From NCBI GenBank assembly GCA_017544745.1, contig JAFYDO010000172.1, positions 1 to 31,978 on the forward strand: DNA of 31,978 bases, given 5' to 3'. Positions 1 through 31,978 of this stretch are shown in pieces; within the stretch, counting starts at the first letter, position 1, and the number at the start of each line of letters is the position of its first letter. This DNA comes from Treponema sp. GTDB lineage: Bacteria; Spirochaetota; Spirochaetia; Treponematales; Treponemataceae. Made by a program: the position numbers and the translations under genes. Below the pieces are notes generated by a model. It saw only the letters and a list, made by a program, of their open reading frames with translations, made no database searches and was not told where the DNA came from.

Positions 1-788
1 AGGTAAGTATCAAAAGAACTGAAGGCCTGAGCACCTGCCCATTCGTTCTGCATGATACCAAGGAAGTTTACAATCTGGTTTACAAGTGTAGAAAGGTGAG
101 TTGCCGGTGTAGAAGTGATTTTGTCCGGTACACCACCAAGACCTTCTGCAATAAGCTGACGGAGCGACCATCCTGCACAGTATCCGCTGAACATTGAAAG
201 ATCGTGGATATGGAAGGCTGCTGTTTTGTGAGCTTCTGCAATTTCCTTGGAATAGATATTGTTGAGCCAGTAGTTGGCTGTGATTGTACCTGAGTTGTGG
301 AGGATAAGTCCTCCGAGTGAAAAGTTTACGTTGGCGTTTTCGTTTACGCGCCAGTCGCTCTGACCAAGGTAGCCGTCCATTGTTTTGTTGATGTCTACCA
401 TGAGGTTTTTGGCGTCACGTACTGCTTCGTGGCGTGCACGATAAAGGATGTATGCCTTGGCAACCTCTACCTCGTTAGCTTCAATGAGTACGCTTTCTAC
501 GATATCCTGGATTTCTTCGATGGCAGGAATAGAATGCGCGCGTGCACCTGCAAGCTGAAGGCGAAGCTTTTCTTCTACGCTGTCTGTAAGAGCGGCTGCT
601 CTGTCCGGATCATTGCGTTTTTCTACAGCTTCGATTGCTTTTCCAATAGCAGCTTCGATTTTAGACCTGTCGTAGTCTGCTATTTCGCCTGAGCGCTTTA
701 CTACCGATTTAATAAAGCCCTTTGTCTCTGAGTCGGAACTTGACCCCAGAAAGTTTCTCCATTCTGGAAAAATTGACTGTTCACTCAT
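1..788 (-). CDS. nrdD: Anaerobic (class III) ribonucleoside-triphosphate reductase, N-terminal part, cut by window edge
   Basis: Makes deoxynucleotides from ribonucleoside triphosphates under anaerobic conditions by glycyl-radical chemistry. Reading the minus strand from the ATG at 788 gives 262 codons that stay open to base 1. Residues about 26-118 form an ATP-cone (KRSGEIADYDRSKI, then AKAYILYRARHE), the allosteric dATP/ATP domain. The catalytic domain follows, with NVNFSLGGLILHNSG, HIHDLSMFSGYCAGWSLRQL (Cys204 fits the first active-site cysteine) and NEWAGAQAFSSFDTYL, all typical of NrdD. The glycyl-radical C-terminus and the NrdG activase are outside the window. The start overlaps the nrdR stop as ATGA (785-788), so the two genes are translationally coupled. 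Expression is probably controlled by NrdR through the boxes at 1300-1348. Identification is firm from several family motifs. Confidence 0.93.
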   Translation of the reverse strand, partial: MSEQSIFPEWRNFLGSSSDSETKGFIKSVVKRSGEIADYDRSKIEAAIGKAIEAVEKRNDPDRAAALTDSVEEKLRLQLAGARAHSIPAIEEIQDIVESVLIEANEVEVAKAYILYRARHEAVRDAKNLMVDINKTMDGYLGQSDWRVNENANVNFSLGGLILHNSGTITANYWLNNIYSKEIAEAHKTAAFHIHDLSMFSGYCAGWSLRQLIAEGLGGVPDKITSTPATHLSTLVNQIVNFLGIMQNEWAGAQAFSSFDTY

Positions 789-1276
789 TTACTTTTCCCC
801 TCTTGTGCCTGTTGGGCACCCCTTTTATCTATATTTTTGACTTCTGTAATAAATTCATCAAGGTTTTCAAAGTGACGATACACCGATGCAAACCTGATGT
901 ATGCAACTTTATCTATACCATAAAGTTTTTCCAGCACCAGTTCACCTAATTCCGATGTGGGGATTTCGCGGGCTTCTTTTCCGATTTTGATTGCCTCGTC
1001 TTCGATATCGTTTGATATCTGTTCGACCATAGCCGTAGAAATAGGGCGTTTTTCAAGTGCGCGGTCAATTCCTTTTTCGAGCTTTGTCCTGTCAAAAGGC
1101 TGGCGGCGTCCGTCCCGTTTTACGACCATAAAAGGCTTTTCGTCTATGCGTTCATAACTTGTGAAACGATAACCGCAGTCAAGACATTCTCGTCTGCGGC
1201 GGATGCTTTCCCCGTGCATCATGGTCCTTGATTCAAGAACCTTGTCTTCTAAACTCCCACAATATGGACAACGCAT
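785..1276 (-). CDS. nrdR: Transcriptional repressor NrdR
   Basis: NrdR senses ATP/dATP and represses ribonucleotide reductase operons. From the ATG at 1276 the protein has 163 residues, close to the usual 150-170. It begins with MRCPYCGSLEDKVLESR, and Cys3, Cys6, Cys31 and Cys34 form the zinc ribbon that binds DNA, with the RRRREC stretch between them. An ATP-cone fills about residues 46-136 (FMVVKRDGRRQPFDRTKL, then VAYIRFASVYRHF). A longer frame can be read upstream to 1336, but its first 20 residues match nothing in the family and would cover the putative operator. The MRCPYC start has an AAGGG ribosome site at good spacing. The gene is first in a unit with nrdD (4-bp overlap) and probably represses itself. 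Confidence 0.96.
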   Translation of the reverse strand: MRCPYCGSLEDKVLESRTMMHGESIRRRRECLDCGYRFTSYERIDEKPFMVVKRDGRRQPFDRTKLEKGIDRALEKRPISTAMVEQISNDIEDEAIKIGKEAREIPTSELGELVLEKLYGIDKVAYIRFASVYRHFENLDEFITEVKNIDKRGAQQAQEGKSK

Positions 1277-1299
1277 TAAAATACCCTTTTTTGAATCAG

Positions 1300-1348
1300 T
1301 TTTTATATCTAGTGTTGTTTTAACATCATATAACACTAGATATGATAA
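1300..1348. promoter_or_regulatory. Paired NrdR-box-like operator, including a perfect 12-bp inverted repeat
   Basis: Two sites lie at 1300-1315 and 1333-1348, about 33 bp apart centre to centre (three helical turns). This resembles the usual paired arrangement of NrdR boxes (consensus acaCwAtATaTwGtgt). Each site has one good half (ATATCTAGTGT and ACACTAGATAT) and one poor half. The good halves face each other as a perfect 12-bp inverted repeat, 1305-1316 against 1332-1343. The position in front of nrdR itself supports autoregulation. Confidence 0.7.
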
Positions 1349-1353
1349 TACAA
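1325..1353 (-). promoter_or_regulatory. Candidate nrdR-nrdD promoter
   Basis: On the minus strand, TTGTAT (1353-1348) and TATGAT (1330-1325) are separated by 17 bases, which fits a sigma-70-type promoter. Transcription would begin near 1318, leaving a leader of about 40 bases before nrdR. One NrdR-like box fills the spacer and the other covers the start region, so repressor binding would block RNA polymerase. The promoter is inferred from sequence only. Confidence 0.55.
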
Positions 1354-1397
1354 GAGAAATTTTGCAAATTTTGAAGAATTTTTATAAACTTTTTTTC

Positions 1398-1427
1398 TTG
1401 ACAAATTCCCGTTTATGTACTTATACC
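1398..1427 (+). promoter_or_regulatory. Possible plus-strand promoter facing the large stem-loop
   Basis: A perfect TTGACA at 1398-1403 is followed after 17-18 bases by TTATAC/TATACC at 1421-1427. No plus-strand gene follows. A transcript from about 1434 would run into the stem-loop at 1471-1608 and then antisense to the lnt 3' end. It may be chance in AT-rich DNA. Confidence 0.3.
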
Positions 1428-1470
1428 TTAAAATGTTAAGAAGAAGATTTGAAAATAAAAGAATTAATAT

Positions 1471-1608
1471 GAAAAATCGTTAAGCGCGAGCGAAAACGCG
1501 GCTGCAAACTGTTTCTATGCTTGCCGAGCGAAGCGAGATGGATTTTTTCCTTGCAAGCATAGCCAACAGTTTGACAGACGCGTTGCAGCGGGAGCATAAC
1601 GATTTTTC
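1471..1608. repeat. Large imperfect palindromic stem-loop (REP/MITE-like), possible bidirectional terminator
   Basis: The intergenic stretch between nrdR and lnt (1277-1633) has no gene. Its main feature is this 138-bp inverted repeat. The left arm (1471-1524) begins GAAAAATCGTTA and ends CTATGCTTGC. The right arm (1551-1608) mirrors it, beginning GCAAGCATAG and ending TAACGATTTTTC, with matching inner blocks CAAACTGTT and ACGCG. The loop holds CGAGCGAAGCGAG, a string also found in the dispersed repeat at 29704. A-tracts and T-tracts flank both bases of the stem, so it could end transcription from lnt and from the opposite strand. Short open frames across it are byproducts of the palindrome. 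Confidence 0.8.
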
Positions 1609-1633
1609 CTTAAGATTTGATTTTTTGATGATT

Positions 1634-3427
1634 CTATTTCTTATGCTTCTTGTGTTTCTTATGTTTTTTAAGTTTAAGCGGCTTTTTACGTTCAGAACGG
1701 ATATAATCATACATTGTAAACTGTTCAAACATTCTTATAGCGGTAAGAACAAAGAAAACAAGACATGTATACGGTAACCAGTTGCCAAAGCGGGCATATG
1801 GGGTGATTACGCGTTTGTAAACAGGAACATCATAAGCAAGAGAGGCTTCTTCAAAAAGAGGGAGATCTGCTAAAACTTTGCCAGATGGAGAGATAACTAC
1901 AGAGTAACCGGCGTTGGTGGAGCGTACAAAGGTGGTTCTGTATTCAATTGCACGGTAGGAAGCAATGCAAAAATGCTGGAATTCGCTGGATTTTTTGCGG
2001 GACCAGGAATCATCAGTAAGATTTACAAAAAGCTCTGCACCGTTTAGGAACATAGGGCGTATTACATCAGTAAACGAATCATCAAAGCACACCGGAGTTG
2101 CAATTCTTACAAGCGGCTGTTCGTTATTTTCTACCCAATAATACGGGATTGAAATATTAAGGTTATTTACACGCGGAACTGTAGGTTTATCGTAATAATT
2201 GCACGGAAGTTCAAAATAAGTTAGCTGTTCTCCTCGTGTCCAGCCGGCAGAAATGCCTACAACGCGTTTAAAAATCTTTTTTATTATAGGATTGTCTATG
2301 CCCGGAATTGATTCTGCAAACGGAACCAGGTGCAGTTTTCCGTAATAGCCGCGGAAATTTGCGTTGGAATCAAAGAGCATGGCAATATTGTAGTATTTTA
2401 TTACAGGCTCTTCGTCCGGATTATCTTCATCATATATCTTTTTGTTGTAAACGCCGCCTGTCAAAAGCGGAATCTGGTTCTTGCGTACAAAATCAAGGAA
2501 GGAACCGTCGGTTGGAATCCAGTCATAATAGTCCATTGCACCAGGGAAATGTCTTATAAGAGAACCTTCGCTCCAGACAATGAGCTGCGGCTGTTTATCA
2601 AGCTTTTTCTGCTCATCTACGCGCTTTTGGGTAAGCTGCTGCGACTGTTTTACTATTTCTTCGTCATCAAATAAATCCCACGGATTATAATTTTGCTGAA
2701 CAAGTATTGTAGAAATGGTCTTATCCGGTGTTCTTGGCCTGTTATATTCAAAATTTCCCCAGAAAAGCGTAATTCCAAACAGAATTGCAAATACTTTAGC
2801 GGCATTAAGAGTACTAAACAGACTGCGTTTTTCAAGGTAATTAAAGGCAAATTCTACAACAAGACAGTCAAACATAACTGTAAGGAAGGTTATTCCGTAG
2901 GTTCCGGTAATTGCTGCAAGCTGTGTAAATGAATGCCAGCGGTACATTGCAGAAGAAACTGTTCCCCATGGATAGCCTAAAAAGCCGCTTGATTTTACCC
3001 ATTCGTAAAGAGTATACATACCCGCAAAATACAGGATGCGGAAGGCAGAATCTTCAAAGAAAGGACGCAGCATTGCATTTTTGTTAAGCGGATGTCGGTC
3101 TGTTCTTGAAAATGGCAGGTATATAAAAAGAGCCATAATTCCGCCTATACAGGCAGTTCCCAACGCAGAGGCCCCCAGCGTAAATATTGCAAAATCCTTA
3201 AAATTGGCAAGCCAGAAGCTGGAAGTAAGGTGTGTTGTTATTGTCTGTACAAAACCAAGCAAAAAAGCAAACCTGTATTTCTTACAGTTTTTTATTGCAA
3301 TATAGTAAGGAATGATGGAAATAAAGGCATAAAAAGGGTTTCCAAGCAGAAATAACTCGTTTGGAATGCCCAGAGTGAGCAGGAGACCTGAAAAAACTGA
3401 ATAAAAAACTTGTAAAATCAATGTCAT
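1634..3427 (-). CDS. lnt: Apolipoprotein N-acyltransferase Lnt
   Basis: Transfers the third acyl chain to the N-terminal cysteine of lipoproteins in the inner membrane. From the ATG at 3427 the protein has 597 residues. An N-terminal multi-span membrane region (about residues 1-230) is followed by a periplasmic nitrilase-like domain. The catalytic triad is visible as Glu287 in IVWSEGS, Lys364 in YGKLHLVPFAESIPG and Cys447 in TPVCFDDSF. A final membrane helix near the C-terminus (LPYTCLVFFVLTAIRMF) completes the family layout. A 42-residue longer frame reaches 3553, but it would run across the divergent promoter region and starts without family similarity. The chosen ATG has no clear ribosome site. 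The tail is an unusual KKHKKHKKHKK encoded by a short tandem repeat (about 1637-1670). Lipoproteins encoded in this window are likely substrates. Confidence 0.93.
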   Translation of the reverse strand: MTLILQVFYSVFSGLLLTLGIPNELFLLGNPFYAFISIIPYYIAIKNCKKYRFAFLLGFVQTITTHLTSSFWLANFKDFAIFTLGASALGTACIGGIMALFIYLPFSRTDRHPLNKNAMLRPFFEDSAFRILYFAGMYTLYEWVKSSGFLGYPWGTVSSAMYRWHSFTQLAAITGTYGITFLTVMFDCLVVEFAFNYLEKRSLFSTLNAAKVFAILFGITLFWGNFEYNRPRTPDKTISTILVQQNYNPWDLFDDEEIVKQSQQLTQKRVDEQKKLDKQPQLIVWSEGSLIRHFPGAMDYYDWIPTDGSFLDFVRKNQIPLLTGGVYNKKIYDEDNPDEEPVIKYYNIAMLFDSNANFRGYYGKLHLVPFAESIPGIDNPIIKKIFKRVVGISAGWTRGEQLTYFELPCNYYDKPTVPRVNNLNISIPYYWVENNEQPLVRIATPVCFDDSFTDVIRPMFLNGAELFVNLTDDSWSRKKSSEFQHFCIASYRAIEYRTTFVRSTNAGYSVVISPSGKVLADLPLFEEASLAYDVPVYKRVITPYARFGNWLPYTCLVFFVLTAIRMFEQFTMYDYIRSERKKPLKLKKHKKHKKHKK

Positions 3428-3543
3428 TATTTTATAATTGTATACATATATTGTATATAAGTTTTTGTTGTCATTTTGAAATATAGCGTTCTTATATAAA
3501 AATTGCAATAAAAGAAATGAAACGGTGTGGGGGATTATAAAAC
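3428..3543. promoter_or_regulatory. Divergent promoter region between lnt and the GHMP kinase gene
   Basis: These 116 bases are very AT-rich. On the plus strand TTGTCA (3468-3473) and TTATAT (3492-3497) are 18 bases apart and could serve the kinase operon, with a GGGGG ribosome site at about 3529. On the minus strand several TATA-like hexamers (TATACA, TATAAA) lie just before the lnt ATG, and no Shine-Dalgarno is seen. Exact start sites cannot be fixed by eye. Confidence 0.4.
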
Positions 3544-4725
3544 GTGAAAGCATTAAACGACGCTCATTATAGTGAATACGAAGTTAAGCCTGATATAGTT
3601 GCTAAGGCTCCGGGGCGCTTCCATCTTATTGGTGAACATTCCTGGTTCTTTAAGGATAAGACACTTTCCATGGCAGTAAACATTCCGGTTTATGTTGCTG
3701 TGTCTAAAAGAAATGATTCTGCATTAAAGTTTTATTTTCATCAGCTCAACGAAAGAAAAAAGGCTTCTGTTCCATCACTCAAATATAAAAAAGAAGACAG
3801 ATGGGCAAACGCAATAAAGTCAGTTCTTTTTGGTTTTACATCTGCAGGTTATGAGCTTTGCGGTATGGATTTTACCGTATACAGCGAAATCCTTCCTTCT
3901 GCAGGCTTTGGAATTACAACCGCTATAAAATGTGCTGCAACCCTTGCTGTAAAGGAGCTTTTTGGTTTTGAATGCTCAGAGGCACAGATGCTTTCTGTAT
4001 TGGAAAGAGCCAACAGAAGATTCCTTCAGGCAAATAACTACATAGCAGACAATTATTCGGCTTTGTTTGCAAAAAAAGATACACTTATCATTACAGATCA
4101 TCAGAAAGGAACCTGGGACTACGTACCGTTTAATTTTGAAGACAAAAAGATTTTCCTCATAGATACAAAGGTTCCTCGCGTTTCTGTATGGGACGAAGAA
4201 ACCCTTTTTGAACCTCAGAATGTACTTCTTTTGGGAGACTTGCGAGAAAGACGCAATAATGTATACGGCGGATGGCAGTATATAAGCAATGTTACAGATA
4301 TAAACGAAGAGCTGTCTGTTGTAAGCGAAGATACAAGACGAAAGCTTTTGTGCATTATGAGGGAACATAATGACCTTTTGGATGCACGAGAAGGCCTTGA
4401 AAAGGTGGATTTCTTTAAGCTTGCACGTGCGGTAAACCACAGTCACGAAAGCATGCGCGATATGTACGAGATTTCCTGTCCTGAAATTGACTGGATTCTA
4501 AAGCGCGTTGGAGAACTCGAACCAAATCTGGAAATGATTACTAATCCTGTTTCCTGCGGACGTATTACCGGAAAAGGCTTTGGACGCTGTTTATATGCAA
4601 TCATACGGCAGAGCGATGTAGAAAAGTTTAAGTCTAAGCTGGCAGAATTTGAAAAAATCTTCCAGTATCACCCGGCCTGCTATGAGGTTGTTCCTTCGGA
4701 AGGAACTGTAATAGTACGCGATTAA
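3544..4725 (+). CDS. Diverged galactokinase-like GHMP kinase
   Basis: A sugar-kinase fold of 393 residues, close to galactokinase length. Motif 1 is recognisable at residues 24-32 (GRFHLIGEH, compare GRVNLIGEHTDY). Motif 3 appears near residue 340 (GRITGKGFGRC, compare the GG-rich galactokinase version). Two functional sites have changed. The Asp that follows GEHT in galactokinases and binds the sugar is replaced by Trp34 (EHSWFF). The ATP loop GLSSSA is GITTAI (LPSAGFGITTAI, 117-128). Asp169 in ADNYSALF may be the catalytic aspartate. It starts at GTG with a GGGGG ribosome site and is first of four co-oriented genes (kinase, surE, TPR, NHL/VWA). Standard galactokinase activity should not be assumed, and a different substrate or loss of catalysis is possible. 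Confidence 0.8.
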   Translation: MKALNDAHYSEYEVKPDIVAKAPGRFHLIGEHSWFFKDKTLSMAVNIPVYVAVSKRNDSALKFYFHQLNERKKASVPSLKYKKEDRWANAIKSVLFGFTSAGYELCGMDFTVYSEILPSAGFGITTAIKCAATLAVKELFGFECSEAQMLSVLERANRRFLQANNYIADNYSALFAKKDTLIITDHQKGTWDYVPFNFEDKKIFLIDTKVPRVSVWDEETLFEPQNVLLLGDLRERRNNVYGGWQYISNVTDINEELSVVSEDTRRKLLCIMREHNDLLDAREGLEKVDFFKLARAVNHSHESMRDMYEISCPEIDWILKRVGELEPNLEMITNPVSCGRITGKGFGRCLYAIIRQSDVEKFKSKLAEFEKIFQYHPACYEVVPSEGTVIVRD

Positions 4726-4743
4726 GCTGTAGAGGGAGGGGAA

Positions 4744-5508
4744 ATGAATCTGCTGCTTTGTAACGACGACGGATTTGACTCAGAAGGAATTAAAGTTCTT
4801 GCAAAAAAACTGTCTCAAAAGCATAAGGTTTATATAGTTGCCCCTGATTCCAACCGTTCTGCAGTTTCGCATCATATTACAATGTTTAAGGAAAATACCC
4901 TTATAAAGCTTGATGATAACCTGTATTCCTGCTCTGGTTTTCCTGTAGACTGCGTTTTTACCGGTATAGAAAGCTCACTTTTTGGCGTAAAGATAGATGC
5001 AGTTATTTCGGGAATAAACCGCGGTGCAAATATGGGTACCGACATCATCTATTCGGGAACCTGTGCTGTTGCAAGGCAGGGAGTATTAAGCGGACTTCCT
5101 TCTGTAGCATTCAGCCTTCAGTCTTCGGAGGCTGAGGATAACTGGGAAGATCATTTTAATTTTGAACCTATTGCAGATTTTGCATTAAATAATCTTGAAA
5201 AGCTTTTATCGCTTGCAAGAACTGAGCCTCCAAGAGCCTTTGTAAATGTAAATGCACTTTCGAGGGACAGCTACGAGGGTGCGGTTATTACAAATAAGCT
5301 ATGTGTGCGTCAGTATAACGACAAGGTTATTGCGGTGCACGACAAGGATGATAAATATCATACGGAATTTATTATGGGGCATAATCAGACACCGGTTATT
5401 CCGGACACTGATTACGGAATATGCATGAGCGGGCGCATTGCGGTTACTGTAGTATATGCAGATCCGGTGTGTCCTAATTTAGTAGACGATATGCAGTTTT
5501 CGCTGTAA
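4744..5508 (+). CDS. surE: 5'/3'-nucleotidase SurE
   Basis: A metal-dependent survival-protein phosphatase that removes phosphate from nucleoside monophosphates. The 254-residue protein has the full signature: LLCNDDGFDSEGI at the N-terminus (Asp8 and Asp9 bind metal), APDSNRSAVSHHIT, and SGINRGANMGTDIIYSGTCAVARQG. The start has a strong GAGGGAGGGG ribosome site 18 bases after the kinase stop, which suggests one transcript. Length and motifs are typical and nothing is missing. Confidence 0.95.
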   Translation: MNLLLCNDDGFDSEGIKVLAKKLSQKHKVYIVAPDSNRSAVSHHITMFKENTLIKLDDNLYSCSGFPVDCVFTGIESSLFGVKIDAVISGINRGANMGTDIIYSGTCAVARQGVLSGLPSVAFSLQSSEAEDNWEDHFNFEPIADFALNNLEKLLSLARTEPPRAFVNVNALSRDSYEGAVITNKLCVRQYNDKVIAVHDKDDKYHTEFIMGHNQTPVIPDTDYGICMSGRIAVTVVYADPVCPNLVDDMQFSL

Positions 5509-5531
5509 AATATAGGAATACGGGTGGGAAA

Positions 5532-6209
5532 ATGGCAGGAAACATATTAACTCAGGGAGTATCTCTTTATAATCAAAAAGCTTATACAAACGCTTTGACT
5601 TTCTTTTTGTCGCTGCCTGCAGATTGCGGGGCAGATAAAAACGAAATCGCTTATTACCTTGGTCTATGTTATACAAAGCTGGAACGCTATGATGATGCGC
5701 TTTTGTATCTTGAGCAGGTAGTTACTTCGGGAACCCATATTGAACGTACCCTGCAGTGCCGCTTTTTACTTGCAGTTATATATGCACTTTCGGGACGCCG
5801 CCGCCTTGCAGATTTTGAATTGAACAAGCTTTTGGAAACCGGCTATATGATGCCTTCGGTATATGCAGCAATTGCTTTTGTTGCCTGGGAACAGCACGAT
5901 ACCGAAAAATGTCTTTCTTACTACGAAAAATCACTGGAAGAAAATCCTTCAAACCTTACTTCGCTAAACGGGCTTGGTTATGTACTTGCCTGCGAGGATA
6001 AGGATCTTACAAGGGCACTTTCTTTATGTAAACAGGCAGTAAATAATGCTCCGGATTCTGCAGCATGCCTGGATTCTCTTGGATGGGTATATTACAAGCT
6101 TGGATTATACGATGATTCCAGAAAATATCTTGAACAGGCAGAACTGCTTGACCGCGAAAACGAGATTATTCTGGAGCATATTAAGATTTTGAATAAGGCA
6201 GGTCGCTGA
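5532..6209 (+). CDS. Cytoplasmic TPR-repeat protein
   Basis: A 225-residue protein made almost entirely of tetratricopeptide repeats, helical pairs that usually mediate protein-protein contacts. Clear repeats include EIAYYLGLCYTKLERYDDAL, KCLSYYEKSLEENPSNLTSL with NGLGYVLA, and ACLDSLGWVYYKLGLYDDS. There is no signal peptide or membrane segment, so it is probably cytoplasmic. It sits 23 bases after surE with a GGTGGG ribosome site, and its stop shares a base with the next start (TGATG at 6207-6211). That implies coupled translation with the secreted TPR/NHL protein, with which it may act. No specific function can be assigned. Confidence 0.85.
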   Translation: MAGNILTQGVSLYNQKAYTNALTFFLSLPADCGADKNEIAYYLGLCYTKLERYDDALLYLEQVVTSGTHIERTLQCRFLLAVIYALSGRRRLADFELNKLLETGYMMPSVYAAIAFVAWEQHDTEKCLSYYEKSLEENPSNLTSLNGLGYVLACEDKDLTRALSLCKQAVNNAPDSAACLDSLGWVYYKLGLYDDSRKYLEQAELLDRENEIILEHIKILNKAGR

Positions 6210-8275
6210 TGAAAAAGTCTTTCTGTTGTTTTGTAGTTTTATCTGTTTTATTGTGCGGCCTTTTTGCACAGACAACAACCTCCAATGCAGGGCTTTATGT
6301 AGCAGAAGAACGGATACGAACCGGAGAAGAAGGCTTTGCAGCCGAAGAATTCCGCAGGGGAGTTCAGGCTTTTTACAAGGGAGCCTATAACGATGCAATA
6401 GTTCAGTTTGAAAAAGCCCTGGGCTATATGCCAAACGATAATCTTATTCTTGAATGGCTTGGTAAATCCTATTACAAGGCAGGTATGGAAGGTACCGCAC
6501 TTTCTTACTGGCAGACAGCTTTGGATAACGGCTACGGCGGACTTTTACTTGAAAATAAAATTGAAGTTGTAAAGGACAGACGTGTAACCGGAGATTCAGA
6601 AGATAAGCTTATGAGACTTTCGGAGTCTGGCAGTTTTGAAGGTACAGTAAACGGCGTAATGATTTTTTCGGGGCCTGTAAGTGTTCTGCCAAATTATGAT
6701 GGAAGCTTTTGGGTAACTGCCTATGCTTCTAATGAACTGTTAAGGATTTCTCTTAACGGAAAGGTTTTGGACCGTGTAACAGGACCTCTTGTAGGCTTTG
6801 ACAGACCACTCGATATAATAAGACTTTTGGATGGAAACCTGCTTGTAAGTGAGAGTGCAGGAGACAGACTTGCAGTTCTTAATGAAAACGGCAAGTTTAT
6901 TAAATACATTGGTTCTAAGGGACGCAATGTTGGAAATATTGTAGGACCTCAGTATCTGGCCCAGGATTCAATGGGACGCATTTATGTTACCGACTTTGGA
7001 AACAGACGCGTAGATGTATTTGATGCAGAAGGAAACGGACTTTATTATTTTGGTCAGAAGAGCGGAAGCTTTAAGGGCTTAAAATGTCCTACAGGAATTG
7101 CTGTTGTAGGTGACAGTGTTTTTGTTGCAGATGAAGATGTCGGTAACATTTATGAATTTGACCGCGCCGGAAACTTTATTCGTGAGCTTGTAGAAAAGGA
7201 TACCTTTAATAAGCCTGAATCGCTTAAGCTTTGGCAGGGCAATCTTATTGTATGTGATAAGAATAAAATTGTTTCTGTTGATATTGAAACAGGTTCCATT
7301 TTTGAATATGCAAACACAGGAAATGCACCTAGCCGTGTAACTTCTGCGGTTCCGGATATAAACAATAACGTAATTGTAACAGACCTTAAGGCTGATGAAA
7401 TATATATTATGTCTAAGGTTCAGGAGCTTGTAGGTGGTCTTTTTGTTCAGATTGAACAGGTTGATGCTTCTAAATTCCCGGAAGTTTATGTAGAAATCAA
7501 AGTAGAAAACCGCCACCGTCAGCCGGTTGCAGGACTTGAGCTTGAAAACTTTTATCTTACAGAAAACAAGAGGGCTGTATCTAACCTGCAGTTTGTTGGA
7601 AGTGCTGCAAACAATACCTACGCAGATATAACCGTAATTATAGACCGTTCAACTGTTATGAAGGGATACGCTTCTGAGGTAGAAACTGCTCTGAAAGAAA
7701 TTGCGGCTTCTATGAACGGAAGGGGAACACTCCGTGTAATTTGTGCAGGTGCAGTTCCAGCAACAGAATATACCGGTGCTGCGGATGGAGTTTCTAACTT
7801 TACAATTGATGCATTAAAAACTCCGTATGCTTCCAATGTTCCTGTAGACCTTGCAATAAGACTTGCTGCAAATGATTTGATTAATGCTGCCAAAAAGCGC
7901 GCAATCATAATGATTTCTGACGGCTCGGTAAATGCTTCTTCATTTGAAAAATATACGCTCTCTGAATTGAGTGCCTACCTTTCAAATAACTCTATTGATT
8001 TTTCTCTTATTCAGGTTTCGCAAAAAGCGCCTGCTGCAGAATATGAATATATAATCAATAATTCTTCGGGTGAATCTTATTATGTATTCCGTCCAGAAGG
8101 ACTTAGTTCAATTGTAAAGGACATTATTGCAATTCCACAGGGAACCTACCAGGTTAAATATGTTTCAGCTTTGCAGAAAAGCTTTGGAGAAAAATATCTT
8201 CCTGTAGAAGCAGAGGTTTATCTTATGAACCGAAGCGGCCGTGATGAAAGCGGTTACTTTGCACCTCTGGACTAA
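6209..8275 (+). CDS. Secreted TPR / NHL-propeller / VWA-like protein
   Basis: A 688-residue exported protein. Residues 1-21 form a signal peptide (MKKSFCCFVVLSVLLCGLFA). Residues about 45-110 are TPR-like (GVQAFYKGAYNDAIVQFEKA). Residues about 150-400 carry repeated NHL/SMP-type propeller units (GPQYLAQDSMGRIYVTDFGN, CPTGIAVVGDSVFVADED). Residues about 470-645 look like a von Willebrand A domain, with ITVIIDRSTVMKGY as the MIDAS region and IIMISDGSVN as its second strand. The third MIDAS Ser/Thr is replaced by Val483 (DRSTV), so metal binding may be weak. It is last in the kinase-surE-TPR run and meets the next gene tail to tail with a 4-bp overlap of stop codons. A periplasmic scaffold or binding role is plausible but unproven. 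Confidence 0.85.
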   Translation: MKKSFCCFVVLSVLLCGLFAQTTTSNAGLYVAEERIRTGEEGFAAEEFRRGVQAFYKGAYNDAIVQFEKALGYMPNDNLILEWLGKSYYKAGMEGTALSYWQTALDNGYGGLLLENKIEVVKDRRVTGDSEDKLMRLSESGSFEGTVNGVMIFSGPVSVLPNYDGSFWVTAYASNELLRISLNGKVLDRVTGPLVGFDRPLDIIRLLDGNLLVSESAGDRLAVLNENGKFIKYIGSKGRNVGNIVGPQYLAQDSMGRIYVTDFGNRRVDVFDAEGNGLYYFGQKSGSFKGLKCPTGIAVVGDSVFVADEDVGNIYEFDRAGNFIRELVEKDTFNKPESLKLWQGNLIVCDKNKIVSVDIETGSIFEYANTGNAPSRVTSAVPDINNNVIVTDLKADEIYIMSKVQELVGGLFVQIEQVDASKFPEVYVEIKVENRHRQPVAGLELENFYLTENKRAVSNLQFVGSAANNTYADITVIIDRSTVMKGYASEVETALKEIAASMNGRGTLRVICAGAVPATEYTGAADGVSNFTIDALKTPYASNVPVDLAIRLAANDLINAAKKRAIIMISDGSVNASSFEKYTLSELSAYLSNNSIDFSLIQVSQKAPAAEYEYIINNSSGESYYVFRPEGLSSIVKDIIAIPQGTYQVKYVSALQKSFGEKYLPVEAEVYLMNRSGRDESGYFAPLD

Positions 8276-11200
8276 AAGTTAATTTTTGCTCCAAGTTTAT
8301 ATTCAAGCGACAGCTTAAAGGTTTTGCCTTTTTCAAAGCCAAACAAAAGTCCGGCTCCACTGGTAATTGAACAGTTGTTTAAAAATTCAAGCGCACTGTC
8401 ATGTGAGTAGCCATAAGTTTGAATATGAGAAGCTTTTGTATTTGTAAGCGAAAAGCTTATTGAATCGTTCATGGTTGCTTTGAGGTCCATTGTTCGCGAC
8501 TGCTTCCATATAGCATTTGTCAGAACAAGTAAAAGACTTTCATCAACACGGCGGTTCCAGCCGGTGCCCAGTTTAATCTTTAAAGCGCTTGTGCTTTCCA
8601 AAGAAAAATCTGTATTTACAGTTACAAAGCTTTGTTCTCCAAGATTAAACAAAAGCTTTGCTGCATCAGAAATTAAATAATAGGTACTATCTGATTTTTT
8701 GTCGCTAAAGCGTACTGTGACATTTGCGGTTTCTGTAAGCTCCAGCTCGCGGCTTATATAGCTGTCGCTAACATTTGCTTTAATCTGGTAAACAAGCTTT
8801 GTGCTGCCGGCGGAAAAACTTTTTTCTGTAGTAAAACCTGCCCCGGCAGAAAGAGGAACAAGAAGGTCATTCAAATTATTGAACAGCTTGCGTCTCCAAC
8901 TAACTTCATAATTAGTTGAAGTAAAGGTAAGGTTAGAACTTCCTCCGGCATTTGAAAAAATAAACGCAAGGTCATCTGTGTAATTTTTTCCAGCGTAAGT
9001 CTGTAACCTTGTGTTTTTATGGTTAAACCAGAAGGTAATTGCATGAGAAGCCTGTGGCAGAGTAAAGGGGAGTGTAAAACTGTATTTGTCATACCACGAA
9101 TAATCTTTTGAATCGGCAGACACTTTGGCGCCGGTAAGCTCATATTCAAAAACGGGAGAAAGCCCTGCTTTTGGAATACCAGCTTTTGCTCCCGCAATAA
9201 AGCTTGTGTTGCGCAGCGCCTGTTTATCTCCACCGGAAAATTGGAGTACAGAGGTTTTATACCATCCGTTAAAATATTCTTTGACCAGTGCAGTGTTTTC
9301 AAACAGTTTTTGGCTTGCGGTAAGAGAAGAATACAAAGATGCAGTATTCTTGTTTATATCAAAATCAATCGAAAGCTTACCCAGGTACTGCTGGTTACTC
9401 ATGCTTTTTAATTCTTTTTGGGCTGAGCTTTGCGCACTTATGCTTACAGAAAAAGGAGTAAAAAGTGGTTTGGTGTCTATCTTTATATAATCGTTTTTAC
9501 GGACAAGAACATTGTCTGCTGTAAATCTGTAGGTTTCGCCAAAATCTAAAATCTTAAAAAGCGGTTCTTGAGTTATAAGGGAATGTCCGGCATTTTTAAG
9601 TCCGTCCATGGTTGTACTTGCGTCTGCAGCCGCCTTAATTCCTGCAAGAGTATAAAAGCCGCTTACGGAAGAATCTATGTAATAAGAAAATTGCCCGGAA
9701 GTAGAAAGTCCCTGCTCGTATTTTGCTTCGATTCCACCGGACTCAAAATTAAACTTTGCCTGTGCAAGATTTTTAGCTTCAAAGCCTGGCTGGGTTTCTT
9801 TATAGCAAAGGTTAGAAGCATAAAGGTGACCGTCTGCCTGGGGAACAATCACAATTTTTTGTGCGGAAGGAATTACAGCCTTATCCAAAATTATGCCGCA
9901 TACCTGTGGGGTGAGCGGAGTTGAATCTATAAAGGCTGCCTTATCCTTTGTGTTTATACTAAGCGTATGCTTTTGTCCGTCGCAGAATGGTTCAAGAACC
10001 TCCAGTGGGAGCTTTATTTCCAGAGCCTTCTGGTCATAAGAGTTTATGAGGCTGTATTCAAGACTTGCAGGTGCTGTAATTGCAAAGTCAAAGCTAATGG
10101 TTTTGTAAGCACTAAAATCTGCCTGTTCAAAATAAGAAAGGCTTGTAATAGTTCTGTCGCTGTCTGTTTGCCAGGTATCTTTAAGTTTCCATTCCAGGTC
10201 TGCTTCATTTTTTTTGTAAAGGTCTGCAGCCGACTGAATGCTTTTGCCATCGGTTATCTGCATTAAAGGAGAAACAAGCCTGTATGGACCTGCGTAGAGA
10301 GTACCGGTAGGACTGTCTGTATCTGGTGTGTAGGATTCTTTTACAATAACGAGCCTTGCATTATGACTGTAGCCAAGCTTTGCGCGTTTAAGTGGTGTAA
10401 GCCGTATTTTTACAGTCTGCCAGACAGGATTATTAAGATCCAGCGCAGTAATTACATTCTGGTCCAAAAGAGAAGTTATTTCCCACACTGGGAGCTCCTG
10501 GTTCTGGTCTGGCTCAGACGCTCCAAGCAAAAGGTAAACACTTAAGTTCTGGCCTGCAAGCTCCTTTGACGGTAAAAACGCAAATTCTACCTGGTCTGCC
10601 TTATAAAGCGAGTCTGCCTTGGATAGATTTATATCTACTGAAGCCCAAAGATTTTGCGTGCTGCCATTGTCACCGGCTTTGGAAAAATCATAGCTTAAAG
10701 GAATCTTATAGCCGCTTATTTTTTTATCTTCAAGTCCGTCAAATTTATTTACAGTATAATTATTCTGCTGTTCAAGGTTTGGCATCTGGGGCGACTTAGG
10801 AATAACTTGAGTTTTGCTTCCCGAATTACGGCTTAAATAATTTGTCTGGTCTTGAGTGTTTGAATAAGTATTTGCAACAAAAAGATTTGTAAGATTCTGG
10901 TTTTTATAGGCAGCACTAAGCGCATCGCTGATTACCATAAAATCAGAATTATAAGTAAGGCCTGCAGTAAGCGCAGAAAAAGTTTCTTTAGGTGCGTCTG
11001 CTGTTGCATAGTCGTCCTTTTGAAAATACGGATATATTCCCGTGTAACTAAGATCAAGAACAAGGGACGGAGTAAAGTTATACATAAAGCCAAGTGCTGC
11101 AGTAAAGGCTCCGGTTGCAAGATTGTTGCTTTCTTCGCAGTAAGTGATGTAGATTTTGTCCAGTTCACTAACGCTTGATTCAAGAGTAACAAAACCGGTT

Positions 11201-12609
11201 CCTTTATCATATTTTGCAGGAACAGATATTCCGTTTTTATAAACCCGCACGGAACCTGCCTGAACAAATTTTCCAATATCATATTCTTTGACCGAAGTTG
11301 TAGTTACAGTTGCAAATGCAAGCGGTGCAGTACTTCCTCTGTAAAGATAAATGTTTGGATAAGTGTCTGCAAACGGAAAGCGTGTACTTGCAAGAGAATA
11401 ATCATTATCAGACAGAGAGCTCTCATCTTTATTAGTTTTATAAACTCCTGCAGCCTTGCCGTCAAAAAATCCATCAAGTACAAGCGGTGAAGCATACCAG
11501 GAGGCTGCCTGCTGGTTTGTTGCAGTATCAATTATCTGGTATTCGGCAGTGCCCGTTGTCTTGCTTTGATAAAGGTTTGCACAGGCGTATGGAGAAAAGT
11601 TTACAGGGCTTTGAATTATAATACCGGTAGAACCATTAACCACAGTTGTAAGTTTGTCTGCTTCTAGAGAAGAAAACTGTGTAAGATCAACCTTAAAATA
11701 CTGCATGAGTTCTCCGGCAAATGTTGACGAATCTGTGTAAGAACCCGTTGCCTGCAAAAGCTGCTCACAGCCCGCTTGTGAAGAAAACGAAATTACAATA
11801 TAAGGGCAGGCTTCTGATGTACCAGTATTAAAAACCTGTGCCTGAGTTGAAAGCACAAGAAGATTTTTCTGCGGAATTATTAAATACTCACTTTCCAAAA
11901 GTTTTTCATAGTTTACACCGTTTGAACCAGAATATTTACCGTTCTTACTCTGGACATAAACTGCATTTATAAGGTTTATTGCATCCGAAGGAATGTAAAA
12001 CATATAGGAACGCATGTAATCATCAAGCGGTGTCTGGTTCATGTCCACACGGTTTTTTCCGTAAAAGGTCATGCTTTTAGTCTGAACCATGTCATAGCGT
12101 AAAAGAATGTCGGCCTTCCATTTTTGTGTGTCCGGCTGTTCAAAATGGAACATAAGTCCCGGTGCCTGGTTGTCTCCTCCGCCGGTTCCATAGCCCAAAA
12201 GTGAAGAAGAATATTCAGCAGGAAAGGTTATGCCTCTGTTGGAAAATATAAATTCTTTAAGATAGCCGTCTCCCTTATAGGCAAAGGTGTAGGTGTTGTG
12301 CTTAAACTCATCAAGGAATTCAAGAGAAAAATAAAGCTGCGGCGTTATCTGAATAAATGCACTAAGATCAATTTCCTGCTTAAACACCGGAAGCGGCGCA
12401 CTAAAACCAAAAGGATTTGAATAGCCAAAGGTTGTGTTTAAGCTGCCGGTAAGCTCTCCCTTCCACCAGCCTGTAATAGTCCAGGTGCTTTCTTCCTGTT
12501 TTGGTTGGGTTTCCTGTGCCGTACTTTTTAGCGGTGCGGACAAATAAAAAAGTATAGCCGCTGCAAAAAAGAGCAGAGCCTTTACTCCTTCATTAAGCTT
12601 TTGGAGCAT
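8272..12609 (-). CDS. Predicted giant outer-membrane beta-barrel protein, internal start inside the dinB frame
   Basis: Starting at the internal ATG at 12609 gives 1445 residues with a well-formed signal peptide: a Lys-containing n-region, the hydrophobic core ALLFFAAAILFYLSA and a likely cleavage after STA. The mature start (TWTITGWWKGELTGSLNTTF) and many alternating aromatic/polar strands suggest a beta-barrel or beta-sandwich protein. The chain ends EYKLGAKINF, with the terminal Phe expected for BAM-inserted proteins. The middle (full-frame residues about 1040-1330) resembles carbohydrate-binding-type beta-sandwiches. SVRVYKNGISVPAKYDKGTG resembles a module in very large surface proteins such as SprA, but this is a weak impression. 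No Shine-Dalgarno precedes this ATG; AAGGAG lies slightly downstream, at about 12590. Function is unknown. Confidence 0.65.
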   Translation of the reverse strand: MLQKLNEGVKALLFFAAAILFYLSAPLKSTAQETQPKQEESTWTITGWWKGELTGSLNTTFGYSNPFGFSAPLPVFKQEIDLSAFIQITPQLYFSLEFLDEFKHNTYTFAYKGDGYLKEFIFSNRGITFPAEYSSSLLGYGTGGGDNQAPGLMFHFEQPDTQKWKADILLRYDMVQTKSMTFYGKNRVDMNQTPLDDYMRSYMFYIPSDAINLINAVYVQSKNGKYSGSNGVNYEKLLESEYLIIPQKNLLVLSTQAQVFNTGTSEACPYIVISFSSQAGCEQLLQATGSYTDSSTFAGELMQYFKVDLTQFSSLEADKLTTVVNGSTGIIIQSPVNFSPYACANLYQSKTTGTAEYQIIDTATNQQAASWYASPLVLDGFFDGKAAGVYKTNKDESSLSDNDYSLASTRFPFADTYPNIYLYRGSTAPLAFATVTTTSVKEYDIGKFVQAGSVRVYKNGISVPAKYDKGTGFVTLESSVSELDKIYITYCEESNNLATGAFTAALGFMYNFTPSLVLDLSYTGIYPYFQKDDYATADAPKETFSALTAGLTYNSDFMVISDALSAAYKNQNLTNLFVANTYSNTQDQTNYLSRNSGSKTQVIPKSPQMPNLEQQNNYTVNKFDGLEDKKISGYKIPLSYDFSKAGDNGSTQNLWASVDINLSKADSLYKADQVEFAFLPSKELAGQNLSVYLLLGASEPDQNQELPVWEITSLLDQNVITALDLNNPVWQTVKIRLTPLKRAKLGYSHNARLVIVKESYTPDTDSPTGTLYAGPYRLVSPLMQITDGKSIQSAADLYKKNEADLEWKLKDTWQTDSDRTITSLSYFEQADFSAYKTISFDFAITAPASLEYSLINSYDQKALEIKLPLEVLEPFCDGQKHTLSINTKDKAAFIDSTPLTPQVCGIILDKAVIPSAQKIVIVPQADGHLYASNLCYKETQPGFEAKNLAQAKFNFESGGIEAKYEQGLSTSGQFSYYIDSSVSGFYTLAGIKAAADASTTMDGLKNAGHSLITQEPLFKILDFGETYRFTADNVLVRKNDYIKIDTKPLFTPFSVSISAQSSAQKELKSMSNQQYLGKLSIDFDINKNTASLYSSLTASQKLFENTALVKEYFNGWYKTSVLQFSGGDKQALRNTSFIAGAKAGIPKAGLSPVFEYELTGAKVSADSKDYSWYDKYSFTLPFTLPQASHAITFWFNHKNTRLQTYAGKNYTDDLAFIFSNAGGSSNLTFTSTNYEVSWRRKLFNNLNDLLVPLSAGAGFTTEKSFSAGSTKLVYQIKANVSDSYISRELELTETANVTVRFSDKKSDSTYYLISDAAKLLFNLGEQSFVTVNTDFSLESTSALKIKLGTGWNRRVDESLLLVLTNAIWKQSRTMDLKATMNDSISFSLTNTKASHIQTYGYSHDSALEFLNNCSITSGAGLLFGFEKGKTFKLSLEYKLGAKINF

Positions 12610-13773
12610 GCGGGCTTTGTGTATTTTTATTTCGGGGTGCTTTTTTTCAAGCTTTAAGATTGCTTTTTCGACATTCTGCTTTTTTTCGGAACCGTCATCA
12701 AAAAGACTTTGCTGTGTTGGCTTTTGGGTTGTGTCAATGTTTTCCAGGCCAATACCTATGAGCCTTATTCCGCGGCCCCGTTCGTATTTATGTTCAAAAA
12801 GTTCCTTTGCCCTTGAATAAAGAGAATCTAAGGTAAGCACATAATCCGAATAAGTCTGCTGTATCGAAACTGTAGAAAAATCTTCATAGCGGATTTTTAC
12901 CATCACAGTTTTTGAAAAACCTTTTTCCCTTAAAAGCCTGAACATTACGCAGTGGCAAAGCTCCAGGATTGTAGTTTCTGCAGTATAGGGGTCGGTAACA
13001 TCATAAGGAAAAGTTGTCTCGTTGCTTATTGAATGACTTTTTGTCTTGCGGTCAAAGTCTACGGTTTCTATTCCGCGCACAACCTTGTAAAGAAAGTTCC
13101 CGGTATTGTCACCAAACATAAAGATAAGTGCCTGCAGAGACTTGTCATAAACATCCCGGGTAGTTCGTATTCCCGCTGTATTTAAAGCTTCCAGAGTTTT
13201 GTCACCAATGCCCCAGACCTTTTTGAGCGGGAGGTTTAGCATAAAAGACTCTTCCTGTCCTTCCTGTATACAGTAAAAGCCGTCGGGCTTGTTCATATCC
13301 GAAGCAATCTTGGCCAGATATTTTGTTGGCGCAAGTCCTACAGATACAGTAAGTCCTGTCTGCTCCTTTACCATCTTTTTTATTTTATATGCTGTTTCCT
13401 CTGGCGGACCAAAAAGCTTTTCGGTTCCGGTAAGGTCTATAAAGGCTTCGTCTATACTTATCTGCTGAACATCTGGAGAAAAATCTCGGAAGATATTCAT
13501 TATCTGGTACGAAAGCTCTGCGTAGCGTTTCATTCGCCCGTGAACATATATGCCGTCCGGACAAAGCTGGTATGCCTTAGCAATTGGCATAGCACTGTGA
13601 ACACCAAACTTACGCGCTTCATAGCTTGCAGTAGAAACAACGCTTCTTTTTTCACCAGGTTTTCCACCGACTATAACGGGCTTGCCTCTGTACTGAGGAT
13701 TATCCAGTTGTTCAACAGAAGCAAAAAAAGCGTCCAGGTCTACATGAAGGTAATAATGCTTTATCTCGTTCAT
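8272..13773 (-). CDS. dinB: DNA polymerase IV (DinB) frame continuing without a stop into a giant outer-membrane-type protein
   Basis: One uninterrupted frame of 1833 codons. Residues 1-385 are a complete Y-family translesion polymerase. They contain HVDLDAFFASVEQ (Asp12 metal ligand, Phe17 in the steric-gate area), SIDEAFIDLTGTE (Asp108-Glu109), GLAPTKYLAKIASDMNKPDG, a helix-hairpin-helix (VWGIGDKTLEALNTAGI) and a beta-clamp motif QQSLF at 354-358. DinB proteins normally end shortly after the clamp motif. Here the frame passes KIHKAR into MLQKLNEGVKALLFFAAAIL, which looks like a secretion signal, and then about 1420 residues of beta-rich envelope protein. The start ATG overlaps the upstream stop as ATGA. 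A single fused polypeptide would be biologically strange. Either the second protein starts internally at 12609, or a stop or frameshift has been lost. Confidence 0.8.
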   Translation of the reverse strand: MNEIKHYYLHVDLDAFFASVEQLDNPQYRGKPVIVGGKPGEKRSVVSTASYEARKFGVHSAMPIAKAYQLCPDGIYVHGRMKRYAELSYQIMNIFRDFSPDVQQISIDEAFIDLTGTEKLFGPPEETAYKIKKMVKEQTGLTVSVGLAPTKYLAKIASDMNKPDGFYCIQEGQEESFMLNLPLKKVWGIGDKTLEALNTAGIRTTRDVYDKSLQALIFMFGDNTGNFLYKVVRGIETVDFDRKTKSHSISNETTFPYDVTDPYTAETTILELCHCVMFRLLREKGFSKTVMVKIRYEDFSTVSIQQTYSDYVLTLDSLYSRAKELFEHKYERGRGIRLIGIGLENIDTTQKPTQQSLFDDGSEKKQNVEKAILKLEKKHPEIKIHKARMLQKLNEGVKALLFFAAAILFYLSAPLKSTAQETQPKQEESTWTITGWWKGELTGSLNTTFGYSNPFGFSAPLPVFKQEIDLSAFIQITPQLYFSLEFLDEFKHNTYTFAYKGDGYLKEFIFSNRGITFPAEYSSSLLGYGTGGGDNQAPGLMFHFEQPDTQKWKADILLRYDMVQTKSMTFYGKNRVDMNQTPLDDYMRSYMFYIPSDAINLINAVYVQSKNGKYSGSNGVNYEKLLESEYLIIPQKNLLVLSTQAQVFNTGTSEACPYIVISFSSQAGCEQLLQATGSYTDSSTFAGELMQYFKVDLTQFSSLEADKLTTVVNGSTGIIIQSPVNFSPYACANLYQSKTTGTAEYQIIDTATNQQAASWYASPLVLDGFFDGKAAGVYKTNKDESSLSDNDYSLASTRFPFADTYPNIYLYRGSTAPLAFATVTTTSVKEYDIGKFVQAGSVRVYKNGISVPAKYDKGTGFVTLESSVSELDKIYITYCEESNNLATGAFTAALGFMYNFTPSLVLDLSYTGIYPYFQKDDYATADAPKETFSALTAGLTYNSDFMVISDALSAAYKNQNLTNLFVANTYSNTQDQTNYLSRNSGSKTQVIPKSPQMPNLEQQNNYTVNKFDGLEDKKISGYKIPLSYDFSKAGDNGSTQNLWASVDINLSKADSLYKADQVEFAFLPSKELAGQNLSVYLLLGASEPDQNQELPVWEITSLLDQNVITALDLNNPVWQTVKIRLTPLKRAKLGYSHNARLVIVKESYTPDTDSPTGTLYAGPYRLVSPLMQITDGKSIQSAADLYKKNEADLEWKLKDTWQTDSDRTITSLSYFEQADFSAYKTISFDFAITAPASLEYSLINSYDQKALEIKLPLEVLEPFCDGQKHTLSINTKDKAAFIDSTPLTPQVCGIILDKAVIPSAQKIVIVPQADGHLYASNLCYKETQPGFEAKNLAQAKFNFESGGIEAKYEQGLSTSGQFSYYIDSSVSGFYTLAGIKAAADASTTMDGLKNAGHSLITQEPLFKILDFGETYRFTADNVLVRKNDYIKIDTKPLFTPFSVSISAQSSAQKELKSMSNQQYLGKLSIDFDINKNTASLYSSLTASQKLFENTALVKEYFNGWYKTSVLQFSGGDKQALRNTSFIAGAKAGIPKAGLSPVFEYELTGAKVSADSKDYSWYDKYSFTLPFTLPQASHAITFWFNHKNTRLQTYAGKNYTDDLAFIFSNAGGSSNLTFTSTNYEVSWRRKLFNNLNDLLVPLSAGAGFTTEKSFSAGSTKLVYQIKANVSDSYISRELELTETANVTVRFSDKKSDSTYYLISDAAKLLFNLGEQSFVTVNTDFSLESTSALKIKLGTGWNRRVDESLLLVLTNAIWKQSRTMDLKATMNDSISFSLTNTKASHIQTYGYSHDSALEFLNNCSITSGAGLLFGFEKGKTFKLSLEYKLGAKINF

Positions 13774-15713
13774 TGTTTACCTTCAATTTTAAGATTTTTT
13801 GTAAGAGAATAATAGATGTCTTCTTCCTGATCATAAAAAATCTGTTCTACTGTAATTGTCTGGCCCTGGGTATCGGAACCGTAATTAAATTCAAGGTTTT
13901 GAGACGGATACATTGGAAGAGGAAAATCTACTGTATTTTGATTAAGCAGATTGAATTCATTTTCGGAATATAAAACAGGGGTAGTGTTCTGGTCGTCAGA
14001 GGTAATCTGCAGGGAAACATAAACCGGAAGCTGTTGGGACTGAACATTTACAGTTCTGATTGTATCCGAAAAGATTTGCTGGTCCTTGTAGGAAAGATAA
14101 AAATCCTTGCCAGGCAGAGTGTTTTCTGCAGTCAAAAGCTGCATCTGAAGAAAAGCAGACCTGTCTTTTTTTTGCGAATAAAAAATACGGTTCAAAAGTA
14201 AAAGGATAATAAAAATTCCAAGATAGGTTGCGCCAATCAAAATGGCATAAAACCTCTTTTTTGTATAATACTTTTTAAACGCATTAAACAATCGCAAAAG
14301 CATCTGGTAAACAGGCAGAAGAATAAAGGATAAAAGAAAGGGCTGGGCAATACTGTTGATAAGAAGGTTATGCAGACTTTCTATATCCGAAGTATTAAAA
14401 AGTGAGTTGATGTACGGAACAAAGGGAACAATTAAGAATATAAATAAAATAATGTGAATCCAGTTGCGCCGGAAAATAAGAGAAATAACCGAAACCAGAT
14501 AAATAAACATAAAAATTGGAAAAAGCGAAATATCAAGAAGAGTAAAAATCATAAGGTTTATAAAGGTGTCCAGTACCAAAAGAAAATCAAGCGAGCGGGT
14601 AGTGTACTTTTTGAGCAGCGACAGGTTTAGCATAAAAAACAGCGAAACCAGCAGCATGGAAATCATAATCTGGACAATTATAAAACCAAAAACTGTATAG
14701 GACGCATTTGAACGGGTAAAAAGTTTGTAAAGCCCTTTTCCTGCAAACAGCCCTGCAAGAGTAAGCGTAAAGATAACCGGAATTACATACCAGTTTGCGC
14801 GTATTTCCTGCCAGAATTCTACCTTAAGGTTTTTGTTTATAAAGCTCATGCTAAATGTAAGAAGAATACTTAAAATAAGAAAAACAATCAGAATCTTGAT
14901 GAGCCTTATTTCCGAAAGCCAGATTCTTTTTCCAAAAATACGGAACATAAAGGTGTGCGAATCGTTGCTCTGGTCCATAGAAGATTCATAGGAGTTTATA
15001 AAAGCAAGAATTACATCGCTTGCACGCGTAGTATCCTTAATTCCTGCAGAAATACAGGGAATGTCTGAGTTCAAAAAGGCAAGAAAAGCACGGTCCTCGG
15101 AAAAGGTAAAATCTGCGGTCTGGCTTATAAAGATGAGCGGCAATCCGTCTGTAATTTTTGCACTGCTGTAGGCGTCAAACATATCCTTGAGCATCCACGA
15201 AGGTGAATGTTTTTTATTGCTTCCTGTGATAATCTGATTTTTTCTTGAGGAAAGGTCCATCAAAACTGCGGAATTTGACGTATTTGTGTCCAGAGATTGA
15301 ACAAAAATGTCTGCGCCGTAGATTATGTTTTCCATATACAGGTTGTTTCTGTTTCCATAGCACAAAACAACCGTGGAATTGTATGGGCGGGTACTAAGCT
15401 GGGTTAAAGCAGCGGTTACAATCTCACGGTTTGGCCAGGCGTCTTCCATATAAAAAAATAGGATAAAATTGTGATCTGACACTGTGTCTTTTGGGGAGAA
15501 TCTGACGATAATATTATAAGGCAAAAGATTAGTTCCGCCGGAGACAAGCGGCTGAATCTGAGGATTAAAGCCGTTTTTTTCAATATATTCAAACATAGAA
15601 TCGCATAAATCCTGACCGTTAAGAGATTTATCCTGCGAAAAACATAAAAAAGTGCAGTTTAGAAGTATTGAGAAAAACAAAATCTTTAAAACGGATTTTT
15701 TTAGCTGATTCAT
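13770..15713 (-). CDS. Multi-span membrane protein with an exported N-terminal domain, function unknown
   Basis: A 647-residue protein. Residues 1-26 form a signal peptide (KSVLKILFFSILLNCTFLCF). Residues about 27-265 are a soluble exported domain. About eight membrane helices follow between 271 and 510 (for example IRLIKILIVFLILSILLTF and ILIGATYLGIFIILLLLNRI). A beta-rich C-terminal domain (515-647) is probably periplasmic again. The soluble-domain-plus-helices layout, and stretches such as NREIVTAALTQLSTRPYNST, faintly recall M28-peptidase-like membrane proteins, but no HxD or EE metal ligands are visible, so catalysis is not supported. The stop overlaps the dinB start as ATGA, placing it in the same transcript as the DinB/outer-membrane frame, perhaps as an envelope partner of the latter. 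The ribosome site is weak. Confidence 0.8.
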   Translation of the reverse strand: MNQLKKSVLKILFFSILLNCTFLCFSQDKSLNGQDLCDSMFEYIEKNGFNPQIQPLVSGGTNLLPYNIIVRFSPKDTVSDHNFILFFYMEDAWPNREIVTAALTQLSTRPYNSTVVLCYGNRNNLYMENIIYGADIFVQSLDTNTSNSAVLMDLSSRKNQIITGSNKKHSPSWMLKDMFDAYSSAKITDGLPLIFISQTADFTFSEDRAFLAFLNSDIPCISAGIKDTTRASDVILAFINSYESSMDQSNDSHTFMFRIFGKRIWLSEIRLIKILIVFLILSILLTFSMSFINKNLKVEFWQEIRANWYVIPVIFTLTLAGLFAGKGLYKLFTRSNASYTVFGFIIVQIMISMLLVSLFFMLNLSLLKKYTTRSLDFLLVLDTFINLMIFTLLDISLFPIFMFIYLVSVISLIFRRNWIHIILFIFLIVPFVPYINSLFNTSDIESLHNLLINSIAQPFLLSFILLPVYQMLLRLFNAFKKYYTKKRFYAILIGATYLGIFIILLLLNRIFYSQKKDRSAFLQMQLLTAENTLPGKDFYLSYKDQQIFSDTIRTVNVQSQQLPVYVSLQITSDDQNTTPVLYSENEFNLLNQNTVDFPLPMYPSQNLEFNYGSDTQGQTITVEQIFYDQEEDIYYSLTKNLKIEGKQ

Positions 15714-15738
15714 TCGCTTTAAGTTTATTATTTAAGTG

Positions 15739-15767
15739 TTTACAATGCAAGACCCTTATTGTATAAT
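15739..15767 (+). promoter_or_regulatory. Strong candidate promoter for the 15810-20974 operon
   Basis: TTTACA (15739-15744) and a perfect TATAAT (15762-15767) are separated by exactly 17 bases. Transcription would begin near 15774, giving a leader of about 36 bases with a GAAGGTGAT ribosome site before the ATG at 15810. This is among the best matches to a sigma-70 promoter in the window. Confidence 0.75.
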
Positions 15768-15785
15768 AACAAAGATATACAATAA
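15756..15785. promoter_or_regulatory. 10-bp perfect inverted repeat over the -10 element and start site
   Basis: TTATTGTATA (15756-15765) and TATACAATAA (15776-15785) are perfect inverted arms around a 10-base centre. The palindrome covers part of the -10 element and the predicted transcription start. That is the classic position for a repressor operator, though the AT-rich arms could arise by chance. It lies between two divergent genes and could serve both. Confidence 0.45.
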
Positions 15786-15809
15786 CAAAAAGTAAATTGA
15801 GAAGGTGAT

Positions 15810-16976
15810 ATGAGCGCATCCGATAAAAAATTTATCATTGAACTACCTCTTAAAGTAATTCTGACAGAAGACGGTGCTTCAAATTTTATTAGTCACAATA
15901 AAAAATTAATGAGATTCCGCCTTGCAGACAACGTAGATGAATATGGTATTTCATTAAATAAATTTTCTCCTCAGTCAATTCAGAGCATGATTCTTCTGGA
16001 TTATATTTCCAAGATAGAAATCTCCATGTCCGAATTTGTTTCTTCACGCCAGGAGGTAATGGACCTTTCCAAGGTTGTAGTTTATTCCCTTTTGTATAAG
16101 CAGTTTGACCGCGATGTATATTCAGCACTTATTCAGTGTGAATGTGTACGCAAGCATAACCGCGCAAATCCTAGCCACCTTATTGATGAAAAAACACAGA
16201 TGAGCGAACGCCAGCTTCGTTCAATTCTTCAGAATAAAGAGAACATTATTCAGCAGACACGACGCAGTATTCTTGACCCAATCTGGAAGTCTATCATGAC
16301 AAATCCTGATTATTCGGATGAAGAAAAAAATATCTACCTGCTCATGTCAGAAAAATTTATGAACCGACTTGGTCTTATGAACTGGTACATTATTACTTTG
16401 TTCCATAAGTCAGACGGTGCCAACGAAATGTTTATTGCAATCCGAAACCTGCTTAGTTCTTACATGGAAAAATCTAAGGTTGCAGAATATATTTCGGTAA
16501 TGGTTATGGAGCTTGCGCTCAACAACGAAAACACCAATATCCGTAAAGAAGCAAGAAATATGTATCAGGATATTGAAGACATAGATGCCCTTATTTTTGA
16601 TCCGGAGGTTCGTGCAAAGATTGTAGCAGAGCTTCAGCGCAACCACGAACTTGTATTTATTTCATGGAAGCTTGGTGGAGGTTCTTCTTCTATCGGTAAA
16701 CAGGGTAAGCTTTCTATTACACTTTACAACAAGGATGATGAGTTCCAGGAAGTAAAGGAAAACATCGATAACGCAAAATCTTCTAACACAGCAAATAAGA
16801 CACTTATAGACTTTTATCGTGAGCTGCCGGACGGACAGGAAGGAACAGACCTTGGTTTGTACTATCTTTCTTATCTGGATGATGCGTGCAAGAAGGTAAA
16901 CGTTAAGTTTGAATCACTTGTAAACCAGTTCTCTGCAAGTGAACTTACCGTTATTACGCTCAACTTTAATTTCTAA
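15810..16976 (+). CDS. Cytoplasmic protein of unknown function with a faint GHKL-ATPase-like C-terminus
   Basis: I do not recognise the family. It has 388 residues, no signal peptide and no membrane segment. The N-terminal half is helical and rich in charged residues (QMSERQLRSILQNKENIIQQ). In the C-terminal half, EYISVMVMELALNNENTNIR sits where a histidine-kinase-type N-box would be. Further on, GQEGTDLGLYYLSYLDDACK resembles a G2 box (GTGLGLYIV), and it ends in a strand-like LTVITLNFNF. The usual DxGxG G1 motif is not evident, so any nucleotide binding is doubtful. It is the first gene of an operon with a lipoprotein, trmB and ligA and has its own strong promoter with an overlapping palindrome. 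It may be a spirochete-specific regulator, but this is inference. Confidence 0.8.
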   Translation: MSASDKKFIIELPLKVILTEDGASNFISHNKKLMRFRLADNVDEYGISLNKFSPQSIQSMILLDYISKIEISMSEFVSSRQEVMDLSKVVVYSLLYKQFDRDVYSALIQCECVRKHNRANPSHLIDEKTQMSERQLRSILQNKENIIQQTRRSILDPIWKSIMTNPDYSDEEKNIYLLMSEKFMNRLGLMNWYIITLFHKSDGANEMFIAIRNLLSSYMEKSKVAEYISVMVMELALNNENTNIRKEARNMYQDIEDIDALIFDPEVRAKIVAELQRNHELVFISWKLGGGSSSIGKQGKLSITLYNKDDEFQEVKENIDNAKSSNTANKTLIDFYRELPDGQEGTDLGLYYLSYLDDACKKVNVKFESLVNQFSASELTVITLNFNF

Positions 16977-16979
16977 TTT

Positions 16980-17660
16980 ATGCATAAACGATTCCAAAGC
17001 AGACATTTTTCTAAGACTCATACCGCAGCCCTCGCAGCTGTAGTAGTTATGCTTTGTGCAATTTTTACTTCCTGTTCAAATAATATAGTTCAGACAACTG
17101 ATGCAAAACTTTCTGTAGTTTTTGATTACGATTCTTATGAGGAGCTTCCAAAAGCCAGATTGAGTGTTTTTGTTGAAGCAGAATCAAATCCAAACAGACT
17201 TGAAACAATTACCGTAACCTGTAAGGAATGTGAATATGTGTGGGAATCTGACGACCTGGTGCTTGCACAGAATAACGAGGTAAAATACTGCGGACTTACA
17301 AATATTGTAATGCCTGCTGATGAAAAAATTCCTAAGGGTGAATACACGGTAACCTATCTTGCTGCAGACAACGAAAAAAAAGAAATGAAGGCTGTGCTCA
17401 ATTATGATCAGAGCTTTTACGAAACAAAGGCAGAAAATGTCGGAGTTTTGATGAATAAATATCTTGGTTCAAGAATGCTTACGGTTTTTGGAGAAGAAAA
17501 TAAAATACTGTATTACGGACCACGTTCTTCGCAGTATTCGGATGCAAGAGGAATATGGAATGAATACCGTAATGCTCAGGAGTTTCAGGAGTCCTGGGTT
17601 TCTTCTTCGGGAAACGTAGTATGCAATCTGCCTGTAGAAAAGGTAGTGCCAGGAAACTAA
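16980..17660 (+). CDS. Predicted lipoprotein, function unknown
   Basis: A 226-residue exported protein. A positively charged start (MHKRFQSRHFSKTH) and hydrophobic core lead to the lipobox AIFTSC, with lipidation predicted at Cys32. The mature part starts with a Ser/Asn linker followed by beta-rich sequence (AKLSVVFDYDSYEELPKARL, then KIPKGEYTVTYLAADNEKKE) that suggests an Ig-like fold. It begins 4 bases after the preceding stop without a clear ribosome site, so its translation is probably coupled. A homologous domain family is not recognised. It would be processed by Lgt, LspA and the Lnt encoded at 1634-3427. Confidence 0.8.
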   Translation: MHKRFQSRHFSKTHTAALAAVVVMLCAIFTSCSNNIVQTTDAKLSVVFDYDSYEELPKARLSVFVEAESNPNRLETITVTCKECEYVWESDDLVLAQNNEVKYCGLTNIVMPADEKIPKGEYTVTYLAADNEKKEMKAVLNYDQSFYETKAENVGVLMNKYLGSRMLTVFGEENKILYYGPRSSQYSDARGIWNEYRNAQEFQESWVSSSGNVVCNLPVEKVVPGN

Positions 17661-17672
17661 TAAAGGAAAGAC

Positions 17673-18404
17673 ATGGATAACGACAATTTACAGCAAAAAA
17701 CAGAAAACAAAAAAGAATCAGACCCTTTACCCGCGTATAAGCGGACCGTTAAAACTTATGTAATGCGCATTGGGCGCATGACCGCCGCACAGGAGCGTTC
17801 TTACAACGAACTGGTTCCTGCCTGGTGTATTCCTTTTGAAAATAAAAAAATAAATTTCGTAGACGTTTTTGGAAACACTAATCCGATTATCATAGAAATT
17901 GGTTTTGGTATGGGTGACGCAACTGCAGAACTTGCACAGGCAAACCCTAATATAAACTATCTTGGTATAGAAGTTCATAAGCCTGGAGTAGGCAAGCTGC
18001 TTGGCGAAATAAAAAAACGCGACCTTAAAAATCTTTACATTATAGAATATGATGCACTTGATGTTCTTGAATATATGGTTGGCGACAACTGTGTAAACGG
18101 TTTTCACATTTTCTTCCCGGACCCATGGCCAAAGAAAAGACATCATAAACGACGCCTTGTTCAGCGTCCAAAAACAGATTTGTTTGCACAAAAGTTAGCA
18201 CCTGGCGGTTATCTATATTTTGTAACAGACATAGAAGAGTATGCAGAATTTGCCCTTGAACAACTGGAAAATACTCCGCACCTTAAAAACAAATACGAAG
18301 GCTATGCAGAACCTCAGGCCTGGAGAGCCCAGACAAAGTTTGAGCGCAAGGGAATGGCTGCAGACCGCAAAATTACAGAGCTGTTTTTTGAAAAGGAAGT
18401 ATAA
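17673..18404 (+). CDS. trmB: tRNA (guanine-N7-)-methyltransferase TrmB
   Basis: Uses S-adenosylmethionine to make m7G46 in the variable loop of tRNAs. The 243-residue protein has the standard set: an AdoMet-binding loop EIGFGMG (75-81), GIEVHKPGVGKLL (98-110), the diagnostic FFPDPWPKKRHHKRRL (147-162) with RPKTDLF after it, and the substrate-site TKFERKG near the C-terminus. The first 30 or so residues are a polar extension. The start has an AAAGGAAAG ribosome site 12 bases after the lipoprotein stop. It is co-transcribed with ligA. Confidence 0.95.
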   Translation: MDNDNLQQKTENKKESDPLPAYKRTVKTYVMRIGRMTAAQERSYNELVPAWCIPFENKKINFVDVFGNTNPIIIEIGFGMGDATAELAQANPNINYLGIEVHKPGVGKLLGEIKKRDLKNLYIIEYDALDVLEYMVGDNCVNGFHIFFPDPWPKKRHHKRRLVQRPKTDLFAQKLAPGGYLYFVTDIEEYAEFALEQLENTPHLKNKYEGYAEPQAWRAQTKFERKGMAADRKITELFFEKEV

Positions 18405-18416
18405 AACAAATTAAAT

Positions 18417-20345
18417 ATGGATTTATTTAATTCTCAAAGAATACAGGAACTTGAAACACTCATTACAAAATACCAGTCTTCTTACTATAACGGAGAAGCA
18501 GAAATAAGCGATGCAGAATTTGACGCACTTTGGGATGAGTTAAAAGCGCTTGACCCTGGCAATGCAATATTACAGCGTGTCGGTGCAGATTCAGGCAATT
18601 TTGAAAAAGTAAGACATGTCATGCCAATGGGCAGTCAGGAAAAAGCTGCAGATCCTGAGCAGTTTATGGCCTGGGCCCAGAAACACAAATACGATGAATA
18701 CCTTGTTGAATACAAGCTGGATGGTGCTTCTCTTGAGCTGCAGTATGAAAATGGTTACCTTATGCGTGCAGTTACCCGCGGAGATGGAACAATAGGCGAT
18801 GACATTACAGCCAATGCCAAAAAGATGAGCGGAGTACCTGCTGCAATTTACAAAGACGGACAGATAATTCCTTTTACAGGCGGTATTCGTGGCGAAGTTA
18901 TAATGACCCACCAGGTACACCAGCGTCATTTTTCTGATAAAGCAAACTGCCGTAATGCTGCCAACGGACTTATGAAGCGTAAGGACGGACAGGGCAGTGA
19001 ATACCTTAAATTAATAGTTTACGATGCTTTAAGCACAAACGGAGTTTCCTATTTTTCTACAGAACAGGAAAAAATCCGCTGGCTCATGGATATGGGCTTT
19101 AATGTAGTAAAGCTTGTAATATGCAGGGATGCAGACCGTGTAATTGCATACCGTGCAAAGGTTATGGAAGAACGGGCTTCTCTGGAATACGATATTGACG
19201 GACTTGTAGTAAAGGAAAGCCGCATAGATTTTGCAGATGCTTCTCGTGCAAGACCGGACAGACAGATTGCATTTAAGTTCAGTTTGCAGGAAGCAGTTAC
19301 TGTTTTGCGCCAGGTGGAATGGAGCCAGAACGGAGCCACTTATACTCCTGTTGCAATTTTTGATGAGGTTGCACTCAACGGAACAAAGGTAAGCCGTGCA
19401 AGCCTTGCAAATCCTGACACAATGCGTAAGCTTGGCGTAAAGCTTGGTAGCCATGTTGTTGTTGTAAAGCGTGGAGAAATAATTCCAAAAATAGAAGGTG
19501 TGGTAGAAGAAAAGGGAATTGATGCTTCCGAATTAAAGGAAATTGAATATCCTGTTGTCTGCGAAACCTGCGGAACTACACTTGTAGATGAAGGTTCCCG
19601 TCTTTACTGTCCAAACCGCCAGTGTTCAAAGCGCGTGCTGCACCAGCTATTAAAATTTGTTCAGGTTGTAGATATACGCGACCTTGGAGAAACCTTAATT
19701 ACCCAGCTGTTTAAGGATGGCAGACTCAAAAAAATTAGTGACATTTACAGCCTGCAGGTAGAAGAGCTTGTGCCATATTTCTTAAACGAAGAAAGCATGG
19801 AAGCCGAAAAACGTTCCCTTGGCGCAGAGAAAGTCTACAAAAGTATACAAGCTCATACAAATATGAGCCTTCCTGTGTTCCTGGCAGGCTTTGATATAGA
19901 GGGCTTTGGCGAAACTCTTGCAGAAAAGCTTGTAGGAGCAGGTTATTCAACACTGGATAAGCTTTTGGCTGCAACCCAAGATCAGATTGCAGATGTTTAC
20001 GGGTTTGCAGATATTATGGCTCATACAATCGTTCAGGGCCTTAAAGAAAACGCCGATGAAATGCGCCAGCTTGTAACAAATGGAACTATAACAATAAAGA
20101 GCACCCAAGGTGGTAAACTTAGCGGAAAATCGTTCTGCTTTACCGGTGAGCTTGTTACAATGAAAAGACAGGATGCAGAACAGCTTGTAAAACAACATGG
20201 CGGCACCTGTAAATCTTCGGTAACAAAGGATTTGAACTATCTTGTTACAAACGATACAACAAGCGGTTCGAGCAAGAATGTAAAGGCTGCAAGTCTTGGC
20301 ATCCCTGTTATTACAGAAGAGCAGTTTCTTGGACTTATTAAATGA
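18417..20345 (+). CDS. ligA: NAD-dependent DNA ligase LigA
   Basis: Seals nicks between Okazaki fragments and in repair, using NAD+ to form an enzyme-AMP intermediate. The 642-residue protein contains, in order, the Ia domain (RIQELETLITKYQSSYYNGE), the nucleotidyltransferase motif EYKLDGASLEL with the adenylated Lys100, and VTRGDGTIGDDITAN. The OB fold and the four-cysteine zinc finger (CETCG, then CPNRQC) follow, then helix-hairpin-helix repeats and a C-terminal BRCT domain (KLSGKSFCFTGELVTMKRQD). It is slightly shorter than the common 670 residues but complete. The ATG lies 12 bases after trmB and has no clear Shine-Dalgarno, so coupling is likely. The stop overlaps the next start as ATGA. 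Confidence 0.96.
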   Translation: MDLFNSQRIQELETLITKYQSSYYNGEAEISDAEFDALWDELKALDPGNAILQRVGADSGNFEKVRHVMPMGSQEKAADPEQFMAWAQKHKYDEYLVEYKLDGASLELQYENGYLMRAVTRGDGTIGDDITANAKKMSGVPAAIYKDGQIIPFTGGIRGEVIMTHQVHQRHFSDKANCRNAANGLMKRKDGQGSEYLKLIVYDALSTNGVSYFSTEQEKIRWLMDMGFNVVKLVICRDADRVIAYRAKVMEERASLEYDIDGLVVKESRIDFADASRARPDRQIAFKFSLQEAVTVLRQVEWSQNGATYTPVAIFDEVALNGTKVSRASLANPDTMRKLGVKLGSHVVVVKRGEIIPKIEGVVEEKGIDASELKEIEYPVVCETCGTTLVDEGSRLYCPNRQCSKRVLHQLLKFVQVVDIRDLGETLITQLFKDGRLKKISDIYSLQVEELVPYFLNEESMEAEKRSLGAEKVYKSIQAHTNMSLPVFLAGFDIEGFGETLAEKLVGAGYSTLDKLLAATQDQIADVYGFADIMAHTIVQGLKENADEMRQLVTNGTITIKSTQGGKLSGKSFCFTGELVTMKRQDAEQLVKQHGGTCKSSVTKDLNYLVTNDTTSGSSKNVKAASLGIPVITEEQFLGLIK

Positions 20346-20974
20346 ATCAGAGTAAATCACAGACCTGGAATGTAATAAAAAGTTTTTTTGCAACTCTAAT
20401 AGTGTTTTTACTTACTGCCTGGGTTTTGTTTTCGTGCTATACTTTTTTTTCTGTTTGGAAGTCGTGTACACAGATGAATCAGGCTTCCAGTCAGGAATTT
20501 ATGAGAATAAGAATCTTTGGTTCTTCATCTACCCCGGACGGAAACACCATAAGTGCAGAGTTTTCTATTGTAGATTCTAATGGAAATGAAATTGCAGCAA
20601 TTGAGAGATCCTGGTCTGGTAATTATCTGGCGGTGGAATTTTCCGAAGTACAGTTTAACAATAATCTTTTTGTTTTTCCTTCAAAGATTTATGGAAAAGA
20701 GCGCATAATGGAGACCAAGCCGGCCCGCTACAAAAGTACTTCGCTCGAAAAATATTATGATGAAAATTTTCAGTGCATGCTTTTGGGCTTTGGTTCTTCC
20801 TACGAAGCACGCAACCGCCTTTATAAAATTGCACGTTTTGCAACAGGCAAATATCCGGTTCCGACCTTTGGTCATGTTATAACTTATTCTATAGACCTTT
20901 CATCCTGCCGCATGAATAACTGGTATTCCATTCATAGAGAGCCGGATGGTAATTTAGTGGTAATAGAATTATAA
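20342..20974 (+). CDS. Small membrane-anchored protein, function unknown
   Basis: A 210-residue protein with one N-terminal membrane segment (SFFATLIVFLLTAWVLFSCY), either an uncleaved anchor or a signal peptide. The rest is a predicted extracytoplasmic domain rich in beta strands (FMRIRIFGSSSTPDGNTISA, then GNEIAAIERSWSGNYLAVEF). No known motif is visible. Its start overlaps the ligA stop (ATGA at 20342-20345), so it is the last gene of that operon. It ends 2 bases before the M23 peptidase gene coming from the other strand, leaving no room for a separate terminator. Confidence 0.75.
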   Translation: MNQSKSQTWNVIKSFFATLIVFLLTAWVLFSCYTFFSVWKSCTQMNQASSQEFMRIRIFGSSSTPDGNTISAEFSIVDSNGNEIAAIERSWSGNYLAVEFSEVQFNNNLFVFPSKIYGKERIMETKPARYKSTSLEKYYDENFQCMLLGFGSSYEARNRLYKIARFATGKYPVPTFGHVITYSIDLSSCRMNNWYSIHREPDGNLVVIEL

Positions 20975-20976
20975 GT

Positions 20977-21951
20977 TTATTCCTGGTCGAATGTAAAATC
21001 CTGCAGAAAGAACTCTGGTCTTACTGCGCTGCCATTTAAACGCATTTCCCAGTGGAGGTGAGGGCCGGTTGCAAGACCTGTTGAACCGCTTTTACCAATA
21101 AGGTCACCTTGTTTTACCATGTCGCCTTCTTTTACATCCATTTTTGAAAGATGATAGTAAAGGCTGTAAAGGCCTGGAAGATGTTCTATAACAATGCTCC
21201 AGCCTGTAGAGATTCGGTTTTCGGCCATAACAACTCTTCCGTCGGCGCAGGCTCTTACTTCGGTTCCTTCTGGAACTCCATAGTCGTTACCGTTATGCAT
21301 GTCCTGAGATTTTTTGCCGTTGGTATAAACGTACTCGCGGCGGTCTCCGTAATAGGCGGTATATCGAGTAGAGCTGGTTGGGCTTGTAAAAGGCTTTAAG
21401 GTATAAACATCATTTGCAAGACTTGTAAACAGAATATCATTGAGCTTGTTTATCTGTGCAAGACGTTCAGGACTGGTGTCTGTTTTAATTGCAGTGTTAG
21501 ACTCGTCTAACTCAAGAACTTCTTTATTAAAGGTGCGGGACTTAAAAACGAGTGGAAGGGTAAACTCGATGGTTTCGTCATCGCTAAAGGTAAAGATAAC
21601 CTTGAGGGAATAATTACCGGAGGTGAGCCAGGCAGAAGCAGGTACTCCGCACAAAAGGTCTGCGTAAGTCTGACTGTTTTTCTTTTTTCCTACCGAATAA
21701 AAGTTTGATTTTTCGATAACGGTTTTATCTTTGTAAAGCTGGAGAGCTCCTTTTTTTTCGGAATCATTTTTTGATTTTTTATGATTTTTAGGAGTACTTA
21801 TTTCCATGCGTACAAATACTGCATCTCCTGGGACGAGAGTTTCATTATAGGTTACCGTAAGGTTATAATTTTCTGATTGAAATACAGCAGTCTTTGCAAA
21901 GCAAAAACCAAATTCCAAAAATGCAACTAAAAGAATTAAAAACTTTTTCAT
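20977..21951 (-). CDS. Secreted M23-family metallopeptidase (LytM-like)
   Basis: A zinc endopeptidase of the type that cuts peptidoglycan cross-bridges or activates amidases. The 324-residue protein has a signal peptide (MKKFLILLVAFLEFGFCFA), a beta-rich N-terminal domain (about 25-140), a short linker and a C-terminal M23 domain. Zinc and catalytic residues are all present: His219 and Asp223 in MHNGNDYG, His267 in LYYHLSK, and His298/His300 in GPHLHWEMR. GKSGSTGLATG is also typical. The enzyme is therefore probably active rather than a degenerate LytM regulator. The start overlaps the recJ stop by 4 bp, and a GGAAGTGAG ribosome site precedes it. It is the last gene of the araB-araD-recO-recJ run. 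Confidence 0.93.
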   Translation of the reverse strand: MKKFLILLVAFLEFGFCFAKTAVFQSENYNLTVTYNETLVPGDAVFVRMEISTPKNHKKSKNDSEKKGALQLYKDKTVIEKSNFYSVGKKKNSQTYADLLCGVPASAWLTSGNYSLKVIFTFSDDETIEFTLPLVFKSRTFNKEVLELDESNTAIKTDTSPERLAQINKLNDILFTSLANDVYTLKPFTSPTSSTRYTAYYGDRREYVYTNGKKSQDMHNGNDYGVPEGTEVRACADGRVVMAENRISTGWSIVIEHLPGLYSLYYHLSKMDVKEGDMVKQGDLIGKSGSTGLATGPHLHWEMRLNGSAVRPEFFLQDFTFDQE

Positions 21952-24119
21952 GACTTTCTCACTTCCTTTATCCTTAACTGCGGAGTTACCGTGCCGTTAA
22001 AGTAATTTCTTACAATTGTATACAGTATGTCGTAGCTTTGACCAACTACAATTTCTTTTCCAAGCAGTGCAGCCTGTCCAAAAAACATACCGGGAAATTT
22101 GTATTTGCCAAATTCAAAAACAAGCTTGAGCGACAGGGGTTCTTTTTTACCCTGAATCATGGCATCTACAACCTTAACGTTTCTGGATGTAAGCATAAGC
22201 TCCTGATTTTCTGCTCCAAAAGGCTCCAGCTTGTCTAAAAGCTCAAAGGTCTGCGGAGTAAGATACTCAGGTGGAATCTCTGCATCTATATTAATATCGA
22301 GATTTTCTGCTTCCAAGTTTATAGAAGGAATGATTTCTTTAATTTTTTGATAAAACAATTCTAGTCTGTCCTGTGCAAAACTAAAGCCCGCAGCAGCATT
22401 ATGTCCGCCATAGTTTATAAAAAAGTCGCCAAACTGGGCAAGAAAAGAAGTTGTAACAAGACCGCGGCAGCTTCTCATGGAGCCTTTGTAAACATCATCA
22501 GATTTTGTTACGATAACCGAAGGCAGATTATATTCCTGCATAAGTCGGCTTGCAATGTTTCCGGTAATACCTGCATGAAGCTCTTCGTTTACAATTACAC
22601 ACAGCTTGTTCTGGTTTTCCTGAATGTTGGAGCTTACTGTTTCTTTAATCTTATACATTCCAAGATTTACAAGCTCCTTGCGTTTTTCATTAAGCTCAAA
22701 GATTTTTGAAGCAAGCTCGTTTCGTTCTTTTGGAGAATCCGAAATCAAAAGCGAAAGTGCCAGATCTGCCTGCCCAAGTCTTCCCGCTGCATTGAGGGCA
22801 GGAGTAACTGTCCACGATAAATCTGTAGAAGTTATTGCAGGTGTATTAATTTTGAGCTGAACAAAAAGCTCTGCAAGGCCCGGTCGTGGCCCAAGTTCTT
22901 TTATAGAAGCAATTCCGTTTTTTACAAAAATGCGGTTTTCGTTTTTTAAAGGCATTATATCTGCAATTGCAGCAAGTGCTACAAGCTGAAGATCCTTTTT
23001 CTCGTTTTCTGCAGCGCCTTTGTTTTGCAATGAAATAAGTTTTTTACAGTAAGTAACATAAAGATTATAGAGGGAATCAATTATAGTACAAGGCTCTGAT
23101 GAATATTTTGCAATTGTAGATGCCGAAAGAAGCTGCTTAGAAGTTTTTCCCCTTAACTGAGGAATGATTTTTGTAACTTCGCTTTGTAAATCGTAAATAC
23201 TAAATTCTATTCCTTTTCCAAAAATCTGATTCAAAAGGTTTTTTGTTTCAGCTGCATTCCAGGCATAGATTACCTGACCCTGCAAAAAGTAAGGAAGCTT
23301 TAAGTCATAAATAGAGGTTTTGCCAGGAACTATAGTTTCATGCAGCTCCTTAACTTTTACAAGATTGCGTATTTTTACACAGTGAATTTCTACATGGGGT
23401 GTGGTCCCTGAAATGTCCGGGGTCCCTGAGCCTGTCGAAGGGCCGGAAGTGCAAACTTCCATCAAACAAATCTCTGAATTATAAAAGTCTGTCTGCGAAA
23501 ACCTGAGCGCACTTACAAGCTTGTATGCAACCGCTGCACCAGAAATATCTACAAAAGGGTAGCCCGAATCTGGTGCCTTAGGGTCAAGAATTACAACAGC
23601 AGCAGGAAGATTTTCGGGCGCATTGTGATGGTCTGTAACAATAACGTCAATTCCAAGACTTACCGCATAATCAATTTCTTCTAGATTTGAAATACCGCAG
23701 TCAACAGTAATTATAAGCGTGCCGTTCTGCTCGGCAAATTCGTCAATTGCTTTTTTTGAAAGTCCGTAGGCTTCACTTTCGAGGGGCAGGCGGCAGCATA
23801 CATCAAGACCACGTGCCTTAAGATAGTCATAAAGAATTGTTGTACTGGTTACACCGTCTACATCGCGGTCGCCAAAGATAAGAACTTTTTCGCCTTCTTC
23901 TATGGCCTGATTAATTCGCTCAACAGCGTCTTCCATGGAATTGAATAAAAAGGGATTGTGTGTGAATCGCAGGTCATTTTCGAGGTAGTAGAGGATGTCG
24001 TTTCCCTGTGTGATTCCGCGTCGGACAAAAATGGACGCTAAGATTTTATCTATATTATACTTCTGGCAAAGCGGCGTAATATCCTGCGCCGTCACCGGAC
24101 TTTTCACCCAATTATTCAA
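21948..24119 (-). CDS. recJ: Single-stranded-DNA exonuclease RecJ, with an in-frame repeat insertion
   Basis: A 5'-3' single-strand exonuclease of recombination and mismatch/base-excision repair. The 723-residue protein shows the DHH-family motifs: FGDRDVDGVTSTTIL (84-89 is the DHDADG-type site), ITVDCGISN, VTDHHNAPENLP and, near the C-terminus, the DHHA1 motif NYGGHNAAAGFSF. The start is TTG at 24119 with a strong AGAGGGG ribosome site. Residues about 223-242 (TSGPSTGSGTPDISGTTPH) are low-complexity, out of character and encoded by an interspersed DNA repeat at 23396-23448. They lie between conserved blocks, so the gene appears intact but lengthened. It follows recO after a palindromic repeat of about 67 bp. 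Confidence 0.94.
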   Translation of the reverse strand: MNNWVKSPVTAQDITPLCQKYNIDKILASIFVRRGITQGNDILYYLENDLRFTHNPFLFNSMEDAVERINQAIEEGEKVLIFGDRDVDGVTSTTILYDYLKARGLDVCCRLPLESEAYGLSKKAIDEFAEQNGTLIITVDCGISNLEEIDYAVSLGIDVIVTDHHNAPENLPAAVVILDPKAPDSGYPFVDISGAAVAYKLVSALRFSQTDFYNSEICLMEVCTSGPSTGSGTPDISGTTPHVEIHCVKIRNLVKVKELHETIVPGKTSIYDLKLPYFLQGQVIYAWNAAETKNLLNQIFGKGIEFSIYDLQSEVTKIIPQLRGKTSKQLLSASTIAKYSSEPCTIIDSLYNLYVTYCKKLISLQNKGAAENEKKDLQLVALAAIADIMPLKNENRIFVKNGIASIKELGPRPGLAELFVQLKINTPAITSTDLSWTVTPALNAAGRLGQADLALSLLISDSPKERNELASKIFELNEKRKELVNLGMYKIKETVSSNIQENQNKLCVIVNEELHAGITGNIASRLMQEYNLPSVIVTKSDDVYKGSMRSCRGLVTTSFLAQFGDFFINYGGHNAAAGFSFAQDRLELFYQKIKEIIPSINLEAENLDINIDAEIPPEYLTPQTFELLDKLEPFGAENQELMLTSRNVKVVDAMIQGKKEPLSLKLVFEFGKYKFPGMFFGQAALLGKEIVVGQSYDILYTIVRNYFNGTVTPQLRIKEVRKS
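23396..23448. repeat. Interspersed palindromic repeat inserted in frame within recJ
   Basis: The core is GGTCCCTGAGCCTGTCGAAG followed by GGCC (23421-23444), a quasi-palindromic dispersed repeat known from several bacterial genomes (from memory, not searched). A partial second copy, GTGGTCCCTGAAATGTCCGG, precedes it at 23401-23420. Read on the recJ strand it gives GPSTGSGTPD without stops, so the reading frame is kept. Confidence 0.6.
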
Positions 24120-24138
24120 TTTTTCCCCTCTATATGTG

Positions 24139-24205
24139 TGTCATGCCGAACTTGTTTCGGCATCTCTATTGTAAATGAGACCCCGAAACAAGTTCGGGGT
24201 GACAG
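24139..24205. repeat. Double-hairpin palindromic repeat between recO and recJ
   Basis: The outer inverted ends are TGTCATGCCGAACTTGTTTC and its near mirror, closing with GGGGTGACA. Each half also folds alone: ATGCCGAA/TTCGGCAT and ACCCCGAA/TTCGGGGT. It begins 1 base past the recO stop and ends 5 bases before the recJ ribosome site. It is a dispersed-repeat type and may alter the recO-recJ mRNA. No T-tract follows, so a terminator role is weak. Confidence 0.8.
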
Positions 24206-24206
24206 T

Positions 24207-24944
24207 TTATAATATCCCAGTCCCTGTCTTAATTGTATTTAATTCCGTTTCAAGATTCTTTTCTAACAGAAAAAACACAAACTGCTTAATTTCTCCATAA
24301 ATTGTTTTATCTACAGGTATTTTGCGTACCTCGGAAGGAGTTAACGAAGAAACAGCCGCAAGATAACTGACTGCTTCATTTTTTACAGGAATTAAATGTG
24401 TAGATTGTTCATCCCGCTCCCACGTAAAACAATTTTCTATTATATTATAATACGAAACCGCATCTCTTGCAAATGCCTGCGAGCCAGTCGTTTCCGGGCG
24501 AACTCCCATAAGTTCCAGATAGCGCCACAAAAAGCGGATTAGTCCAAGTCGGGACTGTTCTTCGTCACAAAGCTCCATTCCGTCCAAAAAGCCCTGAATG
24601 AGTGTAAAACAATGATCGGGACTTCCTGCACAACGTGTTTTTATTGCAAGCTCTGCGGCAAGAGAGGCTGCATACTGCTTAAACAGGTTTTGTCCAAAGC
24701 TCGTGTGATAATTTGCAACCTCCATGTCGCTTATTTTAGTCTGTTTTTTTTCGGGGTTTTCGTAAAGCCAGATTTTACCCGAATGCCATAATGCAACAAG
24801 GGATTTGAGCTTGGACTTAGGTCCGCCGTAAAGAGTAGCATAAATTATACCTTTATCCGGCGTGAGTACAGTAACAGTACTGTTATTTTCTCCCGTCGGT
24901 TTTAGGTTGAGGATAATGGCATTGGTGTAATAGGAACGGTTCAC
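24207..24944 (-). CDS. recO: DNA repair protein RecO
   Basis: The RecF-pathway mediator that helps RecA load on SSB-coated DNA. The 245-residue protein has the typical N-terminal OB fold (SYYTNAIILNLKPTGENNST, then TPDKGIIYATLYGGPKSKLK) and the helical C-terminal domain (GLIRFLWRYLELMGVRPE). The four-cysteine zinc site of many RecO proteins is not evident; only RCAGSPDHC is seen. The start is GTG at 24944, overlapping the araD stop (GTGA), and the N-terminus fits the family well. Translation is thus coupled to a sugar-metabolism gene. Confidence 0.9.
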   Translation of the reverse strand: MNRSYYTNAIILNLKPTGENNSTVTVLTPDKGIIYATLYGGPKSKLKSLVALWHSGKIWLYENPEKKQTKISDMEVANYHTSFGQNLFKQYAASLAAELAIKTRCAGSPDHCFTLIQGFLDGMELCDEEQSRLGLIRFLWRYLELMGVRPETTGSQAFARDAVSYYNIIENCFTWERDEQSTHLIPVKNEAVSYLAAVSSLTPSEVRKIPVDKTIYGEIKQFVFFLLEKNLETELNTIKTGTGIL

Positions 24945-25657
24945 TTCCCTTGTCCGTAATAAGCATTAGGACCATGCTTGCGCATATAATGCTTATTTAC
25001 AATATAGTCTGGAAGCGGTGTTGCGTCCGGATTAAGGGCTATGGTGTTGAGTGCCATTTTGCAGATTTCTTCCAAAACTGTTCCATTATATACAGCTTTT
25101 TCTGCAGTTTTTCCCCATGCAAAAGGTCCGTGTCCGCCGCAAAGCACCATATTTACTTCGCCTGGATTAAGTCCAAGGTCTGCAAAGTGTTTTACAATTA
25201 AAAGACCGGTTTCTTTTTCGTAGTCGCTTTCTACTGCTTCCTTACTCAGATATGGAGTGCATGGAATGGCCTTCTGGATGTGGTCTGCGTGCGTAGTTCC
25301 AAAAAGAGGTACGCTTCTTACAGCCTGTGCCCAGCTTACAGCAAAGGTAGAGTGTGTATGGATAATTCCGCCAACTTCTGCACCCTTGTTTACAGCAAAC
25401 TCTTTGTACAAAACTGCGTGGGTAGGGGTGTCGCTGGAAGGATTCATGCTGCCGTCTACCTTGTTACCGTCCAGGTCAATAATAACCATGCTTTGGGGTG
25501 TTAGTTCCGGATAAGGAACTCCCGACGGTTTAATTGCAAAAACGCCCTTGTCCTTATCAAACGCAGAAACGTTTCCCCAGGTATAAAGAGCCAGATGGTT
25601 CTCCGGTATTTTCATATTGGCTTCGTAAGCCTGTTGTCGTATTGTTTCGTAGGTCAT
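24941..25657 (-). CDS. araD: L-ribulose-5-phosphate 4-epimerase
   Basis: Interconverts L-ribulose 5-phosphate and D-xylulose 5-phosphate, feeding L-arabinose into the pentose phosphate pathway. The 238-residue class II aldolase-type enzyme has TWGNVSAFD, KPSGVPYPEL, SSDTPTHAVLYKEF, zinc ligands His100 and His102 (IIHTHSTF) and His176 (CGGHGPFAWG), and Asp125 in GTTHADH. The C-terminal NAYYGQGK matches close AraD proteins. UlaF and SgbE are near relatives, but the partner kinase favours the arabinose pathway. The ATG shares one base with the kinase stop (TAATG), and its own stop overlaps recO. No araA isomerase is in the window. Confidence 0.93.
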   Translation of the reverse strand: MTYETIRQQAYEANMKIPENHLALYTWGNVSAFDKDKGVFAIKPSGVPYPELTPQSMVIIDLDGNKVDGSMNPSSDTPTHAVLYKEFAVNKGAEVGGIIHTHSTFAVSWAQAVRSVPLFGTTHADHIQKAIPCTPYLSKEAVESDYEKETGLLIVKHFADLGLNPGEVNMVLCGGHGPFAWGKTAEKAVYNGTVLEEICKMALNTIALNPDATPLPDYIVNKHYMRKHGPNAYYGQGK

Positions 25658-27255
25658 TAGAGAGCCTCCACAGCTGCTTTTTCGATAGACAAACCTTTCA
25701 TATATCTTTCAAAATAGATGTTGAACGACTCAACCAGTTCTGCTTCTGGAGCCGATGTTGTCTTTTTGCAGCTGCCAAATACTTCGCTGTTGAGGAAGTC
25801 TGGAAGAACTTTGCCTTTACTGTCTGCACTGTAGGCTGCGAGTAATGCCATACCCCATGGACCACCTTCGCCTGCAGTTTCCATAGCGCTAACGCTTGTT
25901 TTCATTGCAGCTGCCATGTATTTAAGACCAGCTTCTGTCTTAAAATATCCGCCGGCCCCTGTCATGCTTTCTACAGGAACCTTTTCCTTATCGTAAAGAA
26001 TGTCCATACCGGCACGGAGTGCACCCAGTGACGCAAACATCTGAACACGCATAAAGTTTGCAATATTGAATTTTGCGTTTTCTGCGCGTACAAAAAGCGG
26101 ACGTCCGCTTGTAAAGCCTGTGATTGTTTCACCAGAAAGGTAGTTGTAAGCAAGGAGACCACCGCAATCCTTGTCTGCTTCGAGTGATTTATTAATCAAA
26201 TCATCAAAGAACTTACCGATTTTTGGAATATCGTTTCCGCACATAGTCTGTGCAACTTCGTAGAAAAGATCCATCCAGTAGTTGTGTTCTCCTGTACAGT
26301 TATTACAGTGAACCATTGCAACAGGGTAGCCGTCAGGAGTAGTAACAATATCAATAATACCAGGGTAAACGTTGGCCAGGTCTTTTTCCAAAACAACCAT
26401 GCTGAATACAGAAGTTCCGGCAGAAATATTACCGGTTTTGGCTTTTACAGAGTTTGTCGCAGCCATACCGGTTCCTGCGTCTCCTTCTGGAGGACAGAAC
26501 GGAATACCTGCCTGCAAGTCTCCGCTTGGGTCAAGGAACTTAGCACCAGCTTCAGTCAAAGTGCCTGCAGCTTCACCGGCCATCAAAACCTTAGGGAATA
26601 CTTCGTTTATCTTAAAGCCATACTTAGAAACTTCTGGCAATGCCTCAAACTTTGCAATATATTCTGCATTGTAATCAGCTTTTGAGCCGTTGAGCTTTAC
26701 AGGGAACATACCAGATGCATCACCAACACCAATAACCTTCTGGCCTGTGAGCATGTAGTGAATGTATGCCGCAAGAGTATAAACGTTCTTAATCTGTGGA
26801 ACGTGTGGTTCATTCTTTAAGATTGCCTGGTAAAAATGGCTGATTGACCAGCGCTCAGGAACCGGGAAGTTGAAAAGCTCCGAAAGCTTGAGAGAAGCCG
26901 CACCGGTAATAGTATTGCGCCAGGTACGGAACGGCACTAGCAGCTTTTCATCCTTATCAAAAGCCAGGTAACCGTGCATCATAGCAGAAATACCACCAGC
27001 ACGGAACTTTGTAAGCTTTACGCCGTATTTTTCCTGTACGTCTTTTTTAAGTTCAGCATAACAGGTCTGGAGTCCTTCGTGAATCTGTGTGAGCGGATAA
27101 GTCCAGATGCCGTTTTCGAGGGAGTTTTCCCAGGTGTAAGAACCACCGGCAATTGGTTCATATTTTTCGTTAATCAGCACAGCCTTAATGCGTGTTGACC
27201 CAAATTCAATACCCAAAACAGCCTTTCCGGCCTCAATAAGTTCTTTATTTTCCAT
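25657..27255 (-). CDS. araB: FGGY-family carbohydrate kinase, probable L-ribulokinase (Bacteroides-type AraB)
   Basis: Likely phosphorylates L-ribulose to L-ribulose 5-phosphate for the adjacent epimerase. The 532-residue protein has the FGGY fold: AVLGIEFGSTRIKAVLI at the N-terminus (phosphate-1 loop), AMMHGYLAFD, GDASGMFP, TGNISAGTSVFSMVV (phosphate-2 region) and GAGGYFKTEAGLKYMA (adenosine region). Length and character resemble the non-enterobacterial ribulokinases found beside araD in Bacteroides and clostridia rather than E. coli AraB. Xylulokinase is the main alternative, but the position directly upstream of araD argues against it. The ATG at 27255 has an AAAAGGATT ribosome site and is first in the araB-araD-recO-recJ-M23 run. 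Confidence 0.85.
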   Translation of the reverse strand: MENKELIEAGKAVLGIEFGSTRIKAVLINEKYEPIAGGSYTWENSLENGIWTYPLTQIHEGLQTCYAELKKDVQEKYGVKLTKFRAGGISAMMHGYLAFDKDEKLLVPFRTWRNTITGAASLKLSELFNFPVPERWSISHFYQAILKNEPHVPQIKNVYTLAAYIHYMLTGQKVIGVGDASGMFPVKLNGSKADYNAEYIAKFEALPEVSKYGFKINEVFPKVLMAGEAAGTLTEAGAKFLDPSGDLQAGIPFCPPEGDAGTGMAATNSVKAKTGNISAGTSVFSMVVLEKDLANVYPGIIDIVTTPDGYPVAMVHCNNCTGEHNYWMDLFYEVAQTMCGNDIPKIGKFFDDLINKSLEADKDCGGLLAYNYLSGETITGFTSGRPLFVRAENAKFNIANFMRVQMFASLGALRAGMDILYDKEKVPVESMTGAGGYFKTEAGLKYMAAAMKTSVSAMETAGEGGPWGMALLAAYSADSKGKVLPDFLNSEVFGSCKKTTSAPEAELVESFNIYFERYMKGLSIEKAAVEAL

Positions 27256-27275
27256 TTTGTTAATCCTTTTACCAT

Positions 27276-27281
27276 ATTATA
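27276..27281 (-). promoter_or_regulatory. Candidate -10 element of the araB operon
   Basis: A perfect TATAAT on the minus strand lies 20 bases before the araB ATG, predicting a short leader of about 13 bases with AAAAGGATT inside it. No good -35 hexamer is seen at 17 bases, which could mean an activator-dependent promoter. Confidence 0.45.
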
Positions 27282-27323
27282 CCGCAAAAACGAGGAAAAT
27301 AAATAGAAAATATTATTTAAAAA

Positions 27324-27371
27324 GTGGGAATTTTTTAAGCGATTAGTTTTTAGCCTTGATATTTATCCCAC
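27324..27371 (-). terminator. Weak possible terminator after the beta-helix lipoprotein gene
   Basis: On the minus strand GTGGGA (27371-27366) can pair with TCCCAC (27329-27324), which is followed by a run of T residues. The stem is only 6 bp with a long loop, so the call is tentative. Confidence 0.25.
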
Positions 27372-27409
27372 AGTGCTGCTACGTGGCAATTCACTTATAA
27401 CAAGAACTC

Positions 27410-29626
27410 TTAGTTAATAATCAACTTTTCCGGCAATCCATCAAAGTGTACATTATTAACAAAATACTGATATGTTACACTGGTAGAATTATCTTTAATA
27501 AAGACTTCATAAAAATTATCATATTTTAAAGTGCTGTTTGGATAATGTTCAACTAAATTACCTGCATTACTGGTTACTTCTGTTGCCTCAGGATTGTAAG
27601 TAATAGTAAAGCTTTCACTTGATGTTGAGTTTTCAGTAAGTTGTTTGAAATATCGGAAGTAAATATCAATTGTATAATTATCTGGTATAGAGCTTATTCC
27701 AAGTATAGGTGCTGTTGTAAACTGGATTGTGGTGTTTTCCGAATTTAATACGATAGAACCGTCTTCTGTAGTTGCTACTACAGGAGAATTCGTAATAATT
27801 GTTTCACCAACTCCTCCTGTAGCAGTAACAGTGCATGTATTTGAATGCGGGTGATATAGATATTTTTCATTTTTATAATAAAATTGGTTATCCAGAGAGT
27901 AGGTATATTGTTTTCCCTTGTTTACAAAATAATCAATTACAGGTTCTTGCCCCTGTAAATTATTCAAATTGTTAATATGCAGAGTATTTTTATTATCACT
28001 GGAAGTTCGTAATAATGAATCAAAATAAACTATATTATCTGTTTCAGGAAAATAAGGCACAGTAATTTTTATACCGTCACTAATATTTTCTGTCTGTATG
28101 CTGATTTCATTTGAACCACCTTTCGCTTCTACAGCTATATAAGGATTTCTGTCAGAAGTATAATAGATGGTTGTAGAATCATATTTATCTGTATCTACAT
28201 AATATGCATATTCTTTTCCCGGAGTTACATAAGAATCAAGGAATACTATTGAAGTAGAAGCCGGCGGATTTTCATTATTATAATCTTCAAAATTGAATAG
28301 TTTGGTATTTGTTGGTTTCCATTCATTATTGCTATCTTTTACTGCTTCATAAATGTCAATTCGTTTATAATACATGCTTTCATGACTTACTTTAATTTTG
28401 TTTCCCTGTGCAGTTGCTTCAATTTCTACCGCTGGTTTAGCTGGATTATCGGGTAAAACAAGTTTGACTGGCATTCCGCAATTCTTAACATCAAAGATTT
28501 TGCTATAAGAACTACCAGAACTGTTTGGTCGTGCTTCAGAAAATTCTCCTTTTACAAGACCTGCTGAGGCAAGAATAAAAGTTGTATCATACATATGGTC
28601 AAATAATAAGCTATTTGTCTCTGAATTTAGATATTCCTGTGAATGAAGTTCTGGATTTCCGTAAATATTTTCAGATGTATAAAGATATAGTTTTATACTG
28701 TCTTTAAGTTTATAAAGTTTTATTTTATATTGTTCCATTTCTGCACTAATAGAATCTATACGGAAAATGTATTCATAATAGTAATCTGTATTTTCAAAGC
28801 AGGTGCCTTCAACAGAACCATCATTTTCAAATATCAATGTTGCATTTTCATATTTTACAATAGGAGGAATAACCGCTTCATTTGGAGCAATAACAACTGT
28901 CGCACCGCTTTCCACAGCTTCATCTGTAAGTGTAACCTCTGTAGTACCTTCAATACTCTGAATATCAGCCTTACCGTCAATGATAATCTGGGCTGCACTC
29001 TGGTCGCCTTGAGGTGCAGAAACTTCAATCTTTTCTACAGTTCCACCTTTAACGGTAACCTTATCAACATTTTCATTTACAGTGATGGCTTTAATTACAA
29101 TATTTTCTTCCGATTCTATTTTTGTGCCGGCGGCATCTACTACAAGAGCTTCTACTTCAGAAGTTCCTTCCACGGCAACACGGACTGCGTCTTTTTTTAC
29201 TTCTACGCTGGCAACTTTGGAGTTTTTAATGTGGATACTGTTGGAACCACCGCCGTTTACTACAAGCTTAGTAATGTTGCTGCAGCCGGTGAGTGTAACG
29301 TCACCATCGCCAACCTGCTGGTCAATGATGATTATGGCATTGCTTACATTTACTAATTCTGTACCACTGGCTTTTATGGTAAGGCTTTTGCCACCGAGTT
29401 TAAGATTTTTGATAGTGATGGCTTTTGAAACCTGGGCATCCTCTGCAATTTCGGCGCCTTCAAAATCAATTGAAGTTTGTGCCTGGTCAATTTTTTCTGT
29501 CAAAGTCTTTTCCACAGGTGCCTGGTCTGGAATATTGGCAGCTGGCGTTTCAGGTGCTCCCGGACAGCTTGTAAAGAGTAATGCTAAAGAAAGAATGATA
29601 ACGATTTTTGATATAATACTTTTCAT
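27410..29626 (-). CDS. Large lipoprotein with a beta-helix-like N-terminal region and Fn3-like modules
   Basis: A 738-residue predicted lipoprotein. MKSIISKIVIILSLALLFTS leads to Cys21 (lipobox LFTSC). Mature residues about 40-240 are repetitive short beta strands (ITIKNLKLGGKSLTIKASGT, then SIHIKNSKVASVEVKKDAVR), as in right-handed beta-helix surface proteins. The C-terminal half has beta-sandwich units with a recurring phrase (VTPGKEYAYYVDT and VNKGKQYTYSLDN), suggesting Fn3-like repeats. The frame can be extended 40 codons upstream to 29746, but that stretch is translated dispersed repeat (RHCERSEAIH). The ATG at 29626 has an AAGGGGAA ribosome site and makes a proper signal peptide. It is probably surface-exposed; ligand unknown. 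Confidence 0.85.
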   Translation of the reverse strand: MKSIISKIVIILSLALLFTSCPGAPETPAANIPDQAPVEKTLTEKIDQAQTSIDFEGAEIAEDAQVSKAITIKNLKLGGKSLTIKASGTELVNVSNAIIIIDQQVGDGDVTLTGCSNITKLVVNGGGSNSIHIKNSKVASVEVKKDAVRVAVEGTSEVEALVVDAAGTKIESEENIVIKAITVNENVDKVTVKGGTVEKIEVSAPQGDQSAAQIIIDGKADIQSIEGTTEVTLTDEAVESGATVVIAPNEAVIPPIVKYENATLIFENDGSVEGTCFENTDYYYEYIFRIDSISAEMEQYKIKLYKLKDSIKLYLYTSENIYGNPELHSQEYLNSETNSLLFDHMYDTTFILASAGLVKGEFSEARPNSSGSSYSKIFDVKNCGMPVKLVLPDNPAKPAVEIEATAQGNKIKVSHESMYYKRIDIYEAVKDSNNEWKPTNTKLFNFEDYNNENPPASTSIVFLDSYVTPGKEYAYYVDTDKYDSTTIYYTSDRNPYIAVEAKGGSNEISIQTENISDGIKITVPYFPETDNIVYFDSLLRTSSDNKNTLHINNLNNLQGQEPVIDYFVNKGKQYTYSLDNQFYYKNEKYLYHPHSNTCTVTATGGVGETIITNSPVVATTEDGSIVLNSENTTIQFTTAPILGISSIPDNYTIDIYFRYFKQLTENSTSSESFTITYNPEATEVTSNAGNLVEHYPNSTLKYDNFYEVFIKDNSTSVTYQYFVNNVHFDGLPEKLIIN

Positions 29627-29658
29627 AAATTTTCCCCTTGTTTTGATTAGTGGGAATA

Positions 29659-29688
29659 ATATAACATAAAAATGATTTTTTGTGTAAA
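29659..29688 (-). promoter_or_regulatory. Possible promoter of the beta-helix lipoprotein gene
   Basis: On the minus strand TTTACA (29688-29683) is followed after 18 bases by TTATAT (29664-29659). The leader would be about 25 bases and carry the AGGGGA ribosome site. Support is hexamer similarity only. Confidence 0.4.
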
Positions 29689-29703
29689 AAATTTTTTTGA
29701 GGT

Positions 29704-29752
29704 GGATTGCTTCGCTTCGCTCGCAATGACGATGAGGCCCGTACACAATGAC
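29704..29752. repeat. Dispersed repeat of the ATTGCGAGCGAAGCGAAGCAAT type
   Basis: GGATTGCTTCGCTTCGCTCG continues into CAATGAC, then GATGAGGCCCGTACACAATGAC. This repeat is familiar because its translation (HCERSEAIH one way, DCFASLAMT the other) shows up as false protein N-termini in many genomes. Here it extends both flanking frames artificially. It lies between the divergent lipoprotein and hydrolase genes. Confidence 0.85.
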
Positions 29753-29776
29753 AAATCCTACCTTATCCTATATAAT
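29748..29776 (+). promoter_or_regulatory. Candidate promoter predicting a leaderless mRNA for the hydrolase gene
   Basis: ATGACA (29748-29753), 17 bases, then a perfect TATAAT (29771-29776). Only 6 bases separate the -10 element from the ATG at 29783, so transcription should begin at or within a base or two of the start codon. No ribosome site precedes the ATG. The -35 element overlaps the end of the dispersed repeat. Confidence 0.6.
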
Positions 29777-29782
29777 AAAGCC

Positions 29783-31027
29783 ATGAATCTGGAAAATCTT
29801 AAAAATATTCAGCCATTGATTGATGACTATACCTTAAAAAACTACGTGGCCGGAGTAAACGTTCTCCTTTATAAAGACAACAAAGAGCTTGGCTACTGGC
29901 AGTCAGGCTGGGCAGATATAGAAAACGGCAAAAAATATGAACGCAACACAATCTGCCGCATGTATTCAATGAGTAAGACAATCACAGCGGCTGCTGCCTA
30001 TAAACTCATAGAACAGGGCAAGCTGGACCTTGGGCAGGATCTTGCCTTTTACCTGCCATATTTTGCTGACCTTCAGGTATGCGAAACTCCCGGACGCAAG
30101 GGCACACCACGAAAGGCAGCCAGACCAATCCTTATTCAAGACCTTTTGAACATGACCAGCGGCTACACCTACGGAGCCTGGAGTGAGCAGGGAACTCTTT
30201 GCGAACATCTTACCTCTGACCTCATAAACGAACTCAACGAGGACGCCGCAGGTCCAAATAAAATTACAACTCAAGACTTTGCCCGCCGCATTTCTAAAAT
30301 CCCTGTGAGCTTTGAACCAGGCACTGACTATCAGTACGGCTATTCTGCAGATATTCTTGGCGCTGTTATAGAAAAAGTTGCAGGCATGAGATTTGGCGAC
30401 TTTCTTAAAGAAAATATTTTTAACCCGCTTGGCATGAACGATACAGATTTCTATGTACCGGCAGACAAGCAGTCCCGCCTTTCCAACGTTTATCGCTGCA
30501 ACATGAGTTACACTGCCGACGGACAGACACCCTCTGCCACCTTAGAACCATTCACATCCTGTAACCTTGGCATTTCCCATAAAATGGACAGAATGCCGGC
30601 CTTCCAGAGTGGAGGAGCAGGCCTTTGTTCTACAATAGACGACTATGCCCGCTTTGGACTCATGCTTGTAAATGGCGGCCAGCTGGACGGAGCACGCATC
30701 TTAAACCCGGGAACTGTAAGCTTTATGTCAAATGCACAGCTACCAGCCCCCTTGCAGCAAAAGTTTGACCAGAAAATGCCTCATTTAAGCGGCTACACCT
30801 ATTGCAACCTTCTTCGCATAGCAAAAAATCCCGGAGAAAGCAAAGCCCTCACAACCCGCGGCGAATACGGCTGGGACGGATGGCTTGGCCCATACATAGG
30901 TATAGACCCTGCCAACAACCTTGTTTTTTTAATGACCATGCAGCGCTGTGACACCGGCACCATGGACCTTACAAGACTCGTAAAAAACATGATTTATTCG
31001 CTACTTGAAAACCACCCCTTAAAATGA
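29783..31027 (+). CDS. Serine beta-lactamase-fold hydrolase (class C / esterase-like)
   Basis: A 414-residue penicillin-binding-protein-like serine hydrolase. The nucleophile motif SxxK is Ser62-Met-Ser-Lys65 in RMYSMSKTITAAAAYKL. Downstream conserved blocks are PILIQDLLNMTSGYTYG, FEPGTDYQYGYSADILGAVI (the usual YxN is not clear here), FNPLGMNDTDFYVP and FQSGGAGLCSTIDDYARFG. The C-terminal HTG/HxG box is replaced by GWDGWLG, as in many esterase-like members. There is no signal peptide, so it is probably a cytoplasmic esterase, transesterase or peptidase, not a resistance enzyme. The frame can be extended upstream to 29672 through the dispersed repeat, but MNLENLKNIQPLID fits the family start and the promoter position. 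Confidence 0.88.
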   Translation: MNLENLKNIQPLIDDYTLKNYVAGVNVLLYKDNKELGYWQSGWADIENGKKYERNTICRMYSMSKTITAAAAYKLIEQGKLDLGQDLAFYLPYFADLQVCETPGRKGTPRKAARPILIQDLLNMTSGYTYGAWSEQGTLCEHLTSDLINELNEDAAGPNKITTQDFARRISKIPVSFEPGTDYQYGYSADILGAVIEKVAGMRFGDFLKENIFNPLGMNDTDFYVPADKQSRLSNVYRCNMSYTADGQTPSATLEPFTSCNLGISHKMDRMPAFQSGGAGLCSTIDDYARFGLMLVNGGQLDGARILNPGTVSFMSNAQLPAPLQQKFDQKMPHLSGYTYCNLLRIAKNPGESKALTTRGEYGWDGWLGPYIGIDPANNLVFLMTMQRCDTGTMDLTRLVKNMIYSLLENHPLK

Positions 31028-31033
31028 TAAACT
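31005..31033 (+). promoter_or_regulatory. Weak candidate promoter for the last lipoprotein gene
   Basis: TTGAAA (31005-31010), 17 bases, then TAAACT (31028-31033), overlapping the end of the hydrolase gene. The predicted leader carries GGAGAG at 31059-31064, seven bases before the ATG. The -10 match is only moderate. Confidence 0.3.
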
Positions 31034-31071
31034 CCTAAAGTCATTAAAAAATTCTTATGGAGAGAAACAAC

Positions 31072-31978
31072 ATGCATCATTGTGCAAACTTGCGTTCACT
31101 TGCTAAAAAAATGTGGGGAGGGGTGTTGTTATGTTTATGCGTAATACTGCTTGCTTCCTGCGAAAATTTTCTTAAAGGCCGACAGACTGCCGATGAACTT
31201 CAGCAAATAATTGAATATAATAATGCACCTGGCTGTACAATCCTGCTTAAATCCGACAGCTCAACAGGAACCTTTCTTTCCGGAGACTCTAAAGAGTTTA
31301 AAATTGGCTACGAAGAAGAAATCTATTTTTCTGTAAATAAAGAAACCTGTATTTTTCAAGGTCTTACAGTTCAAAGCATTACCGATTATAAGGCCGATAT
31401 GTCCGGTTATGTAGAATTTAAAATTACAGAGCGTGATGAAGAAAAAGGCTTGTATAAAATAAGTGTAAAGGTTTTAAAAGCTGCACCGGATCTTGTAATC
31501 CGTCCTGTATGCATTCCGTATCCTGCTGTTGAATCTTATTATCCACCTGAAAATTCCGGCGCATCTTATGCAAATATGCCGATTGTAATTACCTTTACAA
31601 CCCAGATGGAATATTCTTATATAATTCCTGCTCAGTCAGAATTTAATTATAAAAATATTTTTCTTACTTATGGCTCAGACGATGTAAGTCAGTATTTTAA
31701 TACTCCATACTTTAATGATGCTAAGACAATTCTTACACTTAATCCTAAAGATGATTTTCTGGAATATCTTAAATCTAAACAGGAAATTGTTATTTCTGTA
31801 ACAGTAGATTTTAGTGACAATATTATTGTAAAAAACGGTTTTCAATCTATTCCATTTAAGAAAAATGAAAATTCTCAGTTTGTCGTAAACTATAAGCCGG
31901 AAGTAGAAGCACAACCTCCTGTAGAAAGCGGTTACGGATTTTTTGCAAGTACACAATATTATTCTCTTGAAGACATAA
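31072..31978 (+). CDS. Predicted lipoprotein, cut by the window end
   Basis: From the ATG at 31072 the frame is open for 302 codons to the window edge. The N-terminus (KKMWGGVLLCLCVILLASC) is a signal peptide with lipobox LLASC. Mature sequence is beta-rich and Ig-like, for example KSDSSTGTFLSGDSKEFKIG and NMPIVITFTTQMEYSY. The second phrase resembles bacterial Ig-like domains in which a proline-rich lead-in is followed by IxITFxxxM. The start has a GGAGAG ribosome site. It may be the beginning of a large surface protein. It is probably separately transcribed from the hydrolase, 44 bases upstream. Function is unknown. Confidence 0.8.
   Translation, partial: MHHCANLRSLAKKMWGGVLLCLCVILLASCENFLKGRQTADELQQIIEYNNAPGCTILLKSDSSTGTFLSGDSKEFKIGYEEEIYFSVNKETCIFQGLTVQSITDYKADMSGYVEFKITERDEEKGLYKISVKVLKAAPDLVIRPVCIPYPAVESYYPPENSGASYANMPIVITFTTQMEYSYIIPAQSEFNYKNIFLTYGSDDVSQYFNTPYFNDAKTILTLNPKDDFLEYLKSKQEIVISVTVDFSDNIIVKNGFQSIPFKKNENSQFVVNYKPEVEAQPPVESGYGFFASTQYYSLEDI

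Follow-up and report, generated by a model that had tools for sequence, protein, structure and literature searches.

A conserved treponeme gene joining DNA polymerase IV to a large outer-membrane-type protein, probably as a polyprotein with a mid-chain signal peptide

In Treponema sp. contig JAFYDO010000172.1, the frame of DNA polymerase IV (DinB) continues without a stop through a signal-peptide-like segment into a big envelope-type second part, labelled here the OMP. The window is the whole 31,978-nt stretch analysed, and the fused gene is one feature within it (Table 1). The join is a genuine gene fusion, most likely of single origin. Judged from sequence features, it is highly probable that its product is a polyprotein with a mid-chain signal peptide, which is the best reading of the gene. 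What the sequences show is conservation of the frame, its placement in the tree, loss of internal start signals, retention of the signal peptide and constraint on both parts; a single precursor chain, its cleavage, the destination of the OMP and a tethered DinB are inferred from these.

Table 1. Coordinates in the window of the fused gene, its parts and the upstream gene X
Feature	Position	Strand	Basis
Fused gene: DinB – signal peptide – OMP	8272..13773	−	ATG start, 1833 aa, stop-free; homologues
DinB part, residues 1–388	12610..13773	−	Pfam PF00817, PF11799; NF002677; motif conservation
Internal signal-peptide-like segment, residues 389–420	12514..12609	−	Conserved hydrophobic core and A|Q boundary; cut predicted near A419/Q420
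Predicted exported part, large outer-membrane-type protein, ~1413 aa	8275..12513	−	C-terminal Phe, no known family
X, 647 aa, conserved partner upstream of dinB	13770..15713	−	N-terminal signal-like segment and hydrophobic stretches (by eye)

A sequence-only reading of the stretch had described 1833 sense codons in one frame from 13773 to 8272 of the reverse strand. This is correct: the frame opens with ATG and holds zero stops. The positions it gave also hold, with QQSLF at residues 354–358, Met389 at 12609 and a signal-peptide-like stretch from about residue 389 to 420. Between 12300 and 12900, promoters and terminators were predicted about as often as in shuffled sequence, and no RNA families were found within the window. 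The end of the fused gene overlaps by 4 nt (window 8272–8275) that of a convergent ORF with NHL/TPR matches (6209–8275, forward strand). Elsewhere in the window (27410–31027), two mechanically called ORFs, a 778-aa reverse-strand frame without a Pfam family and a forward-strand protein of the beta-lactamase family (PF00144), share 75 nt at their 5′ ends.

The Y-family polymerase domains occupy residues 11–357 (Pfam PF00817, 4.6e-53; PF11799, 1.7e-21). The NCBIfam DNA polymerase IV model NF002677 scores 343.6 bits against a cut-off of 256. The window's DinB contains the catalytic motifs DLDAFFA and SIDEA, the clamp motif QQSLF and a conserved tail ending in KAR. A charged 30-residue stretch, ending with this KAR, separates QQSLF from the signal-peptide-like segment. 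Both catalytic motifs (Asp; Asp-Glu) are present in 112/112 fused DinBs longer than 350 aa, a count that leaves out two short ones. Across an alignment of 121 proteins that includes the window's, K364, E369, I372, P380, K386 and A387 of the tail never vary, and 120 have R388. The protein thus shares domains, catalytic motifs, clamp motif and equivalog score with DNA polymerase IV of the Y family, from which it differs in that its C-terminus runs on into an exported-type protein. A free soluble DinB with its own C-terminus is not encoded, as no stop precedes the OMP in the window.

DinB, tail and OMP all look strongly constrained. The dN/dS values are 0.073 for DinB, 0.039 for the tail, 0.296 for the signal peptide and 0.094 for the start of the OMP; these are rough, coming from 41 close, non-independent pairs with synonymous sites near saturation. 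When 43 fused genomes were scanned with PF00817, the fusion was the best match in each. It was the only Y-family polymerase found in 14 of them (genome completeness not given). The other 29 hold further, weaker Y-family matches, by which DinB activity might be covered there.

The OMP part ends in Phe in 115 of the 121 aligned homologues, in Tyr in five and in Ala in one. This aromatic C-terminal residue, together with the signal peptide, is consistent with an outer-membrane beta-barrel. Assignment to a known family was dropped, since the window's OMP has no match in Pfam or NCBIfam at E up to 1. A profile of 11 OMP members likewise gave no match to PDB chains at E up to 1. DUF4183 was matched in two of 11 members scanned (best 0.00035), with weaker matches in single members. 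A length-restricted search for standalone OMPs returned 14 matches, among them P0123, an OMP without DinB. Another protein, P0175 of 2616 aa, carries its DinB C-terminally and seemed to be unrelated.

The segment between the two parts has the features of an internal signal peptide lying in one frame, with the positive side predicted to be inside. The 15 residues before the hydrophobic core carry a net positive charge in 114/114 fused loci (mean +4.1), and the net charge after the core averages −0.8. A core of 12 residues with a mean hydropathy of at least 1.6 lies within 60 residues in 113 of the 114 loci. The one exception is L146, with its core approximately 80 residues on. Control stretches of DinB contained such a core in 9/678 cases. 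At the predicted boundary, A419 is kept in 94 of the 121 aligned proteins, and Q420 in 80, with Glu in its place in 22. The predicted mature OMP would therefore start with Gln or Glu in 102/121 (P0001–P0121), which is reminiscent of the Gln rule reportedly described for Bacteroidetes in PMC5837995. The sequence-only reading held that a single product makes little sense. This was too strong, as a mid-chain signal peptide preceded by positive charge gives a consistent topology, in which DinB would lie inside and the OMP outside.

A whole-protein search scored 7986 candidates sharing the most words, of roughly 1000–3200 aa, and yielded 366 homologues. A DinB Pfam domain was found in all of the 120 homologues listed, in P0071 the C-terminal one only. 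Among the matches listed, whose identity goes down to 35%, alignments mostly extend along the entire query, and about 30 have a best local alignment covering 24–54%. Strain JC4 is named among these homologues. A protein search with the G248 fusion placed Treponema maltophilum ATCC 51939 (2022 aa) among the fused and also matched Treponema sp. OMZ 840. Several fusions carry the plain name ‘DNA polymerase IV’ in database records. No published description of a treponeme DinB–OMP fusion was found in the literature searched, which lacked most subscription journals.

Within the genus-level group of G010, junction profile A1 was run against 200 genomes, one per species. It matched in 184, and the DinB–OMP junction is uninterrupted in 104. 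This figure is the 104 spanning matches less G200 (locus L143, frameshifted) plus G144 (locus L146, whose matches are split yet which is fused). The frameshift of L143 lies inside the DinB tail, both parts being otherwise present. Some fused loci are cut by contig ends further on. The recurrence of the same uninterrupted join in 104/200 genomes places the junction beyond chance. An OMP-alone scan covered 80 of the 95 genomes without a spanning match, finding none in 70 and an OMP in ten; the family scan found OMP pieces in three genomes outside those 80 (G053, G166 and G185). Across 274 genomes, the family scan added 33 in which the OMP was matched. Twenty of these were fetched, of which ten are fused and ten separate.

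In these last ten the genes of the X–dinB–OMP operon are all separate. Within the genus, dinB and the OMP are likewise separate at two loci, L015 (T. bryantii SIG99) and L147. The dinB stop overlaps the OMP start by 4 nt in all 12 separate loci (11 ATGA, one GTGA), an overlap that is not in the window. An example is G238, in which dinB and a 1139-aa OMP are separate with the 4-nt overlap. Separate-gene OMPs start 8 to 11 codons after KAR and, by eye, have an ordinary N-terminal signal peptide. The separation in L147 is backed by the standalone OMP clusters P0166–P0168. For L015 the evidence is a single contig, with the overlap inside a homopolymer run, so an assembly slip there is possible. 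According to PMC10666635, 4-nt overlaps mark termination-reinitiation coupling. The coupled pairs described there share their architecture with dinB/OMP in the 12 separate-gene loci and differ from the window, where the boundary is now one continuous frame and nothing terminates to reinitiate.

The stop of X overlaps the dinB start by 4 nt in the window (ATGA, 13773–13770). X has no Pfam family. It is of membrane type and stands upstream of dinB or the OMP in most loci looked at. It also precedes dinB in 15 OMP-less genomes looked at (L018, L019, L022 and 12/20). In 23 OMP-less loci, the distance from KAR to the dinB stop is 2 to 17 codons, with a single case of 40. In L149, L150 and L151 there is no dinB between X and the OMP: the end of X overlaps the start of the OMP itself (TTGA, ATGA and GTGA, respectively), and dinB lies elsewhere in the genome.

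A tree was built by a quick method from 148 DinB rows: 113 fused, 12 separate and 23 without an OMP, the last chosen by the author. L112, L136, L143 and other fragments were left out. The root, with SH-aLRT 99, sets the ten outgroup rows apart from all 113 fused rows, the 23 OMP-less ones and the remaining two separate ones. With the OMP-less rows removed, the fused or separate label changes three times; rooted in this way, the changes amount to a single fusion and two re-splits (L015 and L147). The OMP-less label changes nine times, seven of these forced by strongly supported branches. The tree of these sequences therefore fits one fusion, two re-splits and several OMP losses, and the outgroups suggest that a separate X–dinB–OMP operon was the ancestral state. 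Relatives with clearly separate genes had been named beforehand as telling against the join; they exist, as outgroups and as two lineages within the fused clade. Separation twice inside that clade indicates that the fusion is not indispensable.

Three origins had been offered for the missing boundary: a lost stop, a base missing from the assembly and an internal start at 12609. The lost stop is the one that stands, though the loss is ancient and has become fixed in evolution. That the join reflects an error of sequencing or assembly, or read-through of a pseudogene, has a negligible probability. Single assemblies elsewhere do break, by the frameshift in G200 and inside the OMP in G109 (a TGA) and G149 (two frames), and nothing of the kind speaks for error in the window. 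Against it, the same frame is found in 104 genomes of the one group and ten outside, some of the fused junctions lying in contigs of 2.2 to 2.9 Mb (G021, G022, G027 and G056), and dN/dS is low outside the signal peptide; as a general explanation, assembly error is refuted by the shared junction. It is very doubtful, too, that two proteins come from one frame, with an internal start at or close to 12609 for the OMP and some other way of ending DinB. Met occupies residue 389 in the window and in 59 of 121 homologues, and the OMP has its own start in separate-gene loci. However, with Thr (40), Leu (17), Ile (4) or Phe (1) there in the other homologues, the Met put forward as a start lacks conservation, and the Thr codons of 25 loci are mixed (ACA 8, ACC 7, ACG 5, ACT 5), which makes a fixed unusual start unlikely. 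ATG at codon 389 is kept in 12/114 fused loci, the window and close relatives among them. Start codons were counted in the 114 loci over a region that opens 20 codons ahead of the KAR end and closes at the hydrophobic core; the anchor was some 16 codons too early in L173 and L174, and the core of L146 was misplaced. ATG, GTG and TTG are all absent near the signal peptide in 58 loci, and ATG in 93. A start codon occurs at the junction in 56/114 loci compared with 874/1358 control windows inside dinB, the junction being the lower. As had been noted, no Shine-Dalgarno stands at 12609 (duplex energy −0.1 kcal/mol). A candidate start with a duplex of −5 kcal/mol or below is found in two of the 114 loci, neither of them ATG, whereas separate OMPs have −5.0 to −10.8 in 11/12, L015 having −3.0. 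The internal start is rejected on this loss of start codon and Shine-Dalgarno in fused loci. Even with such a start, ribosomes beginning at dinB would meet no stop and full-length chains would be made.

Two further alternatives concern the fate of the chain. It is unlikely, though not fully exclusive of the polyprotein reading, that a programmed +1 frameshift immediately downstream of KAR yields free DinB in addition to the full-length chain. The +1-frame ATG AAG GAG TAA noted earlier is present at 12593–12582. These twelve bases are identical in none of six relatives compared, and L035 has a similar short +1 reading. In favour of frameshifting, the first +1 stop comes a median of 4 codons after the junction compared with 11 at control positions, and a stop straddles codons 390/391 in 48/114 loci against 30.9 ± 4.3 expected from synonymous resampling, whose maximum in 2000 resamplings was 48. 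Moreover, 36 of 42 junction Leu-Leu pairs beginning CTT continue with TTA or TTG. But these codons already follow in 60% of such pairs in background ORFs, so that codon-pair habits explain part of the signal; the loci are related and the counts not independent; CTT TTA also occurs in 3/12 separate-gene loci; and a fixed slippery motif is absent. Programmed frameshifting was set aside because its signal, although present, is inseparable from codon-pair background and kinship. CTT followed by TTA or TTG is common at window 12601–12609 and in the aligned loci. It is also improbable that the signal segment stays uncleaved, making DinB, transmembrane segment and OMP one inner-membrane-anchored protein. 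Topology alone permits this; the conserved A|Q/E boundary, the retained C-terminal Phe typical of outer-membrane proteins and the ordinary N-terminal signal peptide seen by eye in separate-gene relatives argue against it.

The preferred reading, a polyprotein arising from a fusion, would begin with an X–dinB–OMP operon in which dinB and the OMP were joined by the 4-nt stop/start overlap. A frame-changing event at the overlap would have abolished the stop of dinB and brought the OMP into the dinB frame. The OMP's own start codon and Shine-Dalgarno have since decayed, so that in roughly half of the fused loci analysed the OMP can be made only as a continuation of DinB. Any stop newly arising between the two parts would then shut off the OMP, and this can account for the rarity of reversals. 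In the single precursor chain expected, DinB would be made first and fold in the cytosol, and the mid-chain signal peptide would then send the remaining ~1400 residues to Sec. Signal peptidase I would cut at the A|Q-like site and free the OMP for the outer membrane. DinB would be left with a C-terminal hydrophobic tail and held, at least briefly, in the inner membrane.

Signal peptidase I and site-2 protease families are present in 8/8 genomes checked, one of them a separate-gene genome, which makes a remnant-clearing step freeing DinB possible. It is tentatively suggested that the error-prone polymerase DinB is membrane-tethered, born as the N-terminal part of an exported precursor, with signal peptidase and site-2 protease either freeing it or leaving it anchored, and with translesion polymerase output tied one-to-one to envelope protein export. 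The fusion would then be kept by selection, or by an evolutionary ratchet, being hard to reverse once the internal start has been lost.

The Bradyrhizobium japonicum FbcH protein is a cytochrome b/c1 polyprotein cut by signal peptidase. It resembles the treponeme fusion in being one gene with an internal signal peptide and two mature products made via signal peptidase, these last being predicted for the fusion. It differs in that both its products belong to one complex, whereas the fusion joins a cytosolic DNA polymerase to a surface-type protein.

A DNA polymerase and an exported-type surface protein are thus held as one conserved frame in over 100 species, counter to the usual expectation that fusions join related domains of one compartment. 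Separate, fused, re-split and OMP-less loci together form a before-and-after series of how operons with 4-nt overlaps fuse and get locked in. Records of ~1,900 aa named ‘DNA polymerase IV’ hide an undescribed surface-protein family, and for the treponemes that carry the fusion, the prediction is a translesion polymerase that would be held at the membrane.
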